A stretch of 64,000 nucleotides of DNA from the NCBI GenBank assembly GCA_025356095.1, contig JANXUR010000050.1:1-64000 (forward strand), in the 5' to 3' direction. The notes under the pieces are model-generated. The model was given only the letters and a program-made list of their open reading frames with translations, searched no databases and was not told the DNA's origin. Below, in pieces: positions 1 through 64,000 of this stretch; the first letter of the stretch is position 1, and each line of letters starts with the position of its first letter. This stretch comes from Acidobacteriaceae bacterium (GTDB lineage Bacteria; Acidobacteriota; Terriglobia; Terriglobales; Acidobacteriaceae). The translations under genes were made by a program, and so were the position numbers.

Positions 1-70
1 GTCCAGAAGGCGCTGGGGAATTAGAGCGAATCTCGTGAAGGTATACCGCCTCTGAAAGACCACTACGGAG

Positions 71-89
71 ATTCTGGCTTCGCCAGAAT
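71..89. other. Short perfect hairpin
   Basis: An 8-bp perfect inverted repeat (ATTCTGGC / GCCAGAAT) has a 3-nt loop and no T-tract. It lies in the non-coding left edge of the window. Its ATTC-TTCGC-AGAAT core resembles the palindromes near 3.0 and 7.5 kb, so it may be a minimal member of the same dispersed family. This is a pattern observation only. Confidence 0.4.
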
Positions 90-159
90 GCCGTCGCTGG
101 TTGGTTGACTGTATAGCAGCTGGAAAATCGATCCAGCCGCCGGTCTGGTGTCGATTGAG

Positions 160-185
160 CGCCCGGTCTTCGGATCGGGCGTTTC
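160..185 (+). terminator. Rho-independent terminator-like hairpin
   Basis: A 9-bp stem (160-168 with 173-181, one G-T pair) is capped by a stable TTCG tetraloop and followed by TTTCT. No complete plus-strand gene precedes it here, so it would end a transcript that enters from left of the window. Confidence 0.5.
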
Positions 186-262
186 TGCGTCTGAGTTTGG
201 ACAGGAACGATTTATCAACTTATAGCCTGGTAGCTGTCAGCTTACAGCTTTCGAGACGGATG

Positions 263-2848
263 TCAGATCGTTGGCTTTGCGATACGGGTTGGACTGGGCG
301 GTGGGGTGGCCGTGTCGGTTTGTACATTCAGAGTGACCTGCTGGGTGCTCGCCGGGTCGTCGCGGAGGTGCATGTAAAGGACGACCGGCTGGGTGTTGGC
401 GGGTGGGTGTGGGATCGCCAGGGAGGTGTCGACGAAGCCTTCAGGGACCTTGGTCGGAGTGGCGAAGTTGGAGTCGAGCGAGATGGTGTCCACGAGGTAC
501 AGGGACGCGCCGCTGAGGGTGCAGGTGGCGGTTGGGTCGACGGGGCAGACGAGGGTGCTGAAGGTTGGGAGGCGGACGATGGTGGTGAGCGGGATCCAGT
601 CGCCGGGGGTGCCGTCCGGGGCGATGGGACGCAGGTGGAACGCGCCGAAGGTGCTGGGGCCGAAGGTCTTGAGGGGATCGAAGGTGGCAAGGAGGCTGTG
701 GGCGTCCTGCAGGACGAGCGAGCCGTTGGCAACTGAGAGCGTGGTATGGAGAGCTTCGGTGGGGTCGTCGGCCTGGGAGGCGATTTCAACTGTCCCGGCG
801 CGGGGGAAGGGGGATTTCGACTTGAGGAAAAAAGTGAGTTGGGAGCCGAGGGCGAGGTCTTCGGAGTTGCCGAGGTCTACGCCTCCGCTGGTGGGTTGGG
901 TGACTCTACGGGTGAGGATTGAGACCGATGGCCTTGCAGCGAGGACTAGCGTGGAGACGGGGACGGAGCGGCCGTCGCGCAGGTGAACCTCGGCGAAGAG
1001 TTTGTCGCTGGGGCGGAGCGCTGGGGGCTTGGCATCGGCGGAGAGATTGAGCGTGAGGGATTTTCCGTCTGACTCTTTCGGTTCCGGGATGTAAGTAAGG
1101 TCTTTGATCGTGAGGGACTTGACCTGGTCGAGGCTGGCACCGGTGAGTACCGCAGTGCTATCGCCGGCGTGGAGCAGCAGGGTCTCGACCCGTGCGGGTT
1201 CGACGAAGGCTGTGGCCGAGATGAAGTCCGAGGTAGTGATGCCGAACTGCTTGATCGCCAGACGGATCGTGCCGGGTGCTGTGTCGCGGGGGAGGGTGAG
1301 TCCGACCTCAATGGGTGCTGGCGATGTGTTTTTTTGAGGCTCTTTGTCGTTATGGGAGAGCTTCCAGTCGACCTTGGTGTCGACGGGTTCGAGTGCAATG
1401 GATTGGACGCAGGCTGTGCCGGATGCGGTGAGTTGGAGATGGTTGGGGTGGCCGACAATGAGAGTGTCGGGATCGGCTATGGCGGATTTGGACGGCAAGA
1501 TGTGCCAGCCGCTCCCGGGGACCTGCTGAAGCGGCAGGGTGGGGCCGGTGAAGTGATCGAAACCCCACATGCCCTCGATGGTTCCGGTGAGTGGGCCGTC
1601 CCTGGGGATTGAGGAGCCCACCTCTATCGATGAGGCCGATTGAGGTGGGGTACCCGTAGATTTTGGGAGTTCCTTGCGTTCCGGGGTAGGTGGGGCAAGG
1701 ATCAGGCCTCCCTGAAAGGGGTTGGGAGCGAGAGGTATCTCCTTCCTGGCGGGCGTATTGAGGTGGAGGACGAGGTCGTGGGCGAAGCCGGTGGAGAAGA
1801 CGAGTGGTGCACCTTCGATGGGGAGAGCAACCTGCGGGTCGAGGAGGCAGGATACACGGTTGGGGTCGACGGGCCGAAGCGGTGGTGGCAGGGTTTTTTG
1901 AACCGCAGGCAGGCCGATGACGATGACGGACTTGGGATTGTTGAAGCTCGGCGGCGTGTTCAGACGGAGGTCGAGGCTCTCGCGAGCCGTGTCGGCGGTA
2001 GGAAAGGCGATCGCGGGGATGTACTGGTACTTCGCGGTGTGGAGGCCGCTAGTGAGGCGAACGAGATCCACAATGGCGCCTACATAGGCCGAGTAGGTTC
2101 CGCCACCGGCAACGCTGGTGTAGGAGGCGGCGGTGATGAAGTCGGAGGTGGGTCCGGTGGAGAGCGCTGTCGCGATGGTCTGGGCATGGCCGTCGTCGAG
2201 CAGGGTCTGGGTGCCGGTCTGGGTGAGGCAGGTGTACTGCTGGTCGAGAGGGCGCTTGGCGCAGTCTGGGTTGGGTTTGAGGGCAAGGGTCCGGGCGAGG
2301 AGATCTGAGTGTTCCTGGAGAGCCTTGGTGTCGCCGGGCGGGACCTGCTTCATCGCGTCAACATATTTTTCGATGCGGCCCTGCTCGAAGCTGGCTTCGG
2401 CGAGATCCTGCGAGGCGCGGACGAAGACTCCGGGACGACCCTTGACGGCGGAGCGCAGGGTGCTAAAGTCACCACCGGTTTCAGGGGCGAGGAAGAGGAT
2501 CGCTTGCTGGGCCTCGTCGGGGACCGTGATGGTAACGCCCTCTTCCCGGACTTTCTTGTCCCAGGTTTCGATCCGGATGAACCAGGTATCGGGGGGCGGG
2601 TTGGTGGTGCCGCGGAGGAAGGTGGCGATCAGGAGGTAACGGACGGATTGGGTGGGGGGCAGGTTCGGGTGCAGCCAAATCTGGTCTTTTGGCTGAAGGT
2701 TGGGGACCGAAGCAATGGGGAGGGTGACTCCGTTGCGGGTGACGCGAATATCGATTTTGGGGCCGGGGAGGTCGAACCGGGCCTGGGCGAAAGCAGCGGA
2801 GGCCGTGAGGAGTGACAGGGCGGCAAGGCGTCGGAACAGTCTGGCCAT
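263..2848 (-). CDS. Secreted protein of unknown function (861 aa)
   Basis: A long open frame starts with MARLFRRLAALSLLTASAAFA, a clear Sec signal peptide (about residues 1-21), so the product is exported. The rest is rich in Pro, Thr and Ser and looks like a chain of beta-sandwich segments. Several Cys residues in the middle and C-terminal parts could form disulphides. I recognise no catalytic motif and do not assign a function. No strong Shine-Dalgarno precedes the ATG. The gene points away from the peptidase that lies upstream on the same strand, 184 bp off, so a shared transcript is possible. A palindromic element (1617-1655) lies within the frame and adds a Ser/Thr/Pro-rich stretch. That this is a real gene is well supported by frame length and signal peptide. 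Confidence 0.8.
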   Translation of the reverse strand: MARLFRRLAALSLLTASAAFAQARFDLPGPKIDIRVTRNGVTLPIASVPNLQPKDQIWLHPNLPPTQSVRYLLIATFLRGTTNPPPDTWFIRIETWDKKVREEGVTITVPDEAQQAILFLAPETGGDFSTLRSAVKGRPGVFVRASQDLAEASFEQGRIEKYVDAMKQVPPGDTKALQEHSDLLARTLALKPNPDCAKRPLDQQYTCLTQTGTQTLLDDGHAQTIATALSTGPTSDFITAASYTSVAGGGTYSAYVGAIVDLVRLTSGLHTAKYQYIPAIAFPTADTARESLDLRLNTPPSFNNPKSVIVIGLPAVQKTLPPPLRPVDPNRVSCLLDPQVALPIEGAPLVFSTGFAHDLVLHLNTPARKEIPLAPNPFQGGLILAPPTPERKELPKSTGTPPQSASSIEVGSSIPRDGPLTGTIEGMWGFDHFTGPTLPLQQVPGSGWHILPSKSAIADPDTLIVGHPNHLQLTASGTACVQSIALEPVDTKVDWKLSHNDKEPQKNTSPAPIEVGLTLPRDTAPGTIRLAIKQFGITTSDFISATAFVEPARVETLLLHAGDSTAVLTGASLDQVKSLTIKDLTYIPEPKESDGKSLTLNLSADAKPPALRPSDKLFAEVHLRDGRSVPVSTLVLAARPSVSILTRRVTQPTSGGVDLGNSEDLALGSQLTFFLKSKSPFPRAGTVEIASQADDPTEALHTTLSVANGSLVLQDAHSLLATFDPLKTFGPSTFGAFHLRPIAPDGTPGDWIPLTTIVRLPTFSTLVCPVDPTATCTLSGASLYLVDTISLDSNFATPTKVPEGFVDTSLAIPHPPANTQPVVLYMHLRDDPASTQQVTLNVQTDTATPPPSPTRIAKPTI
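1617..1655. repeat. Palindromic element copy 1, inside a CDS
   Basis: The left arm CCCACCTCTATC (1617-1628) pairs with GATTGAGGTGGG (1638-1649) with one mismatch, across a GATGAGGCC loop; it is followed by GTACCC. Two more copies with the same loop lie at 4068-4106 and 5883-5925. This copy is read through by the 861-aa secreted-protein gene and encodes GTPPQSASSIEVGS, in a Pro/Ser-rich linker-like segment. Confidence 0.75.
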
Positions 2849-2978
2849 AGTTCTAGTTTAGACGCTTTGGGTGGCCGATTGAGCCGCTTGAGAGGTAGTT
2901 GAGGCGGACAATAAAAAGTTGCGGTGAGAAGGGCGAAATGTATGGGTGAGGGCGGGTTCGTCGGGGTCCTTTGACCGC

Positions 2979-3019
2979 GTCTGGCGCAAACTGCGCGCCA
3001 GACTTCGCTCAGGATGACA
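2979..3019. other. Intergenic palindrome with CTCAGGATGAC motif
   Basis: A perfect 9-bp stem (GTCTGGCGC 2979-2987 with GCGCCAGAC 2995-3003) is followed by TTCGCTCAGGATGAC (3004-3018). It lies just beyond the peptidase stop codon, between two co-directional minus-strand genes, so it could act as a terminator or mRNA 3'-end structure. The tail resembles the palindrome at 7493-7528. Confidence 0.5.
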
Positions 3020-3032
3020 GAGTTTCGTTGAT

Positions 3033-5798
3033 CTAGTTGAGGTTTTTGTAGTTGAGGATGGTGTTGAACATCATGCGGAATTCGCCGACGTTCTGCCAGC
3101 GCCAGATCGGGTTGGTGGTGAAAAGGATGATCTGGCCTTTGCCGACCGCCGTGCGGACAATTGCGGCGCGGCCTTTTATTTCGTCGGCTCCGTTGAAAAG
3201 GCCGCTGAGAACGGACTTGTCGCCGCCGGGGTATCGCATCAGGACGTCGGATTTGTCCTGTTCGGCGTCGAGTCGGAAGAGAGGGCCGTTGGCGTAGCGC
3301 ACGGGGACTGTCGGGGTGGAGTAGCCATAGAAGATTGGGTTGGTGGGCTGGGTAATGGTGGCCTCGACGATTGGGCCCGGGGCGTAGAGCTTTGCAGTCG
3401 GCGCGGTCGTATCGATTTTGGGGGTGATGCCGAAGTCGGATGGCAGGGAACTGGAGGCTCCTAGGGTGACTAGCAGGCCGCCAGATTCGACGAACTTCTG
3501 GAATTCGCCGACGCCCTTGACGCCCATGCCGCCGGTGATGTCGTCGGACGAGCCGTAGTCGCCGAGGAATTTGAACTCGGCAGTTTTGGTGTAGGCGAGC
3601 GGGGTCTTGGATTTGGGGATGTCAGTGACCAGGGCCTTCGAGTTGCGGGCCTGGGTGGGGATGAGGATGAGGTCGTACTTGTCTTTCAGACCGCCGGCTA
3701 GGACCTGCTCTTTGAAGATGAGGTCGTAGGGGACGCGGTACTGATCGAATGTAAAGCGGACCCAGCCTACGTCCTGGGTGCCGTTCCAGGTGCTGAAGAT
3801 GGCGAGACGGGGGAGCGCGGCAGGGTGGGTGGCGACGGTGGGCTTGGCGGTGAGGGCGATGGCGTCAAGGCCTAGTGAGATTGCGGCTTCTTTGAGTTGC
3901 GAGAAAGCTGAGGCAGGGATGAGGAAGGAACCAGCGGGGATGTTGGTCGGGCCGGACTTGAAGGAGGATTCGGCAATTTGGATATCGGTGTCTTTGAGCG
4001 CGTAGCGGAGGGTGATGAAGTTGGGTGAGCCGTGGTCGGGGATGACATAGAAGTCCGTGGCCTTGGTCCCACTCATCGACGATGAGGCTGTCGATGAATG
4101 GGGCACGGATTTGTTTCCGGATTCGGAGATGTTGGAGGGTGGGGTGTATTGGTCGACGAGAATTGTGGGCGCGTCGAGGATGGATTTGTCGGCGATGGGG
4201 GTGATGGTGGTGCGGGTCATCAGACCCATGGTCCAGGCGGAGTCGTCGTAGGTGGTGAGTTCGGGGTCGGGGTCGACCTGTTTGCCGAGGAGCGTTTTGG
4301 CGAGGCGGCCGTAGGGTTGGTTGGACTTAATGACGAGCGAGCCGGCGGGGTATGTACCTTCCTTGACCTTGATTTCGGCGGTTGCGCGGCCGACTTCAAT
4401 ACCCTGCAGCCGCATGATGTCCGTGACGAAGGCTACGCGGGTCATATCTTCCTGGTCGGCGGGGAGCACGAAGGCATAGGGGGCTTCGGTTTCGCCGGAG
4501 CGGATAGAGTTGCGGGACTTGGTGTAGAAGTTTTCGAGGATGACCTGCGGGATTGAGGAGGCGAGTTGCAGTGACGTGAGGACGCCGGTTTCGGCGTAGT
4601 TGGTGTTGTTGCGCATGGACCAGACGACTTCTTTGTAAGGCGGGCTGGGGCGATACCACTGGCGCTTGCTGTAGTCGTTTGCACCGCCGCCACCGGGGCC
4701 GGAGACGGCTGGGTTGGGCGGGGCGGAGATGGTGCGCTTTAGCGTGGATGCGCCAGCGTTGCCGAAGATCTCGTAGAAGCGCATCAGGCCGTTGTGGTTG
4801 GTGGACATGATGGCCACGTAGCCGGGGGACCAGGCATCGACGTAGCCGTGGTTCCAGACGCCGGGCATGCCGTATTTGGTGAGCTGGGCCATGTCCCAGT
4901 TGGCGAACATGGGAAGTTCGGCGTAGACGATGGGGTCCCAGAGTGGGTTTTGGGGCGACTGGCCGCTGTAGGCGTAGAGGAAGGGGACCGACTCATGCAG
5001 GTCGTGCATAATGGGCGGGTGGAAGTCGAGATACCACTTGAGGAAGTTCTGGTTGGCGAGGCCGGCGTAGTTGATGTCGCGGTTGTCGTCGTGCTTGGTG
5101 TACTTGCCCCAGTAGGGGACGCCGGACATTTTTTCGTATTCGGTGACGTCAACGTTGTAGCGCAGGTACCAGTCGATGGAGCGGTCGCGACCATCGGGAT
5201 CGGCGACGGGCATGATGGCGACGATGACGTTGTCGCGAATCTTCTTGATGAGGTCTGAGTCTTCGACGGTGATGCGGTAGGCGAGCTCCATCAGCATCTC
5301 GGGTGGGCCAAGTTCGGCGCTGTGCAGGCCGCCGGAGAGGGTGTAGATGGGCTTGGTTTGCGCGATGATCTCTTTGGCCTGGTCGTCGGTAAGGCCGCGG
5401 GGATCGGCGAGGCGGGCGAGGTTTTTGCGATTGACGTCGAGGTTGGCGATGGAGTCTTCGGAGCCTACGAAGACGATGATCGAGTCGCGGCCTTCTTCCG
5501 TTTTTCCGATGTTGATGATCTTGACGCGCGGCGAGGCAGACGCAAGTGCCTGGTAGTAGCGGAGGACGTCGGCGTAGTAGGTGAGGCGTGTGGGTTCGCC
5601 TATGTGGTGGCCGAGGATGGCTTTGGGGGAGGGGATTGTCGCCGATGTGGGGAGATGGTCTACGAGGGGGCTGGAGAACTCGGGCTTGGTGGTCCACTGC
5701 TTGACCTGCGCGGCGAAGTCGGGGTCCATGGGCTGCTGGGAGTGGGCTGGCACGGCGATGAGGGCAGCAGCGAGGACGAGCAGGGAAGACTTCAGCAT
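3033..5798 (-). CDS. Secreted M14-family zinc carboxypeptidase
   Basis: The predicted product is an exported metallopeptidase that removes C-terminal residues from peptides. The 921-aa product starts at MLKSSLLVLAAALIAVPAHS, a signal peptide. The ATG is preceded by GGAG about 10 nt upstream, which favours it over an in-frame codon 60 bp further out. The M14 zinc site is visible as HSAE (His about 159, Glu about 162) in GGLHSAELGPPEM, and HDLHES further on supplies the likely third His ligand. The middle part carries peptidase-fold segments. The C-terminal third ends in a module resembling a glutamine-amidotransferase-like fold (GRAAIVRTAVGKGQIILF), as seen in large acidobacterial M14 proteins. 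A palindromic element is inserted in frame at 4068-4106. Family assignment is firm; substrate is unknown. Confidence 0.88.
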   Translation of the reverse strand: MLKSSLLVLAAALIAVPAHSQQPMDPDFAAQVKQWTTKPEFSSPLVDHLPTSATIPSPKAILGHHIGEPTRLTYYADVLRYYQALASASPRVKIINIGKTEEGRDSIIVFVGSEDSIANLDVNRKNLARLADPRGLTDDQAKEIIAQTKPIYTLSGGLHSAELGPPEMLMELAYRITVEDSDLIKKIRDNVIVAIMPVADPDGRDRSIDWYLRYNVDVTEYEKMSGVPYWGKYTKHDDNRDINYAGLANQNFLKWYLDFHPPIMHDLHESVPFLYAYSGQSPQNPLWDPIVYAELPMFANWDMAQLTKYGMPGVWNHGYVDAWSPGYVAIMSTNHNGLMRFYEIFGNAGASTLKRTISAPPNPAVSGPGGGGANDYSKRQWYRPSPPYKEVVWSMRNNTNYAETGVLTSLQLASSIPQVILENFYTKSRNSIRSGETEAPYAFVLPADQEDMTRVAFVTDIMRLQGIEVGRATAEIKVKEGTYPAGSLVIKSNQPYGRLAKTLLGKQVDPDPELTTYDDSAWTMGLMTRTTITPIADKSILDAPTILVDQYTPPSNISESGNKSVPHSSTASSSMSGTKATDFYVIPDHGSPNFITLRYALKDTDIQIAESSFKSGPTNIPAGSFLIPASAFSQLKEAAISLGLDAIALTAKPTVATHPAALPRLAIFSTWNGTQDVGWVRFTFDQYRVPYDLIFKEQVLAGGLKDKYDLILIPTQARNSKALVTDIPKSKTPLAYTKTAEFKFLGDYGSSDDITGGMGVKGVGEFQKFVESGGLLVTLGASSSLPSDFGITPKIDTTAPTAKLYAPGPIVEATITQPTNPIFYGYSTPTVPVRYANGPLFRLDAEQDKSDVLMRYPGGDKSVLSGLFNGADEIKGRAAIVRTAVGKGQIILFTTNPIWRWQNVGEFRMMFNTILNYKNLN
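4068..4106. repeat. Palindromic element copy 3, inside the M14 peptidase gene
   Basis: CCCACTCATCGAC (4068-4080) pairs with GTCGATGAATGGG (4090-4102) with one mismatch, around a GATGAGGCT loop, followed by GCAC. It is translated as VPHSSTASSSMSGT. The conserved core reads Ala-Ser-Ser in the same frame and orientation as in copy 1, although the two host proteins are unrelated. Confidence 0.75.
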
Positions 5799-5882
5799 GG
5801 ACGCAGGACTCCGGGCTTGTTGGGGCTTGGGTTTGTGGACTTTTGGGAAGGCTATCACAGGGGGGCGGTGGGATCGTTCGAA

Positions 5883-5925
5883 CCCACCTCAATCCCGATG
5901 AGGGCGGGATTGAGATGGGGCACCC
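5883..5925. repeat. Palindromic element copy 2, intergenic
   Basis: CTCAATCCCG (5888-5897) and CGGGATTGAG (5905-5914) form a perfect 10-bp stem. The stem extends outward through CCCA/TGGG with one mismatch. The GATGAGG loop and GGGGCACCC tail match the two coding copies. It lies between the divergent M14 peptidase and alpha/beta-hydrolase genes, 26 bp before the hydrolase start. Confidence 0.75.
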
Positions 5926-5950
5926 TGAAGGTTGGGGTAGGATGTTGGGC

Positions 5951-6856
5951 ATGAAGATGCTGGGGTTGATTGGGTTGTTGATGTTGGGTTCGGTTGCGAT
6001 GGCGCAGCAACACACCATGCTGCTTTGGCCTGAGGGCACGCCGGAGCCGAGCCATCTTACCGGGTCGGAGCGGGATACGACACTTGCTGAGCCCGCGATC
6101 GTGGCGGGGAAGCCGATCATTGGCCTGACCAATGTCGATAGGCCGAGTCTGGCGGTGTATCCACCTCCCGAGGGTATGAATGGCGGGGCGGCGGCGCTGG
6201 TGTTTCCGGGCGGCGGGTATCGGCTGCTGGCGATGGACCTGGAAGGGACTGAGGTTTGCGCGTGGCTGAACTCGCTAGGGATGACGTGCGTGCTGGTGAA
6301 GTACCGGGTTCCTGAGACGGGACATTATCCGGAGAACACGGAGGATTTGGAGGATGCGCAGCAGGCGATGCGACTAACGCGGAAGTATGCGTCGGGGTGG
6401 GGGATCGATCCAAAGAGGATTGGGGTGCTGGGGTTTTCGGCTGGCGCACACCTGGCGGTGACACTAAGTACGCATCCGGATTTTCAGGGGAAAAATGTTG
6501 CGGCTTCGACCGTCGATGCAAGGCCGAACTTCCAGATGATTATTTATCCGGCGTATACGTCGCTACCGGACGACAAGGTGCCGGAAGCTATCGCGCCGAC
6601 GGCGGCTGTTCCTCCGACATTTCTGGTGCAGGCCGAGAATGACTATGGGGCTAAAGTCGAGAGCTCGGTTGACTACTTTCTGGCTTTAAAGAATGCCAAG
6701 GTTCCCGCGGAGATGCATATCTACGCCGAGGGCGGGCATGGGTTTGGGTTGCGGCCCACGGATGCTCCGGTGGCGATGAAGTGGCCGATACTGGCGGCGG
6801 AGTGGCTACAGACGATTCAAATGCTGGGGCCGTTGGGGACGGTGTGGAAACCCTGA
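5951..6856 (+). CDS. Secreted alpha/beta hydrolase (carboxylesterase-like)
   Basis: The 301-aa product is an alpha/beta-hydrolase of the acetyl-esterase/dienelactone-hydrolase type. The nucleophile elbow GFSAGAH (Ser about 163), an acid in QAENDYG and a histidine in GGHGFGL give a plausible Ser-Asp-His triad. The oxyanion-hole segment FPGGGY lies upstream of the nucleophile. The start MKMLGLIGLLMLGSVAMAQ is a signal peptide, with AGGA 8-14 nt before it; an ATG 9 bp earlier is an alternative. The product is presumably periplasmic or secreted, and the layout GG-GY plus the family suggest deacetylation of sugars or esters, which is inference. It is divergent from the peptidase and ends 3 bp before the convergent Uma2 gene. 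Confidence 0.85.
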   Translation: MKMLGLIGLLMLGSVAMAQQHTMLLWPEGTPEPSHLTGSERDTTLAEPAIVAGKPIIGLTNVDRPSLAVYPPPEGMNGGAAALVFPGGGYRLLAMDLEGTEVCAWLNSLGMTCVLVKYRVPETGHYPENTEDLEDAQQAMRLTRKYASGWGIDPKRIGVLGFSAGAHLAVTLSTHPDFQGKNVAASTVDARPNFQMIIYPAYTSLPDDKVPEAIAPTAAVPPTFLVQAENDYGAKVESSVDYFLALKNAKVPAEMHIYAEGGHGFGLRPTDAPVAMKWPILAAEWLQTIQMLGPLGTVWKP

Positions 6857-6859
6857 CGG

Positions 6860-7417
6860 TTAGCTGCCGGTGGGCGGCTGGAGGGCACGCCGTTCGAGAC
6901 GGTCGAGTTCGGCGAAGATTTCGTCGACCGTGATAGAGATCGGGGTGCTCTCGACCGAGAGAGTCTCGTTTACTTCGTGGAGGACGCCGTCACGAGCGGC
7001 GGTGTAGGCGATTCGGCGCCAGGGGTCTACTACCCAGGAAGTTGGGACGCCCATGCTGGCGTAGTCGTTGATGCGCTCACGAATTTTGCTCATGCGATCT
7101 TCGCTGGAGAGAATTTCGATGCAGAGGATGGGCGGGGTACGGACGATGCGCTCGTCTACGTTGGGCACAATAGCTAGGATCACGTCGGGAATACGGAAGC
7201 GATTGCTCGCGACCTGCACTCGTTGCTCGGTCAGGATTTCGAAGTTGAGCGACTCTTCGGACGGGGCGAAAAACTTTACGAAGAAGGTTTGCAATCGGGC
7301 GTGAGGTGTTTCCCCCATATTTCTCTCCAAGACTTCGCCGTCGACGTAGTCGCAGTCGGGGCGGTAGACGGTGCTCAGGTATTCGTCGACAGAGATCAGA
7401 AGTGGGGTTGTGACCAT
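6860..7417 (-). CDS. Uma2-family endonuclease-like protein
   Basis: The 185-aa product belongs to the Uma2/DUF820 family, with a PD-(D/E)xK nuclease-like fold whose biological role is poorly known. The hallmark N-terminus (SVDEYLSTVY ... CDYVDGEVLE) and the core pair RIPDVIL and CIEILSSED are present, followed by the family's DYASMGV and WVVDP motifs. The ATG is preceded by GGAGG 8 nt upstream, which fixes this start over a codon 66 bp upstream. Such genes are often in multi-copy, lone positions, and nothing next to it suggests a partner. It is convergent with the hydrolase gene (3-bp gap). Confidence 0.85.
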   Translation of the reverse strand: MVTTPLLISVDEYLSTVYRPDCDYVDGEVLERNMGETPHARLQTFFVKFFAPSEESLNFEILTEQRVQVASNRFRIPDVILAIVPNVDERIVRTPPILCIEILSSEDRMSKIRERINDYASMGVPTSWVVDPWRRIAYTAARDGVLHEVNETLSVESTPISITVDEIFAELDRLERRALQPPTGS

Positions 7418-7492
7418 GGCAGCCTCCGCTGGAGCTAGGATACACGGGCTTGGTCGATGGATTGGCGTGGAGCGCCGCGGCAAAAGCGAAAT

Positions 7493-7528
7493 ACTGAGAT
7501 TCTTCGCGTTGCTCAGAATGACCTCAGT
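7493..7528. other. Two-step palindrome between Uma2 and ABC genes
   Basis: The outer arms ACTGAG/CTCAGT and inner arms ATTCT/AGAAT flank TTCGCGTTGCTC. The sequence lies 26 bp after the stop of the ABC ATPase gene on the minus strand and could end that transcript. It shares the CTCAG-A/G-ATGAC motif with the palindrome at 2979-3019. Confidence 0.5.
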
Positions 7529-7553
7529 TTCTTACTTCAGACTGACCCGAGAT

Positions 7554-8435
7554 CTAGGAGTGGCTCTTGCTGTGGCGGACTCCGCCCTCGCCGGCGAACC
7601 GTGCGCTCGGGTGATCGCTGGCGATGACGCCATCGCGAATGGTGATGACGCGGTGGGCGAACTCGGCGATGTCGGGCTCGTGGGTGACGACGACAATTGT
7701 GTTGCCCTTGGCGTGGAGTTCATCGAACAGCGCCATGATCTCGTCGCCGGTTTTGGAGTCGAGGTTTCCCGTGGGTTCGTCGGCGAGGATGATGCTGGGG
7801 CGGTTGACCAGCGCGCGGGCAATGGCCACGCGCTGGCGTTGGCCGCCGGAGAGCTCGTTTGGCTTGTGCATCATGCGGGAGCCGAGGTGGACGGATTCCA
7901 GGACTTCGGTGGCGCGGGCGATGCGCTCGGCTGCGGGAGTTCCGTTGTAGATGAGGGGCAGTTCGACGTTGTGCAGCGACGACGCGCGGGCCAGCAGGTT
8001 GAAGGTCTGGAAGACGAAGCCGATTTCCTTGTTGCGGATGCGCGCAAGTTCGTCGTCGTCGAGTTCGCTCACCTGCTGATTGTTGAGCCAGTACTGGCCC
8101 TGGCTGGGCGAGTCGAGGCAGCCGATCAGGTTCATTAGCGTGGATTTGCCTGAACCGGACGGTCCCATGATGACGACATACTCGTTGTGCTTGATCTTGA
8201 TATTGACGCCGCGCAGCGCGTGTACCTGCTGTTCGGATCCCATGTCATACGTCTTCCAAATATTGTCGGTAACGATGACGTGGTTGGCGGTGTCTAGCGC
8301 GGTGATGCCGGAATGCGGCGCTTCGAGCGGCGCGTTGACTGCCGCACTGACTGCCGCGTTGAGTACTTCGGCTGCTGCCATGTTCTCCCCCAAATTTCCC
8401 GCTACATTCGCTGCTGCATTTGCTGAATCAGGCAC
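7554..8435 (-). CDS. ABC transporter ATP-binding protein (MacB/LolD type)
   Basis: This is the nucleotide-binding subunit of a MacB/LolD-type exporter, acting at the cytoplasmic face of the inner membrane. Visible motifs are Walker [10 protein letters not shown] (91-99), the signature LSGGQ (195-199), Walker [10 protein letters not shown] (215-223) and the H-loop His (about 252). The GTG start has GGGAGA 7 nt upstream. This gives a 293-aa protein with an unusual Ala/Asn-rich extension of about 50 residues before the normal family start; an internal ATG at 8381 would remove part of it. It is the second gene after the HlyD-type adaptor (111-bp gap). No permease follows, although the family normally needs one. 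Confidence 0.93.
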
Positions 8436-8546
8436 ACGCTTCTCCCCGGAGCTGGCGACCCGTCCTTATCAGACGTAGTGCCAGCGGAAACGTCACTTGC
8501 CACCACCGCGCATTCCGCCCGCGTCGAAAACCATGGTCGAAACTGT

Positions 8547-9914
8547 TTACGAACTGCTATCCGTCTTCTTGGGCGCGGAGTTATTGACCTTTACGCTCGT
8601 GCCCGGCTTAATGGTGCGCAGTACCTTGTAGCTGCCGGTGATGATTTCGTCGCCCTCTTTGGGGCCGCTCAACACTTCAATGTCGGTGGTGCCACTGACG
8701 CCGGTTTCCACCTTCAGAAAATCCACTTTGCCACTGTGTACAACGAAGACGCCCTGGGTTTCGGTTTTATCTTCCTTCGCGCCCGGTGTCGGCGTAGCGG
8801 GCTTGCCTCCCACTGGAATCAGGTCAGCGGCGCGGCGCACCGTCAATGCCTGAATCGGTATTGCGAGCGCATTGGTGCGGGTCGCAGTGGTGATCTTGGC
8901 GGTTGTGGAAAGGCCCGGACGAATCCCGGCTGGCGGATCACTTAGCGTGACAACAACCTTGAAATCTTTTGCTTCCTGACTGGCGGTGTTGCCTTGCGAG
9001 GTAGAAACGCCCGTGGAGCGCACAATCGCGTTGTCGCCAATCTGAGTCACGGTGCCGCGGAAGACTTTGCCGGGGATCGCGTCAATCTTCACTTCCGCAG
9101 ACTGGCCTAGCTTTACATTCACCACGTCAGTCTCGTCCACTCGGACTTCGGCTGTGATCACCGATAGGTCGGCAATCGTCATCAGCGTGCTACCCGGAGA
9201 GTTCTGGATGCCGACCACTACGGTTTCGCCCTCGCGAACGGGGAGATTGGTCACCACGCCATCAAAGGGCGAAGTGTACGTCGTCTTCTTTAGTACGTCA
9301 GTAAAGCGGGTGAGGTTCGCTTTATTTTGTGTGATGTGTCCGGCGGCAGAATCAAGCTGAGCCTTGGCTTGAGCCAGTTGGGCTTTGGCTTGACCGACGC
9401 CCGCCTGCGCGGAATCCCACGCAGCCTTTTTAACGTCAAAATCCTGCTTGGCGATGAGTTGGCTCTTGTACAGGCCGTCGGCGCGGTCATAGTCGAACTT
9501 GGCGCGCTCGGCTTCAGAGTTGGCCTTCACCAGATTGGCTTCGGCGGTCTTTACTCCGGCGGCGGAGGCGGCAGTATCGGTTTCGGCCATGTTCACTGAT
9601 GCGCGAGTTGAGGCCACGTCGGCGGCGGGTTGCACGTTCTCCAGTTGGGCCACTAGTTGGCCGGTCTTTACCTGGTCGCCTTCTTTCACATAAAGGTGAG
9701 TGATCTTGCCAAAGGCGTTCGAGCCCAGATTCACGTAGGTCTTGGGGCGAATTTCGCCCGAGGCGCTGACAACGGACGAAATGTCCTCGCGCGCAATCTT
9801 GGCAGTCTGAACTTCGACGATGCCCTTATTTTTGTTGGCGATGCTGCCCGCGATGATGCCCCCGAGCACAACCACAGCCCCCACTCCAATCGCAACCTTC
9901 TGCCAAGTCTTCAT
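8547..9914 (-). CDS. HlyD/MacA-type periplasmic efflux adaptor
   Basis: The 455-aa product is a membrane-fusion protein that would link an inner-membrane ABC exporter to an outer-membrane channel. It has one N-terminal membrane segment (about residues 6-26), then the barrel/lipoyl half-motif. A long Ala/Lys/Gln-rich coiled-coil hairpin runs from about residue 85 to 190 (AKAQLAQAKAQLDSAAG), followed by the second lipoyl half (SPFDGVVTNLPVREGETV) and beta-barrel segments. The chosen ATG is preceded by AGGGGA, rather than the longer upstream frame. It forms an operon with the downstream ATPase. The substrate cannot be read from sequence. Confidence 0.93.
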   Translation of the reverse strand: MKTWQKVAIGVGAVVVLGGIIAGSIANKNKGIVEVQTAKIAREDISSVVSASGEIRPKTYVNLGSNAFGKITHLYVKEGDQVKTGQLVAQLENVQPAADVASTRASVNMAETDTAASAAGVKTAEANLVKANSEAERAKFDYDRADGLYKSQLIAKQDFDVKKAAWDSAQAGVGQAKAQLAQAKAQLDSAAGHITQNKANLTRFTDVLKKTTYTSPFDGVVTNLPVREGETVVVGIQNSPGSTLMTIADLSVITAEVRVDETDVVNVKLGQSAEVKIDAIPGKVFRGTVTQIGDNAIVRSTGVSTSQGNTASQEAKDFKVVVTLSDPPAGIRPGLSTTAKITTATRTNALAIPIQALTVRRAADLIPVGGKPATPTPGAKEDKTETQGVFVVHSGKVDFLKVETGVSGTTDIEVLSGPKEGDEIITGSYKVLRTIKPGTSVKVNNSAPKKTDSSS

Positions 9915-10519
9915 GAGTCCCCTGAAATGCCGTGCTGATATCTTGTTGACGTGCTGTGCTGAGAACGCCCTGCGCTGGGTTTGACGATGCAGCGGCCAAA
10001 CCACTTGACAGCCTTCCCCGAAAATCAAGCCTGCGCCAAGGACGCTCGCGGGCTTAAGCGGTGGCAGATGCCAGCCCGTCCCTTGTCCCACGCGTCCACT
10101 GCTTTCCAGTACGGCAAGCAGTGCGCAAAAGTTCCCTTTATCCGCTGTAGTGGAACCCGGTCGCCCAGCCCAACCTGAGCCAAGGCTCTGCCCCGGAGCA
10201 CTACCAGTATAGCCTTCGCCAGCCCCGAGCGGACGATGTTCTGCGGTGGCTCTGTGTTGGTTCTGTGTTGGTTCTGTGTTGGTTCTGTGGTAGTTCTATG
10301 TTGGTCCTGTGGTAGTTCTGTCGTAGTACAGGACAACCCGGGCGGGAGCGGGGCACATCTAATGACCAGCCAAGTGTCTTGCGCCCTTGCGCCAGAGAGT
10401 TGGGTCGGCTGGAACCCGTCATCGCGTTTGCTTGCGGCAGAGGCGCATGGTCTTGCTTCCCACTGGCGAAAGTACGTAGAATATGGCATCGGCTAAAGTT
10501 TGCCCCTGGAGTACCTGTC
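9915..10519. other. Long divergent intergenic region
   Basis: These 605 bp separate the HlyD gene (minus) from the GWxTD gene (plus) and should hold both promoters. The most visible structure is the 11-bp tandem array at 10239-10326. The open frames that cross the region on either strand encode low-complexity sequence driven by the array and lack ribosome-binding sites. I could not place a convincing -35/-10 pair. Confidence 0.6.
10239..10326. repeat. 8 x 11-bp imperfect tandem repeat
   Basis: There are eight consecutive 11-bp units with consensus TTCTGTGTTGG and late variants ending in GTAG (TTCTGTGGTAG, TCCTGTGGTAG, TTCTGTCGTAG). They fill 88 bp without gaps. The period is close to one DNA helical turn. 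The array begins 325 bp upstream of the HlyD start and ends 193 bp before the GWxTD start. Confidence 0.85.
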
Positions 10520-12292
10520 ATGGTTTCGAGTCGCCCCTCGTCCCGTCTTTTACTTGCGTGTTTAGTGGTTGTGCTGTTCGCGGGAACAGTTGGATTTGCG
10601 CAGAGCGATAAAGCGGCGGTGCCGGCGGATGTTCCGTCAGTGCCTGCTGCCACCAGCGCGTCGGCTGCGGCAACCAGTGCGACCCCTGCAACCAGTGCCG
10701 CGCCCGAGGATCCGCTGAAGCGCAAGTTAAGCGACGCTCAGCGCAAGAAGAACTCAAAAGCGACCAAGCAGGAGGTCAGCGGAGCCTACAAGAAGTGGCT
10801 CGATGAGGATGTGCGCTGGATTATCACTGACGAAGAGCGGGCTGCCTTCAAACTGCTGGCGAACGACGAAGAGCGCGACAGCTTTATCGAAAACTTCTGG
10901 CTGCGTCGCGACCCCAGTCCTGACACCGAAGAGAACGAATACAAGGAAGAGCACTACCGCCGTATTGCCTACGCGAATGAACATTTTCCGGCTGGCATTC
11001 CGGGATGGAAGACGGATCGCGGGCGTATCTATATTGTGTTCGGGCCTGCGGATGAAGTGGAATCGCATCCCTCGGGTGGCCAGTATGACCGCCCCATTGA
11101 AGAAGGCGGTGGCAGCACCTCGACCTTCCCGTTCGAGACTTGGCGCTACCGCTACATCGAAGAAATCGGGCAGGAAGTAATTATTGAGTTCGTAGATACC
11201 TGCTTCTGCAACGATTACCACATGACGATTGACCGTTCTGAAAAGGACGCGTTGAAGACCACGCCGGGCGCGGGCCAGACGCTATACGAGTCGCTCGGTC
11301 TGGCCAGCCAGGCGGATCGTTTCAACCATGGCGGGTTGGAGCAGTTGGGCGTTGGCCCCTTCAACAAAGATATTGCGTCCAAGCAGTTCGATCGGTTGGA
11401 GCAGTTTGCGAAACTGACGCGGGCGCCCAACGTTAAGTTCAAAGATCTGGAAGAAGCCGTATCCTCCAAGCTCATCACCAACATTATGCCGTTTGATGTT
11501 CGGGTGGATTTCGTCCGCGTAACCAGTGATACCGTGCTGGTGCCGATTACCATCCAGATGAAGAACCGCGACATTACCTTTGCAGCGAAAGATGGGATTC
11601 AAAGGGGCGTTGCCAACATCTTCGTGCGCGTCACCAACCTGACCGGCAAGGTCGTCCAGACCTTTGAAGACACGGTTTCGATTGATGTACCCAACGACCT
11701 GCTGGCTAAGACGGTGGATAGTGCCTCGGTCTATTGGAAGGCGATACCACTGCGCTCCGGGCACTACAAGCTGAGCGTGGCGGTGAAAGATGTGAACGGT
11801 GACCGTAAAGGGGTATTGCAGCAGAATCTGCCGGTACCGGAATTTGGCGAAGAAAAGCTGGCAAACTCCACGTTGATTCTGGCGGATCAGATGGAAAAGG
11901 TAGCGGCCAAGACGGTGGGCACTGGCAACTTCGTGATTGGCACCACCAAAGTTCGGCCTCGCGTGGCCCCGGCGGACGGCAAACCCACCGTCTTCAAAAA
12001 GGGCCAGAAGGTCAACTTCTGGATGCAGGTTTACAACATGCAGGTGGATGAAAAAACCCATAAGCCGTCGGCGTCTGTGGATTACGATATTGTGAATGCC
12101 GCCACCAGCAAAGCGGTATATCACAGCACTGAGACTACTGACCAAATGGGTAATGTCGGCGACCAGATGACGTTGGAAAAGAGCTTTGCCGCAGCGGCAC
12201 TGCCGCCCGGCATCTATCGGCTAAAGATTAAGGTCAGCGATAATCTGTCGAAGCAGACGGTGGATCCCACGGCGACCTTCGCCGTGGAGTAG
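10520..12292 (+). CDS. GWxTD-domain secreted protein
   Basis: The 590-aa exported protein has a signal peptide (LLLACLVVVLFAGTVGFAQ) followed by an Ala/Pro/Ser/Thr-rich linker (about 30-65). The GWxTD domain is centred on PGWKTDRGRIYIVFGPADEV (about 160-180), preceded by a helical segment with FWLRRDPSP typical of the family. The C-terminal half is beta-rich. The domain is common in Acidobacteriota and Bacteroidota, and its molecular role is not established. The chosen ATG has GGAG 9 nt upstream. The next gene starts 21 bp after the stop and encodes a surface beta-barrel, so the two probably form an operon. Confidence 0.88.
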   Translation: MVSSRPSSRLLLACLVVVLFAGTVGFAQSDKAAVPADVPSVPAATSASAAATSATPATSAAPEDPLKRKLSDAQRKKNSKATKQEVSGAYKKWLDEDVRWIITDEERAAFKLLANDEERDSFIENFWLRRDPSPDTEENEYKEEHYRRIAYANEHFPAGIPGWKTDRGRIYIVFGPADEVESHPSGGQYDRPIEEGGGSTSTFPFETWRYRYIEEIGQEVIIEFVDTCFCNDYHMTIDRSEKDALKTTPGAGQTLYESLGLASQADRFNHGGLEQLGVGPFNKDIASKQFDRLEQFAKLTRAPNVKFKDLEEAVSSKLITNIMPFDVRVDFVRVTSDTVLVPITIQMKNRDITFAAKDGIQRGVANIFVRVTNLTGKVVQTFEDTVSIDVPNDLLAKTVDSASVYWKAIPLRSGHYKLSVAVKDVNGDRKGVLQQNLPVPEFGEEKLANSTLILADQMEKVAAKTVGTGNFVIGTTKVRPRVAPADGKPTVFKKGQKVNFWMQVYNMQVDEKTHKPSASVDYDIVNAATSKAVYHSTETTDQMGNVGDQMTLEKSFAAAALPPGIYRLKIKVSDNLSKQTVDPTATFAVE

Positions 12293-12312
12293 TAGGCATC
12301 GAGGTACGGGGC

Positions 12313-13989
12313 GTGGGCAGAGGGTTTCGCATTCTCGGCGTGGTGCTCTTGGGAATTGTGGCGCAGATCCCTGCCTTGGCGGCTCCGCCGGTGGCTCCGG
12401 TCGGCGCGGTTTCGGGATTCGTCCGCAACGCGGCTGGCTTGCCGCAGTTCGGTGCTGCGGTTGAGATTATGCGCTCGGCCAGCCACAGCCTCACCGTCTT
12501 CACTGACGAGCGAGGCTACTATTTGGCCGCTGGCATCGAGCCGGGCCGCTACTTGGTGCGGGTCACGGCTCCGGCCTTTCTGCCTGCACAGCGCGAAAGC
12601 ATCAATTTTCCAGCAGGCGTCACCACGGTCGTCAACTTTACGCTCAACACGCTTTTTGATGCTGTGAATCTGCTGCCTTCCGGCCGCACCCCGGCGCAAG
12701 AAGATGACTGGAAGTGGGTGCTGCGCTCATCGGGGAACCGCTCGGTTCTGCGCGCGGTGAATGGCCCGAACCAGCCCAAGGAAGAACCTCAATATCGTGG
12801 CGAAGTGTCGCTGATTGCCGGTGGCGAAGGTGCCGGATACGGCACATCGGATCTCGGCTCGACCACCTTTTCGCTCGAACGTTCGCTTTTCACCACCGGT
12901 ACTCTTTCCTTCGCTGGCGACGTAGGTTACGGGGCATTGCTGCCAGCGACCTCGCTTCGGGCTACCTACTCTCAGCATTTGGCAAATGGTTCTGACCCCT
13001 CGGTGGCCTTGACGGTGCGGCGCTTTGCCGGGCCGGAGTCCGCACCCGGCCGGGCTGCCTTGCAAGCGTTGAGCTTGCGAGTGGCAGATAGCTTCACCGT
13101 CGGCGACATGCTGGAGTTGAAGTTCGGAGAAGAGTTGGACGCGATTCAGTTTGTCCGCCGTGTCAACGCGATTCAGCCTTTTGGTTCAGCGGCATTGCAC
13201 CTTTCGCCCAACACAATTTTGGCCTACGGCTTTTCGACCTCGGTTCCGAACACTCGCATTGAAAAAGGCTTTGACACTGCGCCCGCGGACCTGAGCGAGA
13301 CTGCCCCGCGCGTAACCATGCAAGATGGCGACTTGAAGCTGGAGAAGGCGCAGCATCAGGAGATTTCGCTCTCCCGTAAATTCGGACAAACCAGTGTGCA
13401 GGTTGCCGCGTATCACGACGCCCTGCGGGACGCGGCGCTCACCGGGGTCGGCGAACCCGGCGGAACCTCCCTCGATACCTTGGACGACCCCTACTCCAGC
13501 AACTTCACCTTTAATGCCGGACGCGCCAACTTGAACGGAATGCGACTGGTGGTACAACATCGCTTCGGCGACTATATGGTTGGTACTGTGGACTACGGCT
13601 ACGGGGGAGTGATTTCCGCCAGCGACGGCAGCAGCTTGCCGGCCTTGCGTCAGTCGCTGCACGTGGGTAGCCGCCAATCCATTGCCGGCAAGGCAAGTGG
13701 CACCGCGCCGGGCATTCGCACCAAGTGGATTGCCTCGTACAAGTGGACCGACGGCCTTGCGTTAACACCGACCGATCTGTTTAATACTTCGCCGGGCCAG
13801 ACGGACCCATACTTGAATGTATTTCTTCGGCAGCCGGTGCCGTATTTCTCCCGCCATATGGAATTGGTGCTCGATCTACGCAATCTGTTGGCGGAGGGAT
13901 ATGTTCCGGTGGTTGGCCAGGACCGCCACACGCTGTATTTGGTGCAGTCGGCCCGCGCGGTGCGCGGCGGACTCTCTTTCACCTTCTAG
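12313..13989 (+). CDS. Outer-membrane beta-barrel with carboxypeptidase-like domain
   Basis: The 558-aa product begins at a GTG with GAGG 8 nt upstream. After a signal peptide (to about residue 24) comes a carboxypeptidase-regulatory-like beta-sandwich (VSGFVRNAAGLPQFGAAVEI ... GRYLVRVTAPAF, about 33-95). The rest is a run of amphipathic beta-strands ending in GGLSFTF, with the terminal Phe typical of outer-membrane barrels. It resembles Oar-type TonB receptors, but at about half their length I see no plug domain or TonB box. It may therefore be a transport-independent barrel or assembly partner of the GWxTD protein. Function is unassigned. Confidence 0.8.
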   Translation: MGRGFRILGVVLLGIVAQIPALAAPPVAPVGAVSGFVRNAAGLPQFGAAVEIMRSASHSLTVFTDERGYYLAAGIEPGRYLVRVTAPAFLPAQRESINFPAGVTTVVNFTLNTLFDAVNLLPSGRTPAQEDDWKWVLRSSGNRSVLRAVNGPNQPKEEPQYRGEVSLIAGGEGAGYGTSDLGSTTFSLERSLFTTGTLSFAGDVGYGALLPATSLRATYSQHLANGSDPSVALTVRRFAGPESAPGRAALQALSLRVADSFTVGDMLELKFGEELDAIQFVRRVNAIQPFGSAALHLSPNTILAYGFSTSVPNTRIEKGFDTAPADLSETAPRVTMQDGDLKLEKAQHQEISLSRKFGQTSVQVAAYHDALRDAALTGVGEPGGTSLDTLDDPYSSNFTFNAGRANLNGMRLVVQHRFGDYMVGTVDYGYGGVISASDGSSLPALRQSLHVGSRQSIAGKASGTAPGIRTKWIASYKWTDGLALTPTDLFNTSPGQTDPYLNVFLRQPVPYFSRHMELVLDLRNLLAEGYVPVVGQDRHTLYLVQSARAVRGGLSFTF

Positions 13990-14118
13990 CGTTTTTCTCG
14001 GTGCGGCATCTCTGCCCCGGCTATTTGACTCCTCCGCTGACTTCCGGTTCTTGTCCGCCGATTTTTTGCCACCAGTGCGTTGTGTTCCGGTACACTTCCG
14101 CTGAGAAGGAAGGTGCCT

Positions 14119-14505
14119 ATGATTCCAGAACGATCCGCGCCAGTTTCGACTCGGACTGTGACGCGCCGTGATTTTGCCAAGGGCGCGGCCATTGCTGTTG
14201 CGGCTGCGACGGTGCCTCTTGCCGCTTGCAATTCCTCGCGGGGCGAAGAAAACCCGGAAGCTGAAGCCATCTTCCATGCCATCCTTCGCCAGCACCCCAA
14301 GCTGTTCAATGACGACCAAAAGAAGGAACTTCGAGCCCAAATAGAGAGTACGGTGGAGGGTCTGCAAAAGCTGCGCGCCTACTCGCTTGAAAACTGGGAT
14401 GAGCCTGCCGCCGTGCTGCATTTGTCTGCTGCCAGTGCTTCGGGCGATGTGCTTGCTGGTTCTCTGCAACATGCTCAGGCGAAGGGGGCTACTAATGCTG
14501 AGTGA
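14119..14505 (+). CDS. Small Tat-exported lipoprotein-like protein
   Basis: The 128-aa product has a twin-arginine motif (TRRDFAKG, about residues 14-21), a hydrophobic stretch, and LAAC at about residues 35-38, which fits a lipobox. This predicts Tat export and membrane anchoring in the periplasm. The remaining 90 residues are helical and have no known catalytic motif. The ATG is preceded by AGGAAGG. The last 11 bp overlap the start of the amidase gene, so translation is probably coupled. By analogy with small Tat-signal subunits of two-subunit enzymes it may carry the amidase across the membrane; that is inference. Confidence 0.78.
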   Translation: MIPERSAPVSTRTVTRRDFAKGAAIAVAAATVPLAACNSSRGEENPEAEAIFHAILRQHPKLFNDDQKKELRAQIESTVEGLQKLRAYSLENWDEPAAVLHLSAASASGDVLAGSLQHAQAKGATNAE

Positions 14506-15901
14506 CGACATCCTCTATCTTTCTGTCCGTGAGTTGGGCGGGCAAATCCGTAGCCACAAGCTCTCGCCGGTCGAGCTTACCGAAGCCTATCTGGAGCGCG
14601 CGGGCCGCATTGGTGCTCGGCTGAATGCTTTCGCCACCCTGACCCCAGACCTAGCCCGCGAGCAGGCTAAAGCCGCTGAGGCCGAGATCAAGGCAGGGAA
14701 GTACCGTGGCCCGCTGCACGGCATTCCTTATGCCGCGAAGGACCTGCTGGCGGTTCCGGGGTATCCCACGAAATGGGGCGCCAAGCCGTACGCTGACCAG
14801 AAGTTCGACTACGAAGCTACAGTCATTCGCAAGCTGCGCGAAGCGGGGGCCATCCTGTTGGGCAAGGCTGCGATGATCGAATTGGCAGGTGGTATGGGTT
14901 ACCGCTTTGCCAGCGCGTCGGTTACCGGCCCGGCGAAAAATCCCTGGAACGAAGGCTGCTGGACTTGCGGTTCCTCGAGCGGATCGGGTGCAATTGTTTC
15001 CGCAGGGCTCGCCGCTTTTGCCCTCGGTACAGAAACTTGGGGGTCCATCATTTGTCCATCGTCCTATTGCGGCATCAGCGGGTTGCGGCCCACATATGGC
15101 CGGGTGAGCCGGCATGGCGCTATGGCGCTTGCTTATTCAATGGATAAGATTGGTCCCATGGCCCGATCTGCCGAAGATTGTGGCTTGATCCTGAGTGTGA
15201 TTGCCGGCTTTGACCCGCAAGACCCCGGATCTTTGCAGGCGGAGCCGTTTGCTTATCCCGCGAAGCGCGCCGACGGTCAGCCGCTGCGCATTGGCTGGGT
15301 GAAAGAACCGTGGGGTAAAGACAAGAAAGCTGAAACAGATGCCGCAGCCAAGCAAGCCATAGATTTGCTGGCCAATAACGGCGCTGCCCATGTTACCGAA
15401 GCATTGCTTCCGGAAGGCCCATGGGAAGCTGCGGGGGGCATTGTGGTCGCGGTGGAAGGGGCTGCGGCTTTTGGCAATTTGCTCGATTCGGGCAAGGTGA
15501 TGGATCTCGCCGACCCCATCGGTCACATCGGCGGGTATGTAGGGCAGCACATTCATGCCTCCGACTACCTCCGAGCGCAACGAGTGCGCGGCATTCTGCA
15601 AAAGAAGATGGAGACGATTTTCGGGCAATTCGACCTGCTGGCTGCCGCTGGCGAAGCCACCACGGCTACCCCGCTCGATTTCAAACTAGATGACCCGTCG
15701 CTCAGCTTCGGCGACCCCATCGGAGGCATTGGCAATTTGTGCGGATTGCCTGCCATTAGCGTGCCTTGCGGTTTCCACGATGGCAAGCCGGTGAGCATAC
15801 AATTTGTGGGTGCACCGCGCGCGGAAGTGAACGTCTTAGCTGCCGCTGTGCAGTTTCAAGCGCTTACCGACTGGCATGCCAAGCGTCCGCCGGTTACTTA
15901 G
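14495..15901 (+). CDS. Amidase-signature family hydrolase
   Basis: The 468-aa product is a full-length amidase-signature enzyme (hydrolysis of a C-N amide bond). The catalytic Lys (about 82, in AAKDLLAVPG), the Gly/Ser loop CGSSSGSG (cis-Ser about 160-161) and the nucleophile Ser (about 184) are present. The nucleophile motif reads TETWGS where the family usually has T-D-T-G-G-S, so a Trp replaces Gly next to the active site. The ATG has AAGGGGG 8 nt upstream. There is no signal peptide, although the overlapping upstream gene encodes a Tat lipoprotein. The substrate is unknown; GatA is unlikely because no GatB/GatC is nearby. Confidence 0.88.
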   Translation: MLSDDILYLSVRELGGQIRSHKLSPVELTEAYLERAGRIGARLNAFATLTPDLAREQAKAAEAEIKAGKYRGPLHGIPYAAKDLLAVPGYPTKWGAKPYADQKFDYEATVIRKLREAGAILLGKAAMIELAGGMGYRFASASVTGPAKNPWNEGCWTCGSSSGSGAIVSAGLAAFALGTETWGSIICPSSYCGISGLRPTYGRVSRHGAMALAYSMDKIGPMARSAEDCGLILSVIAGFDPQDPGSLQAEPFAYPAKRADGQPLRIGWVKEPWGKDKKAETDAAAKQAIDLLANNGAAHVTEALLPEGPWEAAGGIVVAVEGAAAFGNLLDSGKVMDLADPIGHIGGYVGQHIHASDYLRAQRVRGILQKKMETIFGQFDLLAAAGEATTATPLDFKLDDPSLSFGDPIGGIGNLCGLPAISVPCGFHDGKPVSIQFVGAPRAEVNVLAAAVQFQALTDWHAKRPPVT

Positions 15902-16076
15902 GGTTCTACGGTGGGTACCCCGCTCGCGCCATCGGTTATGCCCGTGATTCAAAGTTGTTATGGGCATCGCGCCGTGGTACGGCTATAATTTGGGGGTAAG
16001 TATTTGTTCGGTTGCAGATGTACCCCGGACGCCTGCCCGCTGGGCGCCCAAAACCCGCAGTATCAGGAGATTCCTC

Positions 16077-19000
16077 ATGAAGTTGCGATTGCTGCTGGCA
16101 TTCATTCTTTTTGCAGTGGGAATTCTGCCCGCCCAGACCTTCCGCGGCGCAATTCAAGGCACCGTTACAGACACCACTGGCGCTTCGGTCGCCGATGCTC
16201 AGGTGACCATCCTTAACACTGACACCGGGGCCAGGCGTGCCGTGGTTACCGATGCGGCTGGCAACTACAACGTCACCGAATTGCAAATCGGCAATTACAG
16301 CGTCACTGCCACTAAAGCCGGATTCCGCACCCAGACTTTGAAGGGCATTGCGGTCGGCGTTTCTGCCTCGCAGCGCGCCGATGTGGTGTTGACTCCAGGC
16401 AAAGTGGAGGAGACCGTTGAAGTAACTGCGGATGTGCCTTTGGTGGAGACCAGTGGCAACACCATTGGTGGAACTTTGGATGCGGCTCGGGTGGAAGCCC
16501 TGCCCGTAAACGGCCGCGACTTCACCAAGCTGCTGACTCTGGTTCCGGGCGCGGGCGCGGATGCCAGCTCGGTGAGTGACTCGGCGGGTTCCTTTGGCAT
16601 CTTCGCGATCAACGGCAATCGGGGACGTTCTAACAACTATCTGCTTGACGGTACTGACATGAACGACGGCTACCGCAATGATCCGGCGATTAATGAAGCT
16701 GGCGTTTTCGGTACCCCGGCGACGATTCTTCCGGTGGATGCACTTGCCGAAGTCGCTATTCTTTCCAACGTAGAAGCGGAGTACGGTCGCAACTCCGGCG
16801 GCACCATCAATATGGTGACCAAGAGCGGCACCAACCAGTTGCACGGCTCCGTGTTCGAAGACTTCCGCAACACCAAGTTGAACGCCCGCAACTACTTCAA
16901 CACCGCCGATCAGAAGCAGTATCCCTTCCACAACAATCAATTTGGCGGCGCTTTGGGCGGTCCCATCGTGAGCGATAAGACGTTCTTCTACGTCGCTTAT
17001 GAAGGCCAGCGCGAAAGCGGCGGCTTGCCGAACGTGGAAAATGTACCGACGCAGGACCAGTTCAATAATTTTGAGGGCACCATTAACCCGGTGATCGCCG
17101 GTCTTCTGGCCCGCAATCCATGGGCGATCCCCGGTGGCGTTTACCCCACCAGCAATTCCGCCCTTACGGTGGTCAGCCCGTTCACCAATCGTGTGGATAG
17201 CATCATCGCCAAGATTGATCAGCATCTGGGCAGCAATGATCTGTTGAGCGGCCGCTACTTCTTTGGCAACTCCGATCAGAGCTTCCCGCTGGCATTGGGC
17301 GGCTCAAGCACGGCGGCTGGCTTTAACACGGTCACGCCTACAACTGTGCATCTGGTGGCACTAAGCTACACCCATGTGCTCTCCACCCGGTCCGTCTTCG
17401 AACTGCGTGGCGGCTACAACCGCTTCGTTGAGAGCTTCCAGCCACAGGATCATGCCTTTGATCCTTCCACCATCGGGCTGGTAACGAGCACGGGGCTTTC
17501 CAGCTTCGATTTCGGTCTGCCGCGCATTCAGATCAGCGACGTCGGCACCGCTATTGGCGGCAACAACTCGTTGCCCCGGCAGCGCGTGGATACCAACTCG
17601 CAGGCGATTGCCAACTACGGTTACAACACGGGCGCGCACAACTACAAGTTCGGTTACCAGTTCACGCGCACTTCCATCGCCCAGAACTACGACCTGGGCT
17701 ATCGTGGCCGCTTGAAGTTCAGCAGTTTTGACAGCTTTCTTGCGGGTATCGTGGACAACGGCGCCCTGCAGTTCAGCGGCAATTCGCGCCGCCATACCCA
17801 CCAGAACAACCAGAGCGTTTACTTTCAGGACAACTGGAAGATAAGCCGCCGTTTGACCTTGAACTACGGCCTGCGTTGGGACTACTTCGGCGTGGTGAAA
17901 GAGAAGAACAACCTGTTCAGCCTCTACGCCCCCGGCATCGGCCTGCAGCAGGTGGGCACCAGCGGAGCACCTTCTGGGCTGTATCCTGCGGACTACCACG
18001 ACTTTGCTCCACGCTTGGGTATCGCGTATGACCTTCGTGGCGACGCCAAGACCGTGGTTCGCGCGGGTTGGGGCATCTACTACGATGGCGGCTCGCAGGA
18101 CTTCTACCTCGGCCACTTCCCATACAACACGTTTAATCCCGGTCCTGCCTACAACGGCATCGGTCCGGCCGCCATCTCTTCTGGCTCTTTGAACAACGAA
18201 GGCCTGATTGTTTCTGGGCAGCCAATCTTCGGCAACTTCTCGCCGACGACGGATGCGTGGACGGTGGATCGCAAGCTGCGCACGCCTTATGTACAGAACT
18301 ACAACCTGAATGTGCAGCAGGCCATCAGCAATGGCGTGAGTGTGCAATTGGGCTACGTTGGTTCCACCGGCAAACACCTGTATCGCTTCCGCGACATTAA
18401 CCAGCCCAACATCACCACGGGTGTGTTCCCGGACTCGAACTTCAACTACATCAACAACTTTGAATCCACTGCGTTTTCCAACTACAACGCCTTGCAGATG
18501 ACGTTGAACATCCGCAACTATCACGGGTTCAGCTCGCAAGTGAACTACACCTGGTCGCACTCGATTGATAACGCGTCGGACGGGGAAGACTTTGTACCCA
18601 ACGCCGCCCAGCCCGACAACAGCTACAACCCGCGGGGTGAGAAAGCCAACTCGAACTTCGATGGCCGTCACCGCTTTAGTCTCGACTTCAGCTACGCGGT
18701 GCCGAACGCGAAGAACCTTGGAGCATTTGGCAAGGGCTGGTCGCTCAACGGCATTCTGCGCATCGCAGATGGTGAGCCCTATAACCTGAGCTCGTTTAAT
18801 GGTTTTAACAACTCAAACCAGTTCTTCGAGCGTCCTGATGTCGTCGGCAACCCCTACGCCGGGACGGGTGGGCCGTTCAGATTGTTGAACCTCTCAGCCT
18901 TCTCCGCCCCCTGTAACTACAATGCCGACCAAGGTTTCTGCGATTCCACCAACCCGAACTATCACTTTGGTAGCCTGCGTCGGAATGCGTTTGTCGGCCC

Positions 19001-19289
19001 CGGCTTCAAAAACTTCGACTTCTCCATCGTGAAGTCCACCAACCTGTTTAGCGAGAAGGTGAAGTTGCAACTTCGCGTGGATGCCTTCAACCTGTTCAAT
19101 CATGCCAACTTTGCCAATCCGCTGCTGCCGAACTTTGCCGTGGATTGGACCGCGAACGGGATTGACGCCAATGGCCGCGGCCAAGGCTTCCTGGCGGCGG
19201 GTGCGACTCCAGACGTAGGCATCGGGAACCCGTTCCTGGGAGGCGGTGGTTCCCGCAACTTCCAGCTCGGTGCCAAGATCGTCTTCTAG
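16077..19289 (+). CDS. Oar-like TonB-dependent receptor
   Basis: The 1070-aa outer-membrane receptor starts at MKLRLLLAFILFAVGILPAQ (signal peptide) with AGGAGA 7 nt before the ATG. A carboxypeptidase-regulatory-like domain (about 25-105) is followed by plug features (LPVNGRDFTKLLTLVPG, NNYLLDGTDMNDGY, GGTINMVTKSGTN). A long 22-strand-type barrel follows, ending in the aromatic terminus QLGAKIVF. This architecture is characteristic of Acidobacteriota, and the family imports large or poorly soluble ligands using TonB energy. The ligand is not predictable here. The gene is a single transcription unit, closed by the terminator at 19314. Confidence 0.92.
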   Translation: MKLRLLLAFILFAVGILPAQTFRGAIQGTVTDTTGASVADAQVTILNTDTGARRAVVTDAAGNYNVTELQIGNYSVTATKAGFRTQTLKGIAVGVSASQRADVVLTPGKVEETVEVTADVPLVETSGNTIGGTLDAARVEALPVNGRDFTKLLTLVPGAGADASSVSDSAGSFGIFAINGNRGRSNNYLLDGTDMNDGYRNDPAINEAGVFGTPATILPVDALAEVAILSNVEAEYGRNSGGTINMVTKSGTNQLHGSVFEDFRNTKLNARNYFNTADQKQYPFHNNQFGGALGGPIVSDKTFFYVAYEGQRESGGLPNVENVPTQDQFNNFEGTINPVIAGLLARNPWAIPGGVYPTSNSALTVVSPFTNRVDSIIAKIDQHLGSNDLLSGRYFFGNSDQSFPLALGGSSTAAGFNTVTPTTVHLVALSYTHVLSTRSVFELRGGYNRFVESFQPQDHAFDPSTIGLVTSTGLSSFDFGLPRIQISDVGTAIGGNNSLPRQRVDTNSQAIANYGYNTGAHNYKFGYQFTRTSIAQNYDLGYRGRLKFSSFDSFLAGIVDNGALQFSGNSRRHTHQNNQSVYFQDNWKISRRLTLNYGLRWDYFGVVKEKNNLFSLYAPGIGLQQVGTSGAPSGLYPADYHDFAPRLGIAYDLRGDAKTVVRAGWGIYYDGGSQDFYLGHFPYNTFNPGPAYNGIGPAAISSGSLNNEGLIVSGQPIFGNFSPTTDAWTVDRKLRTPYVQNYNLNVQQAISNGVSVQLGYVGSTGKHLYRFRDINQPNITTGVFPDSNFNYINNFESTAFSNYNALQMTLNIRNYHGFSSQVNYTWSHSIDNASDGEDFVPNAAQPDNSYNPRGEKANSNFDGRHRFSLDFSYAVPNAKNLGAFGKGWSLNGILRIADGEPYNLSSFNGFNNSNQFFERPDVVGNPYAGTGGPFRLLNLSAFSAPCNYNADQGFCDSTNPNYHFGSLRRNAFVGPGFKNFDFSIVKSTNLFSEKVKLQLRVDAFNLFNHANFANPLLPNFAVDWTANGIDANGRGQGFLAAGATPDVGIGNPFLGGGGSRNFQLGAKIVF

Positions 19290-19313
19290 GCGCATGCGCT
19301 CTGTAACTCTCCT

Positions 19314-19347
19314 CCGGCACGGCCCTTGGCCGTGCCGGTTTTCTTTT
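19314..19347 (+). terminator. Strong rho-independent terminator
   Basis: A perfect 11-bp stem CCGGCACGGCC / GGCCGTGCCGG with a CTT loop is followed at once by TTTTCTTTT. It begins 25 bp after the stop of the TonB-dependent receptor. Confidence 0.93.
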
Positions 19348-19612
19348 ACTGGCTACGGCTTTGGCAGCGGATTCAAGGGACAACCCGATTAGCCACAAAA
19401 GCGACACCCACAGAACTGGCCCTTCCGCAAGCACAAATCAGACAGTCACGAAAAATTTATGTTTAAAACTTTCCAAAATGGAACCAGCCTGTGTATGATG
19501 GTGTCGCCAGCCGGGTGTGCCCTCCGTTCACACTTCCCGATAATAGGCAAGATGCAAGGTCAGACTTGCGAAAAGAGTTGTGCAAAACTCACTTGGGTAG
19601 GGAACGACTTTT
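19348..19612. other. Intergenic region with AT-rich promoter-like patch
   Basis: No gene was seen. An AT-rich patch around 19450-19500 contains a palindrome TTCCA-AAA-TGGAA (19471-19483) and a TATGAT -10-like hexamer at 19494-19499. The hexamer is a plausible promoter for the small gene that starts at 19613. No good -35 was found. Confidence 0.4.
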
Positions 19613-19954
19613 ATGGCTTGGGCCAAGCTTAAGGCAGGGGTGTTGCGGCTGGAAACTACATCGGGTCCGCGATATCTGAAACTCAACATGACGCAGCGGC
19701 TACGCGCGCTGTGGATTTTTCGCAACTTCCGGGCGCTGGCGCTTCACAACTTGTACGGCTGGCAAAAAGAACTGCTGGAACAGCTTTGCGGCAGCAATGA
19801 GTTCGTCTCGTGGAAGGGAATCGAAAGCGCCCGCGTCATTGGTACGCTGCAAAAGGTACACTACGCAGTGCTTGTGCGTTCTGCGTCGGGCTCGAGCGCT
19901 TTAGACGTGGCCATTGCCGACCGGCAGGCGCGAGCCAGCCGAGGTAATTGGTAA
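19613..19954 (+). CDS. Small basic hypothetical protein (113 aa)
   Basis: The frame is open from an ATG with GGGAA about 10 nt upstream. The product is basic and rich in Leu, Arg and Trp (LKAGVLRLETTSGPRYLKL, then WIFRNFRALALHNLYGWQKE), with no signal peptide or membrane helix. The pattern of short strands followed by helices suggests a small folded cytoplasmic domain. I do not recognise the family. It is convergent with the fumarylacetoacetase gene, 20 bp away, which leaves it as a one-gene unit after the upstream terminator. Reality is likely but not certain. Confidence 0.6.
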   Translation: MAWAKLKAGVLRLETTSGPRYLKLNMTQRLRALWIFRNFRALALHNLYGWQKELLEQLCGSNEFVSWKGIESARVIGTLQKVHYAVLVRSASGSSALDVAIADRQARASRGNW

Positions 19955-19974
19955 TGCTGCATCCGGCCAGCCGC

Positions 19975-21357
19975 CTAAAGTGCTGGCAGAATCAAGCCCC
20001 TGCACTCTCCACAGCCGATGCGGCGGAAGCCCTCTGATTCCGCGTAGGCGCGGATTGTTACTTCATCTCCATCCTGCAAAAACTTGCGGGTTTCACCGGT
20101 AGGCAGAGCCAGCGGCTCGGTGCCGCGCCACGTCAGCTCCAGCAGGCAACCGCGCGAGTCCTTCGCCTCGCCAGAGACAGTTCCGCTGCCCAACAGGTCG
20201 CCGGGACGCAGGTTGCAGCCATTGCTGGCATGGTGGGCCAGCATCTGCGCAAGTGTCCAATAAAGGTCGCGCAGATTTCCCCGGCTTAGTCGCAGCGCGG
20301 GGATATTTTCCTGCCGCATCTTGGCCGAGCTGAGCCACAACTCCACTGTTAGATTGATGCCGCCGTGGTCGTGGTTGTTGGCATCGCTCAGGTAGGGCAA
20401 CGGCGCGGGGTCGCCTTCGGGCCGCGCGAATGCTGGAACGCGGAAGGGTGCGAGCGCTTCCATCGTAACCACCCATGGTGAGATGCTGCTGGCAAAATTT
20501 TTGGCCAGGAAGGGACCGAGCGGCTGGTACTCCCAGGTTTGCATGTCGCGCGCCGACCAATCATTCAAGATGCAAACGCCGAAGATACGGGTCTCGGCTT
20601 TGGCGAGCGGAATCGGCTCGCCAAGTGCGTTGCCCTGCCCCACGAAGCATCCGATTTCCAGTTCGTAGTCGAGTCGTTTGCTGGGGCCAAATTCGGGTGG
20701 TTGCTCGGCACTGTCACGAGTCTGTCCGCTGGGGCGACGCACCGGGGTGCCGCTCACCACAATAGACGAGGCGCGCCCGTGGTAGCCGATGGGAATGTAC
20801 TTGTAGTTGGGTAGTAGTGGGTTTTCAGGCCGGAACATGCGACCTACATTGGTGGCGTGGAAGACTGAGGCGTAGAAGTCGGTATAGTCGCCAATATGCG
20901 CGGGCAGCAGCATTTGCAGCCCCGCTTGCGGCAACACGCAGTCACCCACCAATTGCCGCAGATTGGCATCCGCCCTCGAACCGAGCAGACGCTGGAGCTG
21001 ACGGCGCAACGCGCTCCAAGCGTCTGGCCCCAACGCCATCAGCGAGTTCAGTGTGACCTCGCCGCAGGCGTTGAGCACCCGCTCGCCCAGCTCGTCACAA
21101 CCGTCAAGCTCTTCAAGACCGTCACGACCGTCAAGCTCGTCAAGCAGACCAAAGCTGGCAGCGGCATGCAGGTCCAGTACGGAATTACCAATCGCCACAC
21201 AAATATGCCCGCCATTCGCCGTCGCGAATACCCCGTAAGGCAGGTTCTGGATGGGGAAGTCTGCTTCTGGCAGATTGGCAGAGTCCACCCAACTGGTCAG
21301 TTTGGGGTCGTGGGTCTGGTTGGGAGCGTAAGAAGATGAGTCTGCTGAAAAGGACAT
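19975..21357 (-). CDS. fahA: Fumarylacetoacetase
   Basis: The enzyme hydrolyses fumarylacetoacetate to fumarate and acetoacetate, the last step of tyrosine catabolism. The 460-aa product shows the family's N-terminal motif DFPIQNLPYGVF and the catalytic region YTDFYASVFHATNVG. IPIGYHGRASS, the metal-binding LDYELEIG and NDWSARDMQTWEYQPLG also match. The start MSFSADSS resembles other family members; the ribosome-binding site is weak. A 9-bp repeat tract encodes an Asp/Glu/Leu-rich insertion near residues 72-86 (see 21100-21144), before the catalytic domain, so activity is probably kept. It is the last gene of the minus-strand homogentisate operon. Confidence 0.95.
   Translation of the reverse strand: MSFSADSSSYAPNQTHDPKLTSWVDSANLPEADFPIQNLPYGVFATANGGHICVAIGNSVLDLHAAASFGLLDELDGRDGLEELDGCDELGERVLNACGEVTLNSLMALGPDAWSALRRQLQRLLGSRADANLRQLVGDCVLPQAGLQMLLPAHIGDYTDFYASVFHATNVGRMFRPENPLLPNYKYIPIGYHGRASSIVVSGTPVRRPSGQTRDSAEQPPEFGPSKRLDYELEIGCFVGQGNALGEPIPLAKAETRIFGVCILNDWSARDMQTWEYQPLGPFLAKNFASSISPWVVTMEALAPFRVPAFARPEGDPAPLPYLSDANNHDHGGINLTVELWLSSAKMRQENIPALRLSRGNLRDLYWTLAQMLAHHASNGCNLRPGDLLGSGTVSGEAKDSRGCLLELTWRGTEPLALPTGETRKFLQDGDEVTIRAYAESEGFRRIGCGECRGLILPAL
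21100..21144. repeat. 9-bp coding repeat tract within fahA
   Basis: There are five 9-bp units: ACCGTCAAG, CTCTTCAAG, ACCGTCACG, ACCGTCAAG and CTCGTCAAG. The first 18 bp recur 27 bp later with one change. Read on the minus strand they encode an acidic stretch, LDELDGRDGLEELDG. The frame is kept because the unit is a multiple of three. Confidence 0.8.
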
Positions 21358-21408
21358 ACCATTATGATTACGCGCCGGGGCACGAAGGGCAAGTGCGGGA
21401 TTTCGATG

Positions 21409-21447
21409 TTGCACCCCGCGCCGTGAATCGGGCGGCGCGGGGTGCAA
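21409..21447. other. Perfect 15-bp stem hairpin
   Basis: TTGCACCCCGCGCCG (21409-21423) is exactly complementary to CGGCGCGGGGTGCAA (21433-21447) across a 9-nt loop. No T-tract follows on either strand. The hairpin lies between the truncated NAD(P)-binding fragment and fahA inside the operon. It may be a processing or stability element, or the scar of an insertion. Confidence 0.85.
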
Positions 21448-21468
21448 GAAGCAGTTAGTAGCCAATGC

Positions 21469-21594
21469 TCATCTGGCCCCGCTGGTTTTAGAGGCATCGC
21501 GTACTGCGGCGGTGACGTGATGGCCGCGTGAGAGCAGTTCCGTAAGAATGCGGCTTCCCGCCATTCCGGTCGCGCCATAAAGGACTACGTGCAC
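21469..21594 (-). pseudogene. Truncated NAD(P)-binding (NmrA/SDR-like) protein fragment
   Basis: A 41-codon frame starts at GTG with GAGGAG upstream and reads [20 protein letters not shown], then [16 protein letters not shown], ending SGAR and a stop. This is the first beta-alpha-beta unit of an atypical SDR/NmrA-type Rossmann fold, with the GATGMAG dinucleotide-binding motif. The whole remainder (normally about 160-200 residues) is missing; the strong hairpin at 21409-21447 follows about 20 bp after the stop. It looks like the stump of a deleted gene. Translation of the stump is possible. Confidence 0.75.
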
Positions 21595-21719
21595 GGGTGG
21601 TCTCCTCAATCTCCTCAAATGCTAAGTTACAGAATAGAGATGCGGGTGTGCTCGCGTTCGTCGCAAGCTCTTTTCCATAACTGAGGCAGCAACCTGACTG
21701 GTGCAGCGCGGCGTGAAAG

Positions 21720-22643
21720 TTATGGCAGCAATCGCAGAGCGCGCAGATCTGCCACTGGCTCTTCAAACGAACAAGAGCCAAAGGCAATCGCAAAGTTGGT
21801 TCGGAAGTCGGCGATTTGTTCGGTAGTGAGCGACCCGCCATTCCATGCAAGGCCGATGCTGGTAAAAGTGCATTCGCTGGCATCGGGACGGTTGAAGATG
21901 GGGGCAGCTTGCGCCACGTCGGCACCCAGCCACAGCAAGCCAGCAGCCACAAATAGATTGAGGAAGCCATGCATCTTGCCGCAGGCTGCGTCCGGCTCAT
22001 AGGTCAATGGATAGTTGCCCACCGTTGCGTGATGCAGTCCGGCGGTGGCTTTGAAGGCGAGCCTGCGCTCGGCGCACCCAGCCATAAAACCCAGCACATC
22101 TTCGGCAGCAGGAACCATTTCCGTCTTCACGCCGCCAGTGCGAATCTTGCCGCGAATCGCGCCGTCTGAATGTTGACCTGCCGCAACCATGGCGTCGAGA
22201 AACGTCGCGCAGCCCTCAGCGTTCAGGTCAGCGAATTCCAAATAGGCGTTGATGGAAGCCGGAAGGAGCCGAGCGATGCGATCCGCATCCTTTGGGGTGT
22301 TCAACCTGCATTCGATGGAATCAATTTGCGCGCGGTTGGTGGCGGCATGCTTGGCGTTGAAGGCGCGGATGGCGCCAAGGTCATTCTCCATGCTCTCGCC
22401 AACGAGGGCGCTGATGTGCCACTCGCATCCGTGCTCATTCCAGAACGGTGTGGCTGCCACTTCAAACTCCGCCAGCCGCGCTGCCGGTACAATGAAGCGC
22501 GCCAACATCCATTGCTCTGGGCTGAGCCTGTATCGGGCGTAGTTCGCCACGGCGGGAGCCATGCCCAGCCCGGCGGGCGGGAACAGCCCCGCATAATCCA
22601 CGAGGGATGAGAACAGAGCGCGAGCAGAGGCGGGTGTGGGCAC
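21720..22643 (-). CDS. Unknown protein in the homogentisate operon (307 aa)
   Basis: The product begins with MPTPASARALFSSLVDYAGL at a GTG codon that lies 4 bp after the homogentisate dioxygenase stop, so translation is probably coupled. It has no signal peptide. Conserved-looking blocks are DYAGLFPPAGL, GGVKTEMVPAAEDVLGF and LAFKATAGLHH, with alternating helices and strands that suggest a barrel-type fold. I do not recognise a named family. The operon has no gene for maleylacetoacetate isomerase, which acts between its neighbours; a role in that step or in handling its product is a hypothesis based only on position. Confidence 0.85.
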   Translation of the reverse strand: MPTPASARALFSSLVDYAGLFPPAGLGMAPAVANYARYRLSPEQWMLARFIVPAARLAEFEVAATPFWNEHGCEWHISALVGESMENDLGAIRAFNAKHAATNRAQIDSIECRLNTPKDADRIARLLPASINAYLEFADLNAEGCATFLDAMVAAGQHSDGAIRGKIRTGGVKTEMVPAAEDVLGFMAGCAERRLAFKATAGLHHATVGNYPLTYEPDAACGKMHGFLNLFVAAGLLWLGADVAQAAPIFNRPDASECTFTSIGLAWNGGSLTTEQIADFRTNFAIAFGSCSFEEPVADLRALRLLP

Positions 22644-22647
22644 AGGA

Positions 22648-23946
22648 CTAGGGCTTCCCGTTAAACCGCTTAGGAATATCTTGCCAGCACTCGTAGTATT
22701 CGTGTTGCAACTCTGCGGTGGCCAGCGCGTGTTGCGTCACTTTTACAACGAAGCGGGTTTCGAACATAAAGGCCAGTGTGTCTTTCAGGTACACCGGCTT
22801 CAGGTCGGCTTCGGTCGCAGAGTGCACGGTTGCGGCATCTGGCCCGTGGCCACTCATGCAGTTATGAAGGCTGGCACCGCCGGGTAAAAAGCCTTCGGCC
22901 TTGGCGTCGTACTCGCCGCGAATCAGACCCATGAACTCGTTCATAAAGTTGCGGTGGAACCACGGCGGGCGGAAGGTGTTTTCCGCAACCATCCAACGTG
23001 GAGGAAAGATGACGAAATCGCAATTGCCTGTGCCCGGAATTGACGATGGTGCAGTCAGCACGGTGTAGATCGAGGGGTCAGGATGATCGAAGGTCACCGA
23101 ATTGATGCAGTTAAAAAGCGCCAGATCATACTTGTAAGGAGTCCAGTTGCCGTGCCACGCCACCACGTTCAGCGGCGAATGGTTGATCTCGGCCTCCCAC
23201 AAGCGGCCTTGGAACTTATTAATGACGCGGAAGTCGCCGTCGAGGTCTTCAAACGCGGCCACGGGCGCCAGAAAATCGCGCGCATTCGCTAGTCCATTGG
23301 CACCGATGGGGCCGAGGTCGGGCAGTCGAAAGTAAGGCCCGTGATTTTCGCAGATGTAGCCGCGAGCTTGCGGGTCGAGCACTTCCACGCGAAACTTGTT
23401 GCCACGGGGGATGACCACAATCTCGCCGGGTGCAACCTCCAGAATTCCCATCTCCGTATGAAAGCGCAGCTTGCCGAGTTGTGGCAGGATCAGCAATTCG
23501 CCATCGGCATCATAAAAGTAACGGCCTTGCATGGATTTGTTGCAGGCATAGATGTGAATCGCCACGCCTGCGTGGGTGCCTACATCGCCGTTGCCGCCGA
23601 GCGTCATCAAGCCGTCCACAAAGTCGGTGGGTGTGGTGGGCAGCGCGAAGGGCGACCAGCGCAACTGGTTCGGCGTGGAGTGAACTTCGTTGAAGGGAGT
23701 GCTGCGCAAAAAGCCCTGCGTGCGTTCCACAAACGGCTTGTGCATTACGCTGGGCCGGATGCGGTACATCCACGAACGCCGGTTGATGTGGCGTGGTGAG
23801 GTGAATGGCGTGCCCGAAAGCTGCTCAGCATAAAGCCCATACGGAGGCCGCTGTGGCGAGTTCATGCCCTGCGGCAACGCGCCGGGCATGGCTTCGGTGG
23901 CGAACTCGTTGCCGAAGCCGGATTGGTATTGCAGTGCTTCGCTCAT
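22648..23946 (-). CDS. hmgA: Homogentisate 1,2-dioxygenase
   Basis: The Fe(II) dioxygenase opens the aromatic ring of homogentisate to maleylacetoacetate. The 432-aa length is normal. The N-terminus [13 protein letters not shown](M)PGALP is diagnostic. The iron-ligand region is present: [18 protein letters not shown], then [16 protein letters not shown]. The start ATG has GAGGAAT about 9 nt upstream; a longer frame adds eight residues without support. It lies 47 bp after the HPPD gene and 4 bp before the 307-aa gene, in one operon. Confidence 0.97.
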
Positions 23947-23993
23947 CAGAACGATTCCTCGGCGGCGCAAGCCGCTCAGTGTTCTACAAAGTT

Positions 23994-25082
23994 CTACAAA
24001 TTTCCGCGGCGTTCCTGTTCCATCTCGATAGACTCGAACAGCGCCTTGAAGTTGCCTTTACCGAAGCCCTTGCAGCCTTTGCGCTGGATGATCTCAAAGA
24101 ACAGTGTAGGGCGGTCTTCCACCGGCTTGCTGAAGATTTGCAGCAGGTAGCCTTCGTGGTCGCGATCCACCAGAATGCCCAGTTTTTTGATGGCATCAAT
24201 GGATTCGTCAATCTCCCCGACGCGGTCTCGCAGCACCTCGTAGTAGGTGTCTGGTACTCGTAGAAAGTCAATGCCGTTGGCGGTGAGCTTGCCGACGGTT
24301 TCAATCTCGTCTTTACACTGCAACGCCACGTGCTGCACGCCGGGGCCGCCGTACCATTCCAGATATTCCTGAATCTGGCTCTTGCGTTTGCCCGCCGCTG
24401 GCTCGTTGATAGGGAACTTCACCGAGTAGGAGTCGTCGCTCATCACAATGGACATCAGCGCGGAATATTCGGTAGAGATGTCTTTGTCGTCGAAGGTGAT
24501 GTAGCGGTGGAAGCCGAGCACGTCGGCATAGAAGTTCGCCCACTTTTCCATCTCGCCGAGGCCGACATTGCCCACCATGTGGTCAATGCGCAGAATGCCG
24601 AGATCTTGTTCCGGAATTGGCGCAGCCGCAAAGCCAGGCAGGAAGGGGCCGTTGTAGTCCTTATAGCTAAGGATGGAATGGATAGTGTCACCATAGGTGT
24701 GGATGGCGGCGCGGCGCATGGTGCCATGCTGGTCGCTCCAGTCGTGAGGCTCTTCCACGGGTTTGGCGCCGCGCTCAATCGCGGCGGCGAAGGCTACGTC
24801 GCAGTCGAACACTTCAAATGCGATATCTTTCACGCCATCGCCATGCTTGGCGATGTGTTCAGTAATGGGACCGTCGGGCGTCATCGGCGTGGTCAACATA
24901 AAGTTAACCTTGTTCTGCGTGAGCACGTAACTGGTGCGGTCACGCAGGCCGGTCTCCAGGCCCGCGTAGGCGGCTTGCGAGAATCCAAAAGCCTTGCGAT
25001 AGTAATAAGCCGACTGGCGGGCATTCCCCACCCAGAATTCCACGTGATGAATGCGCTTGAGCTTGAGCGGATTGGTTCCCAT
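23994..25082 (-). CDS. hppD: 4-hydroxyphenylpyruvate dioxygenase
   Basis: This Fe(II) enzyme of the VOC fold converts 4-hydroxyphenylpyruvate to homogentisate. The 362-aa product carries the two VOC halves, with the metal ligands His in RIDHMVGNV, His in [11 protein letters not shown] and Glu in [10 protein letters not shown]. The N-terminal half starts [13 protein letters not shown]. The ATG is preceded by AAGGGG. It is the first gene of the minus-strand tyrosine-degradation operon, so its promoter should lie between 25083 and 25439. Confidence 0.97.
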
Positions 25083-25439
25083 GATGCCCCTTAAAAAGCC
25101 AAACTTTCTGGCGCCAGGCCAGATGGAGATCGTCTCTGGCGCACCTCATCCATGGTAACGCCGCGAGGGTGATTGCGAAAATACGGTTCCGAAGGCGCAA
25201 AGCCGCTGGAGCGCGCATTCGTTAAGCTTGGCTGCATTCTGCTTTACGAACGGAGGCCTGTGCGGCGCACGGGAAGCGAGCCAAGCTAAAAGTGGGCAGA
25301 GCCGAGGGGACGGCGAAATCCACAGGCGGCGCAGCGCTGATCGCGTGGGGCCAAATCGGAATGCTATAATCGGAGAGTTGTTTCTGCACCAACGGTTCCC
25401 CCACCGGGCCACTCGGACTTCCGAGATCCACCAAAGCGC
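25083..25439. other. Intergenic region between hppD and tRNA-Lys
   Basis: No gene was found. A TATAAT hexamer at 25365-25370, 70 bp before the tRNA 5' end, is the likely -10 of the tRNA promoter. The matching -35 is not clear. The hppD promoter (minus strand) must also lie here but was not recognisable. Confidence 0.5.
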
Positions 25440-25515
<76 letters not shown>

Positions 25516-25606
25516 AATTCACTTGCAAGCACTTGCTGTGGTTTGGCTTGGCGGGCGCACGGTGCTCACTCTGGGTCAAAATGACTCGCGGGAGTAGACT
25601 TACTCT

Positions 25607-26695
25607 GTGGCTCCCGGCAAGCGACAATCTGGCCCGACGATTCGCGACGTGGCGCGTGAGTGTGGCGTTTCGATCGCCACAGTTTCCACGGTACTGAACA
25701 ATGCACCCTTGGCGCGATACATTTCTGCCACCACCAAACAGAATATAACGCGTGCGGCCAAGTTACTGGGCTACCGGCCGAATTTGCTGGCACGATCTCT
25801 GCAAAGCATGCACAGCCAGACGGTTGGGTTAATGGTTTCCGACATTCTTGACCCCTACTGCGTGCCCATTCTTCGGGGCATAGAAAGCGCGCTCTTTCAG
25901 TCGCCATACATGCCGATTCTCACCGACTTTCAGAATGATCGCAGCCGCTTTGAGCGCAGCTTGGAGATGCTGCTGGAGCATCGCGTCGAGGGCATTCTGC
26001 TGGTGGCCAACTGGTTGTTTGTGGATGTGAACCTTTTGGTTGACTTGGAAAGCCGGAACATTGCCACGGTGATTATTGGTCGGCAACTGAAGAGCACCAC
26101 CACCAGTTCGGTGATTGTGGACAACGAAGCCGGAGCCTATGCCGCGTTGGAGCATTTGTATTCCTTGGGACATCGCCGCATAGGATTTATTGGCGGCCCG
26201 CCGACGTTGGGCGACACCGCAGAACGCTGGCGCGGCGTCCAGAGCTTTGCCAAGTCGCACAAGTTAACCGTGGAAACCAAGTTGCGTGCCGATCTGCCAG
26301 AGTCGGCATTGCCGCTTTCCAGTTTTGACGCCGGGTGCCGGATCGTCGAGGACTGGCTAAAGCGCAAGCGGCAGTTTACGGCGGTGATGGCGTTTGACGA
26401 CCTAACTGCACTGGGAGTGGTGCGTGGACTGAAGCGCGCCGGCATTTCTGTGCCCGGCCAGTGTTCGGTGATTGGCTTTGATGATGTAATGCCAGCCGCG
26501 GTCAGCACGCCAAGGCTCACCACGATTCGCCAGCCCATGGAAAGTATGGGTGCCACCAGCGTACACCTGCTGCTGGATGCCTTGAAGGCCTTGGCTGAGA
26601 AGCAGGTTGCGCAGGCTGAGCATCGGGTCTTACCTGCGGAACTCGTGGTGCGCGAGTCCACCGCTGCAAACACCGCTGCAAACACCGCAATTTAA
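25607..26695 (+). CDS. LacI-family transcriptional regulator
   Basis: The 362-aa product has the N-terminal LacI helix-turn-helix (TIRDVARECGVSIATVSTVL, about 11-30), the hinge helix ending PNLLARSLQ, and a periplasmic-binding-protein-like sugar sensor. Conserved motifs in the sensor are DILDPYC, EGILLVAN and GHRRIGFIGGP; FDDLTALGV and SVIGFDD also match. The start is a GTG with a distant GGGAG. The C-terminus carries a 12-bp repeat that encodes TAANTAANTAI. It lies 112 bp upstream of a receptor gene whose promoter region holds a near-perfect LacI-type operator, so it probably represses that gene and the GH2 gene until an oligosaccharide binds. Confidence 0.93.
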   Translation: MAPGKRQSGPTIRDVARECGVSIATVSTVLNNAPLARYISATTKQNITRAAKLLGYRPNLLARSLQSMHSQTVGLMVSDILDPYCVPILRGIESALFQSPYMPILTDFQNDRSRFERSLEMLLEHRVEGILLVANWLFVDVNLLVDLESRNIATVIIGRQLKSTTTSSVIVDNEAGAYAALEHLYSLGHRRIGFIGGPPTLGDTAERWRGVQSFAKSHKLTVETKLRADLPESALPLSSFDAGCRIVEDWLKRKRQFTAVMAFDDLTALGVVRGLKRAGISVPGQCSVIGFDDVMPAAVSTPRLTTIRQPMESMGATSVHLLLDALKALAEKQVAQAEHRVLPAELVVRESTAANTAANTAI

Positions 26696-26713
26696 AAAAT
26701 CAATTCCCCCCCG

Positions 26714-26746
26714 TTGACAGCCAGTATTAAAACGTTTCACTATAAA
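26714..26746 (+). promoter_or_regulatory. LacI-type operator in the receptor promoter region
   Basis: The 12-bp sequence TAAAACGTTTCA (26728-26739) matches the LacI-family operator TGAAACGTTTCA at 11 positions, with the central C-G dyad. A TTGACA hexamer lies at 26714-26719 and TATAAA at 26741-26746. Their 21-bp spacing is too long for a standard promoter, so the exact promoter is uncertain, but the operator falls where it would block transcription of the receptor gene at 26808. Confidence 0.7.
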
Positions 26747-26807
26747 TAGAGAAAGTTCATTTGCTGGGGCTGATTGCTCTCCATCCTCCAGCCAAAGAGG
26801 GTTGCCT

Positions 26808-29800
26808 ATGCCGTCTTTTCTTCGTCAGTCTGCCATTCTTCCGCTTCGTTGCAATTCGTTTGTCATGCTCGCTTTCGTTGCCGTGCTCGGCCTTTTCGCC
26901 ATACTGGCGGCTCCAACCCGCAGCTTCGCGCAAGAAGTTACCGGTAACATCCTCGGCACGGTGACCGATCCAAGCGGTGCCGTGGTGCCCGGTGCGGCCA
27001 TTACGATTACCAACTTTGAAACGGGGGCGGTTCAGCGCAAGATGACCACCAACGCGGTGGGAGAGTTTGTAGCCCCGCTGCTGCCGGTGGGTCATTACGC
27101 GGTGAAGGTCGAGGCTAAGGGGTTTAAGACCTACACCGAATCTGGCATCGTGCTCAACGTGAACGACCGAAGCACATTGCGGGTGCAGCTCACCCCGGGC
27201 AGTGTCACCGAGAGTGTGGACGTGAAAGCCGATGCCCTGCAGGTGGATACGCAAACCGTCGCAGCGACGGGCCTGATTACTGGCCGACAAATTCGCGAGC
27301 TGGCGCTGAAGAGCCGCAACTATGAAGAACTGGCCGCCCTCATGCCGGGTGTTACCACCGACATCAGTGACACGCTTTACGTTGGAGTGAGTGCCCCCAG
27401 CGGCGGCACCAACGAGGTGGGCTTCTCGCTGAATGGCAGCTTGGGATCGCAGAATAATTGGACGATTGACGGTGCCGACAACGTGGATCGCGGCGGCAAT
27501 TTCACTCTGCTAAATTATCCCAGCGTAGACGCGATCAGTGAATTCAAGGTGCTGCGCGGTAATTACAACGCTGAATACGGACGCGGATCTGGTGGCCAAA
27601 TCAACGTGATCACCCGCTCTGGCGAGTCGAAGTTTCATGGCACTCTGTATGAGTTCTTTCGCAATGATGCGCTGGATGCCAATACCTGGCTGAACAATCA
27701 GGCAGGTGTGGCGCGCACCCCGCTTCGCTACAACGACTTTGGGTACACGTTCGGTGGGCCGCTGTACATTCCCGGCCATTACAACAAAGACCGCAGCAAG
27801 ACGTTTTTCTTCTTCTCGCAGGAATTCCGCCGGGTAAAGGAGGCGGCGGGCAGTCAGGCCGTGGTCGCTACCGCCGATGAACGTGGCTTGAACAACGGTG
27901 GCATCCCGACCTTTACCAACGCGGTGTGCTTGGACGCAGCCTGCAGCACCACCGGCACTCAGATTCCTCTGAACCGGATCAACCCGGCGGCATCCGCGTA
28001 CCTAAAAGATCTGTGGGCGTATGTGCCGCTGCCCAATTCGCCGACCGATCCGCATGTGTTGATTGCCAATGGCAAGAACACTTTCAACTACCGGCAAGAA
28101 ATCATCCGCATTGACCATAACTTTAGTCCGAGACTGCAACTCTCAGGCCGCTATATCAACGATTCGATTCCCACCATTGAGACGGGCGGATTGTTCAATG
28201 GAAATCCAATCCCTAAAGTGGCCGAAACGGCGACGAATTCGCCGGGCCGCAGCTTTATTGCGCGTGCGACCATGACGTTTACGCCCACCCTGCTGAATGA
28301 ATTTGCCTACGCATATTCCTACGGTGGCGTAGTCAGCAGCAATACCGGGCGACTGCCGTACTCGGCCTCGCCAGATGTAGCAGCGGCCATTACGCTGCCA
28401 TTTGAGAACACGCTGAAGCGCATCCCGAATTTGGGCTTCAATACGCTTTCCGGGGTTTCGGGCTTTGGCGACTATCGCGACTTTAATCGCAATTTCAACT
28501 TCTTCGACAACCTGACCAAGATCGCCGGACGCCACACCCTGAAGTTTGGTGCTTCCATGCACTGGTATCAGAAGTCAGAGAATGCGGCTGGCAACAACTC
28601 GGGCAGCTTCGGATTCGCGGCACAGCAGAATTCCACTGCCGACCCGATTGAGCAAGAGTGGGCGAACTTCCTGCTGGGCATAGCGTCAAATTTCTCGCAG
28701 CTCTCGACCGACTTCCACGCGGAAATCCGGCAGAAGCAGTTTGAGGCATACGCGCAGGATGAATTCCGCTACCGCCCCAACATCACGTTGAGCTACGGCG
28801 TGCGCTACTCGCTCTTCCGCCAGCCTACCGATGCCAATGGCCGCGCCACCAGTTTTGATCCAGCCAAGTTCGTCGCCGGAAACGCCGCGACCATTGATGA
28901 GAATGGCAACCTATGCACGCTGGCGACCGCGCCCTGCGCTGGGGGAGTGACTCCGAACGCAAACTACGATCCGTTGAATGGCATTATTATCGGCGGCAAG
29001 AACTCGCCTTACGGCAGCGCAATCTCGTCGCAAAACTATAACTTGTTTGCGCCGCGCCTCGGCGTGGTTTGGGATCCGTGGAAGAATGGCAAGGCCTCAA
29101 TTCGCGCTGGTTACGGCATCTTCGTGGAAGCGCCAGCCGTAGGCTACGTGGAGAATAACCTGTTCGGCAATCCTCCGTTCGTGAGCAACATCAACATCAA
29201 CAACACCACGCTCGACAACCCCGGTGCGGTGGCTGCGGATAACTCCTCGGTACTCACCATCGCCGGCGCACAGGGCAAGTGGAGGCAGCCGTACACCCAG
29301 CAGTGGAATCTCGACTTTCAGCGTGAGCTGCCAGGCGGCGTGTTGGCCGACGTCGGCTATTACGGCAGCCGGGGCAACCACATTATCGCTTTAGTGAATA
29401 TTAACCAGCCGCAGCCGGGGGCGTATCTGGGCAATGCGGTGCTCACCAACAGCCCCGCTTTTACCGGCGAAGGCAATGTGATTGACTCCAATAACTCCAA
29501 CTTGATTAACCTCGTCCGGCCCTATCAGGGTTGGTCGGCCATTAATGTGTATCAGCCCAGCTTCAACCTTTTCTACCATTCGTTGCAGGCGAGCTTGCAG
29601 AAGCATATTGGCGACAACTCGCTAATTTCGCTGAACTATACATGGTCGAAGGCGCTGACCGATGTGCCGAATGACCCCAACTTTTCGACGCCGCCGGATA
29701 CTTCTCTGCTGCACAACGAATACGGGCCGTCGCGCTTTGACCGTCGCCACGTGTTCAACGCAAACGTGGTCTATGACCTGCCCTTCTTCAGCCACGCGCA

Positions 29801-30275
29801 GGGATTTACCCGCACGGTTCTGGGCGGATGGGAAGTCTCGGGTATCGTGTACGTCAGTTCCGGTGGATATCTGACGCCCGGCACCACCTCGCCGCTTGAT
29901 CCCGGCGGCGTGGGTTTGGCGGGCGGTAATCGGCCGGACATCATCGGCAACCCCAACGTAGGCGCGCCACACACGGCGGCGGAGTGGTTTAATACGGCCA
30001 CCATTCAGGACGTTCCGGCAGGGCAGATTCGTTCCGGCAATGCCCATCGCAGCAGCATTTTAGGCCCCGGATCGCAGAAGTGGGATACATCTTTGTTCAA
30101 GAACTTCAGCTTCACCGAGCGCATCGGTTTGCAGTTCCGTGCGGAAGCATTCAACGTCTTCAATCACGTGAACTACAGCGCGATTGACGCTACGCTCGGC
30201 AGCCCAACCTTCGGCCGCGTGGTAGGGACGCACGACCCGCGCATTCTGCAGGTTGCGCTTAAGCTGACGTTCTAG
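26808..30275 (+). CDS. Oar-like TonB-dependent receptor (glycan locus)
   Basis: The 1155-aa product has a signal peptide (about 1-43 ending SFAQ). A carboxypeptidase-regulatory-like domain (VTGNILGTVTDPSGAVVPGA onward) is followed by a plug with ALKSRNYEELAALMPG, NWTIDGADNVDRGG and GSGGQINVITRSG, and a long beta-barrel that ends in QVALKLTF. The ATG has AGAGGG 8 nt upstream and is preferred over a TTG two codons earlier. It probably imports the oligosaccharide sensed by the adjacent LacI protein. The GH2 gene begins 99 bp downstream. Confidence 0.93.
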   Translation: MPSFLRQSAILPLRCNSFVMLAFVAVLGLFAILAAPTRSFAQEVTGNILGTVTDPSGAVVPGAAITITNFETGAVQRKMTTNAVGEFVAPLLPVGHYAVKVEAKGFKTYTESGIVLNVNDRSTLRVQLTPGSVTESVDVKADALQVDTQTVAATGLITGRQIRELALKSRNYEELAALMPGVTTDISDTLYVGVSAPSGGTNEVGFSLNGSLGSQNNWTIDGADNVDRGGNFTLLNYPSVDAISEFKVLRGNYNAEYGRGSGGQINVITRSGESKFHGTLYEFFRNDALDANTWLNNQAGVARTPLRYNDFGYTFGGPLYIPGHYNKDRSKTFFFFSQEFRRVKEAAGSQAVVATADERGLNNGGIPTFTNAVCLDAACSTTGTQIPLNRINPAASAYLKDLWAYVPLPNSPTDPHVLIANGKNTFNYRQEIIRIDHNFSPRLQLSGRYINDSIPTIETGGLFNGNPIPKVAETATNSPGRSFIARATMTFTPTLLNEFAYAYSYGGVVSSNTGRLPYSASPDVAAAITLPFENTLKRIPNLGFNTLSGVSGFGDYRDFNRNFNFFDNLTKIAGRHTLKFGASMHWYQKSENAAGNNSGSFGFAAQQNSTADPIEQEWANFLLGIASNFSQLSTDFHAEIRQKQFEAYAQDEFRYRPNITLSYGVRYSLFRQPTDANGRATSFDPAKFVAGNAATIDENGNLCTLATAPCAGGVTPNANYDPLNGIIIGGKNSPYGSAISSQNYNLFAPRLGVVWDPWKNGKASIRAGYGIFVEAPAVGYVENNLFGNPPFVSNININNTTLDNPGAVAADNSSVLTIAGAQGKWRQPYTQQWNLDFQRELPGGVLADVGYYGSRGNHIIALVNINQPQPGAYLGNAVLTNSPAFTGEGNVIDSNNSNLINLVRPYQGWSAINVYQPSFNLFYHSLQASLQKHIGDNSLISLNYTWSKALTDVPNDPNFSTPPDTSLLHNEYGPSRFDRRHVFNANVVYDLPFFSHAQGFTRTVLGGWEVSGIVYVSSGGYLTPGTTSPLDPGGVGLAGGNRPDIIGNPNVGAPHTAAEWFNTATIQDVPAGQIRSGNAHRSSILGPGSQKWDTSLFKNFSFTERIGLQFRAEAFNVFNHVNYSAIDATLGSPTFGRVVGTHDPRILQVALKLTF

Positions 30276-30374
30276 TTCTGCCTCCACCACGCGCAGACTG
30301 GCATTCCATGCTGGTGTGCGCGTAAAGTTTGTGCTTCGCTATTTGCACCGTCTGCAAGCGATCGAGGAAGCCCC

Positions 30375-33059
30375 ATGAATCGTTACGCCCTATTGTTGTT
30401 CACTGCGCTGAGTGTTGTGGCCGCTGCTTTTGGCGGCGAATCCGCCGAACCCGCGGCCGGTTTGCGCCTCGCCTTGCACAAGGGCTGGGCGATGCAATCG
30501 TCGTGCAAGCTCAGCGCGCCGGATGGCGTGACGATCTCAGAGTCTGGCTTCGCTACCAAGTCTTGGATTCCCGCGGAGGTGCCCACGACCGTGCTCGCCG
30601 CACAGTTAGCTGCGGGTGTCTTCGCCAAGGATTTTGCCGACCCGCTAGTGGGCAAGAACTTTCGCAAAATTCCCGGTACGGACTATCCGATTGGCTCGAA
30701 TTTCTCGAACCTGCCAATGAGTAAGGATTCGCCCTATGCGTGTTCGTGGTGGTACCGCACGGAATTTCACGTGCCCGCGGGCGACGCAGGTCGCCAATGG
30801 GCGTTGCACTTTAAGGGCATCAACTATCACGCTAATATCTGGCTGAACGGCAAGAAAGTGGCTGACGCAAAGGATGTGGCCGGTGCTTACCGCATCTACG
30901 AGTTCAACGTGACGGCAGCGTTGAGGCCGGGCGCGATGAATGTGCTGGCAGTGGAAACGTTCGCGCCTATCGAAACTGACCTTGGCGTGAATTGGGTGGA
31001 CTGGAATCCCATGCCTGCGGACAAGGAAATGGGCCTTTGGGGTGAGGTCTATCTCACGTCATCGGGGCCGGTGGCGTTGCGCTATCCGCAAGCTGTTACG
31101 CATCTGCCGGACGCATCTCTGAAGTATGCCGAAGTAACTCTCAATGTGGAAACTGCCAATCAGGCCGCGAAGCCGGTCGAAGGCAAGCTGAGTGCGTGGT
31201 TCGACGGAGTGCGGGTGGAGCAGACCGTAGCGCTGGCGGCAGGCGAGTCGCGCACCATTACATTTGCACCGGAGCAATTTCCCGCGCTCAAGCTGAAGAA
31301 TCCGACCCTGTGGTGGCCAGCCGAAATGGGGGCACCCGCGCTGCAGACTCTGCATGCAGAGTTCACCGTCGGCGGCAAGCGTTCTGACGAAGCTTCCGCA
31401 CACTTTGGCCTCCGGGAAGTGACGTCGGAGATCAACGACAAGGGCGCGCGATTGTTCCGCATCAACGGCAAGCCAATATTGATTCGCGGAGGGGGCTGGT
31501 CGTCTGACATTTTTCTGCGGCACAATTTGCAGCGGCTGGAAACGGACTTTGCATACGTGCGCGATATGCACTTAAACACGATTCGGCTGGAAGGCAAGCT
31601 AGAGACGGACGACTTTTTTGATCTGGCGGATCGGCATGGCATTTTAGTAATGGCAGGTTGGTGTTGCTGCGACCACTGGGAGCATTGGGATAAGTGGCAG
31701 CCCGGTGATCTCGACATTGCGCGTGAATCTCTACGCACACAAGCCTTGCGCCTGCGTAGCCATCCCAGCCTGCTGGTGTGGCTGAATGGCAGTGACGGAC
31801 CGCCACCGGCGAATGTAGAGTCGGCCTACATCGCAGCGCTGAAGGAAGCTCATTGGCCCAACCCCTCCATCTCTTCGGCGTCGGGCACGCCGACCACAGT
31901 TACGGGCAACTCAGGCGTGAAGATGACCGGGCCGTATGACTACGTTTCGCCAAATTATTGGCTGATTGACCATGACAAGTTTGGCGGCGCATTTGGCTTC
32001 AATACAGAAACCAGCCCCGGCCCAGCGATTCCCACCGCGAAGTGTCTGAAGAAGATGCTGGATAAGACTGACGCATGGCCTATGGATGAGGTTTGGGACT
32101 TTCATGCCGGTGGCGAAGGCTTCAAGAATCTGGGAGTGTTCAACGGCGCGCTGCGTGCGAGTTACGGCAATCCCGCGAACCTCGACGACTACGTGAATAA
32201 GTCACAGCTGATGACCTACGACGGCGAACGTGCGATGTTTGAGGCATACGGTCGCAACAAGTATGCGGCGACTGGCGTGATCCAATGGATGCTGAACAAT
32301 GCGTGGCCATCGCTCATCTGGCATCTGTATGACTACTACCAGCAGCCTGCGGGCGGATACTTTGGCACCAAGAAGGCCTGCGAGCCGCTGCATATCCAAT
32401 ATTCTTACGACGACCATTCAGTCGTGCTGGTGAACTCAACGCAGAGCGCGGTGTCAGGTTTAGTGGCGACTGCCAAAGTCTTCGACGCAGCGCTCAAGCC
32501 GACCTTCCGCCAGCCGAAGACAGTGAAGGCTGAATCCGACAGTTCAGAGCGGGTGCTGCTGATTCCGGACGAAGCGCTGAGTGGAGACTCGATCCACTAT
32601 GTGCAACTGGAGTTGCGCACCACGGCGGGTAAGCTGGTGAGCGCGAATTTCTATTGGATTCCTGCCAAGCATACCGAATATGACTGGGCCAAGACCCAGT
32701 ACACGCACACGCCTGCGTTCGCGTATGAAGACTTGAAGGCCTTGCAATCGTTGCCCAAGGTGGCACTGCGCGCAACTGCCACTTCTGTGGCAACATCAGG
32801 CAAGGACGATGAGTCCCGCGTTACCGTCCACAATCCTAGCCACAGTCTTGCGCTGCAGGTCGCGCTGGAGTTGGAAACAGAGTCCGCGAAGGGTACCGTT
32901 CCTGCGCCCATTCTGTGGGAAGACAATTACTTCGCTCTGATGCCGGGCGAATCGCGCACGGTGACGGTGACCTACCCGCATGAGGCAAAGCCAGCGAGCA
33001 TTCACCTCGGCGGATTCAATGTGGTGGAAGCGAGCATTGCGAGCGGTCTGGAGCACTAA
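30375..33059 (+). CDS. GH2 exo-beta-D-glucosaminidase-like enzyme
   Basis: The 894-aa product has a signal peptide (MNRYALLLFTALSVVAAAFG) and GH2 order: N-terminal jelly-roll sugar-binding domain, Ig-like domain, TIM barrel, and C-terminal beta domains. Where most GH2 enzymes have Asn-Glu, this one has Ser-Asp in VWLNGSDGPP (Asp about 474). The second acid is Glu about 545 in FGFNTETSPG. The Ser-Asp change and the spacing of about 71 residues match the exo-beta-glucosaminidase subgroup typified by CsxA (469 and 541). It would release glucosamine from chitosan oligomers. The ATG has GAGGAAG upstream. Location after the LacI and receptor genes supports glycan use. Confidence 0.85.
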   Translation: MNRYALLLFTALSVVAAAFGGESAEPAAGLRLALHKGWAMQSSCKLSAPDGVTISESGFATKSWIPAEVPTTVLAAQLAAGVFAKDFADPLVGKNFRKIPGTDYPIGSNFSNLPMSKDSPYACSWWYRTEFHVPAGDAGRQWALHFKGINYHANIWLNGKKVADAKDVAGAYRIYEFNVTAALRPGAMNVLAVETFAPIETDLGVNWVDWNPMPADKEMGLWGEVYLTSSGPVALRYPQAVTHLPDASLKYAEVTLNVETANQAAKPVEGKLSAWFDGVRVEQTVALAAGESRTITFAPEQFPALKLKNPTLWWPAEMGAPALQTLHAEFTVGGKRSDEASAHFGLREVTSEINDKGARLFRINGKPILIRGGGWSSDIFLRHNLQRLETDFAYVRDMHLNTIRLEGKLETDDFFDLADRHGILVMAGWCCCDHWEHWDKWQPGDLDIARESLRTQALRLRSHPSLLVWLNGSDGPPPANVESAYIAALKEAHWPNPSISSASGTPTTVTGNSGVKMTGPYDYVSPNYWLIDHDKFGGAFGFNTETSPGPAIPTAKCLKKMLDKTDAWPMDEVWDFHAGGEGFKNLGVFNGALRASYGNPANLDDYVNKSQLMTYDGERAMFEAYGRNKYAATGVIQWMLNNAWPSLIWHLYDYYQQPAGGYFGTKKACEPLHIQYSYDDHSVVLVNSTQSAVSGLVATAKVFDAALKPTFRQPKTVKAESDSSERVLLIPDEALSGDSIHYVQLELRTTAGKLVSANFYWIPAKHTEYDWAKTQYTHTPAFAYEDLKALQSLPKVALRATATSVATSGKDDESRVTVHNPSHSLALQVALELETESAKGTVPAPILWEDNYFALMPGESRTVTVTYPHEAKPASIHLGGFNVVEASIASGLEH

Positions 33060-33100
33060 GCCTCGACCGCCCGCGCGTACAGTTCGCTCACTTCTGTTGG

Positions 33101-36100
33101 CTACTGCACGGTGAAGGTTACCGTCGTGCTGTGGCTTAGTGTTCCTGATGTGCCAGTAACCACGACATTGTATTGACCGGCTGGTGTGCCGGGACTTCCC
33201 CCACCGCCTCCGCCACTGCTGCTGCCACCACCGCAGGCAGCCAAGATCATGCAGAGTGTGAGCCCGCCCGCCAGCAATCCTGCTTGCAGCCATCGCCGAG
33301 TGCCGAATCGCAGAGCAAACAGGCTTATTCCAAGCAGAGGAAGCCAAAGCGCCGCAAACACGCTAATGCTGCGGGTCGGTTTAAGGGATGCCACGATGGG
33401 GGCAGTGGTGGTGATCTTCAGCGTACTTGTGGTTTGTCCAGCTGCGATTGGGGTGCTGGTGCATGTGGTGAGCGCAGGCAGGGCACCGCACTTGAGGGTC
33501 ACCGTGCCGGAAAAGCCATTGGCGGAAATTTGGGTGATGACGTAACTCACCGAGCCACCCGCCACGATGGTAGTGGAGCCTTGCGGGGCAGAGGAGAGCG
33601 CGTAGTCCGGCCCGTTGACTGTAACCGCCACCGAGGTGCTATGGGTCAGTCCGTTGGAAGTGCCTTGGATGGGAAGAGGAAACATGGTGGTGCCAGCTGC
33701 GACCGTGCTGGCCGCGGAGATCGTGAGGGTGACCGCAACGGTTCCGTTGAGCGGTGGGGTGGCAGGGTTCGGTGTGAACCCGCAAGTAATACCCATCGGC
33801 GCTCCCGGACAACTGAGCGTGATGGCACCGCTGAAGCCGAGGAACGACGTTAGGTTAAATTTGATGGTTGTGCTGCCCGATGCGCTCACGGTGGCCGCGC
33901 TGGTGGTGCCAAAGGAGAAGTCGGTAGCGGTGGCAGTCAGTGCCAACCCTTGCGTTTGCGTTACGAATGCGCCTGGGGTGGAGGGTGCAGCGGCCACCGA
34001 AAGGTGCGACGTCCCCAACGGGGTGCCCGCGCTAGTGGTGACGGTCAAAGTGCTGGTAGTGCCCGACGTGCCGGGCGTGAGCGTGGCGGGCGCAAACGCA
34101 CACGTCGTGCCAGCAGGAAGCGACCCGCAACTTAGCGTGGCGGCACCGGTGAAGCCATTGACCGCCGTCAGCGTGATGACGGCGGTCCCTATACCACCGC
34201 GCAAAAGCGTGAGTGACGCGGGGTTGGGAACACTGAGCGTGACGCCTGCCTTCGGAACGCCGATCAAAGGAATGCTCCACAAGCCGCGCCCGTAGGTGGA
34301 GGCGCGCAATTCAGCGACGGCACCGTGGTTGAAGGTACGCAACTGCGTCACTGGTACGTTGGGCAGGGAGGTAGCATACTGCGCCCACGAGGTTCCGCCG
34401 TTCTGGCTGACAAAGACACCAACGTCGGTGCCAGCATATAGCGTGCTGCCGTCAATGGGGTCCAGCGCGAGGCTGACGACCGGCACATCCATCAAGTTGC
34501 CAGTGATATCAGTCCAAGTGCTGCCCAAATCCACAGTCTTCCAGATATGGCCGCCGGTGTGGCCAAGAAAGCCCATAATGCTGGCGTAAGCGGTGCGCCC
34601 GCTAGCATCGTTTACGCGATCAACCAGCACACTGCCCACATCAAAATTGCCGGGATTGATGGTGCCGGTAACGTCGATCCAGGCGCCGGAGCCGCTATCG
34701 CTGCTGGCTGAAACAAAGACCCGGCCGCTAGGCACTGTCATGTCAGCGGCGCCGGTGGTCCCAACAAAAATCGTTTGGGAGCCATTGACCGTGGTGAATC
34801 CCCCGGCATCCAGCGAGGTCACCAGATTGAGTCCGCTAACATTGCAGACACCTGTGGTGAAGCCACCAAATTCCGGACTGATGGCGGTAAACGGACCACC
34901 ATTGCCAGCACCGCGGTAGACCCGGCATGTACCCAGCAGCAGGTTCGAGGAGAGCTGAGGGTCGAGGACAAACGGCGTAAAATGCTGGGTTAGCTCTCCG
35001 AACCAAGGCGCCGTGCCAGAAGTGACTGGATTCAAGCTGCCTTCAATGCAGCCGAGAACCGGCGAATCGCCGACGCTGCAAAGGTTCAGCTGGGCGAAGG
35101 GAAACGATTGGTACCAATTGTTGGAGTTGACTGGGTCAATTTCCACCGGGCCGCCATCGGCGCCGGGCAGAGCTATTTCCGTCCAGGTGGTGGCGGAAAG
35201 CGGGCCGGTGCCAAAGCGCGGATTCTGGTTATAGGCCTGCGCCACCACGCCGGTGCCGTTGCCCTGCAGTCCGGTCATAAAGCCGGTCGAGTCAGAAGCA
35301 TCTTGCGCAAAACCTGAAAGCTCGCTGACCGAACCCAGTGTTCCATTCAGGCTATCAATCGGATTTGTGCCGCTGAGTGTGTTGTCACACACAGTACTGA
35401 CGCCACCCTTGTTTAGTGCGAGGCCGCTCAGCGCGCGATACACGCCGCCATCGTTGCCAAAATACAGAATTGCGTCGCTACCGGCCTTCAGCGCAAAGCC
35501 GGCGGCATGCTGACTTGGGTGCATGTGCGCGGTGGTGGCCTTTGCGTCGGGGCCACAGCCAAAGACGTGCGTCAAGTTGATGAAGCCAGCTGTGGAAGTG
35601 ATGCCCGGCGTGGAGGTGCAGAGGTTGGCGGTGTCAGTCGCAGCCGCGTTGTTGACTGTGCACTTGTAAAGATTGACGGAGCCTGCGTAAACGTCGGTAC
35701 CAGTCGCGCCGTTAGGTATGGCGGAAAGGTATAGGTTGTAGCTTCCCGCTGAGGTGCTGCAGCCATCCGGCTGGCCGTTTCCGTCGAAGTCTCCGCAGGA
35801 GTCTATCCCGCTGGGGTCGAGCGCCGTCCAAGACGCGCCGCCGTCGTTGCTGCGGTAAATGCCTTGATTGACCTCATTTCTAGCAGAGTCAATGAACCAT
35901 GTATACAGTTCGTTACGGCCGGGGGTGACGGTGAGCGCGCCGCGATACATGGGGCAACTAGCGCTGGTGGTTGAAGGGCATGCCGCAGTGCCGAGCACGG
36001 CGTTGTCGGGCTGCACGGCAAGCCGGGTAAAGGTTTTTCCATCTGAAGAACTATAGAAGCCGTGATTGCGCAAAGCCGCGAAAAAGCTGCCGCTCACCGC

Positions 36101-37051
36101 GTTGAAGACTACATCCGATGCAGTCGTAGCGTCGAGCACAGTGCTTCCATCTTGCACTGTGGCGAGAGTCCAGGTAGCGCCCGCGTCGGTGGAAAAGTAC
36201 AGGCCACGCACAGAAAGTCGGCCCAAGCCAGCAACTTGAGCGTTCGTCGCACTGCTTAACGCGGCCACGACTAGGTTTGGGTTGGCGGTACTAAACGCGA
36301 TCTTCGCGAAACCCAGGCCGAGAAAGGAATTGCCCGCCACATCTTGTGTAATCTGCGTCCAGTTGGCACCACCATCGGTGGAGCGCAGCAGCCCCAGGCC
36401 ATAGTAGGAGTCGAAGGAATCATTGGGTTCGCCGGTGCCTACCAGCACAATATTTCTGTCATCCGGCTTCACCGAGATTGCGCCCACGGCCAGCGAGGGT
36501 TGACCGTCTAGCAGGGGCGTCCAAACCACGGCAGCGGTGCTGGCGACGGCGGCGTTAGTGGATTTCCAGAGGCCACCTTGGGCTGCCCCGGCGTACACAG
36601 TATTGCCAGTGGCATCGTTAGGGTCTACGGCAAGAGCGCTGATGCGACCACTGACCAGGCCGAAGTCTTGCCGCAGAATTCCCGGATCAGAGATGAGAGG
36701 CGCCGGACCCAGACTGACCCAGTCAGAGATTCCGGCGTTAAAGAATGGCTGGGCGGCCCGGGGAGACACGACCGCAGGAAGGCCATGGCGCAAACGGTCG
36801 GCCCGCAGCGCAGCTTTTTGTTCCAAGGCTTTCTGCAGTAAACCCGCAGTGTTGGCATGCGCGGCGGTGCGACCGTGGCGGAACCAGCGCTGGCGCGCTT
36901 CAATTCCACCGCTGGCAGCGGCGTCTTGCGGAAGCTCCGTCCCCGTAGTCGAAGGCAGCGGAGGTGCCGCGCGCAGGGCAGCAGAGCACATAAAAACGCA
37001 GAATGCCAGGGCGAGCTTCAGCAAATCGCATTGTCTTCTTACCAGAATCAC
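33101..37051 (-). CDS. Large secreted BNR/sortilin-like propeller with Ig-like repeats
   Basis: The 1316-aa product starts at GTG with a signal peptide. Many Asp-box-type motifs (STDGGANWTQI, STDAGATWTLA, SNDGGASWTAL, SQNGGTSWAQY) mark a sortilin/BNR propeller over about residues 90-950. Three Ig-like repeats of about 100 residues follow, each with a GF-x-G-x-x-TLxC pattern. The C-terminus has two hydrophobic helices, a Cys followed by a Gly/Ser run (LAACGGGSSSGGGGGG) and a final short beta motif. It is probably surface-located or anchored. Convergent with the GH2 gene (41 bp). Function unknown; carbohydrate or adhesion roles are only guesses. Confidence 0.85.
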   Translation of the reverse strand: MILVRRQCDLLKLALAFCVFMCSAALRAAPPLPSTTGTELPQDAAASGGIEARQRWFRHGRTAAHANTAGLLQKALEQKAALRADRLRHGLPAVVSPRAAQPFFNAGISDWVSLGPAPLISDPGILRQDFGLVSGRISALAVDPNDATGNTVYAGAAQGGLWKSTNAAVASTAAVVWTPLLDGQPSLAVGAISVKPDDRNIVLVGTGEPNDSFDSYYGLGLLRSTDGGANWTQITQDVAGNSFLGLGFAKIAFSTANPNLVVAALSSATNAQVAGLGRLSVRGLYFSTDAGATWTLATVQDGSTVLDATTASDVVFNAVSGSFFAALRNHGFYSSSDGKTFTRLAVQPDNAVLGTAACPSTTSASCPMYRGALTVTPGRNELYTWFIDSARNEVNQGIYRSNDGGASWTALDPSGIDSCGDFDGNGQPDGCSTSAGSYNLYLSAIPNGATGTDVYAGSVNLYKCTVNNAAATDTANLCTSTPGITSTAGFINLTHVFGCGPDAKATTAHMHPSQHAAGFALKAGSDAILYFGNDGGVYRALSGLALNKGGVSTVCDNTLSGTNPIDSLNGTLGSVSELSGFAQDASDSTGFMTGLQGNGTGVVAQAYNQNPRFGTGPLSATTWTEIALPGADGGPVEIDPVNSNNWYQSFPFAQLNLCSVGDSPVLGCIEGSLNPVTSGTAPWFGELTQHFTPFVLDPQLSSNLLLGTCRVYRGAGNGGPFTAISPEFGGFTTGVCNVSGLNLVTSLDAGGFTTVNGSQTIFVGTTGAADMTVPSGRVFVSASSDSGSGAWIDVTGTINPGNFDVGSVLVDRVNDASGRTAYASIMGFLGHTGGHIWKTVDLGSTWTDITGNLMDVPVVSLALDPIDGSTLYAGTDVGVFVSQNGGTSWAQYATSLPNVPVTQLRTFNHGAVAELRASTYGRGLWSIPLIGVPKAGVTLSVPNPASLTLLRGGIGTAVITLTAVNGFTGAATLSCGSLPAGTTCAFAPATLTPGTSGTTSTLTVTTSAGTPLGTSHLSVAAAPSTPGAFVTQTQGLALTATATDFSFGTTSAATVSASGSTTIKFNLTSFLGFSGAITLSCPGAPMGITCGFTPNPATPPLNGTVAVTLTISAASTVAAGTTMFPLPIQGTSNGLTHSTSVAVTVNGPDYALSSAPQGSTTIVAGGSVSYVITQISANGFSGTVTLKCGALPALTTCTSTPIAAGQTTSTLKITTTAPIVASLKPTRSISVFAALWLPLLGISLFALRFGTRRWLQAGLLAGGLTLCMILAACGGGSSSGGGGGGSPGTPAGQYNVVVTGTSGTLSHSTTVTFTVQ

Positions 37052-37087
37052 TTTTTGAACCTCACTCGGATACCAACTACGCTGGCG

Positions 37088-38305
37088 TCAGCGCCGGAAG
37101 CGCCGCATGATATTTGAGATGCACGAAACAACATACTCCACATCGTCGCGGTGCAATCCCGGAAAAATCGGCAAAGACAGGATACGGTCATAAGCGGCCG
37201 TTGCAGCAGGAAAATCCTCCGGCTCGCTTCTGAACGCCTGCCGGTAATACTCATGTAAATGGAGAGGGAGGTAGTGGACGCTGTTTCCCACCCCTGCGGC
37301 GAGAAGGTGTTCGCTGAATTCGTCACGGCCGATGCGGAGTTGCGACAAATCGAGCTGCACTACGTGCATGTGCCAGGCATGACGGACGTTGGGAAATACA
37401 TAGGGGGCCGCGATTCCGGGTATGGGGCCGAGCAGCTCGGCGTACCAATCGGCGCAGCGCTGGCGTGCCCGCCATAAAGCTTCGCTGCGCTTGAGTTGCT
37501 GGATTCCGATGGTGGCCAAAATGTCGGACAGGTTGGCCTTGTAGCCGGGGGCCACCACTTCGTAGCGCCACCACCGCTTCACGCCAACAGCGGTCAGCAG
37601 GTCGCGACTAATCCCGTGGTTGGCCATCAAACGCATGCGCTTGGCTAGATCGGGATTGGTTGTGGTGACCATGCCACCCTCACCCGTGGTGATGGTTTTG
37701 TTGGCATAGAAAGAGAAGCAACTGACTTCACTGATGGCACCGACGCGCCGGCCATGGTAGAGCGCGGGCAACGCGTGAGCAGCGTCTTCCACCACGCGCA
37801 GGTGGTGGGCGCCTGCGATCTGGTGCAAGCGGTCGAGCTCGCAGGGTTGCCCCGCGTAATGCATCGGCATTACGGCCTTGCAGCGCGGCGTGATCCGCCT
37901 CTCCAGGTCGTCCATGTCCATGGTTAGGGTGTCGGGACGACAATCTACAAAGACCGGTTGTGCCCCGAGTTGCAGCACGACGGCGACAGCGGACGCGAAG
38001 GTCATGGTCGGGACCAGCACCTCGTCACCCGCAGCGACACCGAACGCTTCCAGCGCCAGCAGCAGACCGGCGGTCGCCGACGCGACCGCGATCGCGAAAG
38101 GGGCTTCGACGTACGCGCAGAAATCCCGTTCAAACTCTGCCACGCGCGGGCCAGAGGTCAGCCAGTCGGTGTTGAGGGTCTGGCGCACTGCTTCGCGCTC
38201 CTCCTCGCCCACGCTGGGGCGAAAGTAGGGCACTTGGCGACTGGGGAAAGGCTCCCCGGCGCTAGCTGGCGGCGGGGGTGCAGGATAATCAGACGGCAAG
38301 GGCAT
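37088..38305 (-). CDS. DegT/DnrJ/EryC1/StrS sugar aminotransferase
   Basis: This PLP enzyme aminates a keto-sugar nucleotide during synthesis of amino-sugar parts of surface glycans. The 405-aa product has a proline-rich leader, then the family core: NTDWLTSGPRVAEFE, the aromatic stacking and PLP region VVEDAAHALPALY, and the PLP Lys in SFYANKTITTGEGGM. The ATG has GGAGG 4-5 nt upstream. The gene begins 17 bp inside the epimerase gene, so the two are translationally coupled. Substrate unknown. Confidence 0.92.
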   Translation of the reverse strand: MPLPSDYPAPPPPASAGEPFPSRQVPYFRPSVGEEEREAVRQTLNTDWLTSGPRVAEFERDFCAYVEAPFAIAVASATAGLLLALEAFGVAAGDEVLVPTMTFASAVAVVLQLGAQPVFVDCRPDTLTMDMDDLERRITPRCKAVMPMHYAGQPCELDRLHQIAGAHHLRVVEDAAHALPALYHGRRVGAISEVSCFSFYANKTITTGEGGMVTTTNPDLAKRMRLMANHGISRDLLTAVGVKRWWRYEVVAPGYKANLSDILATIGIQQLKRSEALWRARQRCADWYAELLGPIPGIAAPYVFPNVRHAWHMHVVQLDLSQLRIGRDEFSEHLLAAGVGNSVHYLPLHLHEYYRQAFRSEPEDFPAATAAYDRILSLPIFPGLHRDDVEYVVSCISNIMRRFRR

Positions 38306-39338
38306 TCGCCTCCGGGGCCGCCATAAGGCGCTTGAGCCATGGTTCGTTATAGAAACGCAAGTCAGTCTCGGGCGCAGAGCCAAAGTCGCCCGCTACCAGC
38401 GCATCCCATAAGGAAAGAGCAGCATCGCGAACAGTGCGTCTGGCGCGGTAGCCCGTCATCCGGTATAGCTTTTCGGAGCTGGCACGGTAACTGCGTCCCC
38501 CGTCGTTCTGGTTCAGAGCACGCACCACCTCGATCTTGGCACCGCGCTCTTCACGCAGAGTTGAGGCCACCAGATGCGCGAGCGCCGGAATGGTGCGGTT
38601 CTCACCGGCTACATTCACAATCTGGTTGCGAACCCGCGCCGAGGGCTGCGCGAGCAGCGTCAGGTAAGCCTCCACGGCATCACTCAAGTGGAGCATGGGA
38701 CGGCAATGGTTGGCGCTGCCATAAATGCTGATGACGCCCGAGCGCCAGGCGTCGCAGGTAATGCTGTTGGCCACCAGATCAAACCGCATGCGCGGTGCCG
38801 CGCCCATGATCGTCCCCTTGCGCAGCAGGACGGGACAAAATTCAGGACAAGCTTGAGCAGCCGCCAACAGAGATGCCTCCGCCTCGTACTTGGTTTGGGC
38901 GTAGAGGCCGAGGGGTATGACTCCTACCTCCTCTTGCGCCAGAAGCGATCCGGGCGATGCAGGAGGCCCGGCCGCGTATAACGAACAGGATGAAGCGAAA
39001 AGGCAGCGAATCTCACGCTGCTCGTGTGCAGCAACCTGCGCCATGACATCAGCCAGTCGGGTTGTCGCGGTCACATTGCTGCGCAGACATTCCGCAGGTG
39101 CGAGGTTTGCACTGGCATCGTTGGAGAATCCAGCCAGATGAATTACCGCACTTACGTCGCGCAGCCACGCTGGTTCGACGTCCAATACATCCTGCTGCAC
39201 AACGTGCAGCCGTGGATGAGCGGGAAGACTCCGCTCGAACCAAAGCAAGTCCACAACGCGGACAGATTCACCAGCATTGAGCAGTGCAGGGACTAGGGCG
39301 CTGCCGACATAGCCTGCCCCACCGGTGACGAGAATCAT
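38289..39338 (-). CDS. NAD-dependent epimerase/dehydratase
   Basis: The 349-aa extended SDR protein acts on nucleotide-sugars. The N-terminal GGAGYVGS motif binds NAD, SSCSLY and YAQTK supply the Ser/Tyr/Lys active site, and HLSDAVEAY is a typical sugar-binding segment. The start ATG has AGGAGGG about 10 nt upstream. It overlaps the aminotransferase gene. The two together could make an amino-sugar donor, but no glycosyltransferase or polysaccharide genes follow. Confidence 0.9.
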   Translation of the reverse strand: MILVTGGAGYVGSALVPALLNAGESVRVVDLLWFERSLPAHPRLHVVQQDVLDVEPAWLRDVSAVIHLAGFSNDASANLAPAECLRSNVTATTRLADVMAQVAAHEQREIRCLFASSCSLYAAGPPASPGSLLAQEEVGVIPLGLYAQTKYEAEASLLAAAQACPEFCPVLLRKGTIMGAAPRMRFDLVANSITCDAWRSGVISIYGSANHCRPMLHLSDAVEAYLTLLAQPSARVRNQIVNVAGENRTIPALAHLVASTLREERGAKIEVVRALNQNDGGRSYRASSEKLYRMTGYRARRTVRDAALSLWDALVAGDFGSAPETDLRFYNEPWLKRLMAAPEANALAV

Positions 39339-39551
39339 TGGTGTAAACCCTCCTGATAGTCTGCGGCGGCAAGCAGGTAGTAATCCGGGAAATGAGCGTG
39401 ATCGAGCGAGCACACGCTTGGGGAATCCGCAGCAAATTGCGCCCGGGGAAGGCGACTATTCCGCTGCGGCTGAGTAGCCACTTATACTCATTTAGACTCT
39501 GACAGTATTCGTTCGGTTCGTCAACTGCAAATTCGAAAAATTTGCGAACCG

Positions 39552-39592
39552 GCAAAACGCCCCGCCTAGCGGGACTAGGCAGGGCGTTTTGC
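39552..39592. terminator. Bidirectional terminator-like hairpin
   Basis: GCAAAACGCCC and GGGCGTTTTGC form a perfect 11-bp outer stem with an inner CCTAG/CTAGG step. The A-run and T-run give a T-tract in both directions. It lies 18 bp after the stop of the small secreted protein gene, which it should terminate. Confidence 0.85.
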
Positions 39593-39609
39593 AACTGCCG
39601 AATTCGGGC

Positions 39610-40074
39610 TTACTGCTTGTCGAACATTTGGGTGCTGGTGACTTTCTTGCCGTTCAGCATGGCGGAGGCGGTCAGGGTGCGGCTCTTGCCGTCGGCAGCA
39701 ACCACAATCTTGCCAGTGGCGGCGGCCTTGCCCATCTTCTTGTTTTCGAGCGTCAGGGTGTGATCATTCACCAGTTTGTAGGAGCGGCTGTCGGCGGTTG
39801 GGTCGCCGGTCAGCGGGTAGTCTTTTCCGTCGAACTTGCCAGTCCATTCAGTCTGCATGGGCTTGCCGTCGCCGCTAATGCCCTCAGTAGTGACTTTGAC
39901 CATGCCATCGGCTGCGGCGGCATAGGTGACGGTACTGTTCTTCATCATGCCTACGGCCAGCTTGGACTTGGCCTCGTTCAACTTCCACGTACCCATCTGC
40001 GGGCTCTGGGCAAAGCTCAACGAGAGTCCAACCACGCATAGCGCTAGCGTCAAAGCGATATTTCTTGTTTTCAT
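39610..40074 (-). CDS. Small secreted beta-rich protein (154 aa)
   Basis: The product has a signal peptide (MKTRNIALTLALCVVGLSLSFA) and a mature part of about 130 residues. WKLNEAKSKL near the start and evenly spaced strands suggest a lipocalin-like or beta-barrel fold, which is common among short secreted proteins of Acidobacteriota. No catalytic motif is seen. AGGAG lies 8 nt before the ATG. It is a single-gene unit with its own terminator. The function is unknown. Confidence 0.8.
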   Translation of the reverse strand: MKTRNIALTLALCVVGLSLSFAQSPQMGTWKLNEAKSKLAVGMMKNSTVTYAAAADGMVKVTTEGISGDGKPMQTEWTGKFDGKDYPLTGDPTADSRSYKLVNDHTLTLENKKMGKAAATGKIVVAADGKSRTLTASAMLNGKKVTSTQMFDKQ

Positions 40075-40329
40075 AATCGTCTCCTGATTTCAATTACGGG
40101 GTATGGAACTGCACTGTGGTGCGGGGTAAGTGTATGCCTAGTAGGGGGGGTGGGCAACAGGAATCTGTCGGTGTGTAACTGGGCGACCCTCGAGGCTAGC
40201 GGCGCCTCGGAGCAGGTGTGATGGCGGGCACTGGCGTATTCGCGCTGCCTGTTCTATCCTCGTTCGGGCTTTGAAAGCTTGCCGACAGTAATCCCTATGC
40301 CCCGGCAACGTCTTCATACGGAGGAAGTT

Positions 40330-41970
40330 ATGGCGCAAGCAAAGTCGGTTCAAGAGATTGCTGCAAAGTTGGGAATCAAGGAAGAGTTCTTGGAACCGCG
40401 TGGCTCTGGCATGGCGAAGTTGCGGTTGCAACTGCTCGAGGAAGCTCGTCCCGCGACGCAACGCAAGCTGATATTAGTTACGGCGATGAACTCGACTGCC
40501 AGCGGCGAAGGTAAGACCGTTACCTCCATTGGCTTGGCACAAGGTCTTGAATACATCGGGAAGAAGAGCGTTGTGGCATTGCGCGAACCCTCGCTGGGCC
40601 CAGTTTTCGGACTCAAAGGGGGCGCCACTGGCGGTGGCATGGCCACGGTGTTTCCTCCGGAAAAAATCAATTTGCACTTTACCGGCGACTTTCACGCGAT
40701 TACTTCTGCGCACAACCTGCTGGCAGCGATGCTGGATGCCTCTATCCACAACGCCAATCCGTTGCGTATTGATGTGAATCAGGTGATGTGGCCGCGGACC
40801 ATGGATATGAACGACCGGTCTTTGCGGAGCATCGTGGTGGGCTTAGGTGGACGGACCAACGGCCCGGCACGCGAGTCGCGTTTTGTCATCACAGCTGCGT
40901 CGGAAGTGATGGCGATTTTGGCGCTGGCTAACAGTCGCGCCGACCTGCGCACAAGGTTAGGTCGCATTGTGGTGGCCTTCAATGTGGAGGGCAAGCCTGT
41001 GACGGCAGCCGACCTGCAAGCAACCGGTGCCATGATGACGTTGCTCAGTGAGGCTATTCTGCCGAATCTTGTCCAGACCACCGAAGGTACGCCAGCCATC
41101 GTCCACTGCGGGCCATTTGCGAACATCGCGCATGGAACCAGCAGCGTACTGGCCCAGCGCATGGGCTTACATCTGGCGGACTATGTAGTCAATGAGACCG
41201 GTTTTGGCTCTGATTTGGGCTGCGAGAAGTATTTGGATATCGTGATGCCCGCGACCGGGATCACGCCCTCTGCCGTGGTGGTCATCGCTTCCACACGTTC
41301 GATTTTGCGCCATGGCGGAACCATGCCAGAGGATTGGAGCATCAGTCAGAAATTTGACGAAGGCTTCAAGAACCTGGGCACCCACCTCGAAAATCTGCGC
41401 AAGTTCAACATTCCGGTGGTAGTGGCTATCAACCGCTTTACCAATGACACCGGCGAGCAGTTGCAGACGATACAGGACTTCTGCAAGAGCATGGGTGTGG
41501 AAAGCGCGGTTTCGGAATGTTTCGCCAAGGGCGCGCCCGGCGGCGCAGATTTGGCCGAAAAGGTGGTCTCAGCGACGAATACGCCCGCATCTCCGAATTC
41601 GCTCTATTCGTCCGATATGCCGCTTGTACAGAAGATCGAAACTGTGGCCAAAGAGATCTATCGTGCTGGCAACGTAGTGTTCGAATCTGCGGCTAAGAAG
41701 AAGCTGGAGCGCTTTACCGACCTTGGCTACGGCAACCTGCCCGTTTGCATGGCCAAGACGCAGTACTCCATCACCGACAAGGCGGAGATTCTGGGTGCGC
41801 CCCGCGGGTGGACCCTTAAAGTAAGCGACATCAACCTTTCGGCGGGTGCAGGGTTTGTGGTTGCCATACTTGGCGAAATGATGCTGATGCCCGGTCTCGG
41901 CAAGGTTCCACAAGCCACCAAGATTGACGTGGACGACGCTACGGGCGTGATCAGCGGCATGTTGGGATAA
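40330..41970 (+). CDS. fhs: Formate-tetrahydrofolate ligase
   Basis: The enzyme makes 10-formyl-THF from formate, THF and ATP in cytoplasmic one-carbon metabolism. The 546-aa product has the ATP-binding segment SGEGKTVTSIGLAQGL, the REPSLGPVFGLKGGATGGG motif, and FTGDFHAITSAHNLLAA. VNETGFGSDLGCEKY, PVVVAINRFTNDT and the C-terminal AGAGFVVAILGEMM also match the family. The ATG has GGAGGAAG upstream; further upstream ATG/TTG codons are unsupported. The gene stands alone, followed by a hairpin terminator. Confidence 0.97.
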   Translation: MAQAKSVQEIAAKLGIKEEFLEPRGSGMAKLRLQLLEEARPATQRKLILVTAMNSTASGEGKTVTSIGLAQGLEYIGKKSVVALREPSLGPVFGLKGGATGGGMATVFPPEKINLHFTGDFHAITSAHNLLAAMLDASIHNANPLRIDVNQVMWPRTMDMNDRSLRSIVVGLGGRTNGPARESRFVITAASEVMAILALANSRADLRTRLGRIVVAFNVEGKPVTAADLQATGAMMTLLSEAILPNLVQTTEGTPAIVHCGPFANIAHGTSSVLAQRMGLHLADYVVNETGFGSDLGCEKYLDIVMPATGITPSAVVVIASTRSILRHGGTMPEDWSISQKFDEGFKNLGTHLENLRKFNIPVVVAINRFTNDTGEQLQTIQDFCKSMGVESAVSECFAKGAPGGADLAEKVVSATNTPASPNSLYSSDMPLVQKIETVAKEIYRAGNVVFESAAKKKLERFTDLGYGNLPVCMAKTQYSITDKAEILGAPRGWTLKVSDINLSAGAGFVVAILGEMMLMPGLGKVPQATKIDVDDATGVISGMLG

Positions 41971-41987
41971 GTACCATCGTTTCGCTA

Positions 41988-42019
41988 GCAGGGCTAACCG
42001 TTCGGTTGGCCCTGCGTTT
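41988..42019 (+). terminator. Terminator-like hairpin after fhs
   Basis: GCAGGGCTAACC and GGTTGGCCCTGC form a 12-bp stem with one G-T pair and a GTTC loop, followed by a short GTTTG. It lies 18 bp after the fhs stop. The T-tract is weak. Confidence 0.6.
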
Positions 42020-42278
42020 GCCGCTGCTGGCGAGGCACCGCTTAGCAGGGCTACATCCTCTTCGCCGCATTCCTCTGCATCTGATTGATTTGCAATCATT
42101 TGGTGTATTTTCCTGCCTCTCTGCAATGTCTGCCATTCCCGCTTGGCCCTCGGTTTGTACTTTCTGTGTTGCCGGGTGCCGCGTCCCCCTTGATGTGCGC
42201 CCCTGCGGCCTCGGTGTCGAAAAATTCTTAGCCCCAAAGCTCCCCAATCCAAGGCGGAGCGAAGGAAGGTTGCGCCAA

Positions 42279-42632
42279 ATGACAACGTCCCGCCCCGTCT
42301 CCGAAGTTCGCAAAGGTATCGTTTCCCAATCCTCAACTTCAGGAGCTTTAGGGTCCAGAGAACGCTCCACACTTCGCGGCGAGCCAGCTTCGAACTCCCT
42401 GCCAGTTCAGAATCCGAAGCCCCTGTCGCTACAGCGAAGCCAGGTATCGCAGGCACGGTTGCCGGATGCCGTTGCAACAGAAACTTCGACCACCTCCGAG
42501 CACCTGCTTTTATTGCGGCGAGTGCAAGTGGAAAGAATCGGAAGCGGCCTAGCAAAGTGGGTATTCGCCACCTCCTTGCTGCTGGCTGCAGCCGCCACGG
42601 TCGCCATGTTGCTGATGCTGATTTCCCGCTGA
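42279..42632 (+). CDS. Small tail-anchored membrane protein (117 aa)
   Basis: The frame starts at MTTSRPVSEVRKG with AAGGAAGG about 10 nt upstream. About 90 polar residues are followed by one C-terminal membrane helix (WVFATSLLLAAAATVAMLLM) that ends two residues later. The arrangement is that of a tail-anchored protein. I recognise no family. The codon use is unremarkable. A competing minus-strand frame covers the same bases; the ribosome-binding site and helix favour the plus strand, so this is a moderate call. Confidence 0.5.
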   Translation: MTTSRPVSEVRKGIVSQSSTSGALGSRERSTLRGEPASNSLPVQNPKPLSLQRSQVSQARLPDAVATETSTTSEHLLLLRRVQVERIGSGLAKWVFATSLLLAAAATVAMLLMLISR

Positions 42633-43109
42633 CTCGGTTCACCCGCGAGGGCGGACGGAGTGCATCCATCCTGCGTCGTCGTCATGTAGATAGCAGGTTC
42701 CTTCGTCAGGTCAAGCGCAAGGGCGACGAAAAGAAGTATGGCGGGCGCTTTCCACTGAGTCGCGTGGCGTTTGGTGAGGAATGGGGCGGCAAGTTGGAGT
42801 TGTAGGCCGCAAGGTGGGGGCGTAGTCGCCCCAGTTCACTTGTGAGTACAATCGGTTTTCTCCACAGGATTGTATCTCGGGCGGGCCGCTTCTACCGCGC
42901 AAACGAACCCTCTTCACCCCCTAGCGCGCTCCGCTCCCGGCTGGCAAAATCGTAGTCAACGTCGTGGGAATCGCGCTTCTTGGGGGAGCGAGAAAACCAC
43001 GAATTTCAAAAAGGGGCGAGGCCAGATCCGGCTTCGCCCCTGTTTTCTTCGGGGCAAAGCCCAGTTGCCGTTGCCCATCAAACTCCGCGAATGGCTAGAA
43101 TTGAGCCCA
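42633..43109. other. Intergenic region with two hairpins before the photolyase gene
   Basis: No convincing gene in these 477 bp. There is a GGGGCG/CGCCCC hairpin at 42817-42832 and a terminator-like stem at 43013-43048. The promoter of the photolyase gene should lie beyond 43048. Confidence 0.5.
43013..43048 (+). terminator. Rho-independent terminator-like hairpin
   Basis: A 12-bp stem AGGGGCGAGGCC / GGCTTCGCCCCT (one G-T pair) with a 6-nt loop is followed by GTTTTC and preceded by AAAA. It ends some plus-strand transcript before the photolyase gene and could act as an attenuator for it. Confidence 0.75.
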
Positions 43110-44621
43110 ATGCCACCGACCTTAAACCGAGTTCCTAGCCTCCGCATCCGCGCCTGCAATCAAGCTCCTATGAACCACGGCGCCGACTATGTGCTCTATT
43201 GGATGATTGCCAACCGGCGGCTGGGTTGGAACTATAGCCTCGACCGGGCGCTGGAGCATTGCCAGCAACTGGGCAAGCCTCTGGTGATTCTGGAGGCGCT
43301 CCGCTGCGACTACCCATGGGCCAGCGACCGCATTCACCGGTTTGTGATCCAGGGGATGGCGGAAAAAGCCGAACGACTGGGCGTGGTGGGGGGGGGCGAG
43401 ATCACCTATTATCCCTACGTCGAGCCCACGCGCGGGGCGGGCAAGGGGCTGCTGTCGGCGTTGACCAAGCAGGCTTGCGTGGTGGTAACGGACGACTTTC
43501 CCTGCTTCTTTCTGCCGCAAATGGTTGCGGCTGCTGCGCGCAAGTTGAAGGTGCGGCTGGAGGCGGTGGATTCGAACGGTTTGCTGCCGATGCGAGCGGC
43601 AGAGCAGGTTTTCTCCCGGGCCTTTGATTTTCGGCGCTTTTTGCAGAAAGCCCTACCGCAGCATCTGGGCGATGCGCCTCAGGCCGATCCCCTGTACAAG
43701 GCGGGGATTGCCGCCGCTGTCGAAATTCCGCACGAAATTGTAAGCCGGTGGCCAACTGCCCCCGGCGAGTTACTGCGATGTGAGCCTGCCGAACTGGCGC
43801 GGCTACCGATTGACCACAGCGTAGGCGCAGTGCCGACTCACGGGGGCGAGGCGGAGGCGCAGGCCCTGCTGGGCGAGTTTCTCAACGTCAAACTAGGACG
43901 CTACGGAGAGGATCGCAATCAGCCAGAACAAGACGCCACCAGCCAGCTTTCTCCATACCTGCATTTTGGGTTTATTGCATCGCACGAAATATTTTCCGCG
44001 CTGGTGCAGCGCGAAAAGTGGACACCCGAGAGGCTTGGGTTGAAGGTAAATGGGAGCCGTGAGGGTTGGTGGGGGATGTCGCCGGCAGCCGAGGCTTGGG
44101 TGGATCAATTTGTCACTTGGCGGGAACTGGGCTACAACTTTTGCTGGCAGCGCGAGGACTATGATCAATACGAGTCGCTGCCCGAATGGGTGCGCCGTAC
44201 GCTGGCCGAGCATGCGTCAGATGATCGGCCGCATCTGTATGAATTGGAACAGTTTGAACGAGCGGAAACACACGATGAGTTGTGGAACTGCGCCCAGCGG
44301 CAACTGGTGAGGGAAGGCCAGATGCACAATTATTTGAGGATGCTGTGGGGCAAGAAGATTCTGGAGTGGTCGCGGACGCCGGAACAGGCTGCTGCGGTGA
44401 TGATCGAGCTCAACAACAAGTATGCGCTCGATGGGCGGAACCCCAACTCTTATAGCGGCATTTTCTGGTGTTTGGGCCGGTATGACCGCCCGTGGGCGCC
44501 GGAACGTGAGATCTTTGGCATGATTCGGTATATGAGTTCCGAAAACACGGCTCGCAAACTGCATGTGAAGAGCTATCTGAATCGATACGCGGTCGAGGCG
44601 CCGGCAGGGCTCTTTACTTAA
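43110..44621 (+). CDS. Class II CPD DNA photolyase
   Basis: The FAD enzyme splits cyclobutane pyrimidine dimers with blue light. The 503-aa product has the class II features: an N-terminal antenna domain beginning YVLYWMIANRRLGWNYSLD. Also present are WRELGYNFCWQREDYDQYES, then MHNYLRMLWGKKILEW, NNKYALDGRNPNSYSG and IFWCLGRYDRPW in the FAD-binding part. The start ATG has no strong ribosome-binding site; the frame stays open upstream, but the extra residues look non-coding. It stands as its own transcription unit downstream of a terminator. Confidence 0.95.
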   Translation: MPPTLNRVPSLRIRACNQAPMNHGADYVLYWMIANRRLGWNYSLDRALEHCQQLGKPLVILEALRCDYPWASDRIHRFVIQGMAEKAERLGVVGGGEITYYPYVEPTRGAGKGLLSALTKQACVVVTDDFPCFFLPQMVAAAARKLKVRLEAVDSNGLLPMRAAEQVFSRAFDFRRFLQKALPQHLGDAPQADPLYKAGIAAAVEIPHEIVSRWPTAPGELLRCEPAELARLPIDHSVGAVPTHGGEAEAQALLGEFLNVKLGRYGEDRNQPEQDATSQLSPYLHFGFIASHEIFSALVQREKWTPERLGLKVNGSREGWWGMSPAAEAWVDQFVTWRELGYNFCWQREDYDQYESLPEWVRRTLAEHASDDRPHLYELEQFERAETHDELWNCAQRQLVREGQMHNYLRMLWGKKILEWSRTPEQAAAVMIELNNKYALDGRNPNSYSGIFWCLGRYDRPWAPEREIFGMIRYMSSENTARKLHVKSYLNRYAVEAPAGLFT

Positions 44622-44725
44622 GAGGGTTTGATAATAAGCGTGGCCGGTGAGGCAGTTTGTGCATAGAATGAAATGTCAACCTCCGCTACGATTGCAACTC
44701 AGCGGTAGAATGAGCGTCAACGCCT

Positions 44726-45442
44726 ATGAATACGCCTTACGGACTTCCGATTTTAGACAATTGTGTGATCTGTAAACTGCGCACGACTGGCTTTTTTTGC
44801 GACTTACCCCAAACCACCCTGCAGGATATGCAGAAGATCAAGCATCCGTCCGTGCATCCCGCAGGCTCGATTCTGTTTGTGGAAGGGCAGGATCCGCGCG
44901 GTGTCTTCTTGATTTGCACTGGGCGGGTGAAACTGAGCCTGAATTCACGGGACGGCAAGACGCTGATTGTGCGGCTGGCTCAGCCTGGCGATGTGTTGGG
45001 CTTGCGGTCAACGATCTCGCACGCTCCTTACGAGTTGACCGCAGAGACGCTGCAGCCGAGCCAGATTGAATTCATCCGCAGCGAGGATTTTTTGAAGTTT
45101 TTGCAGACGCATGGCGATGCCTGCCTTAGCGCGGCCACGCAACTCAGTGAGCAGTGCAATACCGCGTATGAAACCATTCGGTCGCTGGGACTGACGCACT
45201 CAGTTTCAGAACGGGTGGCACGTCTTTTGCTGGAGTGGTCTGAAGAGGGCGAACAGACCAAAGACGGCATTCGGGTGACCGTAGCACTGACGCACGAAGA
45301 GATTGCCCAACTGATTGGCACCACGCGCGAGACGGTAACTCGCACTCTGAGCGACTTCCGCAAACGGAAAATTGCGGAGCTGCGCGGTTCCAGCCTGATT
45401 GTACGAGATCGTGTGGCACTGCAAGGATTGCTGGCAGCCTAA
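44726..45442 (+). CDS. Crp/Fnr-family regulator with N-terminal cysteines
   Basis: The 238-aa product has the cyclic-nucleotide-binding-type beta-roll (about 40-130), a dimer helix, and a C-terminal winged helix with THEEIAQLIGTTRETVTRTL as recognition region. Cys 13, 16 and 25 form C-x2-C-x8-C before the beta-roll and Cys 64 lies inside it. This recalls Fnr, where four Cys hold an oxygen-sensing Fe-S cluster, but the spacing differs. It therefore may sense oxygen, NO or redox state. It lies upstream of an amidase and the cytochrome block and could regulate them. The ribosome-binding site is weak. Confidence 0.92.
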   Translation: MNTPYGLPILDNCVICKLRTTGFFCDLPQTTLQDMQKIKHPSVHPAGSILFVEGQDPRGVFLICTGRVKLSLNSRDGKTLIVRLAQPGDVLGLRSTISHAPYELTAETLQPSQIEFIRSEDFLKFLQTHGDACLSAATQLSEQCNTAYETIRSLGLTHSVSERVARLLLEWSEEGEQTKDGIRVTVALTHEEIAQLIGTTRETVTRTLSDFRKRKIAELRGSSLIVRDRVALQGLLAA

Positions 45443-45498
45443 GGCTCAGGTGGCAACCAGTACGCCGCGCTACGAACCTATACTGATACATTCAGTTC

Positions 45499-46914
45499 AT
45501 GGCTGAGTTGTGTTTTCTATCTGCTACTGAGATGGCGCGGCGAGTCCGTGCGCGCGCAGTCTCGCCCGTCGAATTGGCGCAGGCTCATCTGGACCGGATC
45601 GCTCAGGAAAATCCCAATCTGAATGCTTATGTGCAGGTGGACGCGGCTGGCGCGATGCAACAGGCGCGCGCGGCGGAGGCTGCGGTATTGCGTGGCGAAG
45701 TTCTAGGGCCCCTGCATGGCGTGCCGGTCAGCGTAAAGAGCTGCATCAGCGTGAAAGGCTTGCGGTGCGAGGCGGGGACGTTGCAGCGCAAGGGGCTGGT
45801 GGCGGAGTGCGATGCGGTGGTGGTGCAGCGGCTGCGGACCGCAGGAGCAGTGATTCTAGGCACCACCAATACTCCGGAACTGCTAATGGCGTGGGAGACT
45901 GACAACCTGCTTTACGGTCGTACCAATCATCCTCAGTCGTCCGAGCACAGCCCCGGTGGTTCGAGCGGAGGGGAAGCGGCCGCGATTGCGGGTGGCCTCT
46001 CGGCAGGCGGGGTGGGCAGTGACGGCGGTGGCTCGGTGCGGGTTCCGGCGCACTTTTGCGGCATTTGTGGATTGAAGCCGACGCCGGGGAGGATTCCTTC
46101 CACCGGGCACTTTCCGCCCTCGGGCGGGCCTTTTGCCATGATCGGAGTAGTGGGCCCGATGGCGCGAACCGTCGCCGACACGCGGCTGTTGTTTCAAGTG
46201 ATTTCAGGACACAATGAGGGCGATACGAGTTCTGCGCCGGTGCCCTATCGCGAAGTTTCGTCAGAAGCGCTGAGCCGGGTGCGGGTGGCGTATTTTGAGG
46301 ACGACGGGCGGACGCCCGTGACCCCAGACACCCGGGTGGCGGTGAAGAAGGCCGTGGCGGCGCTGCGTGCGGCAGGGCATGAGGTGATCCAGTTTCTGCC
46401 TCCGCAATTAGAAGCGGCGCGGCAGTTGTGGTGGCAGTTTTTTGGGGTGGCGGGTGGTATGATTCTAGGCCCGATGCTGAAGGGGCGAGAAGCGGAAACC
46501 AGTCCGTTTCTGCTGCAATACATGGAGTGGGCGACCGCGAACGGCCCGCACACTGCCCACAGTCTGTTGGAGATGTGGAATCGGCGCGACACGCTGCGCA
46601 CTGAATTTTTCGCGGAGATGCATGAGTTTCCGGTCTTGCTGTGCCCGGTGGCGGCCATTCCCGCCTTTCGGCACAGCGAGCGCTCATGGTCCGTCGAAGG
46701 CAGGGACGTGGGCTATCTCGACGCGTGGAGCTACACCGAGTTCTTCAACCTGCTGGGGAATCCGGGGATGGTAGTGCCGATGCACCAATCGGCTGAGGGT
46801 CTGCCAATCGGGGTGCAGGTAGTGGCACCGCCGTGGCAGGAAGAACTGGCGCTGGCCGTGGCAGGGGAAATCGAATCGGCATCGGGCGGATGGACAAGAC
46901 CGCCGAGATTGTAG
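45499..46914 (+). CDS. Amidase-signature family hydrolase (GatA-like)
   Basis: The 471-aa product has the complete catalytic set: Lys 80 (PVSVKSC), cis-Ser in PGGSSGG (about 155) and nucleophile Ser 179 in GSDGGGSVR. The positions nearly match GatA (79, 154, 178), but no gatB or gatC is next to it, so a free amidase is more likely. There is no signal peptide and no clear ribosome-binding site. It lies 56 bp after the Crp/Fnr gene on the same strand and could share its transcript. Confidence 0.92.
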   Translation: MAELCFLSATEMARRVRARAVSPVELAQAHLDRIAQENPNLNAYVQVDAAGAMQQARAAEAAVLRGEVLGPLHGVPVSVKSCISVKGLRCEAGTLQRKGLVAECDAVVVQRLRTAGAVILGTTNTPELLMAWETDNLLYGRTNHPQSSEHSPGGSSGGEAAAIAGGLSAGGVGSDGGGSVRVPAHFCGICGLKPTPGRIPSTGHFPPSGGPFAMIGVVGPMARTVADTRLLFQVISGHNEGDTSSAPVPYREVSSEALSRVRVAYFEDDGRTPVTPDTRVAVKKAVAALRAAGHEVIQFLPPQLEAARQLWWQFFGVAGGMILGPMLKGREAETSPFLLQYMEWATANGPHTAHSLLEMWNRRDTLRTEFFAEMHEFPVLLCPVAAIPAFRHSERSWSVEGRDVGYLDAWSYTEFFNLLGNPGMVVPMHQSAEGLPIGVQVVAPPWQEELALAVAGEIESASGGWTRPPRL

Positions 46915-47036
46915 GCGGGTTGGTTTTCCTGAGGAGCAATTTTGCAGAGTTGCCTTGAGCGGCTCGGGTCCGACCTACGGCCTCTACTACTTTTACACTA
47001 TTGCTCCTATTTGCGTGGTCGGTAGTCTGGAATCTT

Positions 47037-50018
47037 ATGTTTCGCTCGGATTCAAAGCCCGTGGTGTGTCCGGTTCCGCTGATTTTGCGCGGACTGATGC
47101 TTTTTTTAGTGGTTTCTGCCGTGTATTTATATGGATTTCCGGCAGCGAATCTGGTCTATCCGGCGGCAATTTTGGCGCATTTCGGGCTGGGGTTGCTGGC
47201 GACGCTGCTGATAGCTCTGTTTGCGCCGCGATTGTGGCAGAATGGCGACTGGTTTGCCCGGCTGGGTTGGCTGCTGCTGCTGATTGGCGCCGTGCTGGCC
47301 GTGGCGCTTTGGCGGCTTACTAACACCCGCCCCCACGCGCCTATTCTTTGGGCACACATCGCCACCAGCGTACTGGGGTCAGCCCTGCTGGCGAGCTCCA
47401 TCTGGCGGGCGCGCATCGCCAGTGGTGCCGCTACAAGCCAGTCAAGTTCCGCCCCCAATTTTTTGCGGAACGGCATTACGGCGTTTGCGGTAGTGGCTGT
47501 TGCTTTTACTGCGGTGGGCGCGGGTGCCTGGTATGCGCGCACCGTGCAGTGGTCAAAGTCGAACCACATCTCAAACCCCGCTATTTCGCCCGAGACGATG
47601 GACTCTGAAGGCGACGGCGCGCAAGGCCGTTTCTTTCCTAGCTCAGCGCAAGTAAAGAGTGGCGATGGCCAGATCCCTAGCGACTACTTTATGCAGTCGG
47701 ACGCCTGTCAGCGCTGCCACCAGGATATCTACAAGCAGTGGGAAGGCTCGATGCACCACTTTTCATCCTTCAATAACCAGTGGTACCGCAAGAGTATCGA
47801 GTACATGCAGAGCGTGCAAGGCGGGCAAAAATCATCTAAGTGGTGCGCGGGCTGCCATGACCCCGCGCTGCTGTATAGCGGTAAGTTCGACCGGCCGATA
47901 GGGGAGAGTGTACATTCGCCGGAGGCAAAGGCTGGGCTCGGCTGCATGATGTGCCACTCCATTGTGAAAGTAAAGAGCACGATGGGGCAAGCCGATTTTA
48001 CGCTGGAATACCCTGAGTTACATAAGTTGGCGGCTAGTAAGAATCCGGTGATTCGGTGGTTACATGACTTTGTGACCGAGCTCAACCCAGAGCCGCATCG
48101 GCGCATCTTCTTAAAGCCATTCATGAAGGCTCAAACCGCCGAATTTTGTTCGTCCTGCCATAAGGTTCACTTAGATCAGCCCGTGAACAACTATAGATGG
48201 ATCCGTGGCTTTAACGAATACGATAATTGGCAGGCCAGCGGAGTATCGGGAGAAGGTGCACGGTCATTCTACTACCCGGCGAAGACGCAGAATTGTGCGG
48301 ATTGCCATATGCCCGATGTTAAGTCGAAAGATTTTGGTAATGTGAACGGTATCGTCCACAACCATGCCTTCCCGGGAGCAAATACTGCGGTTCCCACCTC
48401 CTACGGCGACGCCGACCAATTGAAGCTGACAGAAGACTTCCTGAAGAATAAAAATCTTACCGTAGATATTTTTGCAATCTCGCCGGAGCGCGCCAGCGGA
48501 AACGGCGCGGCTATGGGCAGTGAGCTCTCCACTACCTTCGCTGTTGGCGAAGAGGGAGATAGCGGCATTACTGCCTCCGGTGCCGCTGCGCAGCCTATTA
48601 CCGCACCGCTCAATCGAGTAAGGCCAGTGCTGCGGCGCGGCGACACCGAGCGGGTAGATGTAGTGGTACGCACGAAGAAGATTGGTCACTTCTTTCCCGG
48701 CGGCACGGTAGATGCTTACGACACGTGGCTCGAGCTGAAGGGTACCGATGACAAGGGGCATATCATTTTTTGGAGTGGCAAGACCGACGACGAGAGGACT
48801 CCGGACGACGGTCTTGGTGCAGTGGAGAAAGGAGCTCATTTCTATCGCTCGCTGCAGATAGACGCGCATGGCAATGCGATCAACAAGCGCAATGCCTGGG
48901 CCACGCGGTCGGTTGTATATGTGCGGCTGATACCTCCAGGTGCCGCCGATACTGTGCACTATAAGTTACAAGTGCCGGAGAGTGCCGGGTCGAGGATCAC
49001 TCTGCATGCACGGCTGTTGTACCGTAAGTTCCAGTGGTGGGGTACGCAGTTCTCCTTTCAAGGTGCAGAAGTGGCAGCGGACCCGACGCAGGCGGGGGAG
49101 CCGGTGTCACCCCATTACGACGACCGGCAATGGAAGTTCAATGGCAAGGTGCAGGATGTAGTAGCGAAGGAACAAGCGGTGCCGGATGTACCCATCGTAG
49201 CTTTAGCGGAAGATGAAGTAACGCTGCAGGTAGTCGAACGCAAAGCTAAGGCGCCAGCGCCAGTTACTGAGTTACATGCCGAGGACTGGCAGCGATGGAA
49301 TGACTATGGGATTGGGTTGTTACTCCAAGGTGACCTGAAGAATGCGGCAATCGCCTTCCAGAAGGTGACAGAAATTGACCCTAACAATGCAGATGGTTGG
49401 GTGAACTTAGGTCGCGTTGCTGTGCAAGAAGGCGACTTGGAACGTGGCAAAGAAGTGCTAGACAGAGCGTTAGCCCTGAATCCAAAGCTAGCAAGGACGC
49501 ACTTCTTCTATGCCGCGGCGTTAAAGGCTGCTGGCGAGTATGATGATGCTGGCAAACACCTTGGCATCGTACTGGCGCAATATCCCAGAGACCGCGTGGC
49601 GTTGAATACGCTGGGGCGTGTGCAGTTCCTACAGCGCAAGTACAAAGATGCGGTAGAGACGTTACAGAAAGTGCTGGCCATTGATCCCGAGGATCTGCAG
49701 GCCAATTACAATCTTATGCTTGCCTACAACGGCATGGGCGACACAGTGAAGGGTGCGGAGCACCAGAAGCGATATTTGCGCTTTAAGGCGGATGAGTCGG
49801 CGCAGGCAATTACCGGGCCTTATCGAGATAAGCATCCGGAAGATAACAACGAGCGCCAACAAATTCATGAGCATGTATCGGTGCCGCTGAATGCAGCTAC
49901 GCCAGCCAAGCAGGGCATCGCCGGAGTTAAGACGGCGCGCAAGACTATGTCAACACCACGTGCGCCTGCTGAGCCCGTTAAGACGTCCGCCGTGGTTGGC
50001 GGAGGAGCGTTGCAATAA
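47037..50018 (+). CDS. Membrane-anchored pentahaem cytochrome with TPR domain
   Basis: The 993-aa product has about five membrane helices in the first 160 residues. A periplasmic haem domain follows with five CxxCH motifs at about 224 (CQRCH), 270 (CAGCH), 303 (CMMCH), 371 (CSSCH) and 420 (CADCH). A beta-rich region comes next, then at least four TPR units over about 750-920. The cytochrome domain resembles cytochrome c-554-type decahaem/pentahaem proteins, so electron transfer is likely; the TPRs would bind a partner. The ATG at 47037 has GGA just upstream; a TTG 36 bp earlier is possible. The next gene starts 3 bp after its stop. Haem count is certain; partner and acceptor are unknown. Confidence 0.9.
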   Translation: MFRSDSKPVVCPVPLILRGLMLFLVVSAVYLYGFPAANLVYPAAILAHFGLGLLATLLIALFAPRLWQNGDWFARLGWLLLLIGAVLAVALWRLTNTRPHAPILWAHIATSVLGSALLASSIWRARIASGAATSQSSSAPNFLRNGITAFAVVAVAFTAVGAGAWYARTVQWSKSNHISNPAISPETMDSEGDGAQGRFFPSSAQVKSGDGQIPSDYFMQSDACQRCHQDIYKQWEGSMHHFSSFNNQWYRKSIEYMQSVQGGQKSSKWCAGCHDPALLYSGKFDRPIGESVHSPEAKAGLGCMMCHSIVKVKSTMGQADFTLEYPELHKLAASKNPVIRWLHDFVTELNPEPHRRIFLKPFMKAQTAEFCSSCHKVHLDQPVNNYRWIRGFNEYDNWQASGVSGEGARSFYYPAKTQNCADCHMPDVKSKDFGNVNGIVHNHAFPGANTAVPTSYGDADQLKLTEDFLKNKNLTVDIFAISPERASGNGAAMGSELSTTFAVGEEGDSGITASGAAAQPITAPLNRVRPVLRRGDTERVDVVVRTKKIGHFFPGGTVDAYDTWLELKGTDDKGHIIFWSGKTDDERTPDDGLGAVEKGAHFYRSLQIDAHGNAINKRNAWATRSVVYVRLIPPGAADTVHYKLQVPESAGSRITLHARLLYRKFQWWGTQFSFQGAEVAADPTQAGEPVSPHYDDRQWKFNGKVQDVVAKEQAVPDVPIVALAEDEVTLQVVERKAKAPAPVTELHAEDWQRWNDYGIGLLLQGDLKNAAIAFQKVTEIDPNNADGWVNLGRVAVQEGDLERGKEVLDRALALNPKLARTHFFYAAALKAAGEYDDAGKHLGIVLAQYPRDRVALNTLGRVQFLQRKYKDAVETLQKVLAIDPEDLQANYNLMLAYNGMGDTVKGAEHQKRYLRFKADESAQAITGPYRDKHPEDNNERQQIHEHVSVPLNAATPAKQGIAGVKTARKTMSTPRAPAEPVKTSAVVGGGALQ

Positions 50019-50020
50019 TT

Positions 50021-51754
50021 ATGCAGACACACTGGGAACCGCCCTCAAGATTCAAACACTACTTTAGGCTACTAGAACTTCTGTCAGTTGTAGCTATCCT
50101 CTGTGCGGGCTTGCCGGGGACATCTGCAACGGCACAATCGAGTAACATTCGATTTGCTGATGTGACCAAAGCGGCAGGCATTCAGTTTGTCCACAACAAC
50201 GGCGCATTTGGGCAGAAGTATCTGCCGGAGACGATGGGGCCCGGGTGTGCCTTTATTGACTACGATGGCGACGGCTGGCAAGATGTGTTGCTAATCAATT
50301 CCGAGGGCTGGCCGGGACACAAAAAGACCAGCGGTACCCTCAAGCTATATCACAACAACCAGAACGGCACCTTCACAGACGTAACTGCCAAGGCAGGTTT
50401 GGGAGTCTCTATGTTTGGTTTGGGGGTTGCGGTGGGTGATTATGACAACGATGGTCACGACGACATCTTTGTGACTGCGCTGGGCCAGAGCCACCTGTTC
50501 CACAACAACGGCAACGGTGCATTTAGTGATGTGACCAAGTCGGCAGGCATGATGGGGCCGAATGAGTTCTCAACCGGTGCCGCGTGGGTGGATTACGATA
50601 ACGATGGCAAGTTGGACTTGGTTGTATCGAACTATGTGCAGTGGTCCATTGCAACTGACCTAGTGTGTAAGTTAGACGGAACTCATAAGTCTTACTGTAC
50701 ACCAGAGAGTTACAAGGGCACGTCGGCACGGCTTTGGCATAATTTGGGCGGGGGCCGGTTTGAAGATGCCACCCAGAAGGCTGGGTTGTACGATCCGAGT
50801 TCCAAGAGCTTAGGCATCGCAATCCTAGACTACAACGGGGATGGTAAACCAGATATTTTGATGGCAAATGATACCCAGCCGAACAAACTCTACTTGAACA
50901 AGGGAAATGGGACGTTCGAGGAAAAGGCTGTGGCTGCGGGCATCGCGTTTAACGAAGATGGTGTGGCGCGCGCGGGCATGGGAGTTGACGCAGCGGACTA
51001 TGATCGTTCTGGCCGACCGAGCATTCTCATTACTAACTTCTCAAATCAAATGCTGGCGCTCTACCACAATGAAGGCAACGGCCTGTTCGTGGATGAGGCG
51101 CCCCGTTCTGAGATAGGCCGTGGCAGTTTACTTACCTTGGGGTTTGGCTGCTTTTTCTTTGACTACGATCTGGATGGCTGGCCGGATGTGCTGGTGGCAA
51201 ATGGCCACATTGAGGCCGATATAGAACATGTGCAGAAGCGTGTGAAGTTTGCCATGCCGCCGCACCTTTTCCGCAATACTGGTGACGGTAAATTCAAAGA
51301 AGTGGGGCCTACATTGGGGACTGACTTCTACTCTCCCCGGGTCGCGCGTGGAGCAGCGTATGCTGACTTTGACAATGACGGCGACCTAGATGTGCTGATG
51401 ATGACCAATGGCGGGCCGGCTAAGTTGTTTCGTAACGATGGCGGCGTCAATCAAAGCCTTAGGATAAAGCTGCAAGGTACAAAGAGTAATCGAGACGGTA
51501 TTGGGGCGGTTGTTCGCATCAACGCTGGCGGCGAGAAGCAATGGCAGATGTTGCGCAGCGGATCGAGCTATCTTTCGCAAAGCGAACTGGTTCTTACCTT
51601 TGGCTTAGGGCAACACAGTAAGGTAGATAGTATCGAGGTGCAGTGGCCGAGCGGGCAGGTGGATCGCATTCAGAGCGTGCCGGGGGGTCAGACGATCACG
51701 GTACGCGAGGGTAGGGGCGTGACGGGCGGCAAGGGTTATGGCAAGCGTTCTTAG
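50021..51754 (+). CDS. CRTAC1-family protein (FG-GAP/VCBS plus ASPIC/UnbV)
   Basis: The 577-aa product has a signal peptide and a row of Ca-binding-loop repeats with D-x-D-x-DG signatures (FIDYDGDGWQDVLL, VGDYDNDGHDDIFV, WVDYDNDGKLDLVV, FDYDLDGWPDVLV, FDNDGDLDVLM). These form a beta-propeller. The C-terminal ASPIC/UnbV domain has RDGIGAVVRINAGG and VQWPSGQVDRIQSV. The family is secreted and of unclear function. It follows the cytochrome gene by 2 bp, and a further protein of the same class is downstream, so they form one operon. Confidence 0.92.
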   Translation: MQTHWEPPSRFKHYFRLLELLSVVAILCAGLPGTSATAQSSNIRFADVTKAAGIQFVHNNGAFGQKYLPETMGPGCAFIDYDGDGWQDVLLINSEGWPGHKKTSGTLKLYHNNQNGTFTDVTAKAGLGVSMFGLGVAVGDYDNDGHDDIFVTALGQSHLFHNNGNGAFSDVTKSAGMMGPNEFSTGAAWVDYDNDGKLDLVVSNYVQWSIATDLVCKLDGTHKSYCTPESYKGTSARLWHNLGGGRFEDATQKAGLYDPSSKSLGIAILDYNGDGKPDILMANDTQPNKLYLNKGNGTFEEKAVAAGIAFNEDGVARAGMGVDAADYDRSGRPSILITNFSNQMLALYHNEGNGLFVDEAPRSEIGRGSLLTLGFGCFFFDYDLDGWPDVLVANGHIEADIEHVQKRVKFAMPPHLFRNTGDGKFKEVGPTLGTDFYSPRVARGAAYADFDNDGDLDVLMMTNGGPAKLFRNDGGVNQSLRIKLQGTKSNRDGIGAVVRINAGGEKQWQMLRSGSSYLSQSELVLTFGLGQHSKVDSIEVQWPSGQVDRIQSVPGGQTITVREGRGVTGGKGYGKRS

Positions 51755-51810
51755 GCAGGTGGGTTCGGAATTCAGGATAGTGATGTGGCGGGCATAGCGT
51801 AGACATTCTC

Positions 51811-54800
51811 ATGATGAAAAAAAGCTTCATATTGCTTTCCCTTTCCGCGGCTGTGGTATCGGCCGCGGTACTGCTTTCCGCGGCGCCTCCTAGCGCGAAG
51901 CCAGCTACTAAGGCTGCGGGCAGCCCTGCCAGTGCTGTGCGTTCCATCGTCGCGGAGGCCAAGCCGGATTCCTCGCAGGAAGCGGCGCGCTTGAACAACT
52001 TAGGCGTTGCCTACATGAATCAGCAAGCGTTTGAAAAAGGGCTGAAGCAGTTTCGCGACGCTGCTGCTGCTGATCCGTCACTGGCAGTGGCGCGGTTGAA
52101 TGCAGCAGTGGCGCTTCTCAACTTACAGAAACTGGAAGAGGCGCGACCTATGTTGGTGGCGCTCTCGCAGTCTACGCCGAAGGATGCGCACGTTTGGTAC
52201 AACCTAGCGCTATTACTGAAGAATTCCGGCGAGTTAGATGGCGCGGTGGATGCGTTCCATAAGGTACTTGAGATAGACTCGCGCGACGCCGACGCTTACT
52301 ATTTTCTCGGTTCGGTGGAGTCGCAACGTAAGCATCAGCCTGAGGCGATTGCCGCTTTTCAACATGCGCTGGAGTTGAATCCACTGCACGTGTCGGCACA
52401 GTTTGGGCTTTCTCGTGCTTATCAGCAGACAGGTAACCCTGCGGAGGCGCGTAAGCACTTAGAGCGCTTCCAGCAGATTACTCGCGATAAGTTAGGTGCC
52501 GCGATTACGCTGGCCTATGGCGAGCAAGGGCAATACTCCAAGGTAGAGGAGTCGCCGCAGGCAGTGGCGAAGGCTCCTGCAGCGATCTCGGTGAAGTTCG
52601 TGAAGGTAGCGAACTCAGGGCTGTCCTTAGGTGCGACGCGGCAAGACTTTTCTGAGCATTCGCGCCGCGACGGCCCTCCTGATTGGGGTGCGTGTCTGCT
52701 TGACTTCGATAGTGATGGCCGCGTAGACGTCTTTACTGTAGATGGCAATGAGAGCAGAACGCCCGACGGCAAGATCCATCGTGGGAGTTCCGGTCTCTAT
52801 CAAAATCAAGGTGCGCACTTCCGCGACGTGACCACAGAAGCTGGACTCATTGGCATACCGCAATGGTCAGGGTGCGCAGTTGGCGACTTCGACAATGACG
52901 GCATGCCCGATCTTGCCATGGCGGGCATGGGACGAGTCTTGCTGTTCCACCACAACCAGACAGGTGGATTCTTGGAGATGGCTGAGACTGCGGGGATACA
53001 CTATGCAGGCTTTGCGTCGGGGCTTACTTTCGTGGATTACGACCACGACGGTGATCTTGACCTGTTCGTGACCGGCCCCAAGGGAAACGTCGTATTCCGC
53101 AACAACGGTAACAGCACGTTCACGGAAGTTACATCTAATCTTGGATTGGCGGGCGACGGCGTGACGCGACAAATGATCGCTACCGACTTCAATAACGATC
53201 GTGCCGTGGATATGGTGGTGACGGGTGATAAGACGCAAATCTATGTCAATCCGCGCGAGGGCAAGTGGTCTGCTGTCCAGCCCTGGTCTTCGCCAATGCC
53301 TGCGCCGACGATGGGCGTAAGTGCACTGGACTTCGACCATGACGGCTGGATGGACCTCGCCTTTACGCATGATGGCGCGCCTGGGCTGACGCTATGGCGC
53401 AATGTGGAAGGGCGCAGTTATGAACCGGTTAAGCTGCCGGACATTGGATGGGTGCGAGCCAAAGCGCTGGCAGCAGTGGACTATGACAGTGACGGATGGA
53501 TGGATCTGGTGGCAGCGGGCGTGTCGAAAAGTGGAAAAGAGGAGATCCGCCTTCTGCGCAATCTTGGCCCGGATGGCTTTAAGGACGTGACTGCTGAGGT
53601 TGGGTTGGACAAGGTGGCGATCAGCCTTGCGACTTCTATCACCGTGGCGGATTTTGATAACGATGGCGATCAGGATTTGTTGGTGACGCAGCGGGATGGC
53701 GAGCCCATCCTCCTGCGCAACGACGGGGGCAACAAGAATCACTGGCTCAAACTGGCGTTTAAGGGGTTGAATGATAACCACTCCGGTTTTGGCGCTAAAG
53801 TAGAAGTGTTCGCCGGAGGTATGAAGCAGAAATTCGAGTTGGCTGGGTCGTCGGGATATTTGGCGCAGAGTTCGCCGGTGCTTACCGTAGGCCTGGGCAG
53901 CGCACCGAAGGCAGATATTGTCCGCATGTTATGGCCGACGGGCGTGTTACAGGATGAGTTAGAAGCTAAGCCCGAAGCGCTCACGGAATTCATCGAGATT
54001 GACCGTCGCGGGTCGTCATGTCCAACTCTATTCGCGTGGGATGGTACCCATTTTGCTCTGGTGGGCGACTTACTAGGCGCGGGTGTGCTAGGCCACTGGG
54101 TTGCGCCGAATGAGCGTAATATCCCACGCCCGGCGGAGTACATTAAACTGGAGCCGGGGCAGGCCAAGATGGAAGATGGCAAGCTGCGCTTCCGGCTAAT
54201 GGAACCGATGGAAGAGGTAGTGTACCTGGACCAAGTGAAGCTAGTGGCCGTGGATCACCCTGCGGGTGTGGACGTGTTGCCGGATGAGCGCTTCGTGGCG
54301 AATCCACCATTTCCGGTGTTCGGAGTGGTGCGGTACCGCAACCCACAGTTGCCGGCAGGTCTGTGGGATGACCATGGCAGCGACTTACTGCCGATGCTAC
54401 GCGCCCGTAAGTACATTGAAGGCTTTGAGTTGCTGCCCTTCAAGGGGTTCACCAAGATGCACAGCCTAGAGATGGATCTGGGGCAGAAGTATGACGGCGG
54501 CGCTCTGCGACTGCTGTTGCATGGCGAAATTGAATACTTCACTGCGACTGGTATGTATGCTGCCGATCAAGCTGGGGTGAAGGCGACTTCGCCGTTTGTG
54601 GAAGCACAGGATGCCAGCGGTAAGTGGACGCGGGTAGTGGAAGATATGGGCTTTCCGGCTGGATTGGCTCGCACCATGGTGGCGGATCTGACTGGCAAGC
54701 TGCCGATAGGCACCCAGCGGATTCGCATTTCAACTAACTTACAGATCTATTGGGATAGCATTCTGGTAGATCGCACAGCTCAGGACTCCGTTGCAATTCA

Positions 54801-55365
54801 GACCACCGACGTGGTGCCCTCGCTGGCGCAACTCGACTTCCACGGCTATCCGCGTCAGGTCGAGGGTAAGCCTGCCGGCAATGTGCAGTATCGCTACGAA
54901 GAAATTAGCCACACCGGGCCTTATGCCCGCCAGCCCGGCACTTACACGCGCTATGGCGATGTGCTGCCATTGCTGACTGCCGCGGATGATCGTTTTACGG
55001 TTTTTGGCTCAGGGGAAGAGGTGGCGCTTGAGTTTGACGTGAACCATCTGGCACCACCAGCGGCGGGCATGGTGCGCGATTACTTTTTTATGGCGCACGG
55101 CTATGAAAAGGACATGGATTTTTATGCTGCCGAGGGCAGCACGGTGGAGCCTCTTCCGTTCAACGCGATGCCGGGGTATCCTTATGCGGGTAAGCAGTTC
55201 CCATTGGATCAAGAGCATCTAGACTATCTGCTGGAGTTCAACACCCGGCAGGTTTCTGGGAATGAGCCACGGGGATACTGGTACCAGTTCAATCCAGAGC
55301 CATCTGGCAAGCGGGCGGGCAAGGCAGCGGGCCATGCCCTCCAAGAAGAGAGGCAGCAGCGATGA
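51811..55365 (+). CDS. TPR-CRTAC1 fusion protein with extra C-terminal domain
   Basis: The 1184-aa exported product has a signal peptide, then TPR units (about 57-230). FG-GAP/VCBS propeller repeats (about 290-640) begin at WGACLLDFDSDGRVDVF, followed by an ASPIC/UnbV domain (about 643-725). The last 460 residues start near SCPTLFAWDGTHFALVGDLL (about 735) and are beta-rich, and I do not recognise them as a described domain. Ca-binding DxDxDG loops are conserved. The start has no clear ribosome-binding site. The gene overlaps the VOC gene by 4 bp (ATGA), so translation is coupled. Confidence 0.9.
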   Translation: MMKKSFILLSLSAAVVSAAVLLSAAPPSAKPATKAAGSPASAVRSIVAEAKPDSSQEAARLNNLGVAYMNQQAFEKGLKQFRDAAAADPSLAVARLNAAVALLNLQKLEEARPMLVALSQSTPKDAHVWYNLALLLKNSGELDGAVDAFHKVLEIDSRDADAYYFLGSVESQRKHQPEAIAAFQHALELNPLHVSAQFGLSRAYQQTGNPAEARKHLERFQQITRDKLGAAITLAYGEQGQYSKVEESPQAVAKAPAAISVKFVKVANSGLSLGATRQDFSEHSRRDGPPDWGACLLDFDSDGRVDVFTVDGNESRTPDGKIHRGSSGLYQNQGAHFRDVTTEAGLIGIPQWSGCAVGDFDNDGMPDLAMAGMGRVLLFHHNQTGGFLEMAETAGIHYAGFASGLTFVDYDHDGDLDLFVTGPKGNVVFRNNGNSTFTEVTSNLGLAGDGVTRQMIATDFNNDRAVDMVVTGDKTQIYVNPREGKWSAVQPWSSPMPAPTMGVSALDFDHDGWMDLAFTHDGAPGLTLWRNVEGRSYEPVKLPDIGWVRAKALAAVDYDSDGWMDLVAAGVSKSGKEEIRLLRNLGPDGFKDVTAEVGLDKVAISLATSITVADFDNDGDQDLLVTQRDGEPILLRNDGGNKNHWLKLAFKGLNDNHSGFGAKVEVFAGGMKQKFELAGSSGYLAQSSPVLTVGLGSAPKADIVRMLWPTGVLQDELEAKPEALTEFIEIDRRGSSCPTLFAWDGTHFALVGDLLGAGVLGHWVAPNERNIPRPAEYIKLEPGQAKMEDGKLRFRLMEPMEEVVYLDQVKLVAVDHPAGVDVLPDERFVANPPFPVFGVVRYRNPQLPAGLWDDHGSDLLPMLRARKYIEGFELLPFKGFTKMHSLEMDLGQKYDGGALRLLLHGEIEYFTATGMYAADQAGVKATSPFVEAQDASGKWTRVVEDMGFPAGLARTMVADLTGKLPIGTQRIRISTNLQIYWDSILVDRTAQDSVAIQTTDVVPSLAQLDFHGYPRQVEGKPAGNVQYRYEEISHTGPYARQPGTYTRYGDVLPLLTAADDRFTVFGSGEEVALEFDVNHLAPPAAGMVRDYFFMAHGYEKDMDFYAAEGSTVEPLPFNAMPGYPYAGKQFPLDQEHLDYLLEFNTRQVSGNEPRGYWYQFNPEPSGKRAGKAAGHALQEERQQR

Positions 55366-55751
55366 GTGACGACGGCACCGAGCAAGGCAGTGAGTACAAA
55401 CTGGCTAAGATTGGCTTTATCATGTTGGGCGTGGAAGACCTAGACCGTTCTGTCGCCTTCTATCGCGACAAGCTTGGTCTGGAAGTTACGATGCAGTCCC
55501 CCGGCTTCGCGTTTCTGGGCGGGGGCGGAGTGACTCTGGGGCTGAATCCGGGGCTTTGGGCGGCGCTGGGCAAACACCCCGGTGCTACCAACGTGGTGTT
55601 TGAGGTAGCCAGCGTCAAAGCTGCCCACCAAGGATTGGTGGCCAAGGGCGTGGAGTTTCTCGGTGAGCCGATTAACGTAAACGGTCCGCAGTGGGCGGCC
55701 AACTTCCGCGATCCGGATGGGCACTTGCTTTCGGCCTTTGGGGCGGAGTAG
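55362..55751 (+). CDS. VOC-family (glyoxalase-fold) protein
   Basis: The 129-aa product has one VOC repeat pair (VEDLDRSVAFYRDKLGLEV ... RDPDGHLLSAFG). The positions of the usual metal ligands are changed: His is replaced in IGFIMLGVED, and Glu in the C-terminal LLSAF segment is absent. It may therefore bind a ligand without metal catalysis. It starts within the last bases of the TPR-CRTAC1 gene, which links it to the cytochrome operon. Substrate unknown. Confidence 0.88.
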   Translation: MSDDGTEQGSEYKLAKIGFIMLGVEDLDRSVAFYRDKLGLEVTMQSPGFAFLGGGGVTLGLNPGLWAALGKHPGATNVVFEVASVKAAHQGLVAKGVEFLGEPINVNGPQWAANFRDPDGHLLSAFGAE

Positions 55752-55976
55752 GGACGATTCCCCAACGCACTTGCATTCCTCGCCTAACGCCGAGGACGCT
55801 GGACTGCACGCCATTCATGCCATCAGTGTGCTAGTTCCGGCGCATGATCGGCGTGCAGGATATTTGCGGCCGCCCATCGGCGCCCGCCTGGTTGTGTTCT
55901 CGCGCAGGCTAATCCGCTGATATAATTACGCTTTGCTTCTATCCTCGTCGTAAACCGATCCGGGAGTCCGTTCCGC

Positions 55977-57932
55977 ATGATTCGCTTCCTACAGAAAGAA
56001 AACGCCATCAAGAAGTATGTCCTTGGTGGCATCCTCCTCGTCATTTGCGCTTCCATGGTCATGTTTATGATCCCCGGCATCGGCCAAAACACGCGCCTGT
56101 TCACCAAGACGGGCGTGGTGGCCACGGTCGGCGACCATGAAATCACCGCGACAGAGGTGCGGCAGACTGCGTTGCGCATGGTACAACAACAGTTCCGCGG
56201 TCAGGGTGGGTCGCAATTTGTCCCATTCTTTGTGCAGCAGGCGGCGGAAGGCTTGATCGTGAATCAGGCGGTTGCGGTGGAAGCTTCGCGCATGGGCCTG
56301 AAGGTTACCAACGGCGAAATTCTTGAGGAGTTGCGCAAGCCCGGATACGGGCTGTATCAGAATGGCAAGTTCGATCAGGATCGCTGGGATTCGATCATGC
56401 AGCAATCGGGATTGAATGAGGCCCAATTGCTCGATCAACTGCGTCAGCAACTGCTGGTAAATAAAGTGCAGTCCGTGGTGGCGGCGGGCGTGGTGGTGAG
56501 CAGCGATGAGATCAATCGCGAATTCCAGCAGCAGAATGTGAAGGTCAAGTTCGACTACGCGGTCATCAACAAAGACGACCTGGCGAAAGCCATCAAGGCG
56601 AATGACGTGGAGCTGAAGGCTTTTTTTGAAGCGACCAAGAAGAACTACGAGAATTCGATTCCGGAAAAACGGCAAGTGCAGATGGTGCAGCTCAGTGCCA
56701 CGAGTCTGCCGGGTGCACAGCCGGTTTCGCAGGCGGAGATGCAGGCGTATTACAACCAGCATCGCGACGAGTATCGGGAACCCGATCAATTCAAGAGCAG
56801 CCATATTCTGGTGAAGACTCCCCAACCCGGCCCGGATGGGAAGGTGGACGACAAGGCCGTGGCGGCAGCGCAAGCCAAGGCGCAGGATCTGTTAAAGCAA
56901 CTGAAGGCTGGCGCGAAGTTTGAGGATGTAGCAAAAAAGAATTCGGATGACCCGGGCAGCGCGGCGAACGGCGGCAGCTTGGGTTGGACCCGCAAGGGTG
57001 CTTTGGTGCCGGAGTTTGAAAAAGCGGCACTGGCTCTGAACAAGGGCCAGATCAGCGATTTAGTGAAGTCGCAGTTCGGTTTTCACATCATCCGGCTGGA
57101 CGACAAGCAGGAAGCGCACCTGAAGTCTCTGGACGAAGTGAAGAGCCTGATTGAGCCAGCCTTGCTACGCCAGAAGCAGACGCGGGCGGCTGAGGCGCTG
57201 GCTACGCAGATTACTTCCGAGGCGCAGAAGCAGGGTCTGGATGCGGCTGCCAAAGCGCATGGCCTGACAGCGGCGACAACCGACTTCTTCGACCGCGCGC
57301 AGGGTGTGAGCGGCGTAGGGCCGGTGCCGGCAGTGACGGATGCGGTATTTAGTGCCAAACAGAAGGCGGCACCGCAGGCGGTTCCGGCACCGCAAGGTTG
57401 GGTGATCTTTACGGTGGTGGCGATTAAGCCTCCGGCGACGCCTGCATTCGAGGACGTTAAGCCGAAGGTGGAAACTGAGTTCCGAAGCCAGAAGGCTGCG
57501 CAACTGGTAAGCCAGAAGACGCAGGAATTGGCTGATAAGGCCAAGGCCTACAAGGACTTGAAGAAAGCTGCCAAGGAAGTCGGTGCCACAGTTAAGACGA
57601 GCGAATTGGTACTGCCTTCGGGGCAAGTGCCAGAGATTGGCTCCATGGCCGGGCCAGCGACTGTGGCGTTCAGCATGAAGTCGGGCGAGGTTAGCGGGCC
57701 CCTCACCATCGGCAACAATGGCGCGGTGCTGGCTCTCTTGGAACGTCAGGAACCTAACGCAGCTGACTTCGCGCTGAAGCAGGACGCGATTCGGGAAGAA
57801 CTGCTGGGCAAAAAGAAGCAGGAAGTGATCCGGCTGTTCGCGGAAAACCTGCGGCAGCGGATGGAAAAATCCGGGACGATCAAGGTCAATCAGAACGAAT
57901 TGAAGGCCATGACCGGTCGCGGCGACTCCTAA
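55977..57932 (+). CDS. SurA/PpiD-like periplasmic peptidyl-prolyl isomerase
   Basis: The 651-aa product has a short N-terminal cytoplasmic stretch, one membrane helix (about 14-34), and a SurA_N-type chaperone region (about 45-250). A parvulin-type rotamase domain follows (about 265-365, with SSHILVKTPQ ... QFGFHIIRLDD), and a second long C-terminal segment. The layout matches PpiD, a foldase at the outer face of the inner membrane that assists outer-membrane proteins. Such a protein fits a genome with many beta-barrels. GGGAG lies about 11 nt before the ATG. Confidence 0.92.
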   Translation: MIRFLQKENAIKKYVLGGILLVICASMVMFMIPGIGQNTRLFTKTGVVATVGDHEITATEVRQTALRMVQQQFRGQGGSQFVPFFVQQAAEGLIVNQAVAVEASRMGLKVTNGEILEELRKPGYGLYQNGKFDQDRWDSIMQQSGLNEAQLLDQLRQQLLVNKVQSVVAAGVVVSSDEINREFQQQNVKVKFDYAVINKDDLAKAIKANDVELKAFFEATKKNYENSIPEKRQVQMVQLSATSLPGAQPVSQAEMQAYYNQHRDEYREPDQFKSSHILVKTPQPGPDGKVDDKAVAAAQAKAQDLLKQLKAGAKFEDVAKKNSDDPGSAANGGSLGWTRKGALVPEFEKAALALNKGQISDLVKSQFGFHIIRLDDKQEAHLKSLDEVKSLIEPALLRQKQTRAAEALATQITSEAQKQGLDAAAKAHGLTAATTDFFDRAQGVSGVGPVPAVTDAVFSAKQKAAPQAVPAPQGWVIFTVVAIKPPATPAFEDVKPKVETEFRSQKAAQLVSQKTQELADKAKAYKDLKKAAKEVGATVKTSELVLPSGQVPEIGSMAGPATVAFSMKSGEVSGPLTIGNNGAVLALLERQEPNAADFALKQDAIREELLGKKKQEVIRLFAENLRQRMEKSGTIKVNQNELKAMTGRGDS

Positions 57933-57941
57933 ATACGAGGT

Positions 57942-57969
57942 GGCCGGGCAAGCGCAGGCTTGTCCGGTC
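57942..57969. other. 12-bp stem hairpin between ppiD-like gene and malQ
   Basis: GGCCGGGCAAGC and GCTTGTCCGGTC pair over 12 bp (two G-T pairs) with a GCAG loop. No T-tract follows. It sits 10 bp after the foldase stop and 37 bp before the malQ start, so it may set the mRNA 3' end or attenuate malQ. Confidence 0.6.
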
Positions 57970-58005
57970 GCTGCACCTGATCTGGCGAACCCACGGAGCC
58001 TCCGC

Positions 58006-59538
58006 ATGTCTCTTCCCCGCACCGCAGGCATCCTGCTGCATCCTACTTCGCTGCCCTCCCGTGGCGGCATCGGCGACCTTGGTCCGGCGGCCTATCAGTT
58101 TCTGGAGTTCCTCGCACAATCAAAACAAGGATTATGGCAGGTGCTGCCGCTGGGGCCGGGTGGCGGCGCCAGCAATCCTTATTCTGCGATTTCTGCGTTT
58201 GCTGGCGAGCCCGCGCTGATTAGTGCCGAGCGACTGGCAGAGCATGGCTGGCTGCAAGCCGAGAGGTTGAGCGGGTTGCCCGAAGAAGTAGAGCCGACCG
58301 TAAGGTTTGATTTGGTGCGGGATGTAAAACTGCCCCTATTGCGGGAAGCGGCTGCGAACTTTCTGGCGACGGCTACGGCCGTGCCAAAGCAACGCTTTAA
58401 TGCTTTTTGCATTCGCGCGTGGTGGCTGGAAGACTACGTATTGTTCGAGGCACTGCGGGAGCGTTACGATTCCGCTTGCTGGTGCGATTGGCCGGTTGAC
58501 CTGAAGCAGCGCAAGCCTGCGGCTCTGGTGCAGGCTCAGATCGAACTTGCTGGCGAAATGGCGGTGGCGCGGGTCTTGCAGTTCTTCTTCTTTGAACAGT
58601 GGGCCGCCCTGCGGCAAGCGTGCAATGCGCGCGGCGTGAAGTTGGCTGGGGACATTGCCATCTTCGTCAACTATGACAGCGCGGACGTGTGGGCGAATCC
58701 AGAGATATTTCGGTTGGACGGCGATTGGGCGATGGAAGTGGTTTCTGGTGTGCCACCCGATGCCTTTACCGAGGACGGGCAACGTTGGGGGCATCCGCTC
58801 TATCGCTGGGATGTGCTGAAAACGCGTGGCTATGACTGGTGGGTGGATCGGGTTCGCTGGGCTGCGACGCTGTGTGACTCCATAAGGCTTGACCATTTTC
58901 GCGGCTTTGCCCAGTTTTGGGAGATTCCGGTGAGAGACAAGACGGCGAAGAATGGCAAGTGGGTAGATGGACCGGGTTCCGATTTGTTCCACGCGATTCG
59001 CAAAGAACTTGGCGAATTGCCGTTCTTTGCGGAAGATCTGGGTGTGATTACGCCCGATGTAGAAGAGTTGCGCGACGGCTTGGGACTGCCGGGCATGAAG
59101 GTGTTGCAGTTTGGATTCGGTGATGCCGGGTCGCACATTTATCTGCCGCATCACTATGTAGAAAATTGTGTGGTCTATACCGGCACCCATGACAATGACA
59201 CCGTGGCAGGCTGGTGGAAGACTGGGATCGCTGCGTGGGATAGGCCACACGTGCAGGCTTTGCTAGGTGAGCCAGCGGATGGGATTCCTTGGGCAATGAT
59301 CCGCGCGGCGCAGGGTTCGGTCGCGATGCTGGCGGTGGCTCCGGTGCAGGATGTGTTAGGGTTAGGCAGCGAAGCCCGCATGAACATCCCGGGTGTGGCG
59401 GAGGGTAACTTCCAGTGGCGTTTGCAGCCAGGGATGTTGCAGTGGGAGCATGCACAGAAGCTGGCACAGTTAGCGTATGTAACCGACCGGTTGCCGCAGG
59501 AATTACCGCCGCTTCCGGCCCAAGGATTCTGTGCCTGA
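58006..59538 (+). CDS. malQ: 4-alpha-glucanotransferase
   Basis: This GH77 enzyme transfers alpha-1,4-glucan segments between maltodextrins or glycogen chains. The 510-aa product has the family start GILLHPTSLPS and conserved LPLGPGGGASNPYS. The catalytic Asp lies in IRLDHFRGF, Glu in FFAEDLGVITPDVE, and Asp in THDNDTVAGW. The ATG has GGAG 8 nt upstream, which excludes a 22-residue upstream extension. No other glycogen gene is in the window. Confidence 0.96.
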   Translation: MSLPRTAGILLHPTSLPSRGGIGDLGPAAYQFLEFLAQSKQGLWQVLPLGPGGGASNPYSAISAFAGEPALISAERLAEHGWLQAERLSGLPEEVEPTVRFDLVRDVKLPLLREAAANFLATATAVPKQRFNAFCIRAWWLEDYVLFEALRERYDSACWCDWPVDLKQRKPAALVQAQIELAGEMAVARVLQFFFFEQWAALRQACNARGVKLAGDIAIFVNYDSADVWANPEIFRLDGDWAMEVVSGVPPDAFTEDGQRWGHPLYRWDVLKTRGYDWWVDRVRWAATLCDSIRLDHFRGFAQFWEIPVRDKTAKNGKWVDGPGSDLFHAIRKELGELPFFAEDLGVITPDVEELRDGLGLPGMKVLQFGFGDAGSHIYLPHHYVENCVVYTGTHDNDTVAGWWKTGIAAWDRPHVQALLGEPADGIPWAMIRAAQGSVAMLAVAPVQDVLGLGSEARMNIPGVAEGNFQWRLQPGMLQWEHAQKLAQLAYVTDRLPQELPPLPAQGFCA

Positions 59539-59580
59539 GCGTCACCTGAGTATCACCCGAGCATCACCCGAGCATCAGGA
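59537..59580. repeat. 4 x 11-bp imperfect tandem repeat
   Basis: Units GAGCGTCACCT, GAGTATCACCC, GAGCATCACCC and GAGCATCAGGA directly follow the malQ stop; the first unit overlaps the last two bases of the stop codon. The period equals that of the array at 10.2 kb but the unit sequence differs. Confidence 0.8.
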
Positions 59581-59605
59581 TGAAGCGATTGACTCTATCG
59601 CCGCC

Positions 59606-59611
59606 TATAAT
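59606..59611 (+). promoter_or_regulatory. Consensus -10 hexamer upstream of the acyltransferase gene
   Basis: A perfect TATAAT lies 80 bp before the start codon at 59692. The closest -35-like hexamer, TTGACT at 59589, is only 11 bp away and cannot be its partner, so the promoter assignment rests on the -10 and its position. Confidence 0.45.
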
Positions 59612-59638
59612 GGTTCGTCACTAGTGGTTCGTCACTGA
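59611..59638. repeat. 14-bp direct repeat, two copies
   Basis: TGGTTCGTCACTAG (59611-59624) is followed at once by TGGTTCGTCACTGA (59625-59638). The pair begins at the last base of the -10 hexamer, in the region expected to hold the transcription start of the acyltransferase gene. Confidence 0.75.
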
Positions 59639-59691
59639 AATTTCATCGGGTTGTAACGATACTGCAACGCAGAGCATCTTAGCTAGTAAGT

Positions 59692-61530
59692 ATGCCTACT
59701 CCGCAAAGATCGGGCCGGGTGCCAGCGGTACCGGTGCTTCCTAGCCGCCCCGGCATTCTTCAGGTTCGCGGCTTAGCCAGCAAGTTGATGGCGGTGGACG
59801 AGCTGAAGGCTTTGTATCGGCGCGTACGCCAATCGAGCGGCGATTTTTTTACTTCACTGCTCAGCGAAATGGGGGTCACCGTCAAGTTGGCGGCTGGCGA
59901 CGCAGCCAACATCCCCGCCACTGGGGCGGTAGTCGTGGTCGCGAATCATCCTTTTGGGATGATGGATGGCGCGATGTTGCAGATGCTGCTGAACCGAGTT
60001 CGCCCAGACGTCAAGATTCTGACCAATTATCTTCTAGCTGATTTCCCCGAGTTGAGCGAACGGTGCATCTTTGTGGATCCGTTTGGCGGGGCGGCGGCCC
60101 GTGAAGCCAACCGCCACGGAATGCGCGAAGCCGTGGACTGGTTGAAGAGCGGCGGCATGTTGGGGGTGTTTCCAGCGGGCGAAGTTTCGCACCTGCGCAT
60201 TCCTCATGGTGTGGAAGACCCTAAATGGAATAACACGGCGGCCCGGCTGGTGCGTTCCAGCGGCGCGGACGCGCTCCCGGTCTATTTTTGCGGCCACAAC
60301 AGCATGGCGTTTCACGTGCTGGGTTTGGTACATCCACGGCTGCGCACGCTGCGGCTGGTGAGTGAATTTCTAAATCAGCGCGGTGGTACGTTCGAGGTGC
60401 GGGTGGGTTCGGCGGTGCCGACGGCGAAACTGCAGAACATGGCCAGCGACCGTGAGGCGACCGAATACTTGCGCTGGCGCACCTATTTGATGTCGCAACG
60501 AGGCCAGGTTGAGCCGCAAAGCCTGCCCGCAGCGATGCGGGCGGTGATGCCCAAGCGCTCGCTTGAGCCAATTGCTGCCGAGGTTCCTAAACCACTTGTG
60601 GTTGCCGAGATGGCGCGGCTGCTGAAGACTGGCTTGCTGGATGAGACTCGCGAGTTTGCCGTGGTCGTGGCGCAGGCTGGGGAGGCGCCCTGCGTGATTC
60701 AAGAGCTAGGCCGCTTGCGCGAGGTCACCTTCCGCGCGGTGGGCGAAGGTACAGGCCGTTCCACCGATCTCGATCGCTTCGATGCCTACTACTCCCAACT
60801 GCTGCTGTGGAGTAAGGAAAATCAGGAACTTGTGGGCGCGTACCGGCTTGGCGAGGTCAATAAGATCGTAGCAGAGCACGGCATCGGAGGCCTGTACACG
60901 CGCACGTGTTTCCGTTACGACGAGCGCTTGCTAGCAAAAATTGGTCCAGCGCTAGAGCTAGGCCGGTCGTTTGTGCGGCCAGAGTACCAGCGCCAATTTG
61001 CGCCGCTCATGATGCTTTGGAAGGGCATTGGCAAGTATTTGGCCAAGTATCCGCAGAGCCCAGTACTGTTCGGCGCAGTCAGCATCTCCAGCACTTATTC
61101 CCGCGCCTCGCGCGATTTGATGGTCAGCTTCTTTGAATCGCAGATGGCGGATGCCGACCTGCGGGCGCTGGTGAAGCCGCGCCATCCCTTCCGCCCCGGA
61201 CGGCTCCGCCCTTGGGATTCGCGTGCGGTGGCCGGGCTGATGAAGGATCTGGATGAGCTGAGCTCGCCAATCGCTGATCTGGAAACCGACCACAAAGGTG
61301 CGCCCATTCTCTTCAAACAATACGCGAAGCTGGGCGGACGCTTTCTCGGCTTTGGTGTAGATGCCAACTTCTCTGACTCTCTCGACGGGTTGGTGGTGGT
61401 AGATGTGCGCAAGACGGATCCTCAGGTCCTGGCGCGTTATATGGGCAAAGCCGACTCCCTCGCCTTTTTTAAGCACCACGGAGTGAAAGTGGCTGCGCGT
61501 GCGCCGGGGCATGAGAACCAGATGGTCTAG
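59692..61530 (+). CDS. OlsF-like bifunctional acyltransferase (ornithine-lipid type)
   Basis: The 612-aa product joins two acyltransferase domains. The N-terminal half (about 50-270) is PlsC-like with ANHPFGMMDG (His about 86, Asp about 92) and FPAGEVS. The C-terminal half (about 300-600) is a GNAT/OlsB-like N-acyltransferase (FDAYYSQLLLWSKENQELVGAYRLG, LELGRSFVRPEYQ). This is the order of OlsF, which makes ornithine lipids in one protein (amide-linked acyl by the C-terminal, ester-linked by the N-terminal part). It would act at the inner membrane. No other phospholipid genes are near. Moderate confidence in the exact head group. Confidence 0.8.
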   Translation: MPTPQRSGRVPAVPVLPSRPGILQVRGLASKLMAVDELKALYRRVRQSSGDFFTSLLSEMGVTVKLAAGDAANIPATGAVVVVANHPFGMMDGAMLQMLLNRVRPDVKILTNYLLADFPELSERCIFVDPFGGAAAREANRHGMREAVDWLKSGGMLGVFPAGEVSHLRIPHGVEDPKWNNTAARLVRSSGADALPVYFCGHNSMAFHVLGLVHPRLRTLRLVSEFLNQRGGTFEVRVGSAVPTAKLQNMASDREATEYLRWRTYLMSQRGQVEPQSLPAAMRAVMPKRSLEPIAAEVPKPLVVAEMARLLKTGLLDETREFAVVVAQAGEAPCVIQELGRLREVTFRAVGEGTGRSTDLDRFDAYYSQLLLWSKENQELVGAYRLGEVNKIVAEHGIGGLYTRTCFRYDERLLAKIGPALELGRSFVRPEYQRQFAPLMMLWKGIGKYLAKYPQSPVLFGAVSISSTYSRASRDLMVSFFESQMADADLRALVKPRHPFRPGRLRPWDSRAVAGLMKDLDELSSPIADLETDHKGAPILFKQYAKLGGRFLGFGVDANFSDSLDGLVVVDVRKTDPQVLARYMGKADSLAFFKHHGVKVAARAPGHENQMV

Positions 61531-61622
61531 CTGCGCCCGGCTCCCTGTCAGTGGATTGGTCTATTGCCGCGCACGGCATAGAATAGGGGGGAAGCCTTTT
61601 CTTTCAGGAGAACCCCCAAGCA

Positions 61623-61808
61623 ATGGTAACCAGTGGTGAACTGATTCGTTCCATCAACTACGTTGACGACATCGCCGCCTCGTTGCGGCGCATCGTAATT
61701 GCCATCCCTGCCATGAGCCCGGAAGAACGCCAGCGGCTGGCCGAATCCATGCGCAAGAGCGACCCAAATTTTATTGATGTACTGGCTAAGCTGGAGCAAG
61801 GTCAGTAA
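61623..61808 (+). CDS. Small helical hypothetical protein (61 aa)
   Basis: The short frame has AGGAGAA about 11 nt before its ATG. The product (start MVTSGELIRSINYVDDIAAS) is predicted to be two amphipathic helices with no signal or membrane segment. It ends 2 bp before the next gene, so the two are probably co-translated. No family recognised. Confidence 0.6.
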   Translation: MVTSGELIRSINYVDDIAASLRRIVIAIPAMSPEERQRLAESMRKSDPNFIDVLAKLEQGQ

Positions 61809-61810
61809 AA

Positions 61811-62344
61811 GTGGTGGTAAACACCGTTGCAGTGATCGGAGCCCGGTCGCTGGGGGCGAGCCTCGCCTTGTACAGCGCTCGTGCAGGCTTCCGCACGATT
61901 CTGGAAGATATTGTTCCGGCATCGCTGCGTCGCGCGTCCCATGAAGTCCAGACGGCGTTGGCCGCAGAGGTTGCGTGTGGCGCATTGACGGCCGCCGCCG
62001 CCGAGCAGAGTCTCGCGCGGATTGAGTTCGCCACCTCGGTGGAAGAAGCTGCGCGCCAGGCCGATTTGGTGATCGAGGCCGTTCCAGATGAATGCGAATC
62101 CAAGCTGGAGATCGTCGTCTTTTTGGACAAATTGTGCCGCCCCGGCACAATTCTGGCGACGACCGCGACCTGCTTGACCGTAGCCGACTTGGCCGCAATG
62201 ACCTTCCGTCCGGATAGAGTGGTGGGGTTGCTGTTCGTCCCTGAGGCGGGAGCTCGGCTGACACTTACCGTGGTTGCAGGGCCAGGGACCAGCGCAAAAA
62301 CCATGGCCAGCTTGCTGGCGCTCTCGGCTCGCCAAACAGCCTAG
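61811..62344 (+). CDS. Degenerate 3-hydroxyacyl-CoA dehydrogenase NAD-domain protein
   Basis: The 177-aa product matches the N-terminal Rossmann half of 3-hydroxyacyl-CoA dehydrogenases, with VAVIGARSLGASLALYSARAG at the start, EAVPDECESKLEI, and RPDRVVGLLF near the end. The usual glycine motif G-x-G-x-x-G is broken (G-A-R-S-L-G), and the catalytic His region (GMHFFNP in relatives) reads GLLFVP. The C-terminal catalytic domain is absent. It is therefore probably not an active dehydrogenase. The start is a GTG; a ribosome-binding site is weak, and translation is likely coupled to the 61-aa gene. Confidence 0.75.
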   Translation: MVVNTVAVIGARSLGASLALYSARAGFRTILEDIVPASLRRASHEVQTALAAEVACGALTAAAAEQSLARIEFATSVEEAARQADLVIEAVPDECESKLEIVVFLDKLCRPGTILATTATCLTVADLAAMTFRPDRVVGLLFVPEAGARLTLTVVAGPGTSAKTMASLLALSARQTA

Positions 62345-62401
62345 CTTTTCTCAGTTGCTGGTTTGGTTGTCCTTCCGAGTATTCGCTGCCAGAACCTCCG
62401 T

Positions 62402-62580
62402 ATTACCTTTCCCCGTAAACTTCGTCCAACAAAGTACCCAGAATACGGGGCGGGGAACTGACAGCCTCCCCGCTGCGTATTAGCAAACAGCCGACGTTAA
62501 AGCATGGGAACCTGAGACCCTCCCGTGCCATCGTGCTGAGGCAACCCCTGCGGCGTCTCCCCGGCGCCGTGGGGGTTTAT
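62402..62580. other. Structured intergenic region upstream of the permease gene
   Basis: Several hairpins follow each other: GCGGGG/CCCCGC near 62450-62474, GCATGGGA/TCCCGTGC (62502-62509 with 62521-62528, one wobble), and a CGGCG/CGCCG step near 62551-62568 followed by GGGGG and TTT. The region has no gene. It could hold a leader RNA or terminator for the permease operon. Confidence 0.4.
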
Positions 62581-62592
62581 AAGGATGCCCCC

Positions 62593-63840
62593 ATGCGGAT
62601 GTTTGCCAATGTTGTACGTCAGTCGCTCGCTACGCTATGGGCGCACAAGCTACGGTCGTTTCTCACCATGTTCGGCATTGCGTGGGGAGTGGGTTCTCTG
62701 CTGCTGCTGGTTGGGCTGGGAGAAGGATTTCGCAGTGGACAAGAGCGCAATCTGGCCGAACTCGGCAAAGATATCATGTTCTGCTTCACCGGGCGGATTC
62801 CCGCCATCGAAGGCAGCCTTGAATCGGGAAAGCTCTACCACTTTTACTACGAAGACGTAGCTGCAGTGCGCGAGCGGGCGCACTATATCCGTAATATCTC
62901 CGCAGTACTGAACCGGCAAGATATTCGCGCGGTTAGCGACTATGGCTCGACCAATGGAGAAGTGTTTGGAATTGACGTGGCATACAACCAGATTCGCACT
63001 CTGCCCATAGGGGTGGGCCGCTGGCTCAACGATGGCGACAACACCGACGGGCGGCGCGTGGCCATCATTGGTAATGAGATGCTGAAGAATATGTTCCCCG
63101 ACCGGCCCGCCGTGGGGAGCAGTATTCTGCTGAACGGCATCCGCTTTCAAGTGATTGGCGTACTGGCCAAGGTGGGCCGCGACGGGCAAAACGGTAGCAA
63201 CAGCCGCATCTTTATTCCCATTCGTACCATGCTAGAGAACTACCCCATGAAGGGGGAGGATGGCGAACGGGCAATTTCGTTCATCAACTACCAGCCGCTG
63301 ACCCGCGACTTGCATGAGCGCGCACAAGCGGAGCTGCACACCATCCTCGCGCAGCGGCATAACTTTGACCCCGCGTTGAAGGACGTTTTTGAGGATCGTG
63401 ACACCATTGAAGGTTCACGCCGCGTGGCCAAGATTTTTGACGCCATGGATTGGTTTCTGGGTGTGGTGGGCATTGTGACGTTGGGACTCGGCGCGATTGG
63501 CGTGGTGAACATCATGCTGGTATCGGTGGCCGAGCGCACGAAGGAGATTGGTCTGCGTAAGGCACTGGGTGCGACGCGGCGCGCCATTTTGACGCAGTTT
63601 TGCATTGAAGGCGCGTTTCTGGCGCTATTTAGCGGCGGATTTGGTTTGCTGATTACCGCAGGGTTCATGACACTGCTCGCGATGGTGCCCGCACCCGACG
63701 GATTTGATACGCCGCGGATTGTGCCCGCTTCGGCGGCAACGGCGATTCTGTCACTTGCGGCAGCGGGCGTAATAGCGGGGCTCTACCCGGCCCGCAAGGC
63801 GGCGATGATGGAACCGGTGGAAGCGCTGCGCTCGGAATAG
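62593..63840 (+). CDS. FtsX/MacB-type ABC transporter permease
   Basis: The 415-aa product has one N-terminal membrane helix, a large periplasmic MacB core domain (about 45-260), and three C-terminal helices. The FtsX motif VVNIMLVSVAERTKEIGLRKALGAT and YPARKAAMMEPVEALR are diagnostic. Such permeases pair with a LolD-type ATPase and a HlyD adaptor for export or transmembrane signalling. The ATG has AAGGA 9 nt upstream. A second permease starts 38 bp after its stop. Confidence 0.93.
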   Translation: MRMFANVVRQSLATLWAHKLRSFLTMFGIAWGVGSLLLLVGLGEGFRSGQERNLAELGKDIMFCFTGRIPAIEGSLESGKLYHFYYEDVAAVRERAHYIRNISAVLNRQDIRAVSDYGSTNGEVFGIDVAYNQIRTLPIGVGRWLNDGDNTDGRRVAIIGNEMLKNMFPDRPAVGSSILLNGIRFQVIGVLAKVGRDGQNGSNSRIFIPIRTMLENYPMKGEDGERAISFINYQPLTRDLHERAQAELHTILAQRHNFDPALKDVFEDRDTIEGSRRVAKIFDAMDWFLGVVGIVTLGLGAIGVVNIMLVSVAERTKEIGLRKALGATRRAILTQFCIEGAFLALFSGGFGLLITAGFMTLLAMVPAPDGFDTPRIVPASAATAILSLAAAGVIAGLYPARKAAMMEPVEALRSE

Positions 63841-63878
63841 TTTATTGCACGTCTGTGGAACCACGAAAGGAAAGCACC

Positions 63879-64000
63879 ATGCTGAACGACATTTTCGCGC
63901 AGGCTTACGCTGCACTCAAGCACAACAAGAGCCGCAGCCTTTTGACTATGCTCGGCATGGCGTGGGGCATCGCCACCGTGGTGCTGCTGCTGGCTTATGG
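63879..64000 (+). CDS. FtsX/MacB-type ABC permease, cut by window end
   Basis: The first 40 codons are visible (start MLNDIFAQAYAALKHNKSRS), with AAAGGAAA 9 nt upstream. RSLLTMLGMAWGIATVVLLL matches the first membrane helix of the neighbouring permease. The two form a tandem pair of paralogues, a common arrangement in Acidobacteriota. The rest lies outside the window. Confidence 0.85.
   Translation, partial: MLNDIFAQAYAALKHNKSRSLLTMLGMAWGIATVVLLLAY

Follow-up and report, generated by a model that had tools for sequence, protein, structure and literature searches.

The tyrosine degradation operon of an Acidobacteriaceae bacterium, located in the 64,000-nucleotide stretch of its genome analysed here (the window), probably encodes a glutathione-independent maleylacetoacetate isomerase that is not homologous to the classical enzyme MaiA. 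We assign this reaction to a 307-residue ORF on the grounds of its operon position, distribution, predicted fold and residues. With somewhat less assurance, we lean towards a wider proposal: that the unnamed TIM-barrel family of this ORF is the maleylacetoacetate isomerase of bacteria without glutathione, works free of any low-molecular-weight thiol by means of a cysteine and/or a lysine Schiff base, forms a non-homologous replacement for MaiA across many phyla, and is the missing gene behind an old glutathione-independent activity. Tyrosine, phenylalanine and many aromatics share homogentisate degradation as a core route, yet profile searches detect no isomerase gene in large sections of the bacterial tree. 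If the assignment is correct, one unnamed family fills this gap in many phyla, a widespread hypothetical protein gains a name, and a new mode of cis-trans isomerisation without glutathione could be revealed.

The operon and its uncharacterised gene

The initial annotation had placed 4-hydroxyphenylpyruvate dioxygenase (HPPD), homogentisate 1,2-dioxygenase (HGO) and fumarylacetoacetase (FAH) in the window, and an uncharacterised gene 4 bp past the second dioxygenase. Both observations were borne out. The three enzymes were identified by NCBIfam equivalog models, each over its cut-off (Table 1), and the HGO stop at 22648 leaves a gap of 4 bp to the 307-aa ORF. Homologues of the ORF occur in 20 other genomes of a 100-genome set of relatives, the best with 36-49% identity, and at least 569 relatives were retrieved from the GTDB collection; thus, the ORF is a real gene.

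Table 1. Genes of the tyrosine degradation locus in the window
Feature	Coordinates	Strand	Evidence and remarks
4-hydroxyphenylpyruvate dioxygenase (hppD, HPPD)	23994..25082	-	TIGR01263, 448 bits, over cut-off
homogentisate 1,2-dioxygenase (hmgA, HGO)	22648..23946	-	TIGR01015, 690 bits, over cut-off; start taken at an ATG
307-aa ORF, putative glutathione-independent maleylacetoacetate isomerase, unnamed TIM-barrel family	21720..22643	-	GTG start; homologues, operon position, fold model
41-codon stump similar to the N-terminal part of an NAD(P)-binding (NmrA-like) epimerase	21469..21594	-	translation; resemblance by eye
fumarylacetoacetase (fahA, FAH)	19975..21357	-	TIGR01266, 545 bits, over cut-off; start taken at ATG 21357

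The usual gene order among the relatives is HPPD-HGO-ORF-FAH, and in most of them the ORF and FAH genes are adjacent or overlapping. In the genome of the window, by contrast, these two genes lie 362 bp apart, and the gap contains the 41-codon NAD(P)-binding stump of Table 1. This stump is preceded by a GAGGAG-like site and followed by an inverted repeat.

Absence of the classical isomerase and thiol background

The genome (3.53 Mb, 100% complete, contamination 0.01%) was searched for a GST-type isomerase, as the initial annotation had proposed. No match to TIGR01262 was obtained at E <= 0.001 by a profile search that was positive in control genomes. None of 99 relatives carried maiA over the cut-off of 171 bits; 98 were empty and one gave a weak 27-bit hit. 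The same was true of 50 ORF-bearing genomes drawn from loci in many phyla (0/50 over cut-off). The reported lack of an isomerase gene in the operon is upheld, and the alternative that the classical enzyme is encoded elsewhere is ruled out within the sensitivity of profile searches for this genome and the 99 relatives, bearing in mind that a very divergent GST-type enzyme might escape TIGR01262. Glutathione synthetase was found over cut-off in none of 65 genomes of the class to which the window belongs, and the bacillithiol enzyme BshC was over cut-off in 59 of these 65, the window's genome included. A glutathione-dependent enzyme is therefore unexpected in this lineage, and bacillithiol is expected.

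A widespread family without a name

The ORF has no match in Pfam or NCBIfam even at E = 1, and none among PDB sequences, whether a single protein or a 76-row profile is used as query. Two superfamilies of particular relevance, PF01557 (fumarylacetoacetate hydrolase) and the DinB-like helical bundle of mycothiol- and bacillithiol-dependent isomerases (DinB/MDMPI), gave no match to the ORF, and its model is a mixed alpha/beta barrel. Distant members match no named family and show only scattered weak Pfam matches, restricted to one or two members each. No paper naming the family was found in the openly licensed literature, and the annotated plasmid copies are labelled as hypothetical proteins.

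A single-sequence scan with peptide patterns had returned no relatives, and the alignment-based scan then yielded the set given above. The family is spread over Acidobacteriota, Gemmatimonadota, Planctomycetota, Bacteroidota, Chloroflexota, Cyanobacteria, Actinomycetota and Priestia megaterium; the titles of GTDB records add Phycisphaerales, Pirellulaceae, Chlorobiales/Ignavibacteria, Opitutaceae and one deltaproteobacterium. Plasmid copies are found in Streptomyces, Pseudonocardia, Rhodococcus, Tsukamurella, Nonomuraea, Priestia and the cyanobacterium Kovacikia. Plasmid-borne members are confined to Gram-positives and one cyanobacterium, whereas maiA-type plasmid records number 231, and the 60 that were listed all come from Proteobacteria.

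Conservation of gene order

Among 20 ORF loci from relatives, HGO lies immediately upstream in 17 and FAH immediately downstream in 15. The association with FAH extends to 80 loci from many phyla, where FAH follows the ORF directly in 62 and is located within the stretch around it in 69; at 10 of the 80, none of HPPD, HGO and FAH is found within that stretch. For example, the order is hppD-ORF-fahA-hisC-HGO on a plasmid of Priestia megaterium, HGO-ORF-fahA in Pseudonocardia, hppD-HGO-ORF-fahA in Tsukamurella (where the identity of the ORF was confirmed), and ORF-fahA in Streptomyces. No fusion of the ORF with HGO or FAH was seen among the loci.

The ORF accompanies two types of HGO: that recognised by TIGR01015, and a shorter one seen in Priestia and Actinomycetota. 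The shorter type, followed by the ORF, is also present in four genomes of a sister family (G060, G065, G072 and G073; loci L045, L046, L049 and L050), where it scores far under the TIGR01015 cut-off and no FAH gene was found within the stretches. On two Rhodococcus plasmids (L152, L153) an HGO-like cupin dioxygenase is followed by an alpha/beta hydrolase in place of ORF and FAH, an arrangement that perhaps serves another ring-cleavage route.

Co-occurrence with fumarylacetoacetase

In the 100-genome set of the window the ORF is associated with HGO of any type (p = 9e-13, uncorrected for relatedness). A second, Bacteroidota-type sample comprised 198 genomes of the phylum to which an Ignavibacteria member of the family belongs. 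Canonical FAH was over cut-off in 75 of these, the family profile matched in 30, all of which were among the 75, and maiA was present in none of the 198. True members of the family occur in 24 of the 75 genomes with FAH and in none of the 123 without it (Fisher p = 5e-12, uncorrected for relatedness), a count that leaves out six weak, split hits (G195, G226, G275, G287, G291 and G339). All six were dropped because the five that were read (G195, G291, G275, G226 and G339; loci L155-L159) lack the lysine and cysteine motifs, and two of these were seen to lie in an unrelated context. The co-occurrence check suggested in the initial annotation thus places the family, in this sample, strictly within FAH-containing genomes.

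The five rejected sequences (at about 6930-8363 of each locus) appear as a degenerate paralogue in which the KxRxGG, KATAGLHH and GSCS motifs are lost. In the two loci that were examined, its neighbours are HU-like DNA-binding genes and a radical-SAM (HemW-like) gene instead of tyrosine genes. This paralogue might have been taken over for a non-catalytic function.

Genomes with neither gene

Four genomes of the same family as the window (G033, G034, G038 and G043; loci L053-L056) contain abutting HGO and FAH genes and lack both the ORF and maiA. About 45 of the 75 FAH-containing Bacteroidota-type genomes likewise have neither gene. The step thus has more than two solutions: the pathway can dispense with both genes, or it has a third way of completing this step. 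No divergent copy of the ORF was detected at E <= 1 in HGO-containing genomes that lack it, and no obvious substitute gene was seen in operons without the ORF; an extra gene in the operon of G033 turned out to be phenylalanine 4-monooxygenase. Loci L160-L171 likewise contain HGO and/or canonical FAH without maiA or the ORF, with HGO and FAH as neighbours in L163 and L169.

The acidobacterial genome G018 (L059, 6694-9990) has an operon of HPPD, a short FAH-family gene and an HGO of the other type, again without the ORF. This arrangement is the same as that described for Bacillus anthracis, in which an isomerase gene cannot be identified (PMC4457819). The enzymes of the G018 operon might hydrolyse maleylacetoacetate directly.

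Predicted structure and conserved residues

An AlphaFold2 model built from 76 rows has a mean pLDDT of 96.2 and a pTM of 0.93. Eight beta strands alternate with helices along the modelled chain in the order of a (beta-alpha)8 TIM barrel, which does not match a GST/thioredoxin-like fold. TIM barrels keep their active sites at the C-terminal ends of the strands, and it is at or near these ends that the conserved residues are placed in the model: D16 and Y17 on beta-1, E136 on beta-5, K166 and R168 on beta-6 (162-168), K198 on beta-7 (197-200), and C291, within the sequence FGSCSF, just after beta-8. None of 108 members varies at K166, R168, E136 or K198, and 107 have C291, the last member showing a gap there. 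His204 and His205 (KATAGLHH) are also among the invariant residues. The invariance of TAGLHH and DYAG-PP in this set is partly by construction, since the 108 members were filtered on these two motifs and the GTDB scan used KATAGLHH/DYAG-FPP as search patterns, but both motifs are likewise invariant in a 17-member set that was not selected by them.

Foldseek returned only distant TIM barrels, headed by the deoxyribose-phosphate aldolase 3ng3 (E 2.1e-3, TM 0.39/0.52). In a local profile alignment with this aldolase family (DeoC), the K.RTGG and KATAGL motifs of the ORF family pair with KTSTG and KASGG at an hhalign probability of 1.6%, which is not significant. With neither a PF01791 nor a TIGR00126 match, membership of the DeoC/class I aldolases was rejected. 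The pairing of lysines may nevertheless serve as a lead for Schiff-base chemistry, as distinct from family membership. We know of no cis-trans isomerase that combines a TIM barrel with aldolase-like lysines.

Proposed mechanism

The ORF protein would convert maleylacetoacetate, the cis product of HGO, into fumarylacetoacetate, the trans substrate of FAH. The MaiA reaction proceeds by addition of glutathione to the double bond. This thiol role might be taken by Cys291 of the protein itself, and/or Lys166 or Lys198 might form a Schiff base that activates the conjugated ketone. The C2=C3 bond could then lose its double-bond character, rotate and re-form as trans, while His204/His205, Arg168 and Glu136 might contribute to carboxylate binding and proton movement.

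Alternative explanations

Genome context cannot prove that the ORF is an isomerase, and association alone cannot separate this function from another role linked to FAH. The same association would be given by a maleylacetoacetate hydrolase or another diketone enzyme, which might bypass the step by forming maleate and acetoacetate, or dispose of side products such as succinylacetone. The invariant lysines of beta-6 and beta-7 would be apt for a Schiff-base mechanism acting on a beta-diketone, and there is a report of maleylacetoacetate hydrolase activity from some Bacillus (Crawford 1976, cited by PMC4457819). A bypass hydrolase would, however, make FAH unnecessary, which conflicts with the usual partnership of the ORF with FAH: a canonical TIGR01266-type gene stands beside it in most loci, and in the Bacteroidota-type sample the family is limited to genomes with FAH. 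Moreover, the Bacillus anthracis-like operon of G018 does without the ORF. We therefore regard a hydrolase or other diketone enzyme as unlikely. The bypass raised in the initial annotation keeps its place as a parallel solution, given the genomes with HGO and FAH that lack both genes, but as an account of this operon it is less favoured by the conserved context than the ORF.

Those same genomes, which belong to Acidobacteriota and the Bacteroidota-type phylum, together with the presence of bacillithiol biosynthesis, could also point to a step carried out elsewhere or non-enzymatically, by bacillithiol catalysis or by an FAH that accepts maleylacetoacetate, with the ORF as an accessory. We consider this quite unlikely, as it leaves unexplained why one family has been retained at the exact same position in many phyla, in genomes devoid of maiA, and the invariant residues of the ORF look catalytic. 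A divergent GST-type isomerase elsewhere in the genome, or one of the DinB type dependent on bacillithiol or mycothiol, has a thiol-dependent precedent in the mycothiol-dependent maleylpyruvate isomerase, which is of the DinB type. It is nonetheless very improbable, in view of the TIGR01262 searches of the genome and its relatives, and no such gene was seen in the operons that were read. The proposal that the ORF supplies the missing step through an unrelated protein is favoured by its conserved position with HGO and FAH across phyla, its nesting in FAH-containing genomes, and the absence of maiA over cut-off in all genomes tested.

Comparison with known systems

The ORF shares its proposed reaction and its slot in the pathway with MaiA (GST-zeta, TIGR01262), which in Proteobacteria occupies a similar operon, e.g., hmgA-FAH family-maiA in Phyllobacterium. 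The two differ in that the ORF has no sequence match to MaiA, is predicted to be a TIM barrel rather than a thioredoxin/GST fold, and occurs in lineages without glutathione synthetase; in the relatives, the loci from many phyla and the 198-genome sample, it accompanies HGO and FAH in settings that lack maiA. The modelled TIM barrel of the ORF, with lysines on beta-6 and beta-7, might recall DeoC, but no phosphate substrate is expected for it. Maleate isomerase, of the Asp/Glu racemase superfamily, carries out a cysteine-based cis-trans isomerisation; the chemical idea would be similar, whereas the fold is different and there is no Pfam match. A functional parallel might be the glutathione-independent maleylacetoacetate isomerase activity that Hagedorn and Chapman reportedly described in 1985 in Gram-positive bacteria, without a gene. 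It belongs to Gram-positives that degrade homogentisate, among them Priestia (Bacillus) megaterium, which itself carries a homologue of the ORF.
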